Assembly (NCBI RefSeq): GCF_001418225.1 | Contig: NZ_LIPT01000001.1 | Location: forward strand, 248,001-312,000 | From: Pannonibacter indicus | Lineage (GTDB): Bacteria > Pseudomonadota > Alphaproteobacteria > Rhizobiales > Stappiaceae | Direction: 5' to 3' | DNA length: 64,000 bases | Position numbers and translations under genes: made by a program | The notes under the pieces: generated by a model | What the model was told of the DNA's origin: nothing | Databases searched by the model: none | Seen by the model: the letters and a program-made list of their open reading frames with translations, nothing else | In this document: positions 1 through 64,000 of the stretch, one piece after another | Layout: each line of letters begins with the position of its first letter | Position numbering within the stretch: the stretch's first letter is position 1

Positions 1-46
1 TAAAAAAGGCGGCCGGATGGAAATGAAAGCCTCCATCCAGCCGCCT
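1..46 (-). terminator. Intrinsic terminator of the MarR gene
   Basis: Read on the minus strand, a 14-bp stem (GGCGGCTGGATGGA pairing with TCCATCCGGCCGCC, one mismatch) is followed by TTTTTT. It lies directly after the stop codon of the MarR gene. Confidence 0.85.
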
Positions 47-56
47 CTTGCATTCA

Positions 57-593
57 TTACATGGCCGCAGCTGCCCGCGCCGCCTGATCGTAGGAGCCGG
101 AGACAGAGCGCAGGATGGCCGCAAGGCGCGACAGTTCCTTCTCGTCAAAGCCGATGGCCTTGACCGGCTGCACCAGCAGCGCCTCGCGCAGGCGGCGGTA
201 TTCGAGACATGCCTTTTCGCCTTCAGGCGTGATCGCCACCGTCTTCTCCTTGCCCCGCCGCCCGGAGACGATCAGCTTGGCGGCTTCAAGCTTCTTCAGC
301 GCATAGGACACGGTGTAGGTATCCTCGATATTCAGCACGAGGCAGAGATCGGCCAGCGTCTTGGCCCTGCCCCGGTGATTGATCGAGTGCAGCACCTGGA
401 CGTCCAGCGGGCTCATGCCCGGCACACCGGCAGCAGCCATGCAGCGGACCATCCAGCGGTAATAGGCGTTGATCATCATCGTCACGCCGAACTCCACCTC
501 CGACAGCGACGGCATGGCGCCAGAAGCCAGATGGGCGGCGGACACGACCGGACCGATCGGAGCCAGTTCCTGCGGTTCTTCTTTTTCTGTCAT
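57..593 (-). CDS. MarR-family winged-helix transcriptional regulator
   Basis: A 178-residue DNA-binding regulator. A central winged helix-turn-helix (about residues 60-125) carries a recognition-helix region ending YALKKLEAAKLI and a basic wing with GRRGKEKTVAITPEG, typical of MarR/HTH_27 proteins. Helical segments on both sides would form the dimer interface. The ATG at 593 is preferred over an upstream TTG because GGGGAG lies before it and the protein then begins MTEKEEPQE. The gene is divergent from the FAD oxidoreductase-TRAP-HyuAB cluster, so control of that cluster is a reasonable inference. The ligand is unknown. Confidence 0.85.
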   Translation of the reverse strand: MTEKEEPQELAPIGPVVSAAHLASGAMPSLSEVEFGVTMMINAYYRWMVRCMAAAGVPGMSPLDVQVLHSINHRGRAKTLADLCLVLNIEDTYTVSYALKKLEAAKLIVSGRRGKEKTVAITPEGEKACLEYRRLREALLVQPVKAIGFDEKELSRLAAILRSVSGSYDQAARAAAAM

Positions 594-951
594 TGGTCCA
601 GCACATCTCCCCGGTGCGAAATCCCACAATCAAACGCAGCTGCAAACTACCCGACAGATACGCGCCCCAGCAACAGACCCTAAGCCGGCCGCTTGCGCAG
701 ATATGACATGCACCTGCTGTTTTACCGGGCACTTTGCCGTCCCGATAATGCACCGGCATGAAAAGACCGCGCATTCCTGCGGCTTAACCGCAGATATTAT
801 GCTTGCAAATTCGTCAGGACAGCGCCAGCCGAAACAGCGATGATTTATTGACATTTTATCGGCGTCAATTACCGTTCCGGCAGGGACTGTGAGTTGGGAG
901 GCTTTGCAGCATGACAGGAAGATCAAGCAGGCCGTTTGAGGCTGTTGCTGC
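594..951. promoter_or_regulatory. Divergent intergenic region, MarR gene / FAD oxidoreductase
   Basis: This 358-bp stretch holds no convincing gene. It contains a small dyad at 777-793 (CTGCGG-N5-CCGCAG). At 844-871 there is an AT-rich stretch with TTTATTGACA and, in direct orientation, TTTATCGGCG. Both resemble the half-site TTTATCGACA of the palindrome at 5411-5433. It probably carries both divergent promoters. Confidence 0.5.
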
Positions 952-2199
952 ATGAGCGTTTCCGGCCCCATTGCCGTCATCGGTGCAGGCATTGCCGGTG
1001 TATCAACCGCCGTCTGGCTCGCACGCTCAGGCGCCAATGTGATCCTGATTGACCGGCAGGAGCCGGGCGAGGCCACCTCCTTTGGCAATGGCGGCGTGCT
1101 TGCCGCCTGCGCCATCGTGCCGGTGACGGTGCCGGGTCTCATTCGCAAGGCGCCCGGCATGCTGATGGACCCGGACAGCCCCCTGTTCCTGCGCTGGCCC
1201 TATCTGCCGAAGCTGCTGCCCTTCCTCACCCGCTATCTTGCCAACTGCCGGGCCGACCGGGTGGAGGCGATCTCGCGCGGGCTGGCCCTGCTCAATGCCG
1301 ACAGCCTCGCCCAGCATCAGGCACTGGCAGGCGGTACGGAAGCCGAGCGCTGGCTGGTACCTTCCGATTATGTCTTCCGCTATCCGGACCGCGCCGCCTT
1401 TGAAGGTGACAGCTTCGGCTGGAACCTGCGCCGTCAGGCCGGCTTCGAGTGGGACGAGATCGAGGGGGCTGCGCTGGCGGACTATGATCCTCTGTTCAGT
1501 CCGAAGAACAGCTTTGCGGTGCGGTTGAAGAACCATGGCCGGATCAGCGACCCCGGCCGCTATGTAAAGGCTCTTGCAGGGCATTTTCTCTCTCTGGGCG
1601 GAACGTTCCGGCGTGCGGAGATATTCGATTTCCGTATCGGTCCGGACGGTCTGGAGGGACTTGAAACAAGCGATGGTTTCATCGCCTGCGGCAAGGCTGT
1701 TCTGGCCACCGGTGTCTGGTCGAAGCCCCTGATGGCAAAGCTGGGCCTCTCCGTGCCGCTGGAAAGCGAGCGCGGCTATCACCTCGAACTCATCGAGCCC
1801 AGCGCCATGCCGGCCGCGCCCACCATGATGACATCGGGCAAGTTCGTGGTCACGCCGATGGAAGGCCGCATCCGGCTGGCGGGTATCGTCGAGTTCGGCG
1901 GGCTCGATGCAGGCCCCAGCGAAGCGCCCTTCGCGCTGCTGGAGCGGCAGGCCCGCGCTGCCATGCCCGGCCTCACCTGGCGCGAGACCAGCCGCTGGAT
2001 GGGCCACCGTCCCGCCCCTTCCGACAGCCTGCCGCTGATCGGCGAAGTGCCCGGCTGCCGTGATGTGATCGCCGCCTTCGGCCATCATCACATCGGCCTG
2101 ACCGCAGGCCCCAAGACGGGGCGCTTCGTGTCTGGCATGCTGACGGGCCAGAAGACCAACTCCGATCTTTCCGCCTTTGATCCGGCACGGTTCGCCTGA
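952..2199 (+). CDS. FAD-dependent oxidoreductase, D-amino-acid dehydrogenase (DadA) type
   Basis: A 415-residue cytoplasmic or membrane-associated flavoprotein of the DAO/DadA family. The N-terminal Rossmann motif is AVIGAGIAGVSTAVWLA (about residues 8-24), with an acidic ribose-binding residue in LIDRQEPG. The middle holds the substrate domain, and the C-terminal FAD-closing segment contains PLIGEVPGC and GHHHIGLT. The family oxidatively deaminates D-amino acids or secondary amines such as proline-type compounds. It is followed by TRAP transporter genes 81 bp downstream, so it probably oxidises the imported compound. The exact substrate cannot be read from the sequence. Confidence 0.85.
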   Translation: MSVSGPIAVIGAGIAGVSTAVWLARSGANVILIDRQEPGEATSFGNGGVLAACAIVPVTVPGLIRKAPGMLMDPDSPLFLRWPYLPKLLPFLTRYLANCRADRVEAISRGLALLNADSLAQHQALAGGTEAERWLVPSDYVFRYPDRAAFEGDSFGWNLRRQAGFEWDEIEGAALADYDPLFSPKNSFAVRLKNHGRISDPGRYVKALAGHFLSLGGTFRRAEIFDFRIGPDGLEGLETSDGFIACGKAVLATGVWSKPLMAKLGLSVPLESERGYHLELIEPSAMPAAPTMMTSGKFVVTPMEGRIRLAGIVEFGGLDAGPSEAPFALLERQARAAMPGLTWRETSRWMGHRPAPSDSLPLIGEVPGCRDVIAAFGHHHIGLTAGPKTGRFVSGMLTGQKTNSDLSAFDPARFA

Positions 2200-2279
2200 A
2201 GGAAAAAGGCGCAAGACGCAAGAAGAACCAACCGGCCCAGGCAACGCATCCTGAGGCCAGAACCTGAGGGGAAGTAAGG

Positions 2280-3260
2280 ATGACACGCATGATGAAGACC
2301 GCCATTCTGGCCAGCGTCTGCAGCGCAGCGCTGGCTCAGGCCGCCATGGCTGAAAAGTGGGACATGCCGCTGGCCTATCCGGCCAGCAACTACCACACCG
2401 AAAACGTCGTCGAATTCGCCGCCTGCGTGAAGGAAGCCACGGGCGGTGAGATCGATATCGTCGCCCATCCGAATGGTTCGCTCTTCGGCGGTGCCGATAT
2501 CAAGCGCGCTGTCCAGACCGGTCAGGTGCCGATCGGCGAGCGCCTGCTGTCCGCCCATGCCAACGAGAACCCGCTGTTCGGCGTGGACAGCATTCCCTTC
2601 CTCGCAACTTCCTTTGAAGAAAGTGGCAAGCTGTGGGACGCGGCTGGTCCGGCCGTCGCCGAGGCGCTGGACGAGCAGAACCTCGTCCTGATCTATACCG
2701 TGCCGTGGCCGCCGCAGGGCCTCTATTTCAAGAAGGAAGTGAACTCGGTTGCCGACATGAAGGGCACGAAGTTCCGCGCCTATAACGCCGCCACCTCCAA
2801 GATCGCCGAGCTGACCGGCATGGCGGCCGTGCAGATTGAAGCTGCCGAAGTGCCGCAGGCCTTTGCCACGGGCGTGACCGAGTCCATGATGTCCTCCGGC
2901 GCAACTGGCTTTGACAGCAAGCTCTGGGAAAGCGGCGTCACCAATTTCTACGAAGTGAATGCCTGGCTTCCGCGCAACGCCGTGTTCGTCAACAAGGACA
3001 GCTACGCCGCCCTGACCGACGCCCAGAAGGCCGCCTTCACCGATTGCGGTGCCAAGGCTGAAGCCGCCGGCCTCGAAAAGGCCATTGCCTACACCACCAA
3101 GACGCTGGAAGGCCTCACCGCCAACGGCGTGAAGGTGGCCCCGCCCTCCGATCAGCTGAAGGCGGACCTGCAGGCCGTGGGCGAGACCATGACCAGCGAC
3201 TGGCTGGCCGCAGCCGGCGACAAGGGCAAGGCCGTCATCGACGCCTACAAGGCGAAGTAA
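2280..3260 (+). CDS. TRAP transporter substrate-binding protein, DctP family
   Basis: A 326-residue periplasmic binding protein with a Sec signal peptide (positively charged start, hydrophobic core, cleavage near AMA-EK at residue 24). The mature part has the DctP fold: the ligand-binding region includes KFRAYNAATSKIAELTGM and the sequence runs to VIDAYKAK. It should capture the ligand for the small and large permeases encoded next. The ATG at 2280 follows GGGGAAGTAAGG. The following gap holds two strong hairpins, which would favour high levels of this component over the membrane subunits. Confidence 0.92.
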   Translation: MTRMMKTAILASVCSAALAQAAMAEKWDMPLAYPASNYHTENVVEFAACVKEATGGEIDIVAHPNGSLFGGADIKRAVQTGQVPIGERLLSAHANENPLFGVDSIPFLATSFEESGKLWDAAGPAVAEALDEQNLVLIYTVPWPPQGLYFKKEVNSVADMKGTKFRAYNAATSKIAELTGMAAVQIEAAEVPQAFATGVTESMMSSGATGFDSKLWESGVTNFYEVNAWLPRNAVFVNKDSYAALTDAQKAAFTDCGAKAEAAGLEKAIAYTTKTLEGLTANGVKVAPPSDQLKADLQAVGETMTSDWLAAAGDKGKAVIDAYKAK

Positions 3261-3273
3261 TCCATGAAATCAG

Positions 3274-3297
3274 CCTGTCCGGAAACTTCCGGACAGG
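3274..3297 (+). repeat. Intercistronic hairpin 1 in the TRAP operon
   Basis: A perfect 11-bp inverted repeat (CCTGTCCGGAA / TTCCGGACAGG) with a 2-nt centre lies 14 bp after the dctP-like stop codon. No U-tract follows, so it looks like an mRNA-stabilising or attenuating hairpin rather than a full terminator. Confidence 0.8.
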
Positions 3298-3310
3298 TCC
3301 ATTCCCCCCG

Positions 3311-3333
3311 CCTGTCCGGGTATACCGGACAGG
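3311..3333 (+). repeat. Intercistronic hairpin 2 in the TRAP operon
   Basis: A second inverted repeat with 9-bp arms (CCTGTCCGG / CCGGACAGG) and a GTATA centre. It shares arm sequence and 3' flank (CCATTCCC) with hairpin 1, so the two form a direct tandem of hairpin units. Confidence 0.8.
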
Positions 3334-3485
3334 CCCATTCCCGAAGTCTTGCGGATGGCAGGTTCCCGCGCGCAAGGTTTCCGGCATGGTGCCTGAAGGG
3401 GCAAAGAGGCTGGTGCTGCAAGGTGCCGGAAAGCCGGCCCCTTTCAAAAAAGAAGGGCAGGCGCCATGGCGAAGAGGGGAACCTG

Positions 3486-4022
3486 ATGCTTGAAAGATCC
3501 GGACATGCGCTGCTGCGCGTCCTTGATGGCCTGTACCGGGCCGGAGCCGTGCTTGCGGCAATCAGCCTGGTGATGATCCTTGTGATCATCGTTGCACAGA
3601 TGGGCGCCCGCTGGCTGGGCATCACCTTTCCAGGAGCCGCCAATTATGCCGGTTATGCAATGGCCTCCGCGTCTTTCCTTGCCTTTGCCCATGCGCTGAA
3701 AAGCGGCACGCATATCCGTGTCGGGCTGCTGCTGAACCTTGCCGGGCGGCATGTGCGCTGGGTTGAGGCCTGGTGCCTTGCCATCGGCTCGGCGCTTGGC
3801 TGGTATCTGACCTGGTATGCGGTGAAAGCCGTCTACTGGTCCCGCAAGCTGCATGACATCAGTCAGGGGCAGGATCAGACGCCGCTCTGGATCCCCCAGT
3901 CGGCCATGGCCGCAGGCGCTGCCCTGCTTGCCATTGCTCTCACCGAAAGCTTCTTCCGGGTACTCGTCACCGGCCGCACCGGCATTGCTGCCGGGACCGG
4001 CGAACAGTCCCACGCGGAGTAA
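3486..4022 (+). CDS. TRAP transporter small permease, DctQ family
   Basis: A 178-residue inner-membrane protein with four predicted membrane helices (about residues 18-40, 52-70, 92-117 and 138-160). The segment KSGTHIRVGLLL after helix 2 matches the conserved DctQ loop. The frame is open upstream through the hairpin region, but the ATG at 3486 follows AGAGGGGAACC and gives the normal DctQ length. The gene ends 5 bp before the large permease start, as expected for co-translated subunits. Confidence 0.88.
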   Translation: MLERSGHALLRVLDGLYRAGAVLAAISLVMILVIIVAQMGARWLGITFPGAANYAGYAMASASFLAFAHALKSGTHIRVGLLLNLAGRHVRWVEAWCLAIGSALGWYLTWYAVKAVYWSRKLHDISQGQDQTPLWIPQSAMAAGAALLAIALTESFFRVLVTGRTGIAAGTGEQSHAE

Positions 4023-4027
4023 GCCCG

Positions 4028-5335
4028 ATGGAAGCCATTGCTCCGATTGTAATTTTTCTCTTCGTCCTGTTCCTGCTGCTGGGCACCGGCGTGTGGGTGG
4101 GCCTTGCCCTGCTGGGCGTAGCCTTCGCCGGCATGGAACTCTTCACGTCGCGCCCCGCCGGTGACGCGATGATCACCGTCATCTGGGCGGCGTCCTCCTC
4201 CTGGACGCTGACGGCCCTGCCGCTGTTCATCTGGATGGGCGAGATCCTCTACCGCACCCGCCTGTCGCAGGACATGTTCCGCGGCCTTGCTCCCTGGATG
4301 GGCGGACTGCCCGGCGGGCTGATGCACACCAATGTCGCGGGCTGCACCGTCTTTGCCGCCGTCTCCGGTTCCTCTGCCGCAACGCTGACGACCGTCGGCA
4401 AGATGACCATTCCGGAGCTGCGCAAGCGCGGCTATCCGGAAAAGACCATCATCGGCACGCTGGCAGGCTCGGCCACGCTCGGCTTGATGATCCCGCCATC
4501 GCTGACGCTGATCGTCTATGGCGTGACGACGAATGAATCCATCACCCGCCTGTTCATGGCCGGCGTCATTCCCGGTCTCGTTCTGGCCGCCCTGTTCATG
4601 GGCTATATCGCCGTCTATTCAAAGGTTTCGAAGGACTATAATCCAAAGCCGGAACCGGTCATGTCTCTGGCTGAGAAGCTGAAGAACTCCCGGTTTCTGC
4701 TGCCCGTCCTTGCTCTCATCGTGGTGGTCATCGGCTCCATGTACGCAGGCCTTGCCACGGCAACGGAAGCGGCCGCCCTCGGCGTCATCGGATCACTGCT
4801 TCTGGCACTGGCGCAAGGCTCCCTCACCTGGAAGTCCTTCGGCGAAAGCCTGATGGGCGCCACCCGCACCTCCGCCATGGTGGCGCTCATTCTGGCGGGC
4901 GCTGCGTTCCTGTCGCTTTCCATGGGCTTCACCGGCCTGCCGCGTGCGCTCGCAGGGTGGATCGGCGGCATGGAGCTTTCCAAGTTCCAGCTGCTGCTGG
5001 CGCTGCTGGTGTTCTACATCGTCATCGGCTGCTTCCTGGATGGCATTTCCTCCGTGGTGCTGACCATGGCCGTGGTGGAACCGATGATCCGTCAGGCAGG
5101 CATTGATGTGCTCTGGTTCGGCATCTTTATCGTGGTGGTGGTCGAAATGGCACAGATCACGCCGCCTATTGGCTTCAACCTGTTCGTCTTGCAGGGCATG
5201 ACCAGCCATCCGATGTCCTACATCGCCCGTGCTGCCCTGCCGATGTTCTTCATCATGGTGGTGATGGTGATGCTGCTGATCGTGTTCCCCGAACTGGCCA
5301 CCTGGCTGCCCATGAACATGGCGAACAGGGGGTGA
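4028..5335 (+). CDS. TRAP transporter large permease, DctM family
   Basis: A 435-residue inner-membrane transporter subunit with about twelve hydrophobic helices. It shows family motifs such as GCTVFAAVSGSSAATLTTVG, TLAGSATLGLMIPPSLTLI and QITPPIGFNLFVLQGM. It should couple sodium-driven uptake with the DctQ-like and DctP-like proteins encoded upstream. The length and termini are normal for DctM. Confidence 0.93.
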   Translation: MEAIAPIVIFLFVLFLLLGTGVWVGLALLGVAFAGMELFTSRPAGDAMITVIWAASSSWTLTALPLFIWMGEILYRTRLSQDMFRGLAPWMGGLPGGLMHTNVAGCTVFAAVSGSSAATLTTVGKMTIPELRKRGYPEKTIIGTLAGSATLGLMIPPSLTLIVYGVTTNESITRLFMAGVIPGLVLAALFMGYIAVYSKVSKDYNPKPEPVMSLAEKLKNSRFLLPVLALIVVVIGSMYAGLATATEAAALGVIGSLLLALAQGSLTWKSFGESLMGATRTSAMVALILAGAAFLSLSMGFTGLPRALAGWIGGMELSKFQLLLALLVFYIVIGCFLDGISSVVLTMAVVEPMIRQAGIDVLWFGIFIVVVVEMAQITPPIGFNLFVLQGMTSHPMSYIARAALPMFFIMVVMVMLLIVFPELATWLPMNMANRG

Positions 5336-5410
5336 GCCCTTCGGGCCGCAATGCGTCAGCGCTGGAGAGGCCCGAGCTAAGGACAAACGGCAAGTTGATT
5401 TCAAAAATAA

Positions 5411-5433
5411 TTTATCGACAAAATGTCGATAAA
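5411..5433. promoter_or_regulatory. Perfect 23-bp palindrome upstream of the HyuAB gene
   Basis: The arms TTTATCGACA and TGTCGATAAA are separated by AAA, giving a perfect dyad 51 bp before the ATG of the hydantoinase/oxoprolinase gene. Its size and symmetry suit a MarR-type dimer. Related half-sites lie upstream of the first gene of the cluster at 844-864. Confidence 0.65.
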
Positions 5434-5483
5434 AACATAGCTTGAAATCCAGCCATGGAAGAACCGTACCCAGAGGGACGAAA

Positions 5484-8400
5484 ATGAACGGTCAGTGGGA
5501 TTTCTGGATTGATCGCGGCGGCACCTTCACCGACATCGTCGGCCGCACGCCCGATGGGACAATCCGCGCGCACAAGGTGCTTTCCGAAAACCCGGAAGCC
5601 TACCGGGACGCCGCCGTGCAAGGTATCCGCGAGCTGATGGGCCTGGCCGCCGGGGACCCGATCCCCTCCGGCGCCATCGCCACTGTGAAGATGGGCACGA
5701 CGGTCGCCACCAACGCCCTTCTGGAGCGCAAGGGCGAGCGCACGGCGCTGATCACCACCAAGGGCTTCCGCGACGCGCTGGCCATCGGCTATCAGGCCCG
5801 GCCGGACATTTTCGCCAAGGAAATCATCAAGCCGGAACTGCTCTATGAGAGCGTCCACGAGGTGAGCGAGCGCCTGCGCGCCGATGGCACGCTGGAAACG
5901 CCGCTGGACGAAGCGGAAGCCCGCGCGGCACTGGAAGCAGCCTGGAACGCAGGCATCCGCTCCGTCGCCATCGTCTTCATGCACGCCTATGCCTATCCGG
6001 ATCACGAGAAGCGCGTCGCCGCCATCGCCCGCGAAGTGGGTTTCCCGCAGATCTCTGTCAGCCATGAAGTCTCGCCGCTGATGAAGCTGGTGGGGCGCGG
6101 CGACACCACAGTGGTGGATGCCTATCTCTCGCCGATCCTGCGCCGCTATGTGCGGCAGGTGCAGGAAGAGCTGGGCGAAGGCCCGCGTCTGATGTTCATG
6201 CAGTCCTCCGGCGGCCTGACGGCGGCGGACCTTTTCCAGGGCAAGGACGCGATCCTCTCCGGCCCGGCGGGCGGCGTTGTCGGCGCAGTCGAAACCTCGC
6301 GGCTTGCGGGCTTCGAAAAGGTCATCGGCTTCGACATGGGCGGCACATCGACGGATGTCTGCCATTTCGACGGCACTTATGAGCGCGCCTTCGAGACGGA
6401 AGTCGCCGGTGTGCGCATGCGGGCGCCGATGATGATGATCCACACGGTGGCCGCTGGTGGCGGCTCGATCCTGCATTACCGCGACGGGCGCTTCCAGGTC
6501 GGCCCGGATTCGGCAGGCGCCAACCCCGGCCCCAAGTGCTACCGGCGCGGCGGCCCGCTGGCCGTGACCGATGCCAATGTCATGACCGGCAAGCTGATCC
6601 CGGATTTCTTCCCGAAGATCTTCGGCCCCAACCGGGACGAGGCGCTGGACGCAGACGCCGTGAAGACGGCCTTTGCCGAACTCGCGGACAAGATCGGCGG
6701 CGGGCGCAAGCCGGAGGAAGTGGCCGACGGCTTCCTGCGCATTGCCGTCGAGAACATGGCCAATGCCATCAAGAAGATCTCCGTCCAGCGCGGCTATGAC
6801 GTGACGGGCTATGCCCTCACCTGCTTTGGCGGTGCGGGCGGCCAGTCCGGCTGCATGGTGGCCGACAGCCTGGGCATGGAGACGGTGATCCTGCATCCCT
6901 TCTCCGGCATTCTCTCCGCCTATGGCATGGGCCTTGCCGACATCCGCGCCAGCCGCCAGCAGGCGGTGATCAAGCGGCTGGAAGAGGCACTGATGCCCGC
7001 GCTCGACGCGCTGCGCGCAGAGCTTGCCACCCAGACCGAGGCCGAGCTGAAGGCACAGGGCGTGTCGGGCGATGATTGCGAAACGCTGGCTCGTGCGCAT
7101 CTGCGCTACGAGGGCACCGACACGCCCCTGCCCGTGCTGCTGGCGAGCCCCGCAGAAATGATGGCCGCCTTCGAGGAAGCCCACCGCAAGCAGTTCGGCT
7201 TTGCCTATGAAAACAAGCCAGTGGTGGTGGAAGCCCTTGAGGTGGAAAGCTCCGGTGGCGGCGCCGGCATCACCGAGCCGGATCATCCGCTCACCGAAGG
7301 CACACCGGAGCCCGCCCGCACCACCCGCGTCTATGCGTCCGGTCAGTGGCATGAGGCAGGCGTTTACCTGCGTGCGGGGCTGAAGCCCGGCATGAAGGTG
7401 CCCGGCCCTGCCCTTGTCATCGAGCCGCATGCGACAATCGTCGTGGAGCCGGGCTGGCAGGCGGAGATCAACGTCAAGGACCACGTGATCCTGCGCCGTG
7501 TCGTGCCACTGGAGCGCTCTGCCGCCATCGGCACCCATGCCGACCCGGTGATGCTGGAGGTGTTCAACAACCTCTTCATGTCCATCGCCGAGCAGATGGG
7601 CATGACCCTGCAGAACACCGCCTATTCGGTGAACATCAAGGAACGGCTGGACTTCTCCTGCGCCGTGTTCGACCGCAACGGCGCGCTGGTGGCCAATGCG
7701 CCGCACATGCCGGTGCATCTGGGCTCCATGGACCGGTCCGTCGAGACGGTGATCAAGCTCAACCAGGGCAAGATCCGCCCCGGCGACGTCTTCGCCCTCA
7801 ACGCCCCCTACAACGGCGGCACACATCTGCCGGATATCACCGTCGTCTCGCCGGTGTTTGACGATGCGGGCGAAGAGATCCTGTTCTGGTCCGCCAGCCG
7901 CGGCCACCATGCGGATGTGGGCGGCTCGGCCCCCGGCTCCATGACCCCGCTTGCCACCACGGTGGACGAGGAAGGCGTGCTGATCGACAACTTCAAGCTT
8001 GTCGATCAGGGCCGGTTCCGCGAGGCGGAACTGATCGAGCTGCTGACTTCCCATCCATATCCGGTGCGCAACGTCCACCAGAACGTTGCCGACCTGAAGG
8101 CGCAGATTGCAGCCAACGAAAAGGGCATTCAGGAACTGCGCAAGATGGTCGCCCACTTCGGCCTCGACGTGGTGCAGGCCTATATGGGCCATGTGCAGGA
8201 CAATGCCGAGGAAAGCGTCCGCCGGGTGATCTCCGCCCTGAAGGACAGCGCCTGCGACTACCCAACCGATCAGGGCTCGGTGATCAGGGTGAAGATCACC
8301 GTCGACAAGGACAAGCGCGAGGCAACCGTTGACTTCACCGGCACCAGCCCGGTGGCAGCCAACAACTTCAACGCGCCGGAGCCGGTGACCCGCGCGGCCG

Positions 8401-9071
8401 TGCTCTACTGCTTCCGCGTCATGGTGGACGGCCATATCCCGATGAATGCGGGCTGCCTCAGGCCCATCCGCATCATCCTGCCGGATGGCTGCATGCTGAA
8501 GCCGGAATATCCGGCGGCCGTTGTGGCGGGTAATGTGGAGACCTCGCAGCACGTCACCAACGCCCTGTTCGCGGCACTGGGGGCGATGGCGAACAGCCAA
8601 GGCTCCATGAACAACCTGACCTTCGGCAACAACACCTACCAGTACTACGAAACCATCTGCTCCGGCTCACCCGCCGGTCCCGGTTTCAACGGCACGGACG
8701 CGGTGCATGTGCACATGACCAACTCCCGCCTGACCGATCCGGAGGTGCTGGAATTCCGCTTCCCTGTGCTGCTGGAGGACTTCCACATCCGCAAGGGCTC
8801 GGGCGGCAAGGGCAAATGGTCCGCAGGCGGCGGCACCCGCCGCACCCTGCGTTTCCTGGAGAAGATGGATCTCGCCATCCTCAGCTCCCACCGCACCATC
8901 GCCCCGAAGGGCATGGAAGGAGGCGAGGACGGGCAGCTTGGCCGCACGGAAGTGCGCCGTCTCGACGGGCGCATCGAGGTGCTGAAGGGCTGCGACCAGA
9001 CCGTTCTGGAGCCGGGCGAGGCAGTGACCATGATCACCCCCACGGCCGGTGGCTGGGGCCGGCCGGACTAA
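5484..9071 (+). CDS. Fused HyuA-HyuB hydantoinase / 5-oxoprolinase-family protein
   Basis: A 1195-residue ATP-dependent amidohydrolase. The N-terminal HyuA part begins [18 protein letters not shown] and contains the ATPase motif [16 protein letters not shown] near residue 285 and [16 protein letters not shown] near residue 450. The C-terminal HyuB part starts near residue 690 ([18 protein letters not shown]) and includes [13 protein letters not shown] and [10 protein letters not shown]. The full-length fusion matches 5-oxoprolinase, which opens 5-oxoproline to glutamate using ATP, but hydantoin- or related lactam-opening enzymes look alike. The ATG at 5484 follows GAGGGACGAAA. With the TRAP transporter and the FAD oxidoreductase it forms a catabolic cluster. 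Confidence 0.9.
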
Positions 9072-9081
9072 TCATTCCCCG

Positions 9082-9113
9082 AAGGGGCGGCGCCGAACGG
9101 TTCCGCCCCTTTT
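9082..9113 (+). terminator. Intrinsic terminator after the HyuAB gene
   Basis: The stem AAGGGGCGG / CCGCCCCTT with a 12-nt loop is followed by TTTT, 10 bp after the stop codon of the HyuAB gene. Confidence 0.85.
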
Positions 9114-9224
9114 GCCATACGCATAAGCCACACACGCAATAGTCATTTGCACTGGTAATACGGCCGCCATACTCCCATATGCCGAAAGTTATTCTCGACC
9201 TGAGCCTATTGGAGGAAATGCCTG

Positions 9225-10244
9225 ATGCCTGCTGCCGCCCGCCGGATGCGCAAGACGACAGCCGCCCTTGCCCTTGGAATCGCGACGCTTTTTGCCGCCG
9301 TTGAATATGCCGAAGCCCGCCGGGCCGGCAGCAGCGGCTTCGGCAGCCGTGGCAACCGCACCTATTCCGCCCCCGCCCCGACCAAAACAGCCCCCGGCAC
9401 CGCCGCCCCCATGCAGCGCACCATGACGCCGCAGCCCGCACCGGGCCAGCAGGCGGCACCGGGCGCAGCCGCACGGCAGCAGCAGGCAGCCCAGCCCTCA
9501 CGCGGGCTTTTCGGCGGCATGGGCGGCGCACTGCTCGGCGGCCTGCTCATGGGCGGTCTCTTCGGCATGCTGTTTGGCGGCGGGCTCGGCGGCTTTGCCG
9601 GCTTCCTCGGCCTGATCCTGCAGGTGGCCCTGATTGCGGGCATCGCAATGCTGGTCATGCGTTTCCTTGGCGCACGGCGTCAGCAGCCGGCAGCTGCTGC
9701 AGCCGGTGGCGCACGTCCGGACCTGCGTACCAGCGCAGGCGGCAATGCGGGCACCCCCTTCAGCTTCGGCGGCAATGGCGGCGGCAAAGCAGGCCCGGCA
9801 GCAGCCGCACCGGTGCAGGCTCCTGTCATGGACACCCCGCTTGAGCTGGAAGCTGCCGATTTCGACCGCTTCGAACAGATGCTGGCCGAGGTGCAGGAAG
9901 CCTATGGCCGCGAGGACTATGCCGCCCTGCGCCGTCTGGCGACGCCGGAGGCCATGTCCTTCCTCGCCGAAGAACTTGGTGAACTCGCCTCCTCCGGCAA
10001 GCGCAACAGCGTTTCGGATGTGAAGCTGCTGCAGGGCGATCTCTCGGAGGCCTGGAGCGAGGGCAACGACGACTATGCAACGGTCGCCATGCGCTTCTCC
10101 GCAATCGACGCCATCCTCGACCGCAACTCCGGACGCGTGCTTTCGGGCAGCCTGGAAGAGCCGCAGGAAAGCACCGAACTGTGGACCTTCCGCCGCCAGA
10201 AGGGTGGAGAATGGGTGCTCGCCGCTATTCAGGGCACCGAGTAA
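9225..10244 (+). CDS. Tim44-like domain membrane protein
   Basis: A 339-residue protein with an N-terminal signal or anchor segment (TAALALGIATLFAAVEYAEA). A low-complexity Ala/Pro/Gln stretch follows, then a Gly-rich hydrophobic region with a likely membrane helix near residues 130-145 (LILQVALIAGIAMLVMRFLG). The C-terminal part (about residues 210-339) is a Tim44-type fold, with DFDRFEQMLAEVQEAYGRED and the closing ELWTFRRQKGGEWVLAAIQG. Bacterial Tim44-like proteins of this architecture are common in Alphaproteobacteria, but their role is not settled. The start at 9225 follows GGAGG. Confidence 0.8.
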   Translation: MPAAARRMRKTTAALALGIATLFAAVEYAEARRAGSSGFGSRGNRTYSAPAPTKTAPGTAAPMQRTMTPQPAPGQQAAPGAAARQQQAAQPSRGLFGGMGGALLGGLLMGGLFGMLFGGGLGGFAGFLGLILQVALIAGIAMLVMRFLGARRQQPAAAAAGGARPDLRTSAGGNAGTPFSFGGNGGGKAGPAAAAPVQAPVMDTPLELEAADFDRFEQMLAEVQEAYGREDYAALRRLATPEAMSFLAEELGELASSGKRNSVSDVKLLQGDLSEAWSEGNDDYATVAMRFSAIDAILDRNSGRVLSGSLEEPQESTELWTFRRQKGGEWVLAAIQGTE

Positions 10245-10798
10245 GACCAAATCCCGGCAAGAAACTGGTCTGGCTGGGATTTTCTTCCTCAATGCAAGCG
10301 TGAGAGCTTGTGAGGAGCAAGACCCAAACCTTGCAGGTCCCGGCACCGCCCCCGCCTCATGCATACAGGGTCATGCCCCCTGATGCGCCATTGAAACCGC
10401 CCCGCCAACGGGCGGTTTCTTTTTTGAAGTGTTGCAGGACACTCCGGGAACCTTGCTCCACCCAGAAAGGCCCGCAAACATCATCCGGACAGTACGAACT
10501 CTCAAGCAACGCGACACCTTGAGGAGCAGCCAAGCCAATGTAACTACCAAGCAACCAAAAGACGCAGAACCCGGCACAGAGAGCACCATCATAAGTGATT
10601 TCCCTATGATATCTTTCACAATGAAATCAAATTAAGGCAGAATAATCCTCACATACATCGCACATCTCTACGTCCAATTTATATATTTATTAATTCTCAA
10701 GCCAAATCATCACCTCAAACTACAAACTAAACCATCATCAGGATCGCAAGCAAAAGTCCTGATGGGCAGCAACCGGTTTCAATGCGGGGTCACAGGAA
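10245..10798. other. Gene-poor region between the Tim44-like gene and a chemoreceptor gene
   Basis: This 554-bp stretch has no supported coding sequence. It holds an imperfect hairpin at about 10250-10284, a clear terminator at 10393-10425 and an AT-rich stretch (about 10590-10740) that probably carries the chemoreceptor promoter. Confidence 0.6.
10393..10425 (+). terminator. Intrinsic terminator
   Basis: A perfect 10-bp stem (GAAACCGCCC / GGGCGGTTTC) with a 7-nt loop is followed by TTTTTT. It lies about 150 bp after the Tim44-like gene, so either that mRNA has a long 3' tail or a short untranslated RNA ends here. Confidence 0.85.
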
Positions 10799-12562
10799 AT
10801 GAGCTCTTCGCGTTCGCAGATCAGCCGCTTTCATTCTATTGCCGCAAAAATTCTTGGGCTTGCCGGCCTCCTTAGCGTGATGATGATTGTAATTGCCGCC
10901 GTAGGTCTTCTGCAGATGCAGAAGATTCGCGGGGAGCTGACAGAGATTGCCGATGAAACAATTCCCCTGACCACAAACCTCACGAATGTAACACTGCTTC
11001 AGATGGAGCAGGCATTGCTGCTGGAGCGGTTGCTGAGGGCGGGAGACCTCAAAACCTCGGAAGCAACTGGCACTGTAGGCTCTTTGTCGCCGGGACTGAT
11101 GAAGCTGGCGGAGACGGCTCAGAAGGAAATCCTTCATGCCGAAGAGGTCGCGCAACACGGCACCAAGCTTGCCAGCACTCCGGAGCACAAGGCCAAGTAT
11201 GAAACCATTCTGGCCCAGCTGAAGCGCATCAAGGCCGAACATCAGTCATATGACGAGCACATCCGGGGAATCGCTGCCCTGATCAATTCTGGAGACATAA
11301 CCAAAGCATCGGAAGCCTCCGTAAGGCTTGAGCGGGAACAGAAAGAGCTCAACAGGGAGCTGACAGGCCTGACCGAAGACCTCAACAGGTTTACGGAAGA
11401 ATCCACGCTTCAGGCCAAGGAACATGAAGCGCACGGCCTGACTGTCATGACCGTCATGTCACTCATAGCGATGGGTGCAGGCATCAGTATCGCCTTGCTA
11501 TTGTCAATCTTTGGCATCAGCCGCCCGCTGCGCAATGTCGTCCACGCCCTCAACCGCCTGGCACAGGATGACACGAGTGTGCAGCTCAAGGTGCGCAGCC
11601 GCGACGAAATCGGCGCACTGGCCGCTGCCTTCGAAGCCTTCCGCGAGAAAACCATTGAGATCAAGCGTCTGCAGGCCCAGGCAAAGGAGGAGGAAGAGCG
11701 CATCGAGCAGGAAAAGCGCAACGCCACACTTCGCCTTGCGGATAACCTGGAGGCGACGGTCAAGGGCGTGTCGGACAGCATCGCCACTGCCGTGAAGGAG
11801 CTGGAAGCCACCGCACAGATGATGGCCAGAAACGCCAATGACACATCCTCCACGGCCAACACGGTGGCTGCAGCAGCAGAAGAATCGAGCCGCGGCGTGC
11901 AGACGGTCGCTTCCGCAGCCGAAGAACTCGCCGCCTCCATCGGCGAGATCAGCCGCCAGGTGACAGCCGCTCTCGGTGCAGCCGGCACCACCACCGAGAA
12001 CGCGCGCAGTTCCAGCGAAACGGTTGGCGTATTGGCTGCGTCTGCGCGCAGGATCGACGATGTGGTGAAGCTCATCAACGACATCGCCGCCCAGACCAAC
12101 CTGCTCGCCCTCAATGCCACCATCGAGGCCGCCAGGGCCGGAGAGGCAGGCAGGGGCTTTGCCGTGGTTGCCGGTGAAGTGAAGGCACTCGCCACTCAGA
12201 CCGGACAGGCGACCGAAGACATCAGCCGCCAGGTCGGCGAAATGCAATCCGGCGCCTCCCTCACCTCCTCAGCCATCGAGGCCGTGGTGACTGCCATCAG
12301 TCAGATCAACGGCCAGATTTCGGCCATCGCTTCGGCCATCGAGGAGCAGAATGCGGTGACCTCCGAAATCGCCCGCAATGTGCACGAAGTGGCACAGGGC
12401 AGCTATGAAATCACCCGCAGCATCGGCGCCGTCCGGGAAAGCGCCATGGATTCAAGCTCCGGCGCCCGTCAGGTTCTGTCCACCGTGGGCGTCCTCTCCG
12501 AACAGTCCCGGAACCTGCAGAACGAACTCGGCACTTTCCTGCAGAACATCCGGGCGGCCTGA
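10799..12562 (+). CDS. Methyl-accepting chemotaxis protein
   Basis: A 587-residue membrane chemoreceptor. Helix 1 is near residues 15-38, followed by a helical periplasmic sensor of the four-helix-bundle kind (about 40-205). Helix 2 is near 210-235, then comes a HAMP linker ([18 protein letters not shown]) and the cytoplasmic signalling domain. The conserved hairpin tip reads [20 protein letters not shown], the contact site for CheA/CheW. No CheR-docking pentapeptide is present at the C-terminus. The ligand is unknown. The start follows CACAGGAA. Confidence 0.92.
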
Positions 12563-12591
12563 CGGACCTCGGCAGGGATTCAGTGACAAGC

Positions 12592-12613
12592 GGGGCAGCC
12601 ATTGGGCTGCCCC
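12592..12613. terminator. Hairpin between convergent genes
   Basis: The stem GGGGCAGCC / GGCTGCCCC with loop ATTG lies between the 3' ends of the chemoreceptor gene and the EEP-family gene. There is no long U-tract on either strand. Confidence 0.6.
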
Positions 12614-12621
12614 GTCAAGTT

Positions 12622-13764
12622 TCAGGCTGGAGTCCGCCGGTCGAAATGCATCGAGACCGGCTTGTGATCGCTTGTCATCGCAAAGGCTGGCCGCGTTCCC
12701 GTAATGGCGTGATGGACGTCATGCTCCACCAGCCCTCCCGCCTGCCGCGCCCGGAAGCTGTTTGCCGTTACCTGACGGTTGCCGGTGAAGGTCTGGCTGA
12801 ACAGGATGTGATCCAGCAGGATCCGCGGACTGCGGCCGGGATCAAGCCTGTCGCGGAAGAAAACCGACCAGCGTTCCTCCTCCGGTGCGTCAAACAGGGC
12901 GTGATTGAGGAACCGGCGGGCAAAGAAGATTTCGCCCTGCAGCGTGCTGATCAGGTCGTGATAGAGGAACCGGCGCTCGATCCGCTCCTTGCCCGGCCCG
13001 TCATTCAGATCGCCCAGCACGATCAGCGGCGCGCTTGCATCTGCGGCAAAGCGGGCATCGATATAGTGCCGGACATCCGTGCACTCAGTCGTGATCCTGA
13101 CGCGGGAGTTGATCAGGTCAGCCACAAGCCCCGGATTGTTGTCGAAGAAGGCGGCATCCGTCACGTCACCCCTGCCGGAAGTGCGGGTAATCTTGCTCTT
13201 GAGATGACAGCCGATGAATTCGATGCTCACCCCATCCACATTGGCCAGCAGCACCTGCGGATGGCGCCAGTGGCTGTGATTGCGGGTGATGCGGAACAGG
13301 AGCTGGCCGTCCCGGAACTCCGGAAAGGCGACATCCCAGCTTCCAGCCCTGTGTTCTCCGCCGGAATTGGCCTCGGTCAGGCGCTTCCACTGGTCCAGAT
13401 GAAGCAGTGAACCGGAAAGGCCGGGAATGTCCCGCAGCAGGAACCAGATCCACTGGCGGCCGGTCACCGCATCCGTGCCTTGCATGCCATAGGTCCTGCG
13501 GTCATCGGAGCCGCGCGTGACAAGCCTGTAGCCGGGTGCCGCCCTCTCGAAAAAGCGCTTCGCCCGGTCCTCTCCATTCGGTCCCTCGCTGATCATCAGC
13601 ACATCGGCCGCAAGGGCGGTGATCTCGTCGCGCACTGCGGCAAGGCGGGCCTCGGCTTCCTCCCGGACGCCGTCTGAGGCGGCCTCCAGATCATCGAGCA
13701 GCTTGTCCGCATGCTCGATGTTCCAGCACGTCACCTTGAAACTCTGGATCCTGTTGTCTGTCAT
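12622..13764 (-). CDS. Endonuclease/exonuclease/phosphatase (EEP) family protein
   Basis: A 380-residue protein of the EEP (DNase I-like) superfamily, metal-dependent phosphodiesterases acting on nucleic acids or phosphoesters. The catalytic motifs appear in order: CWNIEH (residue ~10), MISEGPN with the metal-binding Glu, GCHLKSK with the catalytic His, GDLNDGP with the Asp/Asn pair, and the C-terminal SDHKPV. The ATG at 13764 follows GGGAGGTGCTT, giving MTDNRIQSFK. No signal peptide is seen, so it probably acts in the cytoplasm. The substrate is unknown. Confidence 0.85.
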   Translation of the reverse strand: MTDNRIQSFKVTCWNIEHADKLLDDLEAASDGVREEAEARLAAVRDEITALAADVLMISEGPNGEDRAKRFFERAAPGYRLVTRGSDDRRTYGMQGTDAVTGRQWIWFLLRDIPGLSGSLLHLDQWKRLTEANSGGEHRAGSWDVAFPEFRDGQLLFRITRNHSHWRHPQVLLANVDGVSIEFIGCHLKSKITRTSGRGDVTDAAFFDNNPGLVADLINSRVRITTECTDVRHYIDARFAADASAPLIVLGDLNDGPGKERIERRFLYHDLISTLQGEIFFARRFLNHALFDAPEEERWSVFFRDRLDPGRSPRILLDHILFSQTFTGNRQVTANSFRARQAGGLVEHDVHHAITGTRPAFAMTSDHKPVSMHFDRRTPA

Positions 13765-13867
13765 AAGCACCTCCCTTGCCCTGAAGGAAAGCAATTTAGG
13801 CGGGAATTGCAAAACTTACGCAACAGTCATGTCAGATTTCAGAAGGCCTCACAGCCATGGCAGGCCT

Positions 13868-14641
13868 TCAGGCCGGCGCCTTCGCCCGCGCCGCTTTGGC
13901 AAGCTCCACCAGCTTCTCACGCAGGGCCTTGGGCTCCGTCAGCGGTGTGTCGAACCACAGGCGGCAGACGCGGTCACCGGCCGCAAGATCGAGCCCCTCG
14001 GGATCAAGGCCCGTCAGCCGCCAGTTCGCCCTGGGCTGACCGCACAGAACCTGCGCATAAAGGGCAAGCGCATCCGCGTGGTCCTCATTCATGTGGGCGA
14101 CAGCACCAGCCTCCCAGCCGGACAGCGGCGCACAAAGATCCGCCGCCAGCACGAGATCTGCCGCACTCAGCGCATGGGCCTTGCCGAAGCCGCCGTTGAG
14201 GCTGGCCCTTGCCACCTCCAGCCGGAAGAAGCTCATATCCGGAAAGTCCAGGTAAAGCCCGGCCTTGGGATGGCGGGCAAGATGGCGGCGGCGGGCCTCG
14301 TCATGATCCGGCGAGCCGCGTTCAATCTCCCGCGCCACGGCCATCACCGTCATGCGCGGATGGGCCAGCGGATCGCCCTTGCCGGGTTCTCCCACAAGCA
14401 GCGAGCAGCGGCCGTCTGCCAGCATGGCCGGCTTGTGAGCCGCGAGCTTTGAGGCAAGCACGACCGGCGTTCCATCCATGGCGGCAACAGGTGTCACCCG
14501 CGAGACCAGCGGATGGCCGGTCCCCACCTCCAGAACACCGAGGGCGGCATGGCGTGCGAGGCGCAGCAGTGAGCGGGCCTGACGGCGCACCTCATCATCC
14601 ACCTCTTGAAGAAGAGCTTTTTCCTTTCCGGCTTCAGTCAC
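13868..14641 (-). CDS. HugZ-like pyridoxamine 5'-phosphate oxidase-fold protein with DUF2470 domain
   Basis: A protein of about 257 residues. The N-terminal split-barrel flavin/heme-binding domain includes ARHAALGVLEVGTGHPLVSR, and a C-terminal DUF2470 domain contains GAVAHMNEDHADAL. Proteins with this pairing (HugZ/HutZ) are linked to heme use. The frame extends upstream, with an ATG at 14677, but the GTG at 14641 follows GGAGA and gives the family-type start VTEAGKEKALLQEVDDEVRR. It stands alone here with no heme transport genes nearby. Confidence 0.78.
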   Translation of the reverse strand: MTEAGKEKALLQEVDDEVRRQARSLLRLARHAALGVLEVGTGHPLVSRVTPVAAMDGTPVVLASKLAAHKPAMLADGRCSLLVGEPGKGDPLAHPRMTVMAVAREIERGSPDHDEARRRHLARHPKAGLYLDFPDMSFFRLEVARASLNGGFGKAHALSAADLVLAADLCAPLSGWEAGAVAHMNEDHADALALYAQVLCGQPRANWRLTGLDPEGLDLAAGDRVCRLWFDTPLTEPKALREKLVELAKAARAKAPA

Positions 14642-14869
14642 CAGAGTTCTCCGAACAGCAATCTCCCTCCCCGCCATTCTATCCGCCCGGCCGCCAAAAA
14701 GACAGCCCCGGCCCTTCCGTAAAGCTGCCGCTGCAGCCGTTGCCAACATGAATGGCAGATGAACGGGCATCTCAGAGTGCATTCAGTCCCCCCATGGCAA
14801 ATTGGCACCATCGGAACACAGAGGAACGGGCCACACGGATCGAGCCCCCTCACTCAAAGGAGACGGAAG

Positions 14870-15403
14870 ATGAACACCCTGACCAAGCGCATTCTGACTG
14901 CTGCCCTTTCGGCCAGTCTGCTGGCGCCGCTGGCAACCGGCGCGCAAGCGGGCGGCTGGGGTGACCGGCACGGCGGCTGGGGCCATGGCCGCGGCTTTGA
15001 GCGCGGATATGACCGCGGCTACGACCGGGGCTGGGAAGACCGCAACCGGGTTGAGCGGGGCCGGGACCGGCACGAGGAGCGCGGCCGCAAGCGCAACAAC
15101 ACGGACGCAGCCCTTGCTGCCGGTGTGATCGGCCTTGCCGCCGGAGCCATCCTTCTGGGCACCATGAGCGGCAGCGCCAGCGCCTCCATGCCTCCCCCGG
15201 CCTATTACCCGCCGGCTCATGCTCCCATTCCCGCTCCTGGCCCGGTCTATGGCGCACCGGTCTATGGCGCACCTCAGGCATCGCCCGGCTATCTGCCATG
15301 GAGCCCGGCCTGGTACGACTACTGCAGCTCGCGCTACCGCAGCTTCAATCCGCGCACGGGCACCTTCACGACCCATGGCGGCGAGCAGCGCTTCTGCCAG
15401 TAA
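14870..15403 (+). CDS. BA14K-family secreted protein
   Basis: A 177-residue exported protein. A signal peptide ends near ATGAQA-GG, followed by a Gly/Arg/Asp-rich repeat stretch (RGYDRGYDRGWEDRNR). A hydrophobic Ala/Gly segment (AALAAGVIGLAAGAILLG) is next, then a Pro/Tyr-rich linker. The C-terminal BA14K motif is YCSSRYRSFNPRTGTF and ends in RFCQ. The family, named for a Brucella antigen with lectin-like properties, is largely restricted to Alphaproteobacteria. The start at 14870 follows AAGGAGACGG. Confidence 0.8.
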   Translation: MNTLTKRILTAALSASLLAPLATGAQAGGWGDRHGGWGHGRGFERGYDRGYDRGWEDRNRVERGRDRHEERGRKRNNTDAALAAGVIGLAAGAILLGTMSGSASASMPPPAYYPPAHAPIPAPGPVYGAPVYGAPQASPGYLPWSPAWYDYCSSRYRSFNPRTGTFTTHGGEQRFCQ

Positions 15404-15405
15404 TA

Positions 15406-15504
15406 CCAAGGCTTCCGATGCTGACGCATCGCACCTTGAAGTTGCTCAGGCGCCGCACGGGCTTGACCGGCTCTTGATGAATCAAGCTCATCGGGAGGCG
15501 GTAT
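15406..15504 (+). repeat. Dispersed structured repeat, copy 1
   Basis: About 99 bp beginning CCAAGGC three bases after the BA14K stop codon. It shares TGCTGACGCATC, TTGCTCAGGCGCCGCACGGG and GCTCATCG with copies at 18049 and 52766. Its terminal stem is CTCTTGATGA / TCATCGGGAG, which pairs fully with two G-U pairs. Confidence 0.85.
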
Positions 15505-15530
15505 AACACGGACCGTCAGCCCAATCCCCG

Positions 15531-15567
15531 GAGGGAGCCCACACTGCGGGCTCCCTTTCTTTTTTCT
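15531..15567 (+). terminator. Intrinsic terminator after the BA14K gene and repeat
   Basis: The stem GGGAGCCC / GGGCTCCC with a 7-nt loop is followed by TTTCTTTTTTC. It ends the transcript that runs from the BA14K gene through the repeat. Confidence 0.85.
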
Positions 15568-15670
15568 GTCAGACGGCCGTCAGCCCCACAATCCAACTTG
15601 CAAAGTGCCATGCGCCGTGGCTGGCTTCTCCCGCTGGCGGAAGCCGGGCATGTTTGGGAAGGATTGTGGA

Positions 15671-16309
15671 ATGACGATTGAACTCTACATCGCCTATGTG
15701 GCGGCCACTCTCGTTGTGCTCGCCATCCCCGGGCCAACCATCCTGCTGGTGATCAGCTACGCCCTGTCGCATGGCCGCAAATCGGCCGGAGCCTGCGTCC
15801 TGGGTGTCGCCCTGGGAGATGCAACAGCGGCCACCGCCTCGCTGCTGGGCCTCGGCGCTGTTCTGGCCGCCTCCGCTACCGCTTTCACCATGCTGAAATG
15901 GGCCGGCGCGCTCTATCTGCTGTGGCTCGGCATCAAGATGTGGCGGCAGCCGCCGTTCATTCCTGCAACGGACCAGATTAATGCGGCAGCACCCGCCATG
16001 GAGCCGCGCAAGATCTTCTGGAACACCTATGTGGTGACGAGCCTCAATCCGAAGGGCATCGCCTTCTTCATCGCTTTCCTGCCGCATTTCATCGCCCCTG
16101 CCGCCCCTGTGGCGCCGCAGCTGGTGCTGATGGGCGTGACCTTCGTGGTGCTGGGCGCCTTGAACGCGGGCGTTTATGCGCTCGCCGCCTCTGCGCTGCG
16201 CAAGCAGATCCGCAAGCCCTCGCTGATGAAAGCCCTCAACCGGCTTGGCGGTTCCCTGCTGATTGGCGCTGCGGCCATGACGGCCGCCCTGCGCCGGGCT
16301 GCAGCCTGA
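15671..16309 (+). CDS. LysE/RhtB-family amino-acid exporter
   Basis: A 212-residue inner-membrane protein with about six membrane helices. The conserved segment near the first helix is IPGPTILLVISYALSHGRKS, followed by ALYLLWLGIKMWR and a central SLNPKGIAFFIAFLP. The family exports amino acids and derivatives such as lysine, homoserine or threonine. The ATG at 15671 gives MTIELYIAYV. A second LysE-type gene lies at 56857. The substrate cannot be assigned. Confidence 0.88.
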   Translation: MTIELYIAYVAATLVVLAIPGPTILLVISYALSHGRKSAGACVLGVALGDATAATASLLGLGAVLAASATAFTMLKWAGALYLLWLGIKMWRQPPFIPATDQINAAAPAMEPRKIFWNTYVVTSLNPKGIAFFIAFLPHFIAPAAPVAPQLVLMGVTFVVLGALNAGVYALAASALRKQIRKPSLMKALNRLGGSLLIGAAAMTAALRRAAA

Positions 16310-16330
16310 TCCAAGACGTCACGCCCCTCG

Positions 16331-17401
16331 TCAGGACGCCTTTTTCGCGCGCTCCCGGATCACGGCGAGCGCGCGCATCGCTTCAGCCCTCTGCATACGG
16401 CCATAGCGCAGGAAGGCATCGTTGATCTCCTGACCGCTCATCTTCAGCCGCTGGGCCCGCAGCTTGACGATGTTCTTGTAGGCATTGTCCGTCACCCCGT
16501 TGGCGCGGCACAGGATGATCAGCGGCGCATCATCCGTGTTGAAGACCACCCGGGCCACCATCGCCGTGGGCAGTTCACTTACCTCCGCCAGCAGATGGGC
16601 AAGGTCCACAGGACGGTCCGTCTTGGAAAACTGGTTGACCGCATCGTCAATCGGGCGGCGGCGGGCTTTCATATCATCGATCAGCATCTTCGCACGCGAC
16701 TGGGCGCTGCCCAGATCACGCACCTGAGCCTGCACCTCCTGCGCGGCCCGCTCCGCCAGGATCTGCACCAGCGTTCCATCTCCCCCCAGATCAAGGATAC
16801 GCTTCTTCAGTTCCTCGGAGAGGTAGGGAACGAGATTGCGGGCGCCCTCGGCCGGAAGATCCTCGCGGCCGATCAGTGCTTCCTGGATCATCGGATGATG
16901 CCGGGCCTTTTCCAAGAGCATTTCAAAGACATTGGCGGTGAACCGGGCCTGCTCGTTGCCGGCGACCGTTGCCAGAACCTCGGTGTTTCCCCGGCTTACG
17001 ATGACACTTGTCACCGCCTCGTTCAGGGGCCGCCGGTCTGCGATGACGCCCAGATGATCCATGCTGCCAGTCTCGGCAAGGGACACAAGATCATCGGTGG
17101 TCAAAACCGGTGAACCGGCCAGAACCGGCGCAGCAACGTTAATCCGGTCTGCTGCAAGCGACATGATCAAGTCGCGCGGGGCCGCCTCAGCCTCGCAGAT
17201 GCGCACGGCCAGCGCCATGCGGGCTTCTTCCTCAAGCTTGCCGATCACCTTGAGCACGATATCGCCAAACAGCAGGCTGATATGGTCGACCTGATCGGAT
17301 GCGGCGGTCATGAACATGTCCGTCACCGCATCGACGAGCGCACGCCGGCCTTCCGGGGTGTTATCCCTCGCAAGTTCCGCCAGCCTGCCGAAATTTTGCA
17401 T
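16331..17401 (-). CDS. DUF2336 domain-containing protein (copy 1)
   Basis: A 356-residue, mostly helical soluble protein without signal or membrane segments. Its repeats include LAETGSMDHLGVIADRRPL and the pattern of DUF2336 proteins, a family seen in Alphaproteobacteria with helical repeats resembling HEAT repeats. The C-terminal part is basic (IRERAKKAS). It is convergent with the LysE gene. A paralogue is at 25947-27032. Function unknown. Confidence 0.75.
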   Translation of the reverse strand: MQNFGRLAELARDNTPEGRRALVDAVTDMFMTAASDQVDHISLLFGDIVLKVIGKLEEEARMALAVRICEAEAAPRDLIMSLAADRINVAAPVLAGSPVLTTDDLVSLAETGSMDHLGVIADRRPLNEAVTSVIVSRGNTEVLATVAGNEQARFTANVFEMLLEKARHHPMIQEALIGREDLPAEGARNLVPYLSEELKKRILDLGGDGTLVQILAERAAQEVQAQVRDLGSAQSRAKMLIDDMKARRRPIDDAVNQFSKTDRPVDLAHLLAEVSELPTAMVARVVFNTDDAPLIILCRANGVTDNAYKNIVKLRAQRLKMSGQEINDAFLRYGRMQRAEAMRALAVIRERAKKAS

Positions 17402-17797
17402 TTTTGCCCGCCCAAAGCATGCATCAGATCAAGAAACTACATTTTGCAGAACTTGTTACCTTTTTATTAAGCCGATGATAATTCTTACAAATAGATTTTC
17501 AACCACAAATATTTATCTCGCCGCACCTGTGTCTTGATAAATCGGCCCTGTCCCCTTGCCAAACACTGCGCCAGCGCTCCTCAGCGCCATGCACAGCCTA
17601 TAGGCAGGACTACGGTCCCGGCAGGCAGTCCCAGCCAGACAAGAACTGCCATTCATGCGCGTAATCAACGGGTTATATCTTTGAATCAGAGAAAATACGC
17701 AACGGCTTTTGCAGTGCAGCACATTTTCTGCTTTGCGCAGGCGGCCACCTTGCCTACATTAATGAACGTGCAGGAAAGGACATCGGGAGGCAAAACA
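17402..17797. other. AT-rich intergenic stretch before the 27-codon gene
   Basis: About 395 bp without a supported gene. The first 120 bp are AT-rich and probably hold the promoter of the DUF2336 gene on the minus strand. The right end carries GGGAGG for the short gene at 17798. Confidence 0.5.
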
Positions 17798-17881
17798 ATG
17801 TCGATTGTCCGCAATCTTGACGTGATAGCAGTCTGTGCAGCTTTCGTCTTCCTGGGCGCCATTGTGATCGGCGCACTGTAG
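17798..17881 (+). CDS. Small 27-residue membrane peptide
   Basis: A 27-residue peptide starting MSIVRNLDVIAVCAAF and ending IVIGAL, with one hydrophobic helix covering almost all of it and a single N-terminal Arg. The ATG follows the strong ribosome site GGGAGG with 7-nt spacing, and an intrinsic terminator lies 130 bp downstream. From memory, short alphaproteobacterial peptides with a similar NLDVIAVCAAF core exist, but I cannot search here. The size is below most gene-calling cut-offs. Confidence 0.65.
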   Translation: MSIVRNLDVIAVCAAFVFLGAIVIGAL

Positions 17882-18012
17882 GAGACCTGGAGGACTGCAG
17901 ATCTGATGCTGGCTGGGTAGACGATATGCATCAGATGGAAATCCGGCAGGCCGGAGCAACCGGCAGCCGCGCTGGAAAAGCGTAACCAGAAAATATCAGG
18001 GATCCAGTGGAG

Positions 18013-18044
18013 CGCCCGCAGGGTGATGATCCGGCGGGCGTTTT
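18013..18044 (+). terminator. Intrinsic terminator after the 27-codon gene
   Basis: The stem CGCCCGC / GCGGGCG with a 14-nt loop is followed by TTTT. It lies just before repeat copy 2. Confidence 0.75.
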
Positions 18045-18048
18045 ATAT

Positions 18049-18147
18049 CAAGGCGCCGAGACGCTGACGCATCGCTGCTTGAAGGTGCTCAAGCGCCGCA
18101 CGGGCTTGAGCACCTCCCGATGACGCAGGCTCATCGGGAGCGGGTAT
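18049..18147 (+). repeat. Dispersed structured repeat, copy 2
   Basis: About 99 bp. It has two perfect stems: GGTGCTCAAGC / GCTTGAGCACC with a 9-nt loop, and CTCCCGATGA / TCATCGGGAG with a 7-nt loop. It is the best-formed of the three copies. Confidence 0.88.
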
Positions 18148-18218
18148 CCTGTCAGGACCTCCGGATGCCGGGACAGCAGACCGGCCGCCCGGATCAGAGG
18201 CGCGGCCCTGACACAACA

Positions 18219-18240
18219 CAGCCGCCCTTTCGGGCGGCTG
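18219..18240 (-). terminator. Hairpin after azoR
   Basis: The stem CAGCCGCCC / GGGCGGCTG with a 4-nt loop lies 36 bp beyond the azoR stop codon. The minus-strand tail after it (TGTTGTG) is only weakly U-rich. Confidence 0.6.
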
Positions 18241-18275
18241 CGGAACTCTGTCTTGGGTTAAAGTTTTGCCTGAAC

Positions 18276-18878
18276 TCAGGCGGCCTTGGCGACGAGAGCG
18301 TCGATGGCCTCGTTCGCAGCCTTGATGCTGCCCTCAGCGTCCATGGCCAGCTTGTCGGCCGCCACGACTTCCACATCGGTGATGCCGAGGAAGCCGAAGA
18401 CGTGACGCAGATAGGTGGTGGCATAGTCATAGGACGAGCCGACCGGTGTGCCGCCAGAAGCTGCAACGATATAGGCCTTCTTGCCCTTCAGCAGGCCTTC
18501 CGGACCAGCTTCGGTGTACTGGAAGGTTTCGCGGGCGCGGGCCACCAGATCGATCCAGGACTTCAGCGAGGCCGGAATGCCGAAATTGTAGACCGGAGCG
18601 GCGATGACGATCACGTCAGCAGCCTTCAGTTCGGCAACGAGGCTGTCGGACAGGGCAAGCTTTGCCTTCTGTTCATCGGTGCGGGCTGCCGGATCGGTGA
18701 AGTTGGCGCCGATCCATTCTTCGTCAACCAGCGGGAAGCCGGCGGACACATCGCGGGTCACGGTCTTGGCGCCAGCGATCTTGGCCGCAAGGCCGTTCAC
18801 CAGCTTTTCGGTGAGATCGCGGGTCGCAGAGCCTGCCTTGCGGGCGGAAGCGTCAATCTTGAGAATGGTCTTGGACAT
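18276..18878 (-). CDS. azoR: FMN-dependent NADH-azoreductase
   Basis: A 200-residue flavodoxin-fold oxidoreductase that reduces azo compounds and quinones with NADH. The N-terminal phosphate-binding segment is LKIDASARKAGSATRDLTEK. The FMN contact region is IAAPVYNFGIPASLKSWIDL, and the later motif is AYIVAASGG. The length is typical of AzoR. The ATG at 18878 follows AAGGAGAGC; a longer frame upstream has no ribosome site. Confidence 0.9.
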   Translation of the reverse strand: MSKTILKIDASARKAGSATRDLTEKLVNGLAAKIAGAKTVTRDVSAGFPLVDEEWIGANFTDPAARTDEQKAKLALSDSLVAELKAADVIVIAAPVYNFGIPASLKSWIDLVARARETFQYTEAGPEGLLKGKKAYIVAASGGTPVGSSYDYATTYLRHVFGFLGITDVEVVAADKLAMDAEGSIKAANEAIDALVAKAA

Positions 18879-18950
18879 GAAAGCTCTCCTTCGAGATGAG
18901 GTGCCGGGGAGGTGAAGCACCGGTTGTTCGTCGGCCTACACATAAACCCG

Positions 18951-18994
18951 CCCCCCCCCGGAGAACTAGGCCACAGCTGGTGAACAGTCTGTTC
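18951..18994. promoter_or_regulatory. C9 tract and 13-bp dyad upstream of azoR
   Basis: A run of nine C residues (18951-18959) lies 73 bp upstream of the azoR start. It is followed by the dyad GAACAGTCTGTTC (18982-18994). Either could belong to the azoR promoter or to the divergent gene at 19160. No regulator is recognised. Confidence 0.35.
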
Positions 18995-19159
18995 GGGTCA
19001 TCGTGAACCTCCGGCCTGAAGCCGCCGCACTCGAAGCTTCGGCCGAGCAATTTCAAGGCGTGATCCGTCAGCGTCCGAAAACCTTGGTATGACAGGTTCA
19101 CACCGCCCTCCGCGCTGCGTCCTCCTTCTTGCCAGTCACCTCTGACAAGGAGCAATTCC

Positions 19160-19480
19160 ATGACTACGATTTGGGGCGTCGTGAACGCCAACGGCACCAT
19201 CGCATCCGGCAGCGGCGGTGAGGGAGACTATGATTTCGCCGTCATCAACGAAGGGCCGGGGATCTACCAGATCTCGTTCAACGGCAATTTTTCCGGTCTG
19301 CCGGCCATCACCGGCTCGCAGGTGATGTGGGGCACCATGAGCGAAAGCCCGCTCGACAACGTGGTCTTCCCCTACCTCACCGCCGCCAGCGCCACAGCCA
19401 TCACCGGCGCCTCGAATGGCGCACCGCAAAACCGCAGCTTCTCCTTCATCGCTGTGGGCGAATCGTCCAGCGGCCGCTGA
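19160..19480 (+). CDS. Small beta-rich hypothetical protein
   Basis: A 106-residue protein without signal peptide, rich in Gly, Ser, Thr and aromatic residues. It starts MTTIWGVVNANGTIASGSGG and includes GPGIYQISFNGNFSGLPAITG. The pattern suggests a compact beta sandwich like domains on phage tail fibres or lectin-like repeats, but no family is assigned. The ribosome site AAGGAG lies 9 nt before the ATG. A hairpin at 19490-19521 ends the unit. It is convergent with metH. Confidence 0.65.
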   Translation: MTTIWGVVNANGTIASGSGGEGDYDFAVINEGPGIYQISFNGNFSGLPAITGSQVMWGTMSESPLDNVVFPYLTAASATAITGASNGAPQNRSFSFIAVGESSSGR

Positions 19481-19489
19481 AAACGCAAA

Positions 19490-19521
19490 GGGGCAGGCAG
19501 CAAAGTGGTGCCGCCTGCCCC
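19490..19521. terminator. Hairpin between convergent genes (19160 gene and metH)
   Basis: The stem GGGGCAGGC / GCCTGCCCC with a 14-nt loop lies between the two stop codons. It could serve both strands, although no strong U-tract follows. Confidence 0.55.
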
Positions 19522-19535
19522 TCAGATGCCGTGCC

Positions 19536-23264
<3,729 letters not shown>

Positions 23265-23689
23265 GGATGTGATCCGGTTCCTGTCACACAAAAGGTCCGC
23301 CACGCGGACCTGAAGATCATTCCCGTCCGGCGCAGGCCTGAAGCTCCGCGCCCGACATGTTCAAAACTGCCCTTCCCGGCAAGCGGTCAGGCTCATGTTC
23401 GAGGTCTACCACATGCACACATCCCGTCTGAAACCGTTAAGGTCATGGCGGAGGGTGGCAGTTTCGTTTCGATTTCCCGGCGTCTTACCCCCTTCCCATG
23501 GTAAGCGGAGAACCTTCTCCTCCCGGAACGAAGTTTGAAAATCTCCACCGCCCCCTCACAAGTCTAGTCAGGAAACCTGAGCCGCAGACACTTTCAGGCT
23601 CAGAGCCCCCCGCCCTTACCCTGCCCGTCAGGGGAAGGGGAGCGGAGAGACCTCAAGACAAAGCAAATGCCTCACTGCGGGCCAGGCCC
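23265..23689. other. Gap between metF and metH
   Basis: About 425 bp without a supported gene. A stem CTGAGCC / GGCTCAG occurs at 23577-23603. I looked for a cobalamin or SAM riboswitch core on the minus strand and saw none. metH may be read from metF or from its own promoter here. Confidence 0.5.
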
Positions 23690-24604
23690 TCACGCCACCT
23701 GGCGCGCGGTCTCCCCCTGCCCCAGCCCCAGCATGTGGCAGAGGGCGAAGGTCAGTTCGGCGCGGTTCATGGTGTAGAAGTGGAAGTCGCTGATGCCGCG
23801 GTCGACGAGATCCATCACCTGCTCATAGGCAACGGCAGCGCCGACGAGCTTGCGGGTTTCAGCGTCATCATCAAGGCCGGCAAAGCGCCGGGAGAGCCAG
23901 TCCGGAATGGTGGTTCCGCAGCCCGACGAGAACTTCACCACCTGATCGAAGTTCAGGATCGGCAGGATGCCCGGCACCACCGGAATGGACAGGCCCGCCT
24001 TGGCGATACGCTCCAGATAGGCCTCGAACAGGTTGTTGTCGAAGAAATACTGGGTGATGACGCGGCTCGCGCCGGCATCAATCTTGCGCTTCAGATTGTC
24101 GATCTCGGTCTGCCAGTCCTTGCTTTCAGGATGGCGTTCCGGATAGCCGGAGACGGAAACCTCGAAATCACCGATCGCCTTGATCCCGGCCACCAGATCG
24201 CTGGCATAGGCATAGCCGTCTTCACGCGGCACATAAGCCGTGCCGATGCCCTGCTGCGGATCGCCGCGCAGGGCCACGAGGTGGCGCACGCCAAGATCCC
24301 AGTAGTCCTGCACCACGGCGTCCACTTCGGCGCGCGAAGCACCGACGCAAGTCAGGTGCGCCGCCGGCAGCATCGGCGTTTCCTTGAGAATGCGCTCAAC
24401 CGTGTGGTGGGTCCGCTCGCGGGTGGAGCCGCCCGCGCCATAGGTGACCGATACGAAGGAGGGCGACAGGGTCTCAAGCTTCTGGATGGTTGACCACAGG
24501 GTCGCTTCCATCTTGTCCGTCTTCGGCGGGAAGAACTCGAAGGACACCTTGACCGGTGCGCTCTCGCTGCTGTGCGAACGGCGGGCGTCGGTGGAAGTGG
24601 ACAT
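23690..24604 (-). CDS. metF: Methylenetetrahydrofolate reductase
   Basis: A 304-residue FAD enzyme that makes 5-methyltetrahydrofolate, the methyl donor used by MetH. Conserved segments are FEFFPPKTDKMEATLW, VTYGAGGSTRERTHHTV, HLTCVG, ALRGDP, YPERHPES and ITQYFFDN. The ATG at 24604 follows GAGG by 9 nt and starts 2 bp after the sahR stop codon, which suggests translation coupling. The gene belongs to the sahR-metF unit upstream of metH. Confidence 0.94.
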   Translation of the reverse strand: MSTSTDARRSHSSESAPVKVSFEFFPPKTDKMEATLWSTIQKLETLSPSFVSVTYGAGGSTRERTHHTVERILKETPMLPAAHLTCVGASRAEVDAVVQDYWDLGVRHLVALRGDPQQGIGTAYVPREDGYAYASDLVAGIKAIGDFEVSVSGYPERHPESKDWQTEIDNLKRKIDAGASRVITQYFFDNNLFEAYLERIAKAGLSIPVVPGILPILNFDQVVKFSSGCGTTIPDWLSRRFAGLDDDAETRKLVGAAVAYEQVMDLVDRGISDFHFYTMNRAELTFALCHMLGLGQGETARQVA

Positions 24605-24605
24605 G

Positions 24606-25619
24606 TTACGCAACCTCGCGGGTTAGATCGGCGTGCGGCAGGTCCGTCACGACCCTCGGGTCGCGCGCCAGCCACAGGGTGACAGTCAGTGCTGAATGAT
24701 TGCCTGCAGATGCAGGCACAAGATCTGTGACGTCTTCCACGTCGAGCCCAAGCCCCTGCAGCCAGCGGCCCATCTGCTCGCGGGAGAAGCCGAGACGGCG
24801 GTGGGCATGCTCCTCGCGCAGGAACTCAAGCTCATGCGGAGCAAAATCGACGATCATCAGCCGCCCGCCGGGGCGCAGCGCACGGGCAGCCTCCGCCAGG
24901 GCACGGGCCGGATCGTCCAGGAAATGCAGCACCTGATGCAACGCCACCAGATCAAAGGAAGCCGGCGGCACATTGAGGGCATAGATATCGCCATGGCGCA
25001 CCTGCGCCTGCGTCAACCCCTGCTCCGCAAGATTGGCACGGGCAACGGCGAGCATGTCATGCGAGGCATCGACGCCCAGCGCCGTGGTGTAAAGCGGGGC
25101 AAACAGCTCGAGCAGACGGCCGGTACCGGTGCCAAGGTCAAGGAAAGACTGGAACGGCTTGTTGCCCAGCGCCCGGAGCATCGCTGCTTCCACATCGCGC
25201 TCGGCCACATGCAGCGAGCGCTCCTGATCCCACACCTGCGCCTTGGCGGCGAAATAGGCAGCCGCCTCTTCCGCCTTGGCCTTGCGCAGGCCGTCAAAGC
25301 GGGCCGCATCGGCTTCCAGCACATCATCGGAAGGCGTGAGCCGGGCGACAAGATCACGGGCCAGATCCCCGGCAGCGTCCTCCGCCAGCCGGTAGAACAC
25401 CCAGGAACCTTCCGGATAGCGGCGCACGAGGCCTGCCTCTGCCAACAGTTTAAGATGCCGGGAGATGCGCGGCTGGCTCTGACCGAGAATTGCCGTCGCA
25501 TCCTTCACCGTCAGCTCGCTGCGGGCAAGCAGCGCCAGAAGCCGCAGACGGCTCGGCTCACCGGCCGCCCTCAGGCCCGACAACAGGTCTTCGATGGAGA
25601 GATGCTGATCGCCGCTCAT
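24606..25619 (-). CDS. sahR: ArsR-type regulator fused to a SAM-dependent methyltransferase-fold domain (SahR-like)
   Basis: A 337-residue two-domain regulator. The N-terminal winged helix (about residues 5-90) carries QSQPRISRHLKLLAEAGLV. The C-terminal Rossmann methyltransferase-fold domain has the SAM/SAH-binding motif FLDLGTGTGRLLELF and LRPGGRLMIVDF. Regulators of this build next to methionine genes (SahR) respond to S-adenosylhomocysteine. The ATG at 25619 leaves the palindrome at 25658-25675 intact as an upstream operator; a start at 25658 would overlap it. Direct control of metF and metH is inferred from gene order. Confidence 0.82.
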   Translation of the reverse strand: MSGDQHLSIEDLLSGLRAAGEPSRLRLLALLARSELTVKDATAILGQSQPRISRHLKLLAEAGLVRRYPEGSWVFYRLAEDAAGDLARDLVARLTPSDDVLEADAARFDGLRKAKAEEAAAYFAAKAQVWDQERSLHVAERDVEAAMLRALGNKPFQSFLDLGTGTGRLLELFAPLYTTALGVDASHDMLAVARANLAEQGLTQAQVRHGDIYALNVPPASFDLVALHQVLHFLDDPARALAEAARALRPGGRLMIVDFAPHELEFLREEHAHRRLGFSREQMGRWLQGLGLDVEDVTDLVPASAGNHSALTVTLWLARDPRVVTDLPHADLTREVA

Positions 25620-25657
25620 GCCGTCCACACCATACCGCCGCACTCGGCGCTTCTTCA

Positions 25658-25675
25658 TATAAAGATATCTTTATA
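25658..25675. promoter_or_regulatory. Perfect palindrome, probable SahR operator
   Basis: TATAAAGATATCTTTATA is a perfect 18-bp palindrome 39 bp upstream of the sahR start. Its form fits the ATAAAGATATCTTTAT-type motif that I recall for alphaproteobacterial SahR regulons. It suggests autoregulation of the sahR-metF unit. Confidence 0.75.
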
Positions 25676-25890
25676 CCACACCAGACGCACGTGCAAGCCC
25701 TGAGACGCCTCATGTTCCGGCACAAGGTGAAGAAAGGCTTCATGTGAGGGATAAAATGAAGCACCGGACTCAGAGCATCAGCTGCCCCGGCCAAGTGATT
25801 CTGGCGACTCGTTATTCTGCTCCGCAAACGGCTAGATGCGGGCACGGGTCACGTCCGTGTTCAAGCTTTGGCTCTTCCGCCAAATCCTGG

Positions 25891-25920
25891 AAAAAGGCCC
25901 GGATCTCTTCGAGCCGGGCC
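25891..25920 (-). terminator. Intrinsic terminator of the second DUF2336 gene
   Basis: On the minus strand, GGCCCGG / CCGGGCC with an 11-nt loop is followed by TTTTTCC. It lies 26 bp after the DUF2336 stop codon. Confidence 0.8.
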
Positions 25921-25946
25921 AGGTCAGCTTGAGGCGCTGTAGAAAC

Positions 25947-27032
25947 TCAGTCTGCAGGAAGATCGGACCGCAGGGCAAAGCGCTGACGGGCGTCCTCAAC
26001 CCGCATGGCGTCGAAGCGCGCCAGCGCCTGCGCGCGGGCCTGAACCGTGAGCCGGTGGCGCCAGGGGCCGGCCTTCAGCAGGGTCGCCACCGTCAGTGAC
26101 GACAGATTGTTGGCCTTGGCGACGATGAGGAAAGGCTCCACCTCAAGGCGGACCATCCAGTTGCTGGCCTCGGTGACGCTGACCTTGGTCAGGGAGGCGA
26201 AAGCCACCACGGCTTCGGCAAACCGGTCATCGGCTGCCAGCCAGCGCAGGCTGCTCTCGTTGAGGCGCCCGTCGCGCATCATGGTCAGCACCCGGGTGCG
26301 CGCCGCTTCAAAGTCGTAGCGGCTCAGCCAGTAGTCATTCGACATGCGCTGTTCGGGAATGCGGGCGGCCTGCGGCAGCTGCTCCGCATCGGCCAGCGCA
26401 CCGGCAATCACCAGCTTCTGGCGGACGGATTCGGTGGCCACTTCCACCAGCCGGGCGATATGCGCATCGGCAAGATCGCGGCGCTCGCTCAGCGCCAGCT
26501 GCAGGGCATGGTCCTCAGCCGCAGCATCCAGCAGCCCCTCGAACCCTTCCAGCGAGAACGCGGCCCCCGGGTTGGCGGCGACGCGGCGCTTGACGCGGAT
26601 GTCACCGCGGCGGACCAGAACGTCGGTGACTTCCTCGGACAGAACTTCACGCTGGGCGATGGCAAGGCGGTGGGCATTACTGTTGACATCGGCAATCCCG
26701 GCGAGTTCGGGATCCTTCAGCACACTGGAACGGCGCAGCAGAGTTTCGGCGACTTCGATCTCATCGCCAGCCAGCTGGCGGATGGTGCGCTCGGGCCCCC
26801 TGCGAAGCTCCGCCAGCCGCTCGGCCACAAAGCGCCGGACCTCCACTTCCACCATGTTCACCAGCCGCAACAGGACCGTGTCATATATGTCGACCTGTTC
26901 GTCGGAGCATTTGTCTGAGGTCAGAGAGAAGAGTACGGCAACATGACGGGCGAGTTCCGCCTTCCGGTCTGCGCTGGCTTCGGACGATAGTCCGCCAAAA
27001 TTCACAAGCTCCGTCTGCAACGCTTCTGTCAT
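25947..27032 (-). CDS. DUF2336 domain-containing protein (copy 2)
   Basis: A 361-residue soluble helical protein of the same family as the gene at 16331-17401. Shared features are the N-terminal ARHVAVLF-type helix, the central LAIAQREVLSEEVTDVLVRRG (compare LNEAVTSVIVSRGNTEVL in copy 1) and a C-terminal stretch with FLIVAKANNLSS (compare LIILCRANGVTD). The two are distant paralogues. No membrane or signal segments are seen. Function unknown. Confidence 0.75.
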   Translation of the reverse strand: MTEALQTELVNFGGLSSEASADRKAELARHVAVLFSLTSDKCSDEQVDIYDTVLLRLVNMVEVEVRRFVAERLAELRRGPERTIRQLAGDEIEVAETLLRRSSVLKDPELAGIADVNSNAHRLAIAQREVLSEEVTDVLVRRGDIRVKRRVAANPGAAFSLEGFEGLLDAAAEDHALQLALSERRDLADAHIARLVEVATESVRQKLVIAGALADAEQLPQAARIPEQRMSNDYWLSRYDFEAARTRVLTMMRDGRLNESSLRWLAADDRFAEAVVAFASLTKVSVTEASNWMVRLEVEPFLIVAKANNLSSLTVATLLKAGPWRHRLTVQARAQALARFDAMRVEDARQRFALRSDLPAD

Positions 27033-27261
27033 CTCTCAACCCACATTCGAGGACACGCCAGCACTCTAATAGCGATTCTTGAAGATAAGAGTAACGCCAA
27101 AACGTATTCTCTAAGTATGTTTTACCAGCTATCGTTTAAAATTTTAATAAACTAATTTTTCTTTGTTACTTCAACAATTTGAAGCTGAAGAGAACCAAAG
27201 CACCCGACCACACCAGCCTGCGAAGCTTGCGCGAAGCTTGCCAAACGGGGGTACGGGAGGA

Positions 27262-27280
27262 AAATTACGTAGCGTAATTT
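27262..27280. promoter_or_regulatory. 19-bp palindrome downstream of the candidate sRNA
   Basis: AAATTACG-TAG-CGTAATTT is a perfect dyad. It may be an operator, or a second terminator stem after the sRNA terminator, since minus-strand reading continues into ATTTTCC. Confidence 0.45.
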
Positions 27281-27288
27281 ATTGATCA

Positions 27289-27323
27289 AATAAAAAAATG
27301 GGCGGCCCCAAAAGAACCGCCCA
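27289..27323 (-). terminator. Leftward intrinsic terminator without an upstream protein gene
   Basis: On the minus strand, TGGGCGG / CCGCCCA with an 11-nt loop is followed by TTTTTTTATTT. No open frame on that strand ends nearby, so it most likely ends a small RNA transcribed away from oxyR. Confidence 0.85.
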
Positions 27324-27380
27324 GTCTGGCACCAGTAGCTGGAAACTACTCACAGAGCCATGCTGGCGGAAACCGGACAT
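27290..27380 (-). ncRNA. Candidate small RNA divergent from oxyR
   Basis: About 90 nt between a possible promoter (CTTATT and CTATTG spaced 17 bp, the latter at 27387-27392) and the strong terminator at 27289-27323. An internal stem AGTAG / CTACT and the CCAGCATGG region suggest structure. The position matches OxyS in enterobacteria, which is divergent from oxyR, but no sequence similarity is claimed. Confidence 0.5.
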
Positions 27381-27428
27381 CAGGTCCAATAGGATTGATT
27401 CGGCTTTTAAATAAGATAAACTGATCAT

Positions 27429-28352
27429 ATGATCTCACTCCGCCAGCTTCGCTATCTCGACGCCCTCGCCACCCACCTGCATTTCCGCAAGGCGGCGGAG
27501 GCCGTCGCCGTCACCCAGCCTGCCCTGTCCATGCAGATCAAGGAGCTGGAGGAAAGCCTGGGCGTCATGCTGGTCGAGCGGCGCTCCGGCCTTGCCCGGC
27601 TGACGCCGGAGGGCGAGGAAGTGGTGCGGCGCGGGCGGCGCATCCTCGCCGATGTGCGCGATCTGATGGACTACGCCCGCCACCGGGGCCAGCCTCTCAC
27701 CGGGCCACTGCGTCTTGGCATCATCCCTTCGATCGCGCCCTATCTTCTGCCCCGCGTCCTGCCCAAGCTGCAGAGCGGCCATCCGGACCTGCGGCTGACC
27801 TTGCGCGAGACCCTGACGGATGTGCTGGTGCAGGAATTGATGGCCGGAGAACTGGACGCCATCATCGCCGCGCTGCCCCTCGGCCAGCCGGAACTGACCA
27901 CCCTGCCCCTCTTTGAAGACCGCTTCCTTCTGGCGGTGCGCAACACGCCCGATCTCGACGAGCGGCGGCGGATCGGCATTGACGAGATCCGGCAGGAGGA
28001 ACTGCTGCTGCTGGAGGAAGGGCATTGCCTGCGCGACCAGGCGCTCAACTACTGCCAGATCGTCACCTCCGGCCGCCGGTCCTCGCTGGGTGCGACCAGC
28101 CTTGCCACGGTGATGCAGATGGTCGCCGCCGGTTATGGCGTCACCCTGCTGCCGGAAATCTGCGCGGATGTGGAGGTGCGCGACGACCGCGTTGCCCTGC
28201 TCCGCTTTCAGGATCCCCAGCCTGCCCGCATGGTGGGCCTGGCCTGGCGGCGCACATCCCCACGGCGCAAGGATTTCGAAAGTCTGCGGGATACTCTGGC
28301 GGTCACGCTCAGCGGGCTTGGCGTGGCTTCAACACCGCTGGAAATTAGTTAG
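27429..28352 (+). CDS. oxyR: Hydrogen peroxide-sensing LysR-type regulator OxyR
   Basis: A 307-residue LysR-family regulator. The N-terminal helix-turn-helix is in LHFRKAAEAVAVTQPALSMQ. The C-terminal sensor domain has the redox pair in GHCLRDQALNYC, two Cys separated by eight residues as in OxyR Cys199/Cys208, which form a disulfide on peroxide exposure. This motif separates OxyR from other LysR proteins. No catalase or peroxiredoxin gene is adjacent. It is divergent from the candidate sRNA. Confidence 0.92.
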   Translation: MISLRQLRYLDALATHLHFRKAAEAVAVTQPALSMQIKELEESLGVMLVERRSGLARLTPEGEEVVRRGRRILADVRDLMDYARHRGQPLTGPLRLGIIPSIAPYLLPRVLPKLQSGHPDLRLTLRETLTDVLVQELMAGELDAIIAALPLGQPELTTLPLFEDRFLLAVRNTPDLDERRRIGIDEIRQEELLLLEEGHCLRDQALNYCQIVTSGRRSSLGATSLATVMQMVAAGYGVTLLPEICADVEVRDDRVALLRFQDPQPARMVGLAWRRTSPRRKDFESLRDTLAVTLSGLGVASTPLEIS

Positions 28353-28360
28353 GCACTCCC

Positions 28361-28996
28361 TCAGGCAGCAGCCCGCTCGCGAATGCGGTAGACACAACGC
28401 CGTCCGCCGGACAGCAGATGCTCGCAGCGCTCAATTTCGGCCTGCGGCCCGAGGACACTGGCAAAGAGCGACAGTTCCGACCGGCAAAGCCCCTGGCAAA
28501 CGGACGCCGCCGCGCAGATGGAGCAATGGTTCTCGATAAAAAGCCAGCTGCCGTCCGCGTCCCGCTCGACTTCAGCCATATAGCCCTCCCGGTTGCGCAG
28601 ATCCGCAAGACAGGACAACCGGTCGGACAGCGCTGAAGCTCCAGTCAGTTCCTTTTCGTAAGCTGCCTGCATTTCCTTCTCGCGGAAGGCAATCAGGTCC
28701 TCTACCCCTTGCGCGCCGTAAAGCTCCCGCAGGCCGGAGAGCAACGACAGGATCAGGGCCGAATGGTTGTCCGGAAAACGGGCATGGCCGGCAGCACTCA
28801 GCGCCCAGACGCGGCGCGGACGGCCCACGGCCCCCTTCATGTCTTCGAAGTCAACCAGTTCCTCCTGCAGCAGCCCGTCGAGGTGCTGGCGCACGGCAAC
28901 AGGCGTGACGGAGAGCGATGCGGCGAGTTCCGCCGCAGTCTGCGGGCCGCCAGCCTTCAGGGCGTTGAGAATACGGGTGCGGGTTCTGTCTGACAT
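28361..28996 (-). CDS. SufR-like winged-helix regulator with Cys cluster
   Basis: A 211-residue regulator. The N-terminal winged helix has AELAASLSVTPVAVRQHLDGL and a wing containing GAVGRPRRVWALSAAG. The C-terminal half holds the Cys-rich segment HCSICAAASVCQGLC and two further Cys in ERCEHLLSGGRRCVYRI. This matches the COG2345 (SufR) type, in which Cys residues bind an Fe-S cluster that controls DNA binding. Two AAAG-N6-CTTT dyads lie in its upstream region, the nearer probably for autoregulation. It is convergent with oxyR. The iron-sulfur or oxygen signal is inferred. Confidence 0.78.
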   Translation of the reverse strand: MSDRTRTRILNALKAGGPQTAAELAASLSVTPVAVRQHLDGLLQEELVDFEDMKGAVGRPRRVWALSAAGHARFPDNHSALILSLLSGLRELYGAQGVEDLIAFREKEMQAAYEKELTGASALSDRLSCLADLRNREGYMAEVERDADGSWLFIENHCSICAAASVCQGLCRSELSLFASVLGPQAEIERCEHLLSGGRRCVYRIRERAAA

Positions 28997-29022
28997 GGGC
29001 TGAACATAGCACGGGACCGGCC

Positions 29023-29048
29023 ATATAAAAAGATTTCACTTTTCATAT
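29023..29048. promoter_or_regulatory. Operator-like dyad 1 (AAAG-N6-CTTT)
   Basis: The arms ATATAAAAAG and CTTTTCATAT are separated by six bases, with one mismatch between arms. It lies 27-52 bp upstream of the SufR-like start codon. Confidence 0.6.
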
Positions 29049-29063
29049 TCCGGAATTCAATTT

Positions 29064-29081
29064 AGAAAGAAAAAACTTTCT
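29064..29081. promoter_or_regulatory. Operator-like dyad 2 (AAAG-N6-CTTT)
   Basis: AGAAAG-N6-CTTTCT is a perfect dyad with the same core and spacing as the dyad at 29023-29048. It lies 15 bp before the small gene at 29096. Confidence 0.6.
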
Positions 29082-29095
29082 TTACAGGGTCAGCC

Positions 29096-29311
29096 ATGTT
29101 CCTTGATCGCGTTTTCCAGTTTGCCAGCACCCTTTCCGTTTTTGCTGCAAGGCACATCACGCGTCCGGCCGGCAGATGCGGGTGCCATCCGCAACTGCGT
29201 GACTTGCCCCCCGAATTCCTTGACGACATTACACTTCCCCAGAAAGTTCGCGAATTGCTGCAGCGCGAAGAAAACCGGCAGCAACGAAGCCTGCCCCTTC
29301 TTTTCCGGTAA
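29096..29311 (+). CDS. Small protein, weakly DUF1127-like
   Basis: A 71-residue basic protein, divergent from the SufR-like gene. The segment HPQLRDLPPEFLDDITL follows the spacing of the DUF1127 motif (L-x2-L-x4-L-x-DI-x-L), and the tail LLQREENRQQRSLPLLFR is strongly charged. AGGG lies 11 nt before the ATG. The coding case rests on this motif and on the paired operator sites, so it remains tentative. Confidence 0.45.
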   Translation: MFLDRVFQFASTLSVFAARHITRPAGRCGCHPQLRDLPPEFLDDITLPQKVRELLQREENRQQRSLPLLFR

Positions 29312-29449
29312 TGGAAAGATCACGCCGAAATTCAACAATCCTAAAGAAATGCCGCCACCGAAAATGAATGTACCCTTGCGATATCATCGCAAAAAACGCT
29401 AGGGCATGTTAAATGCAGGTTATTACTTTGACCTCAAACTCTGGAGAAG

Positions 29450-31453
29450 ATGAGAGTTCGAAGAGTGACAACGATGCACCGATTTCTTGACTGGATGACT
29501 TTGTCAGGCCAGCAACCGGAAATCCTGCCGGCGCAGTTCAGGGAACTGCGCCGGCAGGTGCCGCTTCTCTATGCCTTGCTGATGGTCAACGCGGGCGCCG
29601 TGTCTTTTACACATTACGGTCTGGCCCCGGAGTATCTGACGATCTGGCTGCCCCTCCCGCTTTTCATCATCTGTTCAGTGCGGGCCGTGGCCTGGCTGCG
29701 CCGGTCTGCCGATGCCGTGTCGCCGGAGGAAGCTCTTTACCAGCTGCGCCGGACCCTCTTTCTGAGTGGCGTTCTGGCGCTTGCATATGTGACCTGGTCG
29801 CTGACCCTCGACAGCTATGGCGGACCGCTGGAGCGCGGACATGTCGCTCTCTTCATCGCCATCACAGTGGTCGGTTGCATCTTCTGCCTGATGAATCTGC
29901 CTCAGGCCGCGCTTCTGGTGATGGCGCTGGTGACAGTGCCCTACATTGTCTACTACAGCCGCCTTGATCTGACGGTCTTTCACGCCATCTCGATGAATAT
30001 TTTCCTCGTCAGCCTTGTGCTGATCCAGGTGCTGTTCAATGGCCACAAGGCCTTCACCAACGTGATCCAGGCGCAGCGGGCGCTGGCGCAGAAGCAGCAG
30101 GAGACCGAGCGGCTGAGCGAGGAAAACGCCATCCTCGCCCATACGGATGTACTCACCGGCCTGCCGAACCGCCGCCATTTCTTTTCTGCCCTGCAAAAGC
30201 GCATCCAGGACGCCTCCTCAACGCACACCAGCTTTGCTGTCGGCGTCCTTGACCTTGACCGGTTCAAGCCGGTGAACGACACCTATGGCCACCATTTTGG
30301 CGACCTTCTGCTCGCAGAAGCGGGTGACCGGCTGAAGGGACTGGTCAGCAGCGGCACCCGGCTTCAGATCAGCCGCCTGGGCGGCGACGAGTTCGGCATG
30401 ATCATCGAGGCTCCGGCTGAGGATCTGGAGGCGCTTGGCCAAGCGATCTGCGACATCATCGCAACCCCTTATGAAATTGAGGGAATTTTTGTCCGGATTG
30501 GCTGCTCCTGCGGCCTCGCGGTTTTCCCGGATGCCGGGCGCACGGTCCACGAACTGTTCGACCGTTCTGACTACGCGCTTTACAACTCCAAGACCGGACG
30601 GCGCGGTCAGGCAACGCTTTATTCCGTGGAACATGAAAGACAGATCCGCTCTGACCGGGCAATCGAGAGCGCCCTGCAAGGCGCAGATCTTGAAGAGGAA
30701 TTCGAGGTCTTTCTGCAGCCGATCCTCGACCTGCAGAAAGGCAGCATCACCGGTTTTGAAGCGCTCGCCCGCTGGCACAGCCCCCTTCTCGGTCAGGTCC
30801 CGCCAGATCAGTTCATCCCGCAGGCGGAGCGCTCAGGCCTGATGCGGCGCCTCACCATCTCGCTTTTTGGCAAGGCGCTGGCAGCGATGAGCCAATTGCC
30901 ACCGCATCTCTCCCTGTCCTTCAACCTGTCGGCCCACGACATCACCAGCAAGGAAACGGTGCTCTCCTTGCTCGCACTGCTGGGGCGCAGCAGCATCCAG
31001 CCGCACCGGCTGATATTCGAGATCACGGAAACGGCGGTGATGCGCAGCTACGAGAGCGCCGAGCAGTCCATGCGCCTGCTCCGCCAGACAGGCGCAAGGC
31101 TGGCTCTCGATGATTTCGGCACCGGCTATTCGAGCCTTGGCTATCTGCACCGGCTGCCGATCGACCGGGTGAAGATCGACAAGAGTTTCGTTTCAGGCAT
31201 CAATGATCCGAGCGGCCAGGGCATCGTCTCGTCGATCATTGCCCTGTGCCGCTCCATGTCCCTCGACTGTGTGGTGGAAGGCATCGAGATAGAAGCCCAG
31301 CGCGACCGGCTGCACAGCCTTGGCTGCCGGTATATCCAGGGCTACCTGATTGCCCGGCCCATGCCCGCCAGAGAAGCAGCCGCATGGCTGGAACACACGG
31401 ACTATCATCAACCCGCAGCCCGGCAAGGTGTGGTATCCCTGCCTCTGAACTGA
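29450..31453 (+). CDS. Membrane GGDEF-EAL cyclic-di-GMP protein
   Basis: A 667-residue protein with an N-terminal membrane sensor of about five to six helices (residues ~35-205). Next is a GGDEF domain with LTGLPNRRHFF and an intact active site RLGGDEFG (near residue 310), then an EAL domain with GFEALARW, ITETAVM, LDDFGTGYSSLGYL and KIDKSFV. Both catalytic signatures look intact, so it could make and break cyclic-di-GMP. Start: GGAGAAG precedes the ATG at 29450; ATG 29474 is an alternative. It has no obvious partner genes. Confidence 0.9.
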   Translation: MRVRRVTTMHRFLDWMTLSGQQPEILPAQFRELRRQVPLLYALLMVNAGAVSFTHYGLAPEYLTIWLPLPLFIICSVRAVAWLRRSADAVSPEEALYQLRRTLFLSGVLALAYVTWSLTLDSYGGPLERGHVALFIAITVVGCIFCLMNLPQAALLVMALVTVPYIVYYSRLDLTVFHAISMNIFLVSLVLIQVLFNGHKAFTNVIQAQRALAQKQQETERLSEENAILAHTDVLTGLPNRRHFFSALQKRIQDASSTHTSFAVGVLDLDRFKPVNDTYGHHFGDLLLAEAGDRLKGLVSSGTRLQISRLGGDEFGMIIEAPAEDLEALGQAICDIIATPYEIEGIFVRIGCSCGLAVFPDAGRTVHELFDRSDYALYNSKTGRRGQATLYSVEHERQIRSDRAIESALQGADLEEEFEVFLQPILDLQKGSITGFEALARWHSPLLGQVPPDQFIPQAERSGLMRRLTISLFGKALAAMSQLPPHLSLSFNLSAHDITSKETVLSLLALLGRSSIQPHRLIFEITETAVMRSYESAEQSMRLLRQTGARLALDDFGTGYSSLGYLHRLPIDRVKIDKSFVSGINDPSGQGIVSSIIALCRSMSLDCVVEGIEIEAQRDRLHSLGCRYIQGYLIARPMPAREAAAWLEHTDYHQPAARQGVVSLPLN

Positions 31454-31472
31454 GGATCAGGAGACACGGCCG

Positions 31473-31814
31473 GTGCCGGATGAAACCGAACCTGCGGTGC
31501 CCCGGACCGGAGGCACACGCCGGCAGAAAGACATGCGCAAGGCGCTGCGCCAGCTGGCCCCGCGCATTCCCTTGTTTGACGCACAGGCCGTTTTGTTCGG
31601 TGCCATGACAGGACATCTGCGCCACCTGCCGCCATCCATTGCCGTGCAGCAGGCCCTCACCTCCCACATCCGCCACACCGCTACCGAATATGACACCCTG
31701 CTTGCCGAAGGCTACGACCGGGACTCGGCCCGGCATTTCGTGCTGGATGATATCAATGACCAGCTCGCAGACTGGGGCTCCGGCCTGCGCATCACCGAAG
31801 CAGACGGGGACTGA
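31473..31814 (+). CDS. DUF2293 domain-containing protein
   Basis: A 113-residue helical protein read from a GTG start after AGGAGACACGG. The core is RKALRQLAPRIPLFDAQAVL and the closing segment LLAEGYDRDSARHFVLDDIN is typical of DUF2293 proteins of Hyphomicrobiales. No function is known. It starts 20 bp after the GGDEF-EAL stop codon and may be co-transcribed. Confidence 0.7.
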   Translation: MPDETEPAVPRTGGTRRQKDMRKALRQLAPRIPLFDAQAVLFGAMTGHLRHLPPSIAVQQALTSHIRHTATEYDTLLAEGYDRDSARHFVLDDINDQLADWGSGLRITEADGD

Positions 31815-31850
31815 GCCCCGCCTCATATCAAGAGCCAGGGAACTGACGCT

Positions 31851-32225
31851 TCACGGCCGCCGCGCAACGGGATCGATTTCCACCAGCGCATGAACCGCGA
31901 GACCGGTTGCGCCGATGCAGGTGCGTGCGGGCAGCTTGCCCGGTTCAAAATAGCGGCTGTAGGTCTCGTTCATCAGCGCATAATCGCGATGGAAGTCCGT
32001 CAGATAGACGCGGGCCATGGTCACATGCTCCAGCCCGAGCCCCACGCCCGCCAGAACGAGCTTCAGGTTCTCCATCACCCGCGCCGTCTGGGCGGCAATC
32101 CCCTCCGGCAGCAGCGCATCCGGGGCAGCCGGATCTGCCGGCATCTGCCCGGTGATGAACACCCAGCCATCAGCCTCGACGGCATGGAAGAACGGCGCCA
32201 TAGGACGCGGTCCGCCGGAAATCAT
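31851..32225 (-). CDS. RidA-family enamine/imine deaminase
   Basis: A 124-residue protein of the RidA (YjgF/UK114) family, which hydrolyses reactive enamines and imines formed by PLP enzymes or amino-acid oxidases. Family features are VFITGQMPADP, QTARVMENLKLVLAGVG and the C-terminal RTCIGATGLAVHALVEID, which contains the substrate-carboxylate-binding Arg. The length is usual. It is cytoplasmic and convergent with the DUF2293 gene. Confidence 0.88.
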   Translation of the reverse strand: MISGGPRPMAPFFHAVEADGWVFITGQMPADPAAPDALLPEGIAAQTARVMENLKLVLAGVGLGLEHVTMARVYLTDFHRDYALMNETYSRYFEPGKLPARTCIGATGLAVHALVEIDPVARRP

Positions 32226-32736
32226 GTGATGGATCGGCAGCCAATCAGTCCCCTTTGTCTGTTATCTCCGCTGCCCCGGCAGCATCCGGACAGTCCGGCG
32301 CGCCCTTTGGCGCATTCCGGACGCCGATCTAGCAGGGATTCCTCACGCCGGGCCAGAGCCTCGGCACAGAAGAGCGCTACGGAACAACTTGCGCATAACC
32401 CGCAAGGCAAGCACAGCTACAAGACACGGAACTGCCGGAAGCCGCCATCATCGGTATTTTTCCAGACGCAGCGGCACCCGTCCGCGCAGATCATGGAGAG
32501 ACACGTCAACAGGACTGACAGTGATCTTTTTCGTTTGCATACAAATAAAAAGAATGCACCCTACCCCTCAATCAAGTCAATCCAAATACTTCAAACAAGA
32601 CGCCATAAACAAAAATAACTCTGCGTATTTTTCAAGCTTCAAAAACAAAATCCCAAAACATGGCAAAGCTTCCAATTAATTTCATGTAAAGATTCTGATG
32701 TTTTGATCCGTAAAACTTTCACACGAGGGTGAACGA
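32226..32736. other. Gene-poor stretch before the Cache chemoreceptor gene
   Basis: About 510 bp with no supported gene. The last 200 bp (32530-32736) are strongly AT-rich compared with the surroundings and probably hold the chemoreceptor promoter. Nothing else is recognised. Confidence 0.5.
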
Positions 32737-34413
32737 ATGACGATCAAGCAGAAGATGCTCGTTTTGTCGCTGATGGCACTCAGTGCCGTTTTACTGACCG
32801 GGCTAATACAGATTTTTTCACTGCGCAGCACGATGCTCGAAGACCGGCGCGATCTGATCCGCTCACAGGTGGAGACGGCCCAGAGCGTCGTGAAGGCCAT
32901 TGCCGAGGAAGCCAAGGCAGCCGGTGTGCCGCTGGAGACGGCCCAGGCCAACGCGAAGGCCGTGCTGCGCACCATGCGCTTCAACGGCAATGACTATTTC
33001 CTCGCCATCGATGCCAGCCCGGCCAATCAGGGCCTCATTCTGGCGCATCCAAGCGCAGCGGTCGAAGGCAAGAACCTTTGGAACTCCAAGGACCCTGCCG
33101 GCAATCTCTTTGTTCAGGGCGAGATCGAAGCCGGGCGCAAGGGCGGCGGCTTCTCCGAATTCCTGTTTCCGCGCCTGAATGAGACGGTGGCATCTCCCAA
33201 GCTTGCCTACACCATGAATTATGACCCGTGGCAGTGGGCCATCACATCCGCGCTCTACATCGACGACATCAGCGCCGCCTTCTATTCGGAACTCTTCACG
33301 ATGCTGATGTGGATGGTGCCGCTGATCCTGGCGATTGCCGCAGGCACATTCCTCCTCTCCAACAGCATCACCCGCCCGCTGGAGGACATCACCAATGTGA
33401 CGCGCCAGCTGGCCGACGGCAACATGACCGTTACCATCCCCGGCACCGGCCGCAAGGACGAGATCGGCCATATGGCAGAGGCCACGGAAATCTTCCGTGA
33501 CACGATGATCCGCGCCCGTAATCTGGCGCAGTCGCAGGCGGCAGAACAGACCCAGCGCGAGGCACGCGCCATGCATATCGAGGAACTGACCCGCAGCTTC
33601 GATGCCAGCGCCGCAGCGCTTCTGCAGGCGGTCACCCAGTCCGCCTCCAGCATGGAAGGCAGCGCCCGCAACATGGCCCGCATTGCCGAAGGCACCAACT
33701 CCAGCTCGACCGCCGTTGCCTCTGCTGCCCAGCAGGCCGCCGCCAATGTGCAGACGGTTGCCTCCGCCACGGAAGAGTTGAGTTCTTCCATCTCCGAAAT
33801 TGCGTCGCAGGTTTCCCGTTCCTCGCAGATCGCCATGCAGGCGGTGGATGAGGCACGGCGCACGGACGGCCAGATCCAGGGCCTTGCCAACGCAGCCAAC
33901 AAGATTGGCGAAGTGGTGGACCTCATCCGCGCCATCGCCGAACAGACCAACCTCCTTGCACTGAACGCCACCATCGAGGCGGCGCGCGCCGGCGAAGCCG
34001 GCCGTGGCTTTGCCGTGGTGGCGGCCGAGGTGAAGGAACTGGCCTCGCAGACATCCAAGGCAACCGAGGAAATCACCACGCAGATTTTGGCCATCCAGTC
34101 GGAAACGCGGGTGGCCGTGGACGCGGTGCAATCCATCGGCAAGACAGTGGAAGAGATGAACCACATTGCAGCGGCCATCTCGGCATCCGTCGAGGAACAG
34201 GGCGCGGCCACCAGCGAAATCGCCCGCAACGTCGAGCAGGCCTCGCGCGGCACGCAGGATGTGACGGACAACATCCTCGAAGTCTCCCACGCGGCCAGTG
34301 AAACCCGTGGCGCCGCCGCCAGTGTGGAACAGGCCGCAGCTGCGGTGACGCGCGACGCGCTGGCGCTTCGCACCGAGGTGGAAAGCTTCCTCAGCGGCGT
34401 CCGCGCCGCCTGA
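32737..34413 (+). CDS. Methyl-accepting chemotaxis protein with single Cache domain
   Basis: A 558-residue chemoreceptor. Helix 1 is near residues 8-30. The periplasmic sCache_2-type domain (about 35-185) shows GNDYFLAIDASP and YTMNYDPWQWAITSALYIDD. Helix 2 is near 188-210, then HAMP (NSITRPLEDITNVTRQLADG) and the signalling domain with tip [20 protein letters not shown]. Single-Cache receptors of this type often sense small organic acids. No C-terminal CheR-docking motif is present. It is a paralogue in signalling region only of the receptor at 10799. Confidence 0.92.
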   Translation: MTIKQKMLVLSLMALSAVLLTGLIQIFSLRSTMLEDRRDLIRSQVETAQSVVKAIAEEAKAAGVPLETAQANAKAVLRTMRFNGNDYFLAIDASPANQGLILAHPSAAVEGKNLWNSKDPAGNLFVQGEIEAGRKGGGFSEFLFPRLNETVASPKLAYTMNYDPWQWAITSALYIDDISAAFYSELFTMLMWMVPLILAIAAGTFLLSNSITRPLEDITNVTRQLADGNMTVTIPGTGRKDEIGHMAEATEIFRDTMIRARNLAQSQAAEQTQREARAMHIEELTRSFDASAAALLQAVTQSASSMEGSARNMARIAEGTNSSSTAVASAAQQAAANVQTVASATEELSSSISEIASQVSRSSQIAMQAVDEARRTDGQIQGLANAANKIGEVVDLIRAIAEQTNLLALNATIEAARAGEAGRGFAVVAAEVKELASQTSKATEEITTQILAIQSETRVAVDAVQSIGKTVEEMNHIAAAISASVEEQGAATSEIARNVEQASRGTQDVTDNILEVSHAASETRGAAASVEQAAAAVTRDALALRTEVESFLSGVRAA

Positions 34414-34560
34414 CGGACAGAACAAGCGTTCTGGCCGAAAAGGCCGGGTCCCCGTGGCCCGGCCCTTTCGTTGCCACAGGACGGGCACAATGAGGCCGCA
34501 CTATCCCGGCACAAGTTGCATCCGGAACACTTTCACGCTTGCATTTCCTTCGAGGTCATC

Positions 34561-35883
34561 ATGAAAATCAGGCACTTGCTGGCAGTGGCCCCGCTGCTTC
34601 TCTCCCTCGCCGTTCCCTTTGGATCTGCAATGGCCGAAAACAGAATAGACATCATCCGCCCCGATGCCCCGGTGCTTGCGGCCTATGGAAGCTATGGGGT
34701 TGGCGTGACGACCATCGAGCTGACCAATCCGGGTCAGATCGATGTGCTGAACTCGGAACCCGGCAAGGAGCCTGTCCTCTATGACAGGCCGCTGACGGTC
34801 GAGGTGTTCTATCCGGCTGCCGCCGATGCAAAGCCCACTCCGCTCAAGGCGATGATGCGGGACGGCAGCACGATGATCGAACTCAGCGGCCGCGCCTCGC
34901 GCGCCGCCGAACCGGACCTGAGCGGCGCGCCCTATCCGCTGGTCATCATCTCCCACGGCTATCCGGGCAACCGCTTCCTGATGAGCCCGCTGGCGGAGAA
35001 CCTTGCGAGCAAGGGCTTTGTTGTTGCCTCCATCGACCACACCGAATCCACCTATGACAACAGGGCCGCTTTCATCTCGACACTGGTCAACCGTCCGCTG
35101 GACCAGATGTTCGTGCTCAACGCCATGGAAGAGCAGGGCAAGACGCCGGGCGGCCCGCTGGAGGGGCTTCTGTCCACCGAGCGGACCGGCCTCATCGGTT
35201 ATTCCATGGGCGGCTACGGCACGCTGATTTCCGGCGGCGCAGGCCTTGCCGATTTTGCCCGCGAGGCTTCATGGGCTGATGGCAAGGGCGCGTTCCTTGA
35301 GCGCCATCTCGCCGGAAGCGAGAGCCATGAAGCGCTGGTCGATCCGCGCCTCAAGGCCATTGTCGCGGTCGGCCCTTGGGCCCGCAAATCCAATGCCATG
35401 AATGCGGACGGTCTGGCCGGCTTGCGGGTTCCGGCGCTGATCGTGGGCGGCAATCAGGACGAGATTTCCGGCTACAGTGACGGCATCCGCAAGATCTGGC
35501 AGGAGGCCAAGGGCACCGACCGCTATCTGCTGACTTTCGTCAATGCGGGCCACAACGCCGCCGCTCCCATGCCCGCTCCGGCGGAAAGCTACGCCTTCAG
35601 CGAGGCCATCGGCTTCCCGCCGTTTCAGCATTATGCCGATCCGGTGTGGGACAGCGTGCGGATGAACAACATCCTCCAGCATTTCACCACCGCCTTTCTC
35701 GACGTTAATCTGAAGAGCAAGACGGACGAGGGCAAGTATCTCAAGCTCATGCCCTATGCCGAAGATGGCGTCTGGTCGATGAATGCGGATGGCAAGCCCA
35801 ACGCGGACCACACCTACTGGGAAGGCTTCCCGCAAGGCAGTGCCATCGGCCTGCGCTTCGAGCACCTGGAGAAGGGGGAGTAA
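34561..35883 (+). CDS. Exported alpha/beta-hydrolase (dienelactone hydrolase / PAF-acetylhydrolase-like)
   Basis: A 440-residue protein with a signal peptide (MKIRHLLAVAPLLLSLAVPF, cleavage near AMA-EN), so it should be periplasmic. The fold shows PLVIISHGYPGNRFL, the nucleophile elbow GYSMGGYG, VPALIVGGNQDEI with a likely catalytic Asp, and FVNAGHNAA with a likely catalytic His. The ATG at 34561 follows GAGG; the upstream frame has no secretion signal. The substrate is unknown. Confidence 0.8.
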   Translation: MKIRHLLAVAPLLLSLAVPFGSAMAENRIDIIRPDAPVLAAYGSYGVGVTTIELTNPGQIDVLNSEPGKEPVLYDRPLTVEVFYPAAADAKPTPLKAMMRDGSTMIELSGRASRAAEPDLSGAPYPLVIISHGYPGNRFLMSPLAENLASKGFVVASIDHTESTYDNRAAFISTLVNRPLDQMFVLNAMEEQGKTPGGPLEGLLSTERTGLIGYSMGGYGTLISGGAGLADFAREASWADGKGAFLERHLAGSESHEALVDPRLKAIVAVGPWARKSNAMNADGLAGLRVPALIVGGNQDEISGYSDGIRKIWQEAKGTDRYLLTFVNAGHNAAAPMPAPAESYAFSEAIGFPPFQHYADPVWDSVRMNNILQHFTTAFLDVNLKSKTDEGKYLKLMPYAEDGVWSMNADGKPNADHTYWEGFPQGSAIGLRFEHLEKGE

Positions 35884-35897
35884 CTCCTTCCCTCCAA

Positions 35898-36536
35898 TCA
35901 GCCCGGATAGATCCAGTGCTCCGGCAGATGCGCCGTAATGGCATCGCCCGGCAGGATGCGCCCCGGCAGTTCGACGAAAGCGACAAGGCCGCGCAGATAC
36001 TGCGCGGTCTTCGGGAACAGCAGATCGAGCCCTTCGCGCTCCGGCACATGCTCCGCAATCTTCCGGCCAGCCGCCCGGCAGGGTGAATTGTAGCCATCCA
36101 CCCGCAAAACAGCCCCGCTCTCGAACACGAGCCGGGTGCGTGGCGGCAGCAGGCTGAGGCTGGGGATGCATTGCGTCACCACATTGCCGCCGATCCAGCC
36201 GGCGGGCAGCGCATCCAGTTCCATCCGCGAGGCAATCAGCGCCAGTTCCTCCACAGACAGGATGGAGAGCTGACGCTCGTTCACCATCACCGTGCCGCGC
36301 GGATACCAAGGCTCGCGCCCGCCCGAGCGCCGGGTGCGTCCGCCATGCCGGTCACCTTCGATGCCGTCAAAGCCAAGATCCAGCGCCGCGCAGGGGACCG
36401 TTGCGAAGTCTGACTTCTTCGCCGTTCGCAGCACTTCGGCCGTCTTGCCGGAAATCTTGCGCGCGGGCACCCGTTGCAGCCGCGCCAGCCTGTCCTCAAG
36501 CGCCGCATGCCCGGCCTCACCAGTCTCCACACTCAT
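35898..36536 (-). CDS. MOSC domain-containing protein
   Basis: A 212-residue protein with a MOSC domain, the sulfur-carrier domain related to the molybdenum cofactor sulfurase C-terminus. Key features are GFDGIEGDRHGGRTRRSG, NERQLSILS and the conserved Cys in YNSPCRAAGRKI. The ATG at 36536 follows GAGGGGCAAGG. The frame remains open upstream without a ribosome site. It is convergent with the alpha/beta-hydrolase. The substrate is unknown. Confidence 0.83.
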   Translation of the reverse strand: MSVETGEAGHAALEDRLARLQRVPARKISGKTAEVLRTAKKSDFATVPCAALDLGFDGIEGDRHGGRTRRSGGREPWYPRGTVMVNERQLSILSVEELALIASRMELDALPAGWIGGNVVTQCIPSLSLLPPRTRLVFESGAVLRVDGYNSPCRAAGRKIAEHVPEREGLDLLFPKTAQYLRGLVAFVELPGRILPGDAITAHLPEHWIYPG

Positions 36537-36715
36537 GACGCCTTGCCCCTCAAGTTTTCCGGCCTCACCCAAGGCCGGATACTTAGCGCATGCAGGCGGG
36601 AGCGGCCAATGAATTGGCGTGAAGTGAGTATCACGCAAATTGCACGCCGAAGGCGCACAATCTCGGCTGCCCTGCGTCCTGCCGGAGGAGGAACAGACCC
36701 TCCAAGGAGATCCGA

Positions 36716-38170
36716 ATGAGCACCAGCAGCGTCACCCTGAATCTCGTCAATCTGCGCGGGAAGCCAACGGCCCCAGACGAAGATATCTACATCCTGCTGA
36801 CCGGCGAGGACGTCACAGGTCTGACCGGCATCACGCTTGGCACGATTACCCCCCTGTCACAGATCACGAATGCCACGATCAGTTTCACGACGATCAATTC
36901 GGGACGGCTCTATGCGGGGCTCGGGCAGTTCCCCAATCCGCCCACCCCGACCGGTGGCATCTATTACGGATGGATCGAGTTCAGCTGCCTGACGGCGGGA
37001 GACAACCTCTGGATCAACATGTCGAATGTGGATCTGCTCGGCCTGCCGCTCGCCATTGCAGGCACGGAGGCAGGGGGAAGCAGCTTCTCGCTCGGCTACA
37101 AGGACCCGATGACCCCTACCCTCATCAACACCATGAAGAATTCGGTTCTGACGAAACATGGACAGGGCGCGGTGATCACCACGGTTTCCGGCCAGCAACT
37201 GGTGATCGGGCCCACCATCATACCCTCAGCATATCCCGACATGACCCCCTACGTGGTGAGCCTCGTCAAGGCCAATGCCCCCGTCACCATCGTTTCCGAC
37301 ACCCCGCCCGGCGGTTCTCCCGAGACCTTTACCGGCAACTTCCAGGCAGCCGACCCGAAAACGGGCGTGATCCTCTCCCTCAAGGGTGACCAGGGTGACA
37401 CATTCGAGTTGACGGCGGTCAACCTCAGCAGTTCGATCATCTACCGCTGCGATGGAGGCACGGTCATATTCAATGGCCGCGTCGTGCCGCAGAACCGCAC
37501 CGCAACGAATGATCCATCGGGCCAGCCCGCCTCCCAGATCATCAGCAACTCGGTGTTCCGCAACCTGATGATCGGCTTCAACGAGGGCTATTTCACCCCC
37601 ACAGGGCCCAACAACTCCAGCCAGTTTCCGGGCCAGACGCCTTTTGCCGGCGGCAATGGCAACCTCTATGCGCAGGCGATTCACAACGGCACCAATTCCT
37701 ATGGTTATCCTTATGCGGACAGCAATCTGAAGGTACTCATCCAGGCGGATCCGGCCCAGCCGGTCACCGTCTCGGTCCTCGCCGACAGCATGGCCTATGG
37801 CTACACGGACAATCCGGGCGGCGGCAGCAATCAACCCTCCAGCGGCACCTACCAGTTCGGCATCGGGTCAGGCAGCGGCGCATTGGGGCCGATACGCATC
37901 GGCAACTGGGTCTATGAGGCATCGCCCAACACGGACGGAAGCCCGGGCGGAGCCTTCGGCGGCTTCCTGCCGGACCTGACAGACTGGACGCAGATGCAGT
38001 TCACCGGTGCAGGCCCCGGCGCCTATATCTGGGTGAAGAACGGCCAGGTCGAGACAGGCGGCTGCCTGAATGCCGCCGGCAGCTGGAATGACAGCAAGAC
38101 CGTCTACAGCTGGCCGGCCAACCTGCAATGGGTGCCGGGAGCCATAGCCCCCGCCAAGCCCACGAGTTGA
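36716..38170 (+). CDS. GH64-like (beta-1,3-glucanase superfamily) protein without signal peptide
   Basis: A 484-residue, beta-rich protein. The first half looks like the GH64/thaumatin-like fold: INSGRLYAGLGQFPNPP, then YYGWIEFSC with a candidate catalytic Glu, LWINMSNVDLLGLPLAI with a candidate Asp, and later NSYGYPYADSNLKVLIQ. GH64 enzymes cut beta-1,3-glucans. No signal peptide is visible, unlike typical secreted glucanases. AAGGAG lies 7 nt before the ATG. A perfect hairpin follows at 38177. The enzymatic call is tentative, the family call moderate. Confidence 0.62.
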   Translation: MSTSSVTLNLVNLRGKPTAPDEDIYILLTGEDVTGLTGITLGTITPLSQITNATISFTTINSGRLYAGLGQFPNPPTPTGGIYYGWIEFSCLTAGDNLWINMSNVDLLGLPLAIAGTEAGGSSFSLGYKDPMTPTLINTMKNSVLTKHGQGAVITTVSGQQLVIGPTIIPSAYPDMTPYVVSLVKANAPVTIVSDTPPGGSPETFTGNFQAADPKTGVILSLKGDQGDTFELTAVNLSSSIIYRCDGGTVIFNGRVVPQNRTATNDPSGQPASQIISNSVFRNLMIGFNEGYFTPTGPNNSSQFPGQTPFAGGNGNLYAQAIHNGTNSYGYPYADSNLKVLIQADPAQPVTVSVLADSMAYGYTDNPGGGSNQPSSGTYQFGIGSGSGALGPIRIGNWVYEASPNTDGSPGGAFGGFLPDLTDWTQMQFTGAGPGAYIWVKNGQVETGGCLNAAGSWNDSKTVYSWPANLQWVPGAIAPAKPTS

Positions 38171-38176
38171 GACACC

Positions 38177-38211
38177 GCCTGCCGCAGCAGCCGCCCTGTG
38201 CTGCGGCAGGC
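38177..38211. terminator. Perfect 13-bp hairpin after the GH64-like gene
   Basis: GCCTGCCGCAGCA / TGCTGCGGCAGGC with a 9-nt loop starts 6 bp after the stop codon. There is no U-tract, so it may be a 3'-end stabiliser or a weak terminator. Confidence 0.6.
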
Positions 38212-38302
38212 CTTCAAAGAGACAGCAGACGTAAACTCTCTTGCATTACCATGCGTCCCCAACGGCATGCCGGGCAGCCTACAGGAACTGGGGGGGCGTG
38301 GA

Positions 38303-40585
38303 ATGATGGCGTTTGCGGGCAAAGTTGGACACGGGTTGGCAGCGGCAGTGCACCACTTCTCCAGCATGATCCTGTGTGTGAGCCTGGCTGCCGCTCTCAC
38401 CGGCGCCGCAGCTTCAGGCCCCGCTTCGGCCCAGGACACGGCAACAGGCAGCAGCGCAGCGGCCATCGCCATGAATGACGCGATGCAGGAGAGTTTCCAG
38501 CTGCGCGGCGCGCTGCAGCAGCTGGCCGCAGAACTGCCCACCCTGCCGGGAAAAATGGCGGCAACGCTCCGCGCCATGTCGCCCGATGGCTCGCTGGACT
38601 GGCTGTGGTCCGCTCTTGCCGTGCTGGCTGCAGCATTGATCGCGGGTACTGCCCTGCAGGCCCTGTTCCGCCGCTGGGCGGAGGCGGTCTATTTGCACCG
38701 CTTTCCCCCGGCGCCCGAAACCCGTGCGGGCAAGGTCGCTTTCCTGCTCGGGCGCGGCACGGTGATGCTGCTGGAACTGGCCATTTTCCTGATCACCGCC
38801 TGGCTGGTGGCCGTGCTGCTGCATGAGGATCTGCATGCCTCCCGGGTGACCGTGCAGACCGGCATTCTGGGCTTCACCGCCTGGAGCCTGATCCGGCTGA
38901 TCCTGTTCAACATCATTGCGCCGGACACACCCGCCTGCCGCATGCTGGCCTTTGACGATCAGTCCGCCGCAAGGCTCAACACGGCGCTGGTCACCGGGCT
39001 CGGCCTCTCGGCCTTCGTCATCTCGCTCTCCATCTGGATGCGCGCCCTCGGGCTGGAGGCCAGTGCGCACAAGGTGGCGCTTGTCTTTTCCGCCGCCCTG
39101 TCGACCTGCATTCTCTCCACCATTGCCATTGTCTGGCGCAAGAGCGTCGGCAAAGCCATCATGGGCGGAGCGCCGGACGAAAGCGCAGTGCATCCCGCCC
39201 TCCACTTCATCGCCAGCATCTGGCACGTGATGGCGATCCTGTATTTCCTCTTCGCCTTCGGCACGGCCAGCTTCCGCATCCTCCTCGACCGGCCTTTTGC
39301 CACCGGCCTTGTCAGCGCGCCGGTACTGGTGCTGGTCGCCGCGCTGCTGCTGCAGGCCGTGTTGATGCTGCTGATCGACCGGCTGCTGCCGCGCCTCGAC
39401 ACGCGCAGGGCCAAGGCCGTGCTGATGGATGGCCTTGCCCGTGCCGAGACAGCGGCCGGAGAAGCCCCGGACACCACCGCCAATGCCTCACAGGCCGAAG
39501 CCGAAGCGCTGGAGGCAGAGGCAGCCCGAGCCCCCTACCGCGCGCTTTTCGACCATGGCGCGGCCATCCTCACCCTCGTCTTTTCCGCCTGGCTGCTGCT
39601 CAAGGTCTGGGGCATCTCGATCCACGATCAAAGCTCCATCCTCGGCAATCTTGTGGAAGTCGCCATCGTCGGCTTCCTTGGCTACATGGCCTATCAGGCG
39701 GTGGAAATCGCCGTTGCGCAGGCGGCGCGGCGGGACCTCCTGCGCCCGGATGCGTCCACCCACGCGCCCGGAGAAATGGAGATAGGCGGCACCGGCGACA
39801 GCCGCCTTTCCACCCTGCTGCCGATCTTCCGCAACTTCCTGCTGATCACCATCGTGGTGATCTCCGGCATGCTGATCCTGTCGCAGCTCGGCATCGACAT
39901 TGCCCCGCTCTTTGCCGGTGCCGGCGTCGTCGGTCTTGCCATCGGCTTTGGCGCGCAGACGCTCATCCGGGATATCTTCTCCGGCGCCTTCTATCTGATC
40001 GATGACGCCTTCCGCAAAGGCGAATACATCGACATCGGCAGCGCCAAGGGCACCGTGGAGAAAATCTCCATCCGCTCCATGCAGCTGCGCCACCACCGCG
40101 GCGCGCTGACGACCGTGCCCTTCGGCGAAATCAAGCACGTGCAGAACTACTCGCGCGACTGGGCCATCATGAAGCTCGCCTTCCGCGTCACCTATGACAC
40201 GGACACCGAGAAGATGCGCAAGATCATCAAGAAATTTGGCCAGGAACTTCTGGATGATCCTTATTACGGGCCGATGTTTCTCGATCCGCTGAAGTCGCAG
40301 GGCATCCTCTCCATGGAGGACAGCGCCATGATTGCGCGGGTGAAGTTCATGTCAAAACCCGGCAAGCAGTTTGAGCTGCGCAAGGTGGTCTATGCCGGGT
40401 TGCAGGACCTGTTCGAGAAAAACGGTATCCGCTTCGCCCACCGGGAAGTCACCGTCCGCATCGCCGATGCAGGCGGCAACCTCGTGCCGGCCCCTACTCC
40501 GGCCCAGATCGCCAGCGCTGCCGCCGGCGCCCATGCAGGGCGTGCAGCGGCGCAAGCCGGCGGCCAGGGACAGGATCCACAGTAG
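38303..40585 (+). CDS. Large MscS-family mechanosensitive ion channel
   Basis: A 760-residue inner-membrane channel protein. A signal peptide (cleavage near ASAQ-D) is followed by a periplasmic helix region and about ten membrane helices. The MscS core near residues 540-600 has the pore-lining helix GAGVVGLAIGFGAQTLIRD and then the beta domain GEYIDIGSAKGTVEKISIRS. The C-terminal vestibule ends IRFAHREVTVRI. Such proteins release solutes on hypo-osmotic shock. The ATG at 38303 follows GGGGGGCGTGG and gives the signal peptide; a GTG further upstream is less likely. Confidence 0.87.
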   Translation: MMAFAGKVGHGLAAAVHHFSSMILCVSLAAALTGAAASGPASAQDTATGSSAAAIAMNDAMQESFQLRGALQQLAAELPTLPGKMAATLRAMSPDGSLDWLWSALAVLAAALIAGTALQALFRRWAEAVYLHRFPPAPETRAGKVAFLLGRGTVMLLELAIFLITAWLVAVLLHEDLHASRVTVQTGILGFTAWSLIRLILFNIIAPDTPACRMLAFDDQSAARLNTALVTGLGLSAFVISLSIWMRALGLEASAHKVALVFSAALSTCILSTIAIVWRKSVGKAIMGGAPDESAVHPALHFIASIWHVMAILYFLFAFGTASFRILLDRPFATGLVSAPVLVLVAALLLQAVLMLLIDRLLPRLDTRRAKAVLMDGLARAETAAGEAPDTTANASQAEAEALEAEAARAPYRALFDHGAAILTLVFSAWLLLKVWGISIHDQSSILGNLVEVAIVGFLGYMAYQAVEIAVAQAARRDLLRPDASTHAPGEMEIGGTGDSRLSTLLPIFRNFLLITIVVISGMLILSQLGIDIAPLFAGAGVVGLAIGFGAQTLIRDIFSGAFYLIDDAFRKGEYIDIGSAKGTVEKISIRSMQLRHHRGALTTVPFGEIKHVQNYSRDWAIMKLAFRVTYDTDTEKMRKIIKKFGQELLDDPYYGPMFLDPLKSQGILSMEDSAMIARVKFMSKPGKQFELRKVVYAGLQDLFEKNGIRFAHREVTVRIADAGGNLVPAPTPAQIASAAAGAHAGRAAAQAGGQGQDPQ

Positions 40586-40619
40586 CAGGCACTTCCAGCT
40601 CCCTTCCGGCGAAGCGAGC

Positions 40620-40742
40620 TCAGAAAGCCTTGCCTGCGAGCAGCATCTCCCGCGCGGCAAGGAATGCCTCCCGCAGCGCCTTGTGGCCCTCCAGGCCCTC
40701 CAATGCGTAGCTGTTGAGAAACAGGCGTCCCGCAAACAGGCG
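40620..40742 (-). pseudogene. C-terminal remnant of an unidentified gene
   Basis: About 40 codons without a start, reading LFAGRLFLNSYALEGLEG and ending AREMLLAGKAF before a stop. It is fused directly to the broken hipA end, so it appears to be a fragment left by a deletion. The parent family is not recognised. Confidence 0.4.
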
Positions 40743-41402
40743 CTGCATTCAAGCCGCATGCTCCTGCCAGGGTCATCGCAATGAACTCGCCTTTCACAAC
40801 GCTGCAGGTATCGTTGCTGGCAGCGAACTTGGCGATGAGCTTCTTCGCCCCGTCATCAATCATTGCCTTGGGCCGCGCCCCGCCGATCGGCGTGCCATGC
40901 CGGAGCGCCTGATCGAGCGCAGGAGGCAGTGGCCTGCCTTTTTCAATGAGGCCTGCCGCCTCCATCAGTTCATCACGCGAGGCCCCTGCTGAAAGCCTTG
41001 GAACAAACTCGGTGGCCGATGCCTGAAAATCCAGAGCGCCAATACGGTCTGATCCTGACTGGAGGAGAAAGGTCAGCTCGCTGAGTTCAGGCACCCGTCC
41101 GCATCTGGCTTCAAGCCTGTCAGCCTGTTGATGATGACCCGTCGTCCCCAGGCATCGGGTGAGCCATCACGAATACAGCTGGCCATCTGCAGACCCGGCG
41201 CAGGGGCAATCACACCTTCCTGCAGCGGCAGTTCCGGCTCATAGATGGCAACGGCATTCCTGCGGGCGCGGTAGCTGGCGCCATAGGTGAAGAACAGGCG
41301 CCCGCCGTCCTGATCGAAGCGGCCAGCCACCACCGGCTCCGTTGCACCCGGCAGCCAGATCCAGACAAAGGCTTGGCTGGCTGCCGCCCTAGAAGTCATC
41401 AT
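40735..41402 (-). pseudogene. Decayed HipA-type kinase toxin
   Basis: The N-terminal HipA part reads VWIWLPGATEPVVAGRFDQD and DGSPDAWGRRVIINRL, then shifts frame near 41090, where LPELSELTFLLQSGSDRIGA-type sequence resumes in another frame. Homology continues to KGEFIAMTLAGACGLNAA and then stops: the C-terminal kinase lobe with the catalytic loop is missing. About 220 of the usual ~430 residues remain. The gene overlaps the hipB stop codon (ATGATGACTTCTAG), the normal hipBA arrangement. The toxin is almost certainly inactive. Confidence 0.8.
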
Positions 41403-41721
41403 CAGGCTCCTTCACCCTGGGCCGCACACTCTTGGGCAGCAGGGTCAGTTTCTCGTCAAGACGGGCATTTTCCCTCTGCAGACTTTGCCCATCAGGGTCA
41501 AACAGGCGAACCCCGGCGAGCGCAGCGGCCTCGAAGACGATGCCGATTTCAGGCCCTGCTGCGCCCTTCTCGATGCTGGAGAGCGTTGTACGGCTGATAC
41601 CGGCCCGTTCCGCCAGTTCCTGTGCGGTCATGCCGCGCTCGATGCGCCCGGCACGGATCAGCTTGCCACGCATCGCAAGCGCCTGGCGGGTCCCCCTCGA
41701 ATAGCTTCTCTGACGCGGCAT
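41389..41721 (-). CDS. HipB-type antitoxin, XRE-family DNA-binding protein
   Basis: A 110-residue regulator with a helix-turn-helix near residues 30-65 (MTAQELAERAGISRTTLSSI) and a polar C-terminal tail ending KEPDDDF. It precedes and overlaps the hipA remnant, as in hipBA modules, where HipB represses the operon and neutralises HipA. It looks intact although its toxin is broken. The ATG at 41721 is chosen to keep the HTH near the N-terminus; ATGs at 41742 and 41772 are alternatives. Two palindromes lie just upstream. Confidence 0.8.
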   Translation of the reverse strand: MPRQRSYSRGTRQALAMRGKLIRAGRIERGMTAQELAERAGISRTTLSSIEKGAAGPEIGIVFEAAALAGVRLFDPDGQSLQRENARLDEKLTLLPKSVRPRVKEPDDDF

Positions 41722-41735
41722 GGAGATCACCCGTT

Positions 41736-41779
41736 TGTTCATTTGTATGAACACACAAGGCTTTGCGTTCATAATTATG
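41736..41779. promoter_or_regulatory. Two palindromes upstream of hipB
   Basis: TGTTCAT-N4-ATGAACA (41736-41753) is a perfect dyad. CATAATTATG (41770-41779) is a second one, flanked by GTT and GAC. Both contain TTCAT-type half-sites and are plausible HipB operators. Confidence 0.55.
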
Positions 41780-41816
41780 GACATCCTGCCTGACCCTTCG
41801 AGCTACATCAAACCAA

Positions 41817-41833
41817 GTCCAAAATTCTGGACG
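41817..41833. repeat. Left arm of a 17-bp inverted repeat split by IS66
   Basis: GTCCAAAATTCTGGACG is the exact reverse complement of 44319-44335. Without the IS66 insertion and one target duplication copy, the arms would be 13 nt apart and form a long hairpin. Confidence 0.8.
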
Positions 41834-41935
41834 CAAGGGCTGATAACGTCCGTAAGCGGCGCCTGGCGCCCACCTTCCAGCCTTTGTCCTGATTGGCTCA
41901 TTGGAGCACAGTGAAGATAAGGACGGAGTTTCTCC

Positions 41936-42325
41936 ATGGAGGCTACATTGGAGGTTCTCCCGGTTGGTGGCCGAGGCCGCCGGAACCGGAAGTGGCCGGA
42001 TGAGGTGAAGGCGCGGGTGGTCGCGGAGACGCTGCTGCCGGGCGCGACGGTCAACGAAGTGGCGCGTCGGCACGGCTTGCCGGCAAACCATGTGTCGTCG
42101 TGGCGAACGCTGGCGCGGAAAGGGCGGCTGGTGCTGCCTGCGCCGGAGGATCCGGTTGAGTTTGCGGCACTGATGGTCGGCCCGGTTGGTGAAGCCCCGA
42201 ATGGAGACACTGACACCGCAGTCCGGCCCGAGATTGTCGCGGGCGCGGTAGTGATCCGTCTGGAAGCGGGTGCCACGGCGGAGCGGATTGCCTCGGTCGT
42301 GCGTGCCTTGGTGGCCAGCCGATGA
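41936..42325 (+). CDS. tnpA: IS66 accessory protein TnpA
   Basis: A 129-residue helix-turn-helix protein of IS66 elements, with KWPDEVKARVVAETLLPGA and VNEVARRHGLPANHVSSWR. It is needed with TnpB for IS66 transposition, though the role is not well defined. Its stop overlaps the tnpB start (ATGA), suggesting coupled translation. Confidence 0.92.
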   Translation: MEATLEVLPVGGRGRRNRKWPDEVKARVVAETLLPGATVNEVARRHGLPANHVSSWRTLARKGRLVLPAPEDPVEFAALMVGPVGEAPNGDTDTAVRPEIVAGAVVIRLEAGATAERIASVVRALVASR

Positions 42326-42675
42326 TGTTCCCGTCCAACCTGGTGCGGGTTCTGGTCGCGGCCAAGCCCATCGACTTCCGCAAGGGTCATGACGGGTTGG
42401 CAGCGCTGGTGTCGTCTGTGTTGCACCAGGATCCATTCACCGGGACGGTCTTTGTCTTTCGCTCGCGCCGGGCGGACAGGCTGAAGCTGCTCTACTGGGA
42501 CGGCACCGGTCTGGTCATGGCCTACAAGCGGCTTGAGGATGCGACCTTCACCTGGCCCGCGATCAAGGATGGGGTCATGATGCTGAATCATGCCCAGTTC
42601 GAGGCGCTATTTGCCGGTCTCGACTGGCGCAAGGTCAAGGCGCTGGAGGCACGCCCGCCAGCTGCGGCAGAGTGA
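42322..42675 (+). CDS. tnpB: IS66 accessory protein TnpB
   Basis: A 117-residue IS66 Orf2 protein. It shows the family signature VLVAAKPIDFRKGHDGLAAL and FRSRRADRLKLLYWDGTGLV. It overlaps tnpA by four bases and is followed 54 bp later by tnpC. Full length. Confidence 0.93.
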   Translation: MMFPSNLVRVLVAAKPIDFRKGHDGLAALVSSVLHQDPFTGTVFVFRSRRADRLKLLYWDGTGLVMAYKRLEDATFTWPAIKDGVMMLNHAQFEALFAGLDWRKVKALEARPPAAAE

Positions 42676-42729
42676 ATCAACTGCTTGGTTTGGCGTGCTT
42701 TTGCGGGGGTTTTATGGTAGCTCCAGCCC

Positions 42730-44286
42730 ATGCAAACCGCACCCGCCATCGACCTTTCCGCCATCCCTGCCGCGCAACGTGCGGCGGTTCTGGCGTTGAT
42801 GGAAGCCGTGGCGGCGCTGACGGACATCACCCGGCGCCAAGAGCATCTGATTGCCGAATTGAACCATGCCCTGCATGGCAAGCGATCGGAAAAGCTGACC
42901 GAAGATGAACGGCAGCTGGCCTTCGAGGACCTGTCCATCGCGCTGGCTGAGGTCGAGGCGGAAAAGGAAATCCGTGCCGCCAAACCGGGTGACAAAGCGA
43001 GCAAGCCCGCACCGAAGCGCACCATCGGCAATCTGCCTGCCGGACTGCCGCGCATCGAAGAGGTCATCGAACCCGCCAGCCTGATCTGCCCCTGCGGCTG
43101 CGGCGTCATGCACAAGATCGGCGAGGACCGCAGCGAACGGCTGGACATCGTCCCCGCGCAGTTGCGCGTGATCGTCACCGTGCGCCCGAAATATGCCTGC
43201 CGGACCTGCACCGACGGGGTGACGCAAGCGCCTGCGCCCAACCACCTCATCATGGGTGGTCTGCCGACCGAGGCGACGCTCGCCCATGTATTGGTCAGCA
43301 AGTATGCGGATCACCTTCCCTTATATCGCCAGAGCCAGATCCTGGCACGGGCGGGGCTGGAACTGCACCGCGCGGTCTTGGCCGACTGGGTCGGCAAGGC
43401 CGCGTTCCATCTGAAGCCCATCGTCGACCGGCTGGCCGACCACCTGAAGCGCTCATCCAAGCTGTTCATGGACGAAACCACTGCCCCGGTGCTGGATCCG
43501 GGGCGCGGCGTGACCAAAACCGGGTATCTCTGGGCACTGGCCCGCGATGACCGGCCCTGGGGCGGTGAGGACCCGCCCGGAGTGGTCTACTTCTATGCCC
43601 CCGGCCGCGCGGGCGAGAATGCCGAAACCTTCCTCACCGGCTTCGATGGTACCCTGCAGATCGACGGCTATACCGGCTACAACCGCCTGACCAAGCCCTC
43701 GCGCAAGGGCGGTGCGCCCATTCGGGTGGCGCACTGTTGGGCGCATGCGAGGCGAAAACTGAAGGAAGTCTTCGACCGCGACGGCTCAGAGATCGCCGCC
43801 GAGGGCCTGCGCCGCATCGCCGAGCTCTACGCCGTCGAGGCTGACATCTGCGGCGTCTCGCCCGGCCAGCGCCTCTCCGCCCGCCAAACCCGCACCGCGC
43901 CACTGGTGGCCGCCTTCGGCGACTGGCTTCAGGCGCAACGTCGCAAGATATCCGCGAAATCCCGGCTCGGCGAAAAGCTGACCTACATCCACAACCATTG
44001 GGACGGGTTGCAAACCTTCCTGACCGACGGCCGCGTCGAGATTGACTCCAACAGGGTCGAAAACCTGATCCGCCCCATCGCCCTCAATCGCAAAAATGCG
44101 CTCTTCGCCGCTCACGACGAAGGCGGCATCGCCTGGGGCCGCATCGCTTCGCTGATCGAAACCTGCAAGATCAACGGCATCGAGCCCTTCGCCTATCTCA
44201 AGGCTACCCTGACAGCCATCGCCAACGGCCATCCGCAAAGCCGCCTCGACGAGCTGCTCCCATGGAACTTCAAGCCGTCAAGCTAA
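42730..44286 (+). CDS. tnpC: IS66 transposase TnpC
   Basis: A 518-residue transposase. The N-terminal leucine-rich helix region is followed by a zinc-finger domain (CPCGCGVMHKIGED and YACRTC), then a DDE catalytic domain. The candidate acidic residues lie in FMDETTAPVLDPG, IDGYTGYN and SNRVENLIRPIALNRKN. The C-terminal IS66 tail is present, ending NFKPSS. It ends 29 bp before the right inverted repeat. Confidence 0.95.
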   Translation: MQTAPAIDLSAIPAAQRAAVLALMEAVAALTDITRRQEHLIAELNHALHGKRSEKLTEDERQLAFEDLSIALAEVEAEKEIRAAKPGDKASKPAPKRTIGNLPAGLPRIEEVIEPASLICPCGCGVMHKIGEDRSERLDIVPAQLRVIVTVRPKYACRTCTDGVTQAPAPNHLIMGGLPTEATLAHVLVSKYADHLPLYRQSQILARAGLELHRAVLADWVGKAAFHLKPIVDRLADHLKRSSKLFMDETTAPVLDPGRGVTKTGYLWALARDDRPWGGEDPPGVVYFYAPGRAGENAETFLTGFDGTLQIDGYTGYNRLTKPSRKGGAPIRVAHCWAHARRKLKEVFDRDGSEIAAEGLRRIAELYAVEADICGVSPGQRLSARQTRTAPLVAAFGDWLQAQRRKISAKSRLGEKLTYIHNHWDGLQTFLTDGRVEIDSNRVENLIRPIALNRKNALFAAHDEGGIAWGRIASLIETCKINGIEPFAYLKATLTAIANGHPQSRLDELLPWNFKPSS

Positions 44287-44318
44287 GCTGATCGTGCTGT
44301 CCAGCCACCGCTTACTAA

Positions 44319-44335
44319 CGTCCAGAATTTTGGAC
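44319..44335. repeat. Right arm of the 17-bp inverted repeat split by IS66
   Basis: CGTCCAGAATTTTGGAC is the reverse complement of 41817-41833. Its first five bases overlap the IS66 target duplication, so the insertion occurred at the inner edge of this arm. Confidence 0.8.
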
Positions 44336-44363
44336 ACGTTTCACACTGAACGCCCCCCAAACA

Positions 44364-44394
44364 AAAATCCCCGGACCATCGGCCCGGGGATTTT
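44364..44394 (-). terminator. Bidirectional terminator after ettA
   Basis: A perfect 11-bp stem (AAAATCCCCGG / CCGGGGATTTT) with a 9-nt loop. The minus-strand tail TTTTTGTTT ends ettA 38 bp after its stop codon, and the plus-strand tail TTTTCCTTTT would stop IS66 read-through. Confidence 0.88.
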
Positions 44395-44431
44395 CCTTTT
44401 GCAAAAACAGCCGCTTGAGGCTGCTGAAGCC

Positions 44432-46081
44432 TTAGCGCGTCAGCGGCTTGTACTTGATGCGTCTCGGGTCGGCGGCGTGGGCGCCGAGGCGGCGGACCTT
44501 GTCCTTCTCGTAGTCCTCGAAATTGCCCTCGAACCATTCCACATGGCTGTTGCCTTCAAAGGCGAGCATGTGGGTGGCGAGGCGGTCGAGGAACATGCGG
44601 TCGTGCGAGATGACCACGGCGCAACCGGCGTAGTTTTCCAGCGCGTCTTCGAGGGCGGCCAGGGTCTCGGTGTCGAGGTCGTTGGTCGGTTCGTCAAGCA
44701 GCAGGACGTTGGCGCCCTGCTTCAGCACCTTGGCGAGGTGCACGCGGTTGCGCTGACCACCGGAGAGGTCGCCCACCTTGGCCTGCTGAGCCGGGCCCTT
44801 GAAGTTGAAGGACGAGCAATAGGCGCGGGAGTTGATTTCCTTGCCATCGAGATAAATGATCTCGTTGCCGTCGGAGATTTCTTCCCACACCGTCTTGTTC
44901 GGGTCCAGCTTGTCGCGCGACTGGTCCACGTAGCCCAGATGCACGGTCTCACCGATGATGATTTCACCGCTGTCCGGCTTTTCCTGGCCCGTGAGCATCT
45001 TGAACAGGGTAGTCTTACCCGCACCGTTCGGCCCGATGACGCCGACGATGCCGCCGCGCGGCAGCTTGAAGGACAGGTCCTCGATGAGCAGGCGGTCGCC
45101 GAAGCCCTTGGACACGTTCTTCAGTTCGATGACGTTGGCGCCAAGGCGCTCGCCCACCGGAATGAGGATCTGCTCGATGGTAGGCATGCGGGTTTCCTGT
45201 GCCGCCACCAGATCCTCATAAGCTCGGATACGGGCCTTGGACTTGGTCTGGCGGCCCTTCGGCGACATGCCCATCCACTCGCGCTCACGGGCAATGGCCT
45301 TGGAGCGGGCCATATTCTCGCGGCCTTCCTGCTCCATACGCTTGGTCTTCTTCTCCAGATAGACGGAGTAGTTGCCCTCGTAGGGAATGCCCTGGCCGCG
45401 GTCCAGCTCCAGAATCCAGCCGGTAACGTTGTCGAGGAAGTAGCGGTCGTGGGTGATGATCAGCACCGAGCCCTTGAACTCGCGCAGGTGGCGCTCCAGC
45501 CAGTGAACGGTTTCAGCGTCCAGATGGTTGGTCGGTTCGTCGAGCAGCAGCAGATCCGGCTCGCTCAAGAGCAGCTTGCACAGCGCCACGCGGCGCCGCT
45601 CACCGCCCGAAAGGTTGTCCACCGGGCTGTCGGAGGGCGGGCAGCGCAGGGCTTCCATCGCCATCTCGACCTTGCTCTCAAGGTTCCAAAGGTCTTCCGC
45701 GTCGATGATGTCCTGCAGCTTCGCGCCTTCCTCGGCGGTCTCGTCCGAGTAGTTCATCATCAGCTCGTTGTAACGGTCGACGATCGCCTGCTTGTGGGCG
45801 ACGCCTTCCATCACGTTTTCCAGAACGGTCTTGCCCTCGTCGAGCTTCGGCTCCTGCGGCAGATAGCCGACCTTGGCGCCTTCCGCCGCCCAGGCCTCAC
45901 CTGTGTACTCCTTGTCGAGACCGGCCATGATCTTGAGCAGGGTCGATTTACCCGCACCGTTGGGGCCGAGAATACCGATCTTGGCATCCGGGTAGAACGA
46001 CAGGTGAATGTTGTCGAGAACCTTCTTGCCGTTATAGGCCTTGCTGAGGCCATGCATGTGATAGATGAACTGGCGCGCCAT
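44432..46081 (-). CDS. ettA: Energy-dependent translational throttle protein EttA (ABC-F)
   Basis: A 549-residue cytoplasmic ABC-F protein with two nucleotide-binding domains. The Walker A motifs are GPNGAGKST (near residue 40) and GPNGAGKTT (near 355). The signature motifs are [16 protein letters not shown] and [15 protein letters not shown], and the Walker B segments are [12 protein letters not shown] and [12 protein letters not shown]. The linker between domains carries the basic arm typical of EttA. EttA binds the ribosomal E site and gates early elongation by ATP/ADP ratio. The start MARQFIYHM is the usual one. Confidence 0.93.
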
Positions 46082-46189
46082 GGGGCCTCGCATCTCCGTT
46101 TTGGAATTTTGCCGGGAATCTGATCGACAATTGATCGAAACTGGCCGCCCTTTTACGCCATGCAGCGGGCCGGGGCAATGGCGGTTGGT

Positions 46190-46216
46190 GAACAGGCCTT
46201 CCCTATAGGCCTGTTC
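46190..46216. terminator. Hairpin after the first FAD oxidase gene
   Basis: GAACAGGCCT / AGGCCTGTTC is a perfect 10-bp stem with a 7-nt loop, 6 bp beyond the minus-strand stop codon at 46223. The tail is not clearly U-rich. Confidence 0.6.
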
Positions 46217-46222
46217 TCTCTT

Positions 46223-47554
46223 TCACCCCCAGCGGTCCTTCAGCCCGTACCACCAATAGGCCATCTGCAGGTAGTGGCGGCGCAGGGCGGGCAGCGGGAA
46301 GCGGCGAAAGGGCGTGCGGACCGGCTGCGGCAGCTGCCAGGGGGAGCGGACCTCCAGCGCCAGTTCCGCCGCCAGCGCCCCGGCATAGGAGCCCATGGCC
46401 ACGCCGTTGCCGTGATAGGCAAGCGCTGCAAAGACGCCGGGCATGGCCGGTATGGGGCCGATATAGGGATTGAGATCCAGCGCCAGGCACACCCGCCCGG
46501 ACCAGTGATGCGTCGCCTCCACATGGGCGAGCGCGGGGAACAGCCGGTCGAAGCCCTCACGGATGGCAAGGCGCAGCCGCGCCTCTTCCCCAGCCGTGCC
46601 GAAAATGCCGCCGCGCATGCCGAACAGCATCCTCCCGTCCGGCAGCAGGCGGAAATAATGCAGCAGCGTGCGGGCATCGGAGGCCATCACGGGGCTGGTC
46701 CAGCCCTGTGTCACCATCTCCACAGCCGTCAGCGGCCGGGTGACCATGACATTGGACAGCACCGGCAGCAGCCGCCCTTCCAGCCAGGGCAGCAGGCTCT
46801 CGTCCGTATAACCGTTGCTGGCAAGGATCACACGGCGGGCATGGACGGTGCCCTTCGGCGTATCCAGCCGCCAGCGGCCCAGTTCCGGCCGGATATCCGT
46901 CACCGGCGAGCGGGCGAAGATGGGCTGGCCCGCAGCACGCAATGCTCTTGCAAGGCCGCGCACATATTTCAGCGGATGAAGGCCGAAGCCATGGGGATAG
47001 AACAGCCCGCCATATGTGCCCGCCGCCCTCAGGCCCCTCGCCTCCAGTGCGGTTTCATCCAGCAGCTGCGTGCCGAGGCCGAAGCGGGCATTGACGAAGG
47101 CGCCCTCCTCTTCCAGCGCCTTCAGGGCAGAGCGCTTGTGCGCCAGCACCACCTCGCCGCTGCCCGAACGGTCCGCATGGATGGAATGGGTGCCGAGCAG
47201 CGCCGCGACATGATCAATCGCTTCACGCTGCATGTGGGAAAAGCGCTCCGCCTCCCGCCCGCCGTAGCTTTCCACCATGTCTTCCGGCGAACGCTTGGAG
47301 CCGCCAAGACAACAGAAGCCACCGTTGCGGCCCGAGGCGCCGAAGCCCACGTGATGGCGGTCCAGCACAACGGTGGAAGCGCCCAGCGCCTGCGCCCGCA
47401 AGGCCGCGTTCAGCCCGGTGAAGCCCGCGCCGATGACGGCCACATCCACCGCCAGCGCCTCTTCCAGCTCCGGATCCGCATGATCATACGGGGCGGCACC
47501 GGCAGCGCTGTCTTCCCAGTAACTGCCGGTGGATCCGCTGCCATCTGCCTGCAT
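46223..47554 (-). CDS. FAD-dependent amine oxidoreductase (PuuB-like), downstream copy
   Basis: A 443-residue DAO-family flavoenzyme. The Rossmann motif is DVAVIGAGFTGLNAALRAQA (near residue 37), followed by GFGASGRNGGFCCLG, which matches the glycine-rich second FAD contact of gamma-glutamylputrescine oxidase and sarcosine-oxidase-like enzymes. The C-terminal segment holds ALAYHGNGVAMGSYAG. It starts 3 bp after the stop of the paralogous oxidase upstream, so the two form one operon. The substrate is probably a secondary or modified amine. Confidence 0.83.
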   Translation of the reverse strand: MQADGSGSTGSYWEDSAAGAAPYDHADPELEEALAVDVAVIGAGFTGLNAALRAQALGASTVVLDRHHVGFGASGRNGGFCCLGGSKRSPEDMVESYGGREAERFSHMQREAIDHVAALLGTHSIHADRSGSGEVVLAHKRSALKALEEEGAFVNARFGLGTQLLDETALEARGLRAAGTYGGLFYPHGFGLHPLKYVRGLARALRAAGQPIFARSPVTDIRPELGRWRLDTPKGTVHARRVILASNGYTDESLLPWLEGRLLPVLSNVMVTRPLTAVEMVTQGWTSPVMASDARTLLHYFRLLPDGRMLFGMRGGIFGTAGEEARLRLAIREGFDRLFPALAHVEATHHWSGRVCLALDLNPYIGPIPAMPGVFAALAYHGNGVAMGSYAGALAAELALEVRSPWQLPQPVRTPFRRFPLPALRRHYLQMAYWWYGLKDRWG

Positions 47555-47557
47555 GGT

Positions 47558-48898
47558 TCAGAAGCCCAGCCGGTCGCGCAGGGAAAACCAGGTCATCGCC
47601 AGCACCAGCAGCGGGAAGCGGAAGCGCGAACCGCCGGGGAAGGAGGGCACCTTGATCCGCTCGAACACCTCGAAGCGCCCCGCCTGCCCGCTGACAGCCT
47701 CGCCGATCAGCCGTCCTGCAAGGCAGGCCATCGCCACCCCGTGGCCGGAATAGCCCGAGGCGGTGATCACATTGGGCGAAAGCCTTGCGAAGAAGGGCAT
47801 GCGCTTGGGCGTGATCGCCAGCGTGCCGCCCCAGCCGAAATCAATGCCGATGTCCGCCAGTTGCGGAAACACCTTGCTCATGGGCTTGCGCACGAAGGCG
47901 GCAATGTCGGAGGGGAAGTGGTAGCCATAATTCTCGCCGCCGCCGAACAGCAGCCGGTGATCGGCGCTCATGCGGAAATAATTGATGACGAACTTGCTGT
48001 CCGCCACCGCAACGCCGTCCCGGATCAGCGATTGCGCCCGCTCCGCCCCCAGCGGTTCCGTGGCGATGATGTAGTTGTTGATCGGCATCACACGGGCTGA
48101 CACTCTGGGCTCCAGCCGGCCGAGATAGCCGTTGCAGGCGAGCACCATGTGGCTGGCGGTCACCTCGCCCGCTTCCGTCTTCACCACAACGCGGGATGGC
48201 TCTGCCGTATAGCTGGTCACCCTTGTGCGCTCGAAGATCTGCGCCCCGGCAGCCACCGCCGCCGCGCCGATGCCCAGCGCGAAATTCAGCGGATGCAGGT
48301 GCCCTGCCCCACGATCAAGGATGCCGCCGTGATAGAGCGGGCTCGCCAGCCGCTGGCGCACGGCATCGCGCCCCAGCACCTCATTGCCCTCATAGCCGTA
48401 GACCTGTTCCAGATGCCGGACATAGTCCGCGTGGTCACGGGCAATGTCAGGGCGGTGATCCACATAGAGGATGCCGGGCCGGTAATCGCAGTCAATCGCA
48501 TGATCGCGGATCAGGTCCTGCACCACGGCCTTGGATTCCTCGGCCAGATCCCACAGCAGCCGGGCATCGGACTTGCCGAGCATGTCCTCCAGCGTGATCT
48601 GATCGAGCCGCTGGCCCGAGCCCACCTGCCCGCCATTGCGCCCCGAAGCGCCCCAGCCGATGCGGTTGGCCTCCAGCACCACCACCGAATGGCCGGACTG
48701 CGCCAGCGACAGCGCCGCCGAAAGCCCGGTAAAGCCTGCTCCGATCACCACCACATCGGCCTGAACGGAGCCTTGCAGCACCGGATGACCGCTGCGCCGG
48801 CTCGCGGTTGCGGCATACCAGGACGAGGGGTGATGCCCCGGGCGGTCATTGGCGGTCAGAAGATCAAGCTGCGGCAAACTGAAGACCCCGGTTGGCAC
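47558..48898 (-). CDS. FAD-dependent amine oxidoreductase (PuuB-like), upstream copy
   Basis: A 446-residue flavoenzyme with HPSSWYAATA near the N-terminus, a hallmark of gamma-glutamylputrescine oxidase-like proteins. It then has DVVVIGAGFTGLSAALSLAQ, GWGASGRNGGQVGSGQRLDQ and the closing ASGYSGHGVAMACLAGRL. The GTG at 48898 is preferred because AGGAGG stands before it; a TTG upstream lacks this. A BCCT transporter gene is divergent, so both oxidases may act on an imported amine. The enzyme identity is inferred from motifs only. Confidence 0.85.
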   Translation of the reverse strand: MPTGVFSLPQLDLLTANDRPGHHPSSWYAATASRRSGHPVLQGSVQADVVVIGAGFTGLSAALSLAQSGHSVVVLEANRIGWGASGRNGGQVGSGQRLDQITLEDMLGKSDARLLWDLAEESKAVVQDLIRDHAIDCDYRPGILYVDHRPDIARDHADYVRHLEQVYGYEGNEVLGRDAVRQRLASPLYHGGILDRGAGHLHPLNFALGIGAAAVAAGAQIFERTRVTSYTAEPSRVVVKTEAGEVTASHMVLACNGYLGRLEPRVSARVMPINNYIIATEPLGAERAQSLIRDGVAVADSKFVINYFRMSADHRLLFGGGENYGYHFPSDIAAFVRKPMSKVFPQLADIGIDFGWGGTLAITPKRMPFFARLSPNVITASGYSGHGVAMACLAGRLIGEAVSGQAGRFEVFERIKVPSFPGGSRFRFPLLVLAMTWFSLRDRLGF

Positions 48899-49405
48899 AT
48901 CCGCACCCCTCCTGCCCTCGAAGGTGCCATGCAACCGTAAGACAGGCCGAAGCCCTTGTGAAGCTTACTGAGAGGGCGAAGGCCAGAAAACAGTGTCCCC
49001 ATACCTGCCTGCAAGAACCGCCCCGCTGTCCTGCCGGCTGGCGTTGCCTTCCAGCCAGAGCCGCAGGACTGGTCTGCTCAATGGCAGCCGAAGCCGGATA
49101 AATCTTGACTGCCGGGAGACCTGCCCGAAACCCGTGCATTCTGACCAGTTGCAGCCCAGTGCACACGGTCCCCGAACTCTGTTTGTGTCACCGCCTGCAG
49201 TTCCTGTTCATCCGTCAGCGCAGGAGCGGTCTGCAAAGAGTGAGAACACACAGCTGGCCGCTGCAGAGCCAGATCCCGGCGTATTCGTCACAGAACCGGC
49301 TATGAAAAGTCGGGCCATATGATGTAAAGTCAAACACTGAATCATCTCCTGAACCTTGGAGGAATATCGGGCACATGTCATAACGCCCAAACCTGAAGGA
49401 AGACG
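48899..49405. promoter_or_regulatory. Divergent intergenic region, oxidase operon / BCCT gene
   Basis: About 507 bp without a supported gene. It should hold the two divergent promoters. No strong palindrome was seen. Confidence 0.45.
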
Positions 49406-51079
49406 ATGACGGAAAAAACAGAAAAGCCATTCAGCGAAATCGAGATCGACACCCAAACCGGGAGCGATCCTATCCCCGAGCCAGAGGGAAGGACCGAGAT
49501 CATTGAAACAGACTATGAAATCGGTCAGGATAATTTCGCAATTTCTTGGAAACTGGAATTCGACATTCATCAGGTGGTTTTCACCGTGTCCGCCCTTGGC
49601 ATTGTGGCATTCACCTTCCTCACGCTGGCTTATCAGAGCGAGCTGGAACCCGTATTCGTCGGCGTTCGCAACTGGCTGACCGGCTCTCTCGACTGGTTCT
49701 TTCTTCTCTCGGGTAACGTCTTTGTTCTGCTTTGCCTGTTCCTGATCGTGTCGCCGCTTGGCAAGGTGCGTCTCGGCGGCCCCGACGCCACCCCGTCCTA
49801 CAGCTATACCGGCTGGTTCTCGATGCTGTTTGCTGCGGGCATGGGCATCGGCCTGATGTTCTACGGCGTATCCGAGCCTATCAGCCATTTCGAAGCTGCC
49901 CTGGGCGGCGTCACGGTTGACGGGAACGGACTGCGGACAGACTGGGCACCGCTACAAGGCGCTCAAGGCAATGAGGCTGAAGCTGTGCGCCTTGGCATGG
50001 CGGCTACGATCTTCCACTGGGGTTTGCACCCCTGGGCCATCTATGCCGTTGTGGCACTGTCGCTGTCGCTGTTTGCCTACAACAAGGGCCTGCCGCTGAC
50101 CTTGCGCTCCTGCTTCTACCCCATCTTCGGTGAAAGGGTATGGGGCTGGCCGGGACACGTCATAGACATTCTCGCCATCTTCGCCACGATCTTCGGCCTT
50201 GCCACCTCACTGGGCATCGGCGCGCAGCAATCCGCCGCCGGTCTGAACTTCCTTTTTGGCATCCCCACTGACGACCCCACGCTTGTGACCCTGATCATTA
50301 TCATCACAGCCGTTGCGCTGTTCTCTGTGGTGGCGGGCCTCGATGCAGGTGTCAAAAGGCTTTCCGAAATCAATATGGTACTTGCTGCCATCCTGCTCGT
50401 CTTTGTGGTCGCATTTGGCCCGGCAACGCAGATCATCTCCGATTTCTTCCAGAACGTGGCCGCCTATGGCGAGTATCTGCCGGCCCTGGCGATGCCGTTC
50501 GGCCGTGAGGACCAAAATTTCGCCTCCGGCTGGACTGCCTTCTACTGGGCATGGTGGATCAGCTGGTCTCCCTTCGTGGGCATGTTCATCGCCCGGGTCA
50601 GCCGGGGCCGCACGGTGCGTGAATTCCTGATCGCGGTGCTCATCGTGCCGACAATTCTGTCGATCCTTTGGATGACAGCGATGGGCGGCACGGCGATCAG
50701 CCAGATCGTTCACGGCGGCTTCACCGGGGCGAAAGATGCTGCCCTGGAACTGAAGCTGTTCGAGATGCTGACCCAACTGCCCTTTACCGGACTGACCTCG
50801 CTTGTGGGGATCATTCTGGTGGTGGTCTTCTTCATCACCTCCTCGGATTCCGGCAGTCTGGTGATCGACACCATCGCCGCAGGCGGCAAGGTGAATGCCC
50901 CCACGCCGCAACGGGTGTTCTGGGCCAGTTTCGAGGGCTTTCTCGCCATCGCCCTCCTGCTTGGAGGCGGATTGGCCGCATTGCAGGCGATGGCAGTTTC
51001 GACAGGCCTGCCGTTCACTATCGTGCTTCTGGGCGCCTGCTATTCGATCGTACGCGGTCTGATGAACGAGCCGCGGTAA
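49406..51079 (+). CDS. BCCT-family betaine/choline/carnitine-type transporter
   Basis: A 557-residue inner-membrane transporter with twelve hydrophobic helices and a long acidic N-terminal tail (about 50 residues). Family motifs are FAAGMGIGLMFYGVSEPISH in helix 3, FHWGLHPWAIYAVV, and YWAWWISWSPFVGMFIARVS in helix 8 with the Trp-rich substrate site. It imports quaternary or zwitterionic amines, driven by sodium or proton. The C-terminal tail is short, without an evident osmosensor extension. It is divergent from two amine oxidases, which may degrade its substrate. Confidence 0.92.
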   Translation: MTEKTEKPFSEIEIDTQTGSDPIPEPEGRTEIIETDYEIGQDNFAISWKLEFDIHQVVFTVSALGIVAFTFLTLAYQSELEPVFVGVRNWLTGSLDWFFLLSGNVFVLLCLFLIVSPLGKVRLGGPDATPSYSYTGWFSMLFAAGMGIGLMFYGVSEPISHFEAALGGVTVDGNGLRTDWAPLQGAQGNEAEAVRLGMAATIFHWGLHPWAIYAVVALSLSLFAYNKGLPLTLRSCFYPIFGERVWGWPGHVIDILAIFATIFGLATSLGIGAQQSAAGLNFLFGIPTDDPTLVTLIIIITAVALFSVVAGLDAGVKRLSEINMVLAAILLVFVVAFGPATQIISDFFQNVAAYGEYLPALAMPFGREDQNFASGWTAFYWAWWISWSPFVGMFIARVSRGRTVREFLIAVLIVPTILSILWMTAMGGTAISQIVHGGFTGAKDAALELKLFEMLTQLPFTGLTSLVGIILVVVFFITSSDSGSLVIDTIAAGGKVNAPTPQRVFWASFEGFLAIALLLGGGLAALQAMAVSTGLPFTIVLLGACYSIVRGLMNEPR

Positions 51080-51256
51080 CGCCTGACAAACAGCCGGGGC
51101 GGGAACTCCTGACCGCTCCGGTGTCCAGGCATCCAGGCATCACGCGCAGGCTGCGGTTGAACGAAGGAAGCCCGAAGCACCAAAGGCATTGGCAAACGAC
51201 GGTCTTGCCAGCCGCTTGCCTGCACAAAATCAAACCTTCGGCATCTTCGAGAAAAA

Positions 51257-51332
51257 TGGTGGGCCCGGAGGGACTCGAACCCCCAACCAATCCGTTATGA
51301 GCGGACGGCTCTAACCATTGAGCTACAGGCCC
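51257..51332 (-). tRNA. tRNA with CAU anticodon (Ile2 or elongator Met)
   Basis: A 76-nt cloverleaf with encoded CCA. The acceptor stem is GGGCCTG / CGGGCCC, the D-arm GCTC / GAGC, the anticodon loop CTCATAA giving CAU, and the T-arm GGGGG-TTCGAGT-CCCTC. It is not an initiator tRNA, because position 1 pairs with 72. A GGGCC acceptor start fits the lysidine-modified Ile2 tRNA better than elongator Met, but this is not certain. Confidence 0.9.
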
Positions 51333-51869
51333 TTGCCCGTGGTGCGGGCTGGAGTGTGGTATACCAACTCAGGCGGGGGCTGCAATTTTTTTGTGGTCCA
51401 ATATGGACTACAAACGCAGCACCTGTGAAATACCAGCGCGGGCGGGCGCTGCAAGTGTCTTTAGGGGGCTTCGTCCGCAGTTTCCGGGTGAGAAAATGCG
51501 AGCTGAAGGCCAGACTGAGGCTGGCGCCTTCAGTGGGCAGGTCCGGCCGGCCCGGTCAGCAGCTTGATGCCTCGCGCGCTTAAGCCCCCGGAATGCTGGC
51601 GCCTCAAGCCCTGCCCTGCGCAACCCCTGCCCTTGCGCAAACCTTGCATGCGATCAGGTCAGGGGCGGGCTTCACCGCAGCCCTGCGGCTAGATGCGCCG
51701 GGATTTCAGCAGGGCCTTGTATCGTGCTGTCCGGGTGGCTTTACGGCATGGCGCCAGCGGACCGGTCCTGAAACCGGATTTGTTTCTGAAGGCTTGTCAC
51801 GCCTTGTGCCTGCCTTATTTCCGGGCAAATGTCGGCTTGCTTTTTGGTTCTCAAGGGATTTTTTCATAC
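51333..51869. other. Region between the tRNA and the SIMPL gene
   Basis: About 537 bp without a supported gene. An open frame joins the SIMPL gene from 51693 but lacks a signal peptide or ribosome site. Nothing else is recognised. Confidence 0.5.
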
Positions 51870-52661
51870 ATGACCTTGCATTCGCGCCCCCTCCGCTCCG
51901 CGCTGTCCCGCTCCCTCGCCGTCTCCCGTGCTGCCGCGCTGGCGCTTGTCCTGCCGCTGGGCCTTGCAGCCGTCAGCACTGCGCTCACTCCGGCCTTTGC
52001 CCAGGAAGCTGCGGTGAAGAACGAGCGTTTCATCACCGTGCAGGGCAGCGGTTCCGTCAGCGCCGTGCCGGACAAGGCCACCCTTTCGGGCGGTGTGACC
52101 TCCGACGCCGAAACGGCGGCCGATGCGCTGGCCAGCAACTCCAAAGCACTCAACGCGGTGCTGACAGCGCTGAAGGATGCGGGCATTGAGGCCAAAGACA
52201 TCCAGACCAGCAATTTCTCGGTCCAGCCCCGCTATGGCGACTACACCAAGTCCAGCCCCTCCGGCCTGCCGAAGATCGAGGGCTATCAGGTGTCCAACAC
52301 GGTCAGCGTGCGGGTGAATGATCTGGAACGTCTCGGGCCGCTGCTCGACACCATGGTCACCGCCGGCGCCAACACCATCAATGGCATCAATTTCGAGGTG
52401 ACCGGCGCCAACGAGAAGCGTGATGCCGCCCGTGAAGCGGCCGTGACGGATGCCCGCCGCAAGGCAGAGCTCTTTGCCAAGGCCTCAGGCGTCAAGCTGG
52501 GCCGGGTGATGTCCATGTCCGAAGGCGGCGACGGCGGTGTGCGCCCGATGTACCGCATGGCCACCATGGCGATGGAAGCGGCCCCGGCTCCGGCGCCTGT
52601 CATGGCGGGCGAGGAAACGCTCTATGCGAGTGTCACCATCGTTTACGAGCTGGTGGACTGA
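51870..52661 (+). CDS. SIMPL (DUF541) domain periplasmic protein
   Basis: A 263-residue exported protein. The signal peptide ends near AFA-QEA (about residue 45). The SIMPL domain includes ITVQGSGSVSAVPDKATLSG, LKDAGIEAKDIQTSNFSVQP and YQVSNTVSVRVNDLERLG. Proteins of this family are linked to outer-membrane or stress functions, but no precise role is known. The start at 51870 gives MTLHSRPLRSAL, a good signal-peptide N-terminus. Confidence 0.85.
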   Translation: MTLHSRPLRSALSRSLAVSRAAALALVLPLGLAAVSTALTPAFAQEAAVKNERFITVQGSGSVSAVPDKATLSGGVTSDAETAADALASNSKALNAVLTALKDAGIEAKDIQTSNFSVQPRYGDYTKSSPSGLPKIEGYQVSNTVSVRVNDLERLGPLLDTMVTAGANTINGINFEVTGANEKRDAAREAAVTDARRKAELFAKASGVKLGRVMSMSEGGDGGVRPMYRMATMAMEAAPAPAPVMAGEETLYASVTIVYELVD

Positions 52662-52669
52662 AAGACACT

Positions 52670-52695
52670 GAGGCTCCGGTCACGGCCGGAGCCTC
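52670..52695 (+). terminator. Hairpin after the SIMPL gene
   Basis: GAGGCTCCGG / CCGGAGCCTC with a 6-nt loop lies 8 bp after the stop codon and is followed by AAATTGTTGG. Weak tail. Confidence 0.65.
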
Positions 52696-52765
52696 AAATT
52701 GTTGGAACAGTAGTCCTCCCGGCTGAGCGGTCCGCCGTCTTCAGGCGGAGCAAACTGTTCTCATC

Positions 52766-52866
52766 CCAAGGCGCTGAGATGCTGACGCATCACGCCTTAA
52801 AATTGCTCAGGCGCCGCGCGGGCTTGACCGCGCTCTCGATAAGTCAAGCTCATCGAGAGCAGGCAT
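52766..52866 (+). repeat. Dispersed structured repeat, copy 3
   Basis: About 101 bp, matching copies 1 and 2 in CCAAGGC, TGCTGACGCATC, TTGCTCAGGCGCCGC and GGGCTTGACC. Its terminal stem is CTCTCGATAA / TCATCGAGAG. The C-G and T-A pairs differ from the other copies but pairing is kept. It abuts the GNAT stop codon. Confidence 0.85.
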
Positions 52867-53453
52867 CACAGGTACCGCAGCCATACCTGCATCGGCTTTT
52901 CGGTCTCTTCCGTGTCTCCCATGTCCTTCCAGGGGAAATAGACGGTGGCGCCTTCCAGAGGCTTGTAGCCGCGCTTGGTCCAGAAGCCGTCGAGCGGGCG
53001 GTAGTCCGCCGGGCGGGCCGGATGATCTGCCGGACGCACCACGGTGCAGAAACTCGCCTTGGCAAAGCCGAGCTTGCGGGCATGGGCCTCGCGCTCGTCG
53101 AAAAAGCGGTGGCCGATACCCTGGCCCCGGTACTGCGGCAAGAGGACGGATTCCGCCAGATAGAAGATTTCCTTGAGGTTGAGGCCCCGGTCCTCGAATG
53201 GCTGGCGGAACTGGATCACCTCCTGCGCCAGCGGTTCGCCCGTCGCCGCGCCGATGATGCGGTCCCTGTCGAAGGCGGCGACAATCAGGGCGCCGGGCGT
53301 GCCGGCATAGCGGCTGATGTAACTGCGCTCATAGTCCATGGACCCGTCGTAGAGGTAGGGCCAGTCGCGGAACACTTCGATACGAAGCCGCGCCAGATCG
53401 TCCAATGCGTCCTGAAGTTCTCCTCCAGTCAGGCTCTTCACGGTGACCGGCAT
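52866..53453 (-). CDS. GNAT-family N-acetyltransferase
   Basis: A 195-residue cytoplasmic acyltransferase. The acetyl-CoA-binding motif A reads LLPQYRGQGIGHRFFDER (Q/R-x-x-G-x-G), preceded by the beta strand FYLAESVLL. The C-terminal part includes FWTKRGYKPLEGATVYFPW. The ATG at 53453 follows GGGAGAGAAT. The substrate is unknown. Confidence 0.84.
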   Translation of the reverse strand: MPVTVKSLTGGELQDALDDLARLRIEVFRDWPYLYDGSMDYERSYISRYAGTPGALIVAAFDRDRIIGAATGEPLAQEVIQFRQPFEDRGLNLKEIFYLAESVLLPQYRGQGIGHRFFDEREAHARKLGFAKASFCTVVRPADHPARPADYRPLDGFWTKRGYKPLEGATVYFPWKDMGDTEETEKPMQVWLRYL

Positions 53454-53630
53454 ATTCTCTCCCATATGATTTATGTCTGTTCTTGTGGCCACACGATGCG
53501 GGCTCGGACGGCAAAATCAAGCCCCCGCCCGCATGAAATCTGCCGTGCAGAGCTGCCATGCGGCCGGTGCAGGGCTTTCCTCACCATGAACCCCGCCCGG
53601 CCCAGATGAGCCGGGCCCGGACTGGCAGCT

Positions 53631-54730
53631 TCAGTCGCGCGCCTCCAGCCAGATGCGCGCCGTATCCACATCCCCTCCAATCAGCCCTTCGGCGATCTTC
53701 TGACCCACGACGGCGCCGAATTTGTAGCCATGGCCGGAGCAGGCGGAAACGATGACGGCCCTCCCATCCTCCCGGGCATAGAAGTGGTTGTCCGCCGTGA
53801 ATGTATAGGCGCAGGTCACCACATCCGTGACCCTGTAGTCCCCGATACGGCCGAAGGGCGGGGAGAAGTAATTGCGCAGCCGCTCTCCCTCGCCCGGCAC
53901 GATGCCCCGGTTCTGGTCTGCGTCCGGGTTCTTCACCTTGTGGATGCCGGCCCCGAATTTCAGCCCCGTGCCCGGCACCGGCGGCAACACATAGCCATCC
54001 ACCTTGCCGCCAACGTCGAGAATGACGGGCGCAGCCTCCCATGATGCCTTCAGGTCCGCAGGCGGCTCCAGATAGACCACCGCCGTGCGGTAGGGCGTGA
54101 GATCGGAGCCCAGTTCCGGCGCCAGCTTCAGCATCAGGCTCCGGCACTGATGACCACCCGGTCACCCGTCAGGTCTTCGCCGCTTTCCAGCGTGACGCGG
54201 CCCGCGGCCCGGTCAACGGCCACCACCTTCGTATGTTCCAGCAGCCTTGCGCCCTTTGCCAGAAGGAAGGCGCGCATGTCTGCGGCAATCTTCTGGCACA
54301 GCAGCACACCGCCTTCCGGATGCACGGCCACGAAGCGCAGGCCCTCGGGCGACAGGAACGGATAGCGGGCGCAAGCCTCGGCAGGGTCCATCTTATCAAG
54401 GCTGTAACCGGCCTCCACCATGCCGCGCCAATAGTCTTCGCCCTCATCGCCCTCTTCCTGCGAGATGACCATGAAGCCGGTATCCACGAGATGGCGGGCG
54501 CCGAAATCGTCCCACATCTCGTCCCAGGCGGCATAGGCATCGCTGATGCGGCGCTGATAGCCGCCCTGCCCGCCATAGGCGCGGCGGATGATGCGGTGCT
54601 GGTCACCGGAGGCGGAGAGCGGATTTGGGATGGGCCCCTGCTCGATCAGCGTCACCTCCACACCGCGCTTGACCAGCGCCCAGGCGGTGGAAAGACCGGT
54701 GACACCGGCGCCAACGATGATGACATGCAT
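53631..54730 (-). pseudogene. Frameshifted FAD-dependent oxidoreductase (DAO family)
   Basis: Two consecutive frames encode one DAO-type protein. The N-terminal part (54134-54730) starts MHVIIVGAGVTGLSTAWALV after GGAGAGCGGG and stops at DRVVISAGA. The C-terminal part (53631-54134) resumes at MLKLAPELGSDLTPYRTAVV and contains ACSGHGYKFGAVVGQKIAEG, the usual FAD-closing segment. One missing base at TGATG (54132-54136) causes the break; adding one G gives SAGAWMLKLAPEL, which fits the family. The stop and the next ATG overlap, so re-initiation could still make two chains. Decay or sequencing error cannot be told apart here. Confidence 0.82.
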
Positions 54731-54793
54731 GGTCCCGCTCTCCTGCGGGCCCCTGCCCGCACGTCTGTGTGTGGGATGAGGCTCTGGCACGGA

Positions 54794-55210
54794 TCAGGCG
54801 CCGACCTGAGCGATCCAGTCTTCCAGATTGTAATAGGTGGTGATGCGGGCGATCTTGCCGCCCTTGACGTCGAAGAAGGTGCCGGCCGGCAGGCGGTAGG
54901 TCTGTCCGGCAGCTTCCGGCAGGCCTTCATCGGTGCTGAGATAGGTGCCGTTGACGATGAACTCGGCCGCGGCCCGCGTGCCGTCCTCACTGGCGAAGAT
55001 GACGATGTCCGTCAACTCTTCCCGGTAGCAGCGGGTCATGTGGGCGTTGAACTCGGCGAAGAGCTTCTTGCCCGTGCGGCGGGAGCCCTGATTGACGTCA
55101 TGGGCCACATCCTCGCTCACCATCGCCAGCATCGCATCCGTATCACCCCGGTTGAAGGCGGCGTAATAGGCGCTGATCAGAGTTTCGGTCTCGGTGCGGG
55201 CGGCGGTCAT
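54794..55210 (-). CDS. NTF2-like / SnoaL-type protein
   Basis: A 138-residue alpha+beta-barrel protein of the NTF2/ketosteroid-isomerase superfamily. Features are ISAYYAAFNRGDTDAMLAMV, RTGKKLFAEFNAHMTRCYRE and the closing GGKIARITTYYNLEDWIAQV. The ATG at 55210 gives MTAARTETETLISA. It lies just upstream of the frameshifted FAD oxidoreductase on the same strand, so the two were probably one operon. Enzymatic role unknown. Confidence 0.8.
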   Translation of the reverse strand: MTAARTETETLISAYYAAFNRGDTDAMLAMVSEDVAHDVNQGSRRTGKKLFAEFNAHMTRCYREELTDIVIFASEDGTRAAAEFIVNGTYLSTDEGLPEAAGQTYRLPAGTFFDVKGGKIARITTYYNLEDWIAQVGA

Positions 55211-55280
55211 GGCAAAACTCACGAGGAGAGGATTCGACTTTCGCATCTGAACGCATCGTCAGACTTTGCGCAAGATGGGG

Positions 55281-55317
55281 AAAAACGCAAACGCCGCAGC
55301 AAGATGGCTGCGGCGTT
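55281..55317 (-). terminator. Intrinsic terminator of the DoxX gene
   Basis: On the minus strand, AACGCCGCAGC / GCTGCGGCGTT with a 6-nt loop is followed by TGCGTTTTTCCCC. It lies 26 bp after the DoxX stop codon. Confidence 0.8.
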
Positions 55318-55342
55318 GCAGGATCCGGCCTCGTCGATTGGC

Positions 55343-55732
55343 TTAGCGCGCGCCACGCATGGCGTCGATGCTCCAGCGCCCGCCGCCGGCCGCAGCCAGA
55401 TAGAGGAAGACGAAGCAGTAAAGCGCGGCGAGTTCACCGCCATTGACGATCGGATAGAAACCCTTGGGATGATGCACGAGGAAATAGGCCACCGCCATGG
55501 TGCCGGAGGCAAGGAAGGCAACCGGGCGGGTGAAGAGACCGAGCACCAGCAAGGCGCCGCCCACCAGCTCGATCACGCCGGCCATACCCGGCAGGGTGGT
55601 AACGGAGACGCCGCTCATCTGCGTGGCAGGAATGCTGAGAAACTTGGTGGTGCCATGCTGCAGAAACAGCAGGCCGGACATGAGGCGCAAGGCGCTCAGA
55701 AGATCAGGCGAAAAGCTGGTGAGAAAACGCAT
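55343..55732 (-). CDS. DoxX-family membrane protein
   Basis: A 129-residue inner-membrane protein with four helices. DoxX features are LLSALRLMSGLLFLQHGTTK, MAGVIELVGGALLVLGLFTR and the C-terminal GGELAALYCFVFLYLAAAGG. Family members are linked to quinone or thiosulfate redox chemistry and oxidative stress, without a general function. The ATG at 55732 follows GAGG. Confidence 0.86.
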   Translation of the reverse strand: MRFLTSFSPDLLSALRLMSGLLFLQHGTTKFLSIPATQMSGVSVTTLPGMAGVIELVGGALLVLGLFTRPVAFLASGTMAVAYFLVHHPKGFYPIVNGGELAALYCFVFLYLAAAGGGRWSIDAMRGAR

Positions 55733-55837
55733 GAGTGCCTCGCATGTATCTGGCGAATGGCTACCGGCCATTCTTCTGGAATCACGCATAACCGTTTCAT
55801 ATTCGGCATGCAATTTCATTCCTGAATGGCACTCTGT

Positions 55838-56758
55838 TCATGTTTTGGAGGGTCTTGATTTGACAGGGGCAAGAAGCTGATCTGCCGCAGCGGCACGCAC
55901 GGCTTGCGTCAGGCGCTGCAGACCCGGCGCGGCGGAGCGGCTGATGTGCCAGTAGAGCGGCACGGTGAGCGGCGTGCCGGGCACCAGTTCCTCAAGGCGA
56001 CCGTCCATCAGATGCGCCCTGACCAGAGGCTCCGGGTTCATGCCCCAGCCGATACCGGCCGCCGCCGCATCGACAAAGGCATGGGTGGAGGCGATGTAGT
56101 GGGCGGGCAGCACCACATCCTGACCGAAGCTCTGGCGCACCCATGCGGCCTGCAGCCCGTCCTTCAGATTGTAGATCATGGCAGGGGCGCGGGCGAGGCT
56201 CTCAACGTCCACACCTCCGGCAAACCAGCGCCGCATGAAGGCCGGGCTTGCGGTTGCCCGGTAAGCCAGCGCGCCCAGCGGCACCACATCGCAGCCCTGC
56301 ACCGGCGCCGGATCGGCGCTGACTGCGGCCCGCACCTCGCCGCGGCGCAGCCAGCCGGCGCTGTGGTCCTGATCATCGATCTGCAGATCGAACAGCAGAT
56401 CCCCGGCGCCCTGCATGGCCGCTACGAACCATGTGGCAAGGCTATCGGCGTTGATGGCCACCCGCACGCCCGGCATGGAGCCGCCGCCTGCATCCGGCAG
56501 GCTGCTGCCGATGTCCTGCCACAGATCCTGCTCCAGCAGCGCCACGTCCTCCGCATGGCGGGCAAGGCGCTGACCGGCAGGCGTCGGCAGGCAGGGCTGG
56601 CCGCGCACCACCAGCACCGTGCCCAGCCGCTCTTCCAGCGCACGGACACGCTGCGACACGGCAGAGGGCGTCAGATTGAGCTGACGCGCCGCCTTTTCAA
56701 AACTGCCGACCCGCAGCACGGCGGCCAGCGCCTGCAGATGGCTTGCCTCAAGGCGCAT
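55838..56758 (-). CDS. argP: ArgP-type LysR regulator
   Basis: A 306-residue LysR-family regulator. The helix-turn-helix reads SFEKAARQLNLTPSAVSQRV, followed by the linker helix and a periplasmic-binding-like effector domain. It is divergent from a LysE-type exporter, the standard ArgP-ArgO/LysG-LysE pairing, in which the regulator senses basic amino acids and activates the exporter. The ATG at 56758 gives MRLEASHLQAL, the usual ArgP start; an open frame upstream is unlikely coding. Confidence 0.85.
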   Translation of the reverse strand: MRLEASHLQALAAVLRVGSFEKAARQLNLTPSAVSQRVRALEERLGTVLVVRGQPCLPTPAGQRLARHAEDVALLEQDLWQDIGSSLPDAGGGSMPGVRVAINADSLATWFVAAMQGAGDLLFDLQIDDQDHSAGWLRRGEVRAAVSADPAPVQGCDVVPLGALAYRATASPAFMRRWFAGGVDVESLARAPAMIYNLKDGLQAAWVRQSFGQDVVLPAHYIASTHAFVDAAAAGIGWGMNPEPLVRAHLMDGRLEELVPGTPLTVPLYWHISRSAAPGLQRLTQAVRAAAADQLLAPVKSRPSKT

Positions 56759-56856
56759 TAGAAGAGCTTCATCAGGATCAGAAACTTTAAATTTTCTAAT
56801 CCTGCGCAAACCGCTAGTCAAACAGCAGCACAAGCCCTCGCATCCCGGAGCCTCCC

Positions 56857-57456
56857 TTGTTCACTGCTGCCCTTGCCGGTTTCTTTCTCTGCCTCGGCCT
56901 CATCGTTGCCATTGGCGCGCAGAATGCCTTCATCCTGCGGCAGGGGCTGAGGGGGGAGCATGTGTTCTGGGTGTGCCTCACCTGCGCCATCTGCGATGCC
57001 TTTCTGATCACGCTGGGCGTCACCAGCCTCAAGGCCATCTCCGCCGTGCTGCCGGGCATCGAACCGGTGCTGCGCTATGGCGGGGCGGCGTTTCTGCTGG
57101 CCTATGGGCTGCGGTCCCTGCGATCGGCCTGGCGCGGCGGCAATGCGCTGGATGCAGGCACCGGGCAAGGCGCCTCACTAGAAGCGACGATTGCCACGCT
57201 GCTCGCCATCACCTTCCTCAACCCGCATGTCTATCTGGACACGGTGATCCTGATCGGCTCCATCGCCACCAACTACCCCGGCCATGAAATGGCCTTTGCG
57301 GCAGGGGCAAGCCTTGGCTCCATCGTGTTCTTCTTCACGCTGGGCTATGGCGCAAGGCTGCTGCGGCCGCTCTTTGCCAAGCCTGCCTCCTGGCAGGTGC
57401 TGGACGGGCTGATCGCCATGGTGATGACCGGGCTGGCGGTGAAACTCGTGGTGTGA
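56857..57456 (+). CDS. LysE/ArgO-type basic amino-acid exporter
   Basis: A 199-residue inner-membrane protein with about six helices. The N-terminal signature is AIGAQNAFILRQGLRGEHVF, then AICDAFLITLGVTSL, and the centre has AITFLNPHVYLDTVILIGSI, all typical of the ArgO/LysE branch. Read from a TTG start after GGAG. It lies 98 bp from the divergent ArgP-like gene, which probably activates it in response to arginine or lysine. Confidence 0.9.
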   Translation: MFTAALAGFFLCLGLIVAIGAQNAFILRQGLRGEHVFWVCLTCAICDAFLITLGVTSLKAISAVLPGIEPVLRYGGAAFLLAYGLRSLRSAWRGGNALDAGTGQGASLEATIATLLAITFLNPHVYLDTVILIGSIATNYPGHEMAFAAGASLGSIVFFFTLGYGARLLRPLFAKPASWQVLDGLIAMVMTGLAVKLVV

Positions 57457-57484
57457 ACGGACACACCCGCCTCAGTTTCCCCCC

Positions 57485-58792
57485 TCAGTTGACCGGCAGG
57501 CGGCGCTTGGCCCAGTCGGCGCGCGGAACCGGGCCGCCCACTTCAAAGGCGAAGCTGACAACCCGCGTGATGCCGGCGTCGAGCTCGCAGCGCAGGGCGA
57601 GATTGTACCACTGCCCCCGCTCGCGGAAGGCGGTCTGCGGGGTCTGCAGCACAGTGCCGGCGGCCAGCCGGAACGAGGGCAGCAGCTCTGGCACGCGCGG
57701 CGGATTGGAAAACAGCAGCTGGGCGCGCAATTCGGTCATGCACAGCACATCCGCCCGCTCCTCCCGCGGCATGCCGCGCATGGCCGTCTGGGCCCGGACG
57801 CCGCCATTGCCGCGCGTCGAAAAAAGCTGGCGCGCCATGTTGAGCGGCACACCGCCTGCCACCACCTGCCCCGCGCCCCTGCCAGTCCCAACGGGCGGCT
57901 TGGGCTGGGGCGCGGCAAGCGCCACGATCGGGCCAACGGTGCCGAAATCCTCCGGCACAGCTTCTGCCGCACCCGGTGCAGGGGAAGCCAGTTCCCCATC
58001 GGCAGCCACCGGCGCCTCCACGGCAGGGCCTGGCTCCAGCCCCGCTTCATCGGCAGCGGCTTCCGCCAAAGCGGCCAGCTCTGCCAGCGCATCAGCCTCT
58101 GCCACCTGAGTCTCTGCTTCCGGCGCCGCCTCTGCCTCTTCCGTGGCCTCTTCGGTCCTCTGGTTTTCAGCCTCCGGCCCAGAGTCCGGCGCAGACTCTG
58201 GCACGTCCTGCGGCTCAGCTTCACCCTGCCGCTCCGGCCCGGTTTCGGGCGCTTCCGCCGCAGAGCCATCCAGCGACACTTCGGGGCCGGTATCCTCCTC
58301 GCCAAACTCCGTCACCGGCTGCAAGACCGGATAGGGCTGCTGCGGCACCACGGGCAAAGGCGCCTCGGCCACCTGCGGCTGTGCGGGCTTCAGTTCGGGT
58401 TCGGGCTGCGCCCGCTCCGCTTCGGGGGCCTCTTCCGGCGCAGGCTCCGGTACGGCTTCAGGCAGCGGTTCGGGCTCTGGCTCAGCCGCTTCCGGTTCAG
58501 GGGCCGGCTCAGGTTCTGGCGTTGCTTCCGGCTCGGGCTGCACCTCCTCCTGCGGCGGCGGCACCAGCGCCACCTCCACCACCTCGGGCTCAGGCGTCAT
58601 GTCCGGAAACGGCTCGCTGACATTGGTGAAAAGCACCAGCGCCAGCAGCCCGTGCAAGGCAAGCGACAGCATCAGCGCCAGCGCCGGACCCTCCCGGTCC
58701 TCACGCCCGCCCGCACCCGCCCTGCGCTCCGTGCCTCTGCCGGCCCTGATCTTCTCTGCCGTCAGCTTGTCTGCCCTGACCTCGTGCTCCAT
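57485..58792 (-). CDS. TonB-like DUF930 protein with Pro/Glu repeats
   Basis: A 435-residue protein. One membrane helix near residues 38-60 (ALMLSLALHGLLALVLFTNV) is followed by a long Pro/Glu/Ala-rich stretch (about 65-290) resembling the rigid periplasmic arm of TonB. The C-terminal DUF930 domain (about 300-435) includes MARQLFSTRGNGGVRAQTAM and ALRCELDAGITRVVSFAFEV. The build suggests an energised or scaffold periplasmic role, but no ExbBD genes are nearby. Function unknown. Confidence 0.78.
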   Translation of the reverse strand: MEHEVRADKLTAEKIRAGRGTERRAGAGGREDREGPALALMLSLALHGLLALVLFTNVSEPFPDMTPEPEVVEVALVPPPQEEVQPEPEATPEPEPAPEPEAAEPEPEPLPEAVPEPAPEEAPEAERAQPEPELKPAQPQVAEAPLPVVPQQPYPVLQPVTEFGEEDTGPEVSLDGSAAEAPETGPERQGEAEPQDVPESAPDSGPEAENQRTEEATEEAEAAPEAETQVAEADALAELAALAEAAADEAGLEPGPAVEAPVAADGELASPAPGAAEAVPEDFGTVGPIVALAAPQPKPPVGTGRGAGQVVAGGVPLNMARQLFSTRGNGGVRAQTAMRGMPREERADVLCMTELRAQLLFSNPPRVPELLPSFRLAAGTVLQTPQTAFRERGQWYNLALRCELDAGITRVVSFAFEVGGPVPRADWAKRRLPVN

Positions 58793-59372
58793 CCCCCCTT
58801 CCTACCCGCTCCCGCAGGCAAAAGGGAGGCATGGCGTGCGGGGATGGATCATCTTTTTGGGAAGAAGAAGTGGCTGTCCGCATCAGGATAAAGATATGAA
58901 CAAAGCCAACCCCTCGCGCCGTCCCGGCCCCCATATCCGGCCCTGTCCGGGACCTGCCTTGGGCCCAGGGCGTTTAGCCTCTTCTGCCAACCGAACTTCC
59001 AGAGCGCCGCAAAACGGCAAAACGCACAGGCAGAAAATCCCTTACAGGTCCCGGCACGGAGGCCGGGACGCCGCGGCGGGGATGTTTGCGTGCCGCAACT
59101 GCCACGGCAAATGCAGCAGCTCCTCCACCTCACCATCGTCATCCCGGTTCGCGCTGCACTTGGCCGGATGATGATGGTGAGGTGTGGTGCGCGAGGGGAG
59201 AGGTGCGGGAGGGGAGCAGAGAGCAGATGGAGCGGCACCGGGCGGCAGGGGCTTGCGCAGTGCGGCTTGGCGTCCCATCGAGAGGTGCCGTCATTGCGGC
59301 CGTAAGCGTTTACGTGAGGCAACGCATCCAGAGCTGAAGCCGTCCGCAAGGGCGCTCCCTCAAAGGTTCGTG
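58793..59372. other. Gene-poor region with REP-like dyads
   Basis: About 580 bp. It holds a stem GTCCCGGC / GCCGGGAC near 59050-59075 and a ~21-bp imperfect inverted repeat at 59126-59184. No gene is supported. Confidence 0.5.
59126..59184. repeat. Imperfect inverted repeat
   Basis: The arms CACCTCACCATCGTCATCC and GGATGATGATGGTGAGGTG pair with one mismatch; the inner CGG / CCGG also pairs with an offset base, leaving about 16 nt between arms. The CATCCCGG core recalls palindromic repeats scattered in alphaproteobacterial genomes. Confidence 0.6.
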
Positions 59373-59663
59373 ATGCAATTGTGTATCTGCCCTCACGGCG
59401 GCTTTCTCCACAAGGAAGCACCAATTCAGCTTACGCGCTTTCCGGCCCGCTATGCGGGCGTCCTCATGCCGTTTGTCCTGTCGATCCTCATGACCATGGC
59501 CGTATCGGCCGTGGCAACGGCGAAGAACCTCGGTTTCGGGCCTGAGTTCCTGGCGAACTGGCCTTCCGCATGGGCCCTGTCATGGGTCATCGCCTTCCCG
59601 GTTCTGCTCATTGCCCTGCCGCTTACACGCCGCCTCGTCTGCCTTCTGGTCGAACCGGCATAA
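59373..59663 (+). CDS. DUF2798-family membrane protein
   Basis: A 96-residue protein with two hydrophobic helices. It includes FPARYAGVLMPFVLSILMTM and the second helix WALSWVIAFPVLLIALPLTR, matching DUF2798. Function unknown. The start at 59373 has only a weak AAAGG ribosome site. A bidirectional terminator separates it from rpoD. Confidence 0.72.
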   Translation: MQLCICPHGGFLHKEAPIQLTRFPARYAGVLMPFVLSILMTMAVSAVATAKNLGFGPEFLANWPSAWALSWVIAFPVLLIALPLTRRLVCLLVEPA

Positions 59664-59668
59664 ACAGC

Positions 59669-59700
59669 AAAAGGCCGGAGCGTTGCTGCTCCGGCCTTTT
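59669..59700. terminator. Bidirectional terminator, DUF2798 gene / rpoD
   Basis: AAAAGGCCGGAGC / GCTCCGGCCTTTT with a 6-nt loop lies between two convergent genes and has U-rich tails in both directions. Confidence 0.9.
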
Positions 59701-59725
59701 GTGATTGCGTTGAACCGCCGCGTCC

Positions 59726-61735
<2,010 letters not shown>

Positions 61736-61878
61736 ATTCTGCTCCAGAACCGCCGCATGTCTGCGGCGCCGTGCCCGGCTGTTCGCCCACATCCGAACCA
61801 TCAGACTGCCTTCCGGCGCGCGGGGAACGCGCAGCTCTCGAAGACCTTGCGATGATTCGGCTTTTAAATCGGTGTCCC

Positions 61879-61894
61879 TTAAGTCCTACTTAAC
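61879..61894. promoter_or_regulatory. CtrA-type box upstream of rpoD
   Basis: TTAA-GTCCTAC-TTAAC matches the full CtrA consensus TTAA-N7-TTAAC exactly, 144 bp upstream of the rpoD start codon. Confidence 0.65.
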
Positions 61895-62077
61895 CGTACC
61901 GGAAAGCCCTGCAGCCGCAGGGTGGAAACCGGACAAGTTACGCCACACCGCTCCGGCAAAGCCAGACCGGCAGACAATTCCTCAGGATATGCAGCGCGAC
62001 TGAATGTTCCGCTCGTGGCTCTTGCCATCATGAACGCTGTGGGCTGCCTGAATTCCCCTATTTAGCTCGACGCCACC

Positions 62078-62115
62078 GATTCGCAAGTGTGATTCGCGAA
62101 TCGTCAATGTGATTC
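62078..62115. promoter_or_regulatory. Cluster of four GANTC (CcrM) sites
   Basis: GATTC at 62078 and 62091, GAATC at 62098 and GATTC at 62111 fall within 38 bp. TGTGATTCGCG is repeated at 62088 and 62108, exactly 20 bp apart. GANTC is the methylation target of CcrM in Alphaproteobacteria. Confidence 0.7.
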
Positions 62116-62203
62116 GCGCAATAGCCACAGTCAGAACGCAGTCTGGGGCATGAATGCGGTCCTTTGCCGGGTTAACAGCCCATCCCGAGGACTTGCCTCA
62201 GGG

Positions 62204-64000
62204 CTAATGTGGGGACGAGGCCGCCTGATTGCCATGGCCGGGCACCATGGCCGGGCCTGCATGGCGCAGTTTTTTCGCCCGTTCAGCCAGTTCCCCCTCC
62301 TCACGGGCGCATTCCTCGCGCCGGCGCGAAAGATCCTGCGTCAGGCCGCGGATGCGGTTCCAGGCCAGTTCATCAAAGGCGTGTTCGGCAGCCGCCAGTT
62401 CCTGCTTCAGCTCCTGCTCCAGCGCCATCAGCTCGATCTGATCGAGGAAATGCAGGAAAGCCGCCTCGATGAAATCTTCCGGCGGCGTCGCCTTCAGCAA
62501 GGGGAAGCGCTGGTAAAGGCCGGAGAAGTCACCGTGCTTCTGCGCGCCCGCTTCGTCCGCCGTCATCACCTCATGCAGGATCTTGTAAAAGCTGTCATCG
62601 ACGCCTTCGGCCAGTTGCGCCGCCGTCAGGCTGTTGAAGTCCCGCGCCACGCGGCAGAGCGCATTGCGAAAGCGCGCATGCAGCGGATCGGCAAAGGGAA
62701 GGCTGGCGACACGCTCAATGTGTTTGTCCAGCAGATCGGGGAATTTCACGCACATGCCGCAGACCAGCCGTTCGGTGCCGAACAGCGGCCCCTGCGGCGC
62801 GGTGATGGCCTCACCGCCCGGCCCGCGCGTCAGAAGCTGCAAGGCAACAGCCGCATCACCCGGCCGCCCGCGCCCGCGTTCTCCACCCTGCCCCCAGCCC
62901 TGTCTCTGGCCTTGTCTCTGGCCCTGCCCCAGCGCAGCGCTGCGCTGCCGGCGCGAATGCTCGTAGAAAAGGTTGGACAGGCGCAGGCGGAAATCCAGCT
63001 GATAGCGCTTGCGCACCCGCTCGTCGGCGATGGTGCCGGTCAGATCCTCAAAGCGCTTTTCCAGCGCGGCCTTGCGTTCGGGCGTGTCCAGATTGGCGGC
63101 GCTGATCTCCCGGTCCCATACGGCCTCGAACAAGGGCTGCGCCTTGGCGGCCTCCTCATGGAACCCGGCGATCCCGCGCGCCTTGATCAGGTCGTCCGGG
63201 TCCTGCCCGTCCGGCAGGAAGCAGAACTGGAAGGAATGGCCGCTGCGCAGCACCGGCAGGATGCGGTCAATCGCCCGGTGCGCCGCAGAAATGCCCGCAG
63301 CATCGCCGTCGAAACACACGACAGGCTCCGCCGCCAGCTTCCACAACCGCAGCACCTGATCTTCGGTGAAAGCCGTGCCAAGCGTCGCCACCACTTGACG
63401 CAGGCCCGCCTGCCACAGGGCGATGGCATCAAGATAGCCTTCCACGACAAAGGCCTGCCCGCTCTTGAACGCAGGCTCGCGTGCCCGGTGGGCGTTGAAC
63501 AGCATGACGCCCTTGTGGAAGAGCGGCGTTTCCGGCGAGTTGAGGTATTTCGGCTGGCCTTCGGGATCGAGCGTGCGCCCGCCGAAGGCGACGACCCGGC
63601 CGCGCTCGTCGTGAATGGGGATCATCAGCCGCCCGCGGAACCGGTCATAAGAGGGGCGGCCATCGTCCGGCTTGATCACCAGACCGGCCTCCACCATCAC
63701 CGGCTCCTCGACGCCCTTCTCCGCCAGGAAGCGTTTCAGGCTGTCGCGTGTGTCGGGCGCAAAGCCGAAGCGGAACTCGTTCAGCGTCTCAGCACTCAGT
63801 TGGCGGCGCTGCACATAGGCGCGGGCCGTCTGGCCGCGCGGGCCGCTGAACTCCATCTGGAAGAATTGCGCCGCCATCTCGCAGACCTCGGCAAGGCCGG
63901 CCTTCTTGCGCTCCTGCCGGGCAATCTTCGGGTCCGCCACGGGAAGGGCAACGCCGGCCTGCTCCGCCAGCCGCTCCACCGCTTCGGGAAAGCTCAGCCC
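62204..64000 (-). CDS. dnaG: DNA primase DnaG, 5' part outside the window
   Basis: At least 598 residues of the C-terminal part are present; the N-terminal zinc-finger and start lie beyond 64000. The frame is open to the edge (LSFPEAVERLAEQAGVALPV). The catalytic core reads FGFAPDTRDSLKRFL, GRLMIPIHDERGRVVAFGGR and YLNSPETPLFHKG. The TOPRIM domain contains FVVEGYLDAIALWQAG and VVCFDGDAAGISAAHRAIDR. The C-terminal helicase-binding region follows a Gln/Gly-rich linker. It synthesises primers at the replication fork. Confidence 0.95.
   Translation of the reverse strand, partial: GLSFPEAVERLAEQAGVALPVADPKIARQERKKAGLAEVCEMAAQFFQMEFSGPRGQTARAYVQRRQLSAETLNEFRFGFAPDTRDSLKRFLAEKGVEEPVMVEAGLVIKPDDGRPSYDRFRGRLMIPIHDERGRVVAFGGRTLDPEGQPKYLNSPETPLFHKGVMLFNAHRAREPAFKSGQAFVVEGYLDAIALWQAGLRQVVATLGTAFTEDQVLRLWKLAAEPVVCFDGDAAGISAAHRAIDRILPVLRSGHSFQFCFLPDGQDPDDLIKARGIAGFHEEAAKAQPLFEAVWDREISAANLDTPERKAALEKRFEDLTGTIADERVRKRYQLDFRLRLSNLFYEHSRRQRSAALGQGQRQGQRQGWGQGGERGRGRPGDAAVALQLLTRGPGGEAITAPQGPLFGTERLVCGMCVKFPDLLDKHIERVASLPFADPLHARFRNALCRVARDFNSLTAAQLAEGVDDSFYKILHEVMTADEAGAQKHGDFSGLYQRFPLLKATPPEDFIEAAFLHFLDQIELMALEQELKQELAAAEHAFDELAWNRIRGLTQDLSRRREECAREEGELAERAKKLRHAGPAMVPGHGNQAASSPH

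Follow-up and report, generated by a model that had tools for sequence, protein, structure and literature searches.

Upstream of oxyR in Pannonibacter indicus, a strong terminator points away from the gene and appears to end a transcript that encodes nothing. This raises the question of whether an RNA gene is divergent from oxyR here, comparable to OxyS of Escherichia coli, and if so, where it came from. The locus was analysed in a 64-kb stretch of DNA (the window) taken from an assembly of 4.17 Mb in 36 contigs, referred to below as G000. According to the initial annotation, the leftward terminator is not preceded by any protein gene and is separated by about 100 bp from the oxyR start. Both statements were confirmed: on the minus strand only about 105 bp lie between the terminator and the oxyR ATG, and they hold no protein gene. 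The terminator stem, TGGGCGGTTCT-TTT-GGGGCCGCCCA, has 11 pairs, 7 of them G-C, and is directly followed by the T run. Using strict criteria (at least 9 pairs, at least 6 G-C and at least 6 T in the tail), five terminators were found in the window versus none in eight dinucleotide-shuffled windows, and shuffling of the local kilobase produced a strict terminator in 1 of 200 cases. Covariation of the stem pairs was not significant among the five Pannonibacter sequences. The features of the locus are listed in Table 1.

Table 1. Features of the oxyR locus, in window coordinates.
Feature	Position	Strand	Basis or remark
DUF2336 gene	25947..27032	-	Pfam PF10098; next gene after katG in relatives, marker of the deletion
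Intrinsic terminator	27292..27323	-	Stem 27323-27299 plus T7 run 27298-27292; 5/5 Pannonibacter species have a hairpin and T run in this position
Predicted short RNA, about 61 nt	27292..27352	-	-10 box sets the predicted start, T run the predicted end
Conserved motif CTGGTGCCAGACT	27323..27335	-	Homologous to katG 3'UTR of relatives, TTTGGTGCC--ACTTGAGGGG
-10 box CAGCAT (weak)	27360..27365	-	18-bp spacing from the -35 box
-35 box TTGGAC	27384..27389	-	Overlaps the operator; conservation
OxyR-type operator GATCAGTTTATCTTATT...AATCAATCCTATTGGACCTGAT	27367..27426	-	Matrix score; common to oxyR and the divergent RNA
oxyR, 307-aa LysR-type peroxide sensor	27429..28352	+	NCBIfam OxyR PRK11151; CX8C redox cysteines

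A 49-aa open reading frame on the minus strand (27428-27279) was rejected as a coding gene. Its product matches no Pfam family, its start falls inside the OxyR-type operator, and the frame is not conserved, P. phragmitetus having no ATG at this start and a frame-breaking indel in the hairpin loop. Across the five Pannonibacter species no conserved ORF was found in the unit. The DNA between the terminator and the DUF2336 gene contains a perfect inverted repeat, AAATTACG-CTA-CGTAATTT (27262-27280), which is fully conserved with P. phragmitetus within a 29-nt identical block and is possibly an operator or a second terminator-like element. A short direct repeat, CAAGCTTCG(C) (GCGAAGCTTGCGCGAAGCTTGC on the plus strand), at 27210-27250 is also present in P. 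phragmitetus.

Judged by its product, the adjacent gene is of the true OxyR type. The best NCBIfam model is OxyR PRK11151 (266 bits, E=3.7e-79, below the cut-off of 329 for this model), the redox pair is present as GHC-LRDQALNY-C (GHCLRDQALNYC), and the protein is 98% identical to OxyR of P. phragmitetus DSM 14782, the nearest named genome. With a matrix derived chiefly from oxyR loci that are linked to catalase genes in other genera, the operator scored 30.6 bits; outside it, the next site in the window had 1.4 bits, and the other four Pannonibacter reached 27-49 bits. The -35 pattern TTRGnn occurs at the same place in all five Pannonibacter and in most katG-linked loci. At equal spacing, the -10 boxes of the other Pannonibacter read CATCAT, CATGTT, CACCTT and CTACAA (the last in SL95), and those of several katG-linked Roseibium TATCTT or CATGAT. 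A promoter pair with 17-bp spacing, as originally proposed for this gap, was not listed by the promoter scan, and conservation instead backs the pair with 18-bp spacing, which, with weak -10 boxes, is found in all five species. The expected transcript of ~90 nt has to be revised as well, as these boxes predict about 61 nt.

The predicted RNA consists of a hairpin, AGTAG-TTTCCAG-CTACT, followed by the conserved CTGGTGCCAGACT and the terminator, and it folds better than its shuffled versions (z = -2.9). The genus forms one clade in OxyR trees, and its five members differ greatly in the predicted length of this RNA (61, 57, 162, 261 and 92 nt), the DNA between the operator and the 3' element being fully changed in length and sequence, to the point that it cannot be aligned. 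What is kept in all five is the 3' element, in which TTTTGRTGCC(A/C)GACT, in this form or a closely similar one, precedes a GC-rich terminator, with the core GRTGCC(A/C)GACT (GRTGCCMGACT) just 5' of the terminator. With lengths that range between 57 and 261 nt, a conserved function could reside only in the 3' part. A lack of terminator conservation in relatives had been named beforehand as a reason to abandon the idea of an RNA gene; the unit is kept in 5/5 Pannonibacter species, thus the proposal survived this test within the genus. Taken together, the sequences support the prediction that all five species have a short transcription unit which runs divergently from oxyR and encodes no protein.

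The position of this unit is best understood from the gene order in relatives. Elsewhere in Stappiaceae and Rhizobiales, oxyR is paired with a divergent katG or monofunctional catalase gene, or, in some Stappia, with an acyltransferase-like gene. Genome G006 has the order SufR, oxyR, divergent katG and DUF2336, with an opposite-strand TrmO-like gene before DUF2336, and Roseibium aggregatum and further Roseibium likewise have katG divergent from oxyR with DUF2336 beyond. The Pannonibacter order is SufR, oxyR, divergent element and DUF2336, and none of the five genomes has a protein gene between oxyR and DUF2336. All five carry katG once, unlinked to oxyR, and lack a monofunctional catalase (PF00199); the only katG of the window genome, at G000:C8:48405-50561, has an unrelated 3'UTR. 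In the KatG tree the Pannonibacter proteins fall inside the Roseibium clade, which suggests that katG was relocated rather than replaced from outside. No coding remnant of KatG, KatA or TrmO was found in the gap at the five Pannonibacter loci, and tblastn gave no significant match to KatG or KatA. The deletion of katG looks complete; a recent deletion should have left a coding remnant, whereas an old one need not have.

Several other catalase arrangements were seen during this comparison. The relocated katG of three Pannonibacter (L117, L120 and L121) has a weak upstream OxyR-like site, CTTATC...CCGACTTAAGNTGATCGG, and the katG upstream regions of the window genome and P. phragmitetus differ from these. 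In Roseibium limicola (G016; L036, L163), katA and katG are seemingly in tandem between oxyR and DUF2336, and katG-like frames each broken by one in-frame TGA occur at G062:C9:195205-196560 and G063:C3:3754-4935. In several Stappia (L037, L041, L046-L050) catalase is lost and the OxyR-type divergent promoter faces the acyltransferase-like gene, while L040, L042 and L045 have the order oxyR-katA-acyltransferase. In Stappia, loss of the catalase next to oxyR has thus ended differently, with the acyltransferase arrangement.

The 3' element itself could be traced to katG. A covariance model built from the five Pannonibacter elements only was run over 87 Stappiaceae genomes and scored 51-81 bits in the five Pannonibacter and at most 31 bits elsewhere; as a separate gene, the 3' element is absent beyond Pannonibacter in this set. 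The best genome-wide match, although weak, lies immediately after the katG stop codon at the oxyR locus both in G006 (C2:1395673-1395720) and in R. aggregatum (G071; C37:102801-102853), and one match in G103, not its best, also lies in the 3'UTR of the oxyR-linked katG. When katG-centred loci were searched with the unfiltered model, these three 3'UTRs took ranks 1, 2 and 4. In local alignments to the element of a second Pannonibacter genome, G001, they ranked 1-3 with scores of 31, 28 and 26. The next score, 17, came from the controls, 153 terminators with 45-nt leaders from which loci picked by the covariance model had been left out. For each of the three scores, 0 of 2000 shuffles reached the value. 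The core alignment pairs TTTGGTGCCAGACTTGAGGGG of the G001 element with TTTGGTGCC--ACTTGAGGGG of the katG 3'UTR in G006 and R. aggregatum. Clear pairwise similarity is confined to G001, the other Pannonibacter elements having drifted; the window's own element, taken alone, shows no clear similarity to the katG 3'UTR and is joined to it via the genus alignment. The unit thus occupies the place of katG, between oxyR and DUF2336, and its 3' element is homologous to the katG 3'UTR, clearly for G001 and weakly for the window copy. An origin from the katG promoter and the katG 3'UTR is, on these comparisons, well supported.

Our preferred explanation, which we consider probable though by no means secure, is that the unit is a non-coding, OxyR-controlled short RNA that derives from a katG unit with its coding region deleted, and that arose independently of OxyS. 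The ancestral locus would have had katG divergent from oxyR and followed by DUF2336. After katG had moved or been copied elsewhere, its coding part at oxyR would have been deleted between promoter and 3'UTR, so that the OxyR operator and the promoter came to lie before the 3'UTR and terminator of katG. Hydrogen peroxide would oxidise OxyR at the CX8C pair, and OxyR at the operator would then recruit RNA polymerase to the overlapping promoter, and the resulting short RNA, about 61 nt long here (57-261 nt in congeners), would end at the terminator. Activation by OxyR is the natural reading because of the operator, the position of the promoter, and the CX8C type of OxyR. A 5' hairpin, an unpaired stretch and a U-rich terminator form the usual layout of Hfq-dependent regulators, and the predicted product shows this layout, with the unpaired stretch conserved. 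The RNA would most likely regulate targets in trans by base pairing, with the hairpin loop and CUGGUGCCAGACU as its contact regions, and its U-rich tail may serve as the site for the chaperone Hfq. We infer transcription, activation by OxyR with induction by peroxide, Hfq binding and target regulation from these features.

The main rival is that the unit is a functionless relic, in which the operator is kept for autoregulation of oxyR, the terminator shields DUF2336, and any short RNA is noise. OxyR operators at such loci do serve both directions, conservation is lacking in the spacer that leads from the operator to the element, and the -10 box is weak. A target search also came out empty: in a simple complement search, the 11-nt complement of the motif occurred at one other site in the genome, which was rejected because it lies antisense inside a coding gene, and no credible target was left. 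Against a relic, GRTGCCMGACT has been retained before the terminator in all five species amid scrambled neighbouring DNA, and a conserved leader motif counts against a pure insulator, which would need none. In addition, the window and P. phragmitetus, the two closest species, share a run of about 38 identical nt within the predicted RNA. The preceding spacer is 72% identical in this pair, and fourfold sites reach 82% in oxyR and 85% in DUF2336. We therefore regard a relic as unlikely, if still a serious contender.

Rather improbable is a role as leader or attenuator of DUF2336, in which an OxyR-driven transcript would mostly end at 27292 and sometimes read into this gene. The two are on the same strand, with the terminator about 260 nt before the DUF2336 ATG, and S. 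albiluteola, S. sediminis and H. zoysiae have no strong terminator between oxyR and DUF2336. However, in the ancestral order, as in G006, DUF2336 comes after katG and the opposite-strand TrmO-like gene, so that it needs its own promoter, and consistent with such a promoter, the region upstream of DUF2336 (27179-27033) is 90% identical to that of P. phragmitetus. That the element is a derived copy of the alphaproteobacterial sRNA mmgR (RF00519) is very improbable: despite a comparable layout (a hairpin, then a single-stranded stretch with ...AGACU, then a GC-rich terminator), it scores 21.5 bits in the window and 26.2 bits in P. carbonis, far below the gathering score of 41, it lacks the mmgR loop motif CCUCCCUAGACU, a true mmgR of 62.7 bits lies elsewhere in the window genome (G000:C7:189305-189381), and homology to the katG 3'UTR accounts for both its position and its motif, so that membership of this family was rejected. 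The window genome has a second, sub-threshold mmgR-like site at G000:C14:49248-49323.

Compared with known systems, the unit shares with the alphaproteobacterial mmgR/suhB sRNA the plan of hairpin, single strand and terminator. Another comparison is with the divergent oxyR-katG unit of Rhizobiales, where a bidirectional promoter is reported to place katG under OxyR control (PMC11975290): the operator and promoter region are the same, but the katG coding sequence is gone in Pannonibacter and only the promoter and the 3'UTR are left. The RNA body, an mRNA 3'UTR with its terminator, resembles 3'UTR-derived sRNAs such as UdsC of Rhodobacter sphaeroides, which is said to affect peroxide resistance (PMC9779115). 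Unlike these, the parent coding sequence in Pannonibacter has been lost at the locus, and the RNA would be the product of a gene in its own right, transcribed from the parental promoter, and would not arise by processing. In the literature on OxyR in Pannonibacter and on sRNAs at alphaproteobacterial oxyR loci, nothing was found on the present locus.

The closest comparison is with OxyS of E. coli and its relatives. OxyS is expressed in a peroxide- and OxyR-dependent manner and pairs with mRNAs such as fhlA in an Hfq-dependent way. The Pannonibacter unit has the same arrangement: it runs divergently from oxyR, lies behind an OxyR-type operator, is short and without a coding sequence, and is closed by an intrinsic terminator. 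Its T7 tail is a candidate Hfq site. The initial annotation claimed no sequence similarity to OxyS, and none was found. At the gathering threshold Rfam gave no match in the window, relaxed thresholds gave sub-threshold matches only, and OxyS (RF00035) was rejected, with no match up to E=5 in 27000-27500. Of the OxyS-like sRNA initially suggested, the short non-coding unit behind a conserved operator therefore stands, whereas membership of the OxyS family does not. The unit also differs from OxyS in structure, in being alphaproteobacterial and katG-derived, in its predicted length of 61 nt, and in that its induction by peroxide is deduced. How new regulatory RNAs originate is an open question, and relatives that still have katG in place permit a direct before-and-after test. 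For OxyS, an evolutionary origin from the mRNA of a peroxidase has been reported (Krieger et al. 2022, MBE msac020, as cited in PMC11975290 and PMC9788540), and the Pannonibacter unit would be an independent parallel to this origin in another bacterial class. It is conceivable, and we propose this tentatively, that loss of the katG coding region in the Pannonibacter ancestor created a peroxide-induced sRNA from the promoter and 3'UTR of the gene itself, a second birth of an OxyS-type regulator. If true, this second case, from a different peroxidase gene, would point to a repeatable route to regulators, in which the coding part of a peroxide-controlled mRNA is lost and the remaining ends turn into the regulator.

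Follow-up and report, generated by a model that had tools for sequence, protein, structure and literature searches.

Two candidate promoters, one with paired GANTC sites and one with a CtrA box, in the dnaG-rpoD gap of Pannonibacter indicus and its relatives

The Caulobacter ctrA gene is described as having two promoters, a P1 with a GANTC site at −29 and a P2 with a TTAA-N7-TTAA box at −39, and full CtrA boxes near −35 are associated with activation in that organism (passages on Caulobacter in PMC4287350). Activation by GcrA has been linked to an extended motif, YGAKTCG, with the GANTC placed between −40 and +40 of the start (Haakonsen 2015, as cited in a passage of PMC7987155). At rpoD itself, CtrA has been reported to bind the Brucella abortus promoter (passage in PMC2877005), and in Sinorhizobium meliloti a CtrA motif lies upstream of the mapped rpoD start, a predicted target (passage in PMC3616915). 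A GcrA ChIP study in Brucella gave 342 hits, with rpoD unnamed in its main text (PMC6813329). Thus, CtrA at rpoD is already known; the GANTC/GcrA half of the arrangement presented here is apparently undescribed, as our literature search found nowhere, in the portions of the sources that it covered, a description of GANTC or GcrA control at rpoD. Sigma-70 is usually regarded as an unvarying backdrop to cell-cycle circuits.

We analyzed a stretch of 64,000 nucleotides from Pannonibacter indicus (hereinafter the window, whose coordinates are used throughout) that includes the gene for the housekeeping sigma-70, rpoD (59726–61735, minus strand; 669 aa; ATG at 61735), in whose product a domain search recovered Sigma70 regions 1.1, 1.2, ner, 2, 3, and 4. 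The GGAG preceding it (61742–61745) is kept in the alignment of family gaps. On its upstream side lies the 3′ part of the primase gene dnaG (62204–64000, minus strand; DNAG_N and Toprim domains), which continues beyond the window; with both genes on the minus strand, the site between them is to be read leftward. The intervening gap of 468 bp contains a CtrA box and five GANTC sites. Searches of 61300–62700 against Rfam recovered no structured RNA in the leader at E-values up to 1, and a consensus promoter scan of the region found neither a terminator nor a consensus sigma-70 site.

A DNA search with the region in 61 genomes (our own and 60 relatives) matched 57 of them and revealed short conserved islands in the gap; by RpoD, the nearest named relatives belong to Rhizobiales (Hyphomicrobiales), with Chthonobacter albigriseus first. 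When the gaps of 26 loci from the family to which the window belongs were aligned together with that of one further locus (L039), they proved almost wholly unalignable save for three elements, namely a distal block (P1), a proximal block (P2), and the ribosome-binding end. About 185 bp separate the GANTC cluster, in the first of these, from the CtrA box, in the second. A preliminary description of this DNA had taken box and cluster as a single arrangement suggestive of cell-cycle or methylation control of rpoD. The proposed control gains support from the presence of both blocks in 26/26 loci, and both motif types are indeed conserved; the single arrangement gives way to two promoters, one of the GANTC/GcrA type and the other of the CtrA type, in place of one composite site. 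Guided by this conservation pattern, we think it rather probable that the gap houses two rpoD promoters, the distal P1 and the proximal P2.

GANTC sites start at positions 61854, 62078, 62091, 62098, and 62111 of the window, the last four spanning 38 bp, in agreement with the preliminary description; the one at 61854 lies slightly beyond the range given there. The pentamer is strongly avoided in this DNA: the window has 51 instances versus 255.7 (sd 15.6) in shuffles, and a 464-kb sample of the genome (the window plus 20 stretches of 20 kb) has 411, or one per ~1,130 bp, such that the chance frequency of one per 256 bp adopted earlier was too lenient to chance. Within that sample, the rpoD cluster is the only instance of four GANTC in 43 bp, for which the Poisson expectation is 0.015 per genome. 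In 4.17 Mb, TGATTCG with another GANTC no more than 30 bp after it was found 5 times, compared with 2 for the reversed control. The possibility that this genome generally places GANTC in pairs at a 13-bp distance was rejected (8 places vs 14 in the reversed control). Reading by eye, we located an exact 11-bp repeat, TGTGATTCGCG, at 62088–62098 and 62108–62118 (plus strand); the 20 bp previously given as the length of an exact direct repeat is the spacing between these copies. Elsewhere in the genome, a second locus has five GANTC in 265 bp; there, at least five GTTTCACGTGAATC repeats (L160:7290–7460, i.e., G000:C2, ~487290–487460) lie between two genes that are presumably mnmE-like and mnmG-like. 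The repeats are presumably parS-like boxes, and since the right arm of each is GAATC, each box contains a CcrM site.

The P1 block reads, on the minus strand, CGAATCaCnCTTGCGAaTC-N11-G(C/T)TA(A/C)ATA, with 16 bp separating TTGCGA from TA(A/C)ATA. It was recognized through conservation; the consensus scan found no promoter-like site in the region, which counts against the promoter reading. Its layout, GAATC-N4-TTGCGAATC-N11-GCTAAATA (~62052–62115), can plausibly be interpreted as an alphaproteobacterial sigma-70 promoter bearing two GANTC sites, near −30 and −43. Its predicted −35 hexamer TTGCGA (62081–62086, minus strand) overlaps the first GANTC, with the corresponding TTGCGANTC found in 26/26 family loci, and its predicted −10 hexamer TAAATA (62059–62064, minus strand, within GCTAAATA), separated from it by a 16-bp spacer, corresponds to a G(C/T)TA(A/C)ATA also present in 26/26. 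Setting the first base of TAAATA to −12 puts the predicted start at ~62052, and the minus-strand 5′ ends of the four GANTC sites at about −30 (site A, 62078–62082), −43 (site B, 62091–62095), −50 (site C, 62098–62102), and −63 (site D, 62111–62115). A TTGAC at 62103–62107 (minus strand), about 20 bp upstream of TTGCGA, is mostly conserved in the family alignment, and inspection by eye 16–18 bp downstream of it found no acceptable −10. Separately, the family alignment shows a conserved GCAGC...GcGCCG stretch (~62030–62048) immediately past the point where P1 is predicted to start.

The preliminary description had proposed that conservation of the cluster in related genomes would support function. 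On this point, the inner pair, A and B, together with the hexamers and the CtrA box, recurs in 26/26 family loci, whereas the outer two sites vary, C being unconserved (same place in 3/26 loci by eye) and D poorly conserved (5/26 by eye). The P1 search expression matched every family locus (26/26), at distances of 356 to 544 bp ahead of rpoD. When 397 genomes from the order were searched in full, this exact pattern was recovered once in each of the family genomes drawn (20/20) and in 0/377 others (reversed control: 0), and by eye the matches coincide with the rpoD 5′ ends mapped by the DNA search; the exact layout is restricted to one family within the order. That the motifs merely reflect chance or shared ancestry and have no function is a reading to which we assign very little probability: two of the four cluster sites do vary among relatives, and one of the loci compared (L010), from the same genus, is 96% identical; yet P1 and P2 are conserved blocks amid otherwise unalignable intergenic DNA across 26 loci of several genera, and the P1 pattern, the TGATTCG-GANTC pairs, and the four-site cluster are all rare elsewhere.

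All five GANTC sites at rpoD fit the extended motif YGAKTCG, as against 3/46 elsewhere in the window and 46/406 in the rest of the 464-kb sample (Fisher p=2.5e-5). The same excess in the gap over DNA outside it was seen in the family (61/93 vs 12/88) and in Rhodobacterales (71/85 vs 51/280); the corresponding counts are 48/89 vs 118/571 in other Rhizobiales, 2/5 vs 15/98 in Caulobacterales, and 2/3 vs 40/161 in the remaining loci. All these counts come from related and hence non-independent loci, with a control of mostly coding DNA. The K position in these gap sites is T in 60 and G in 1 for the family, 45 and 3 for other Rhizobiales, and 71 and 0 for Rhodobacterales, as opposed to roughly 2–3 T to 1 G outside rpoD; the rpoD sites are accordingly tighter than the published motif. 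The YGAKTCG match, along with the predicted −30 position of site A, favors GcrA over the scenario of a hypomethylated, MucR-type shielded site, at which a repressor would keep P1 silent until dislodged by CcrM or some other factor. The latter has a precedent in the Caulobacter CCNA_00169 promoter, where MucR shields four GANTCs from CcrM, and in S. meliloti sites that MucR likewise shields (PMC5172544, in the passages on shielding); these same passages make no mention of rpoD, and we deem such shielding here improbable. Returning to GcrA, the methylation-sensing protein postulated in the preliminary description would most simply be this factor.

The P2 block has the consensus GGTTAA-N7-CTTAA(g/c)GGACa, with a TA a few bases later. 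Its CtrA box, TTAAGTCCTACTTAAC at 61879–61894 (plus strand), upholds the earlier report of an exact TTAA-N7-TTAAC upstream of rpoD: it is the single exact match in the window, with 0.02 expected from shuffles, and the exact pattern has 20 matches genome-wide versus 7 for its reversal. Read on the minus strand, the box is TTAAGTAGGACTTAA (61879–61893). A putative −10 hexamer, TAAAAG (61861–61866, minus strand; a TA occurs near the same spacing in most of the alignment), gives a predicted start at ~61854 and thereby sets the 5′ T of the box at about −39. Taken jointly with the reading of P1, the stretch ~61854–61893 is in our judgment a likely promoter with the CtrA box in an activator position. 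The fifth GANTC (61854–61858), likewise a YGAKTCG fit, overlies this predicted start and is also found in L010–L014, at −115 to −130 of rpoD. Across the loci, TTAA-N7-TTAA is present in the dnaG-rpoD gap in 26/26 of the family and 23/38 other Rhizobiales; none was found in the gaps of Rhodobacterales (0/22), Caulobacterales/Hyphomonadaceae (0/7), or others (0/11), and there are 5 matches beyond the gap in ~0.9 Mb. Rhizobium-type loci (L040–L044, L052) have a TGATTCG close to where P2 is predicted to start, 42 bp past the beginning of the CtrA box (58 bp in L041).

GANTC density was compared between the gap and the rest of the locus, a control consisting mostly of coding DNA: per kb, the values are 6.92 vs 1.11 in the family (26 loci), 6.82 vs 1.48 in other Rhizobiales (38), 29.1 vs 1.12 in Rhodobacterales (22), 3.84 vs 1.29 in Caulobacterales (7), and 1.85 vs 1.61 in others (10). 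These groups were assigned from record titles (those of L070 and L071 say Alphaproteobacteria only), and 7/110 loci were omitted, six with no dnaG end in the stretch taken (L042, L043, L044, L061, L095, L113) and one with an 8-bp gap (L111). The P1 sites of L012 were scored as outside the gap in both the density and YGAKTCG counts, a bias against the claim; P1 was found in this locus when the family loci were checked for the P1 pattern. In 21/22 Rhodobacterales, the 60-bp stretch with the highest GANTC density falls in the gap, as against only 10/38 other Rhizobiales, with 10 ties. Whole-genome searches of 18 Rhodobacterales genomes with TGATTCGN{0,20}CGAATC found it in 16, in 15 of them in the rpoD upstream region, with 9 other places, one of them (in G429) at a distance of 86 bp from the rpoD place in the same genome; because this pattern was chosen after viewing the regions, the informative figure is its rarity elsewhere. 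A further rpoD-upstream form, tGATTCGCTTTTT-N-GAATC, in which two GANTC 18 bp apart flank a T tract, is common to Mesorhizobium, Bartonella, and relatives (L049, L051, L055, L056, L062, L072, L073, L076, L083).

These comparisons bear on the idea that P1 is a sigma-70 promoter whose GAATC direct repeat, at 13-bp spacing, is a tandem operator for an unknown transcription factor, with methylation being irrelevant. Several features speak for it: the sites are nearly always W-centered with fixed flanks, which is tighter than CcrM requires, and both the 13-bp spacing and the inter-site CAC/CTTGC are likewise conserved. Against this, site A has T in place of A at its center in L022, L024, and L026 while its G, A, T, and C are kept; GANTC is avoided elsewhere in the window; and the same YGATTCG words, differently oriented and spaced, occur in Mesorhizobium, Bartonella, and Rhodobacterales, which fits a methylation-type site and not one rigid operator. 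We hence regard the operator as unlikely, although less so than shielding.

The genome encodes the three regulators that the preferred reading would call for: GcrA (PF07750 at 191 bits), a CcrM-like methylase (a 451-aa ORF with N6_N4_Mtase and RAMA domains), and CtrA (84% identity to Caulobacter CtrA over residues 1–203 of 204). GcrA is also present in 18/19 of the Rhodobacterales genomes examined and in 25/27 genomes overall. Judging from motifs and geometry, P1 is more probably than otherwise a GcrA/CcrM-dependent promoter of rpoD and P2 a CtrA-activated one. P1 would then depend on sigma-70 and have sites for CcrM methylation near −30 and −43, and GcrA, a sigma-70 cofactor at methylated GANTC promoters, would be its most likely activator. 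If so activated, its firing should track methylation state and, hence, the passage of the replication fork, while P2, with its CtrA box in an activator position, would fire in predivisional cells. In this light, synthesis of sigma-70 is probably coupled to the cell cycle of the bacterium. As sigma-70 is described as the factor through which GcrA acts, a positive loop would be closed at rpoD, in which GcrA working with sigma-70 helps produce sigma-70. Counting against a simple GcrA reading are the report that Brevundimonas GcrA showed no extended YGAKTCG motif (passage in PMC7987155) and the near-constant T at the K position of the rpoD sites. The confinement of the exact P1 layout to one family and the variability of sites C and D also weigh against the preferred reading.

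Whether methylation-dependent control by GcrA has settled repeatedly on rpoD, in at least two orders (Rhizobiales and Rhodobacterales) and by means of different but dense YGATTCG arrays, is in our estimation an even call; were it true, the supply of the housekeeping sigma would depend on replication-fork passage. The Rhodobacterales arrays bear directly on a published survey's argument that, with few GANTC at ctrA, methylation may lack a major regulatory part in that order (PMC8116508, in the passage concerned). More generally, if the proposed control is real, general transcription capacity would be an output of the cell-cycle circuit, with GcrA contributing to the production of the very factor that it needs.

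Among the described systems, the predicted rpoD pair most resembles P1/P2 of Caulobacter crescentus ctrA, in having one promoter with GANTC at about −29/−30 and another with TTAA-N7-TTAA at about −39, the starts at rpoD being predicted ones. It differs in that the gene is rpoD, that P1 has two GANTC and not one, and that no CtrA half-site was noted over the rpoD P1 −10. The organism's own ctrA has upstream GANTC at −401, −252, −241, −121, and −88 but was rejected as a direct model because no exact full CtrA box lies in front of it; the ctrA parallel therefore rests on Caulobacter. With rpoD of Brucella and Sinorhizobium meliloti, it shares the upstream CtrA box in Rhizobiales; unlike here, the passages describing those promoters (PMC2877005, PMC3616915) are without GANTC or GcrA at rpoD. 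Finally, like the methylated sigma-70 promoters activated by GcrA (Haakonsen 2015, in the passage of PMC7987155), it has site A at about −30 of the predicted start within a YGAKTCG, and unlike them, the K of that motif is almost always T at rpoD.
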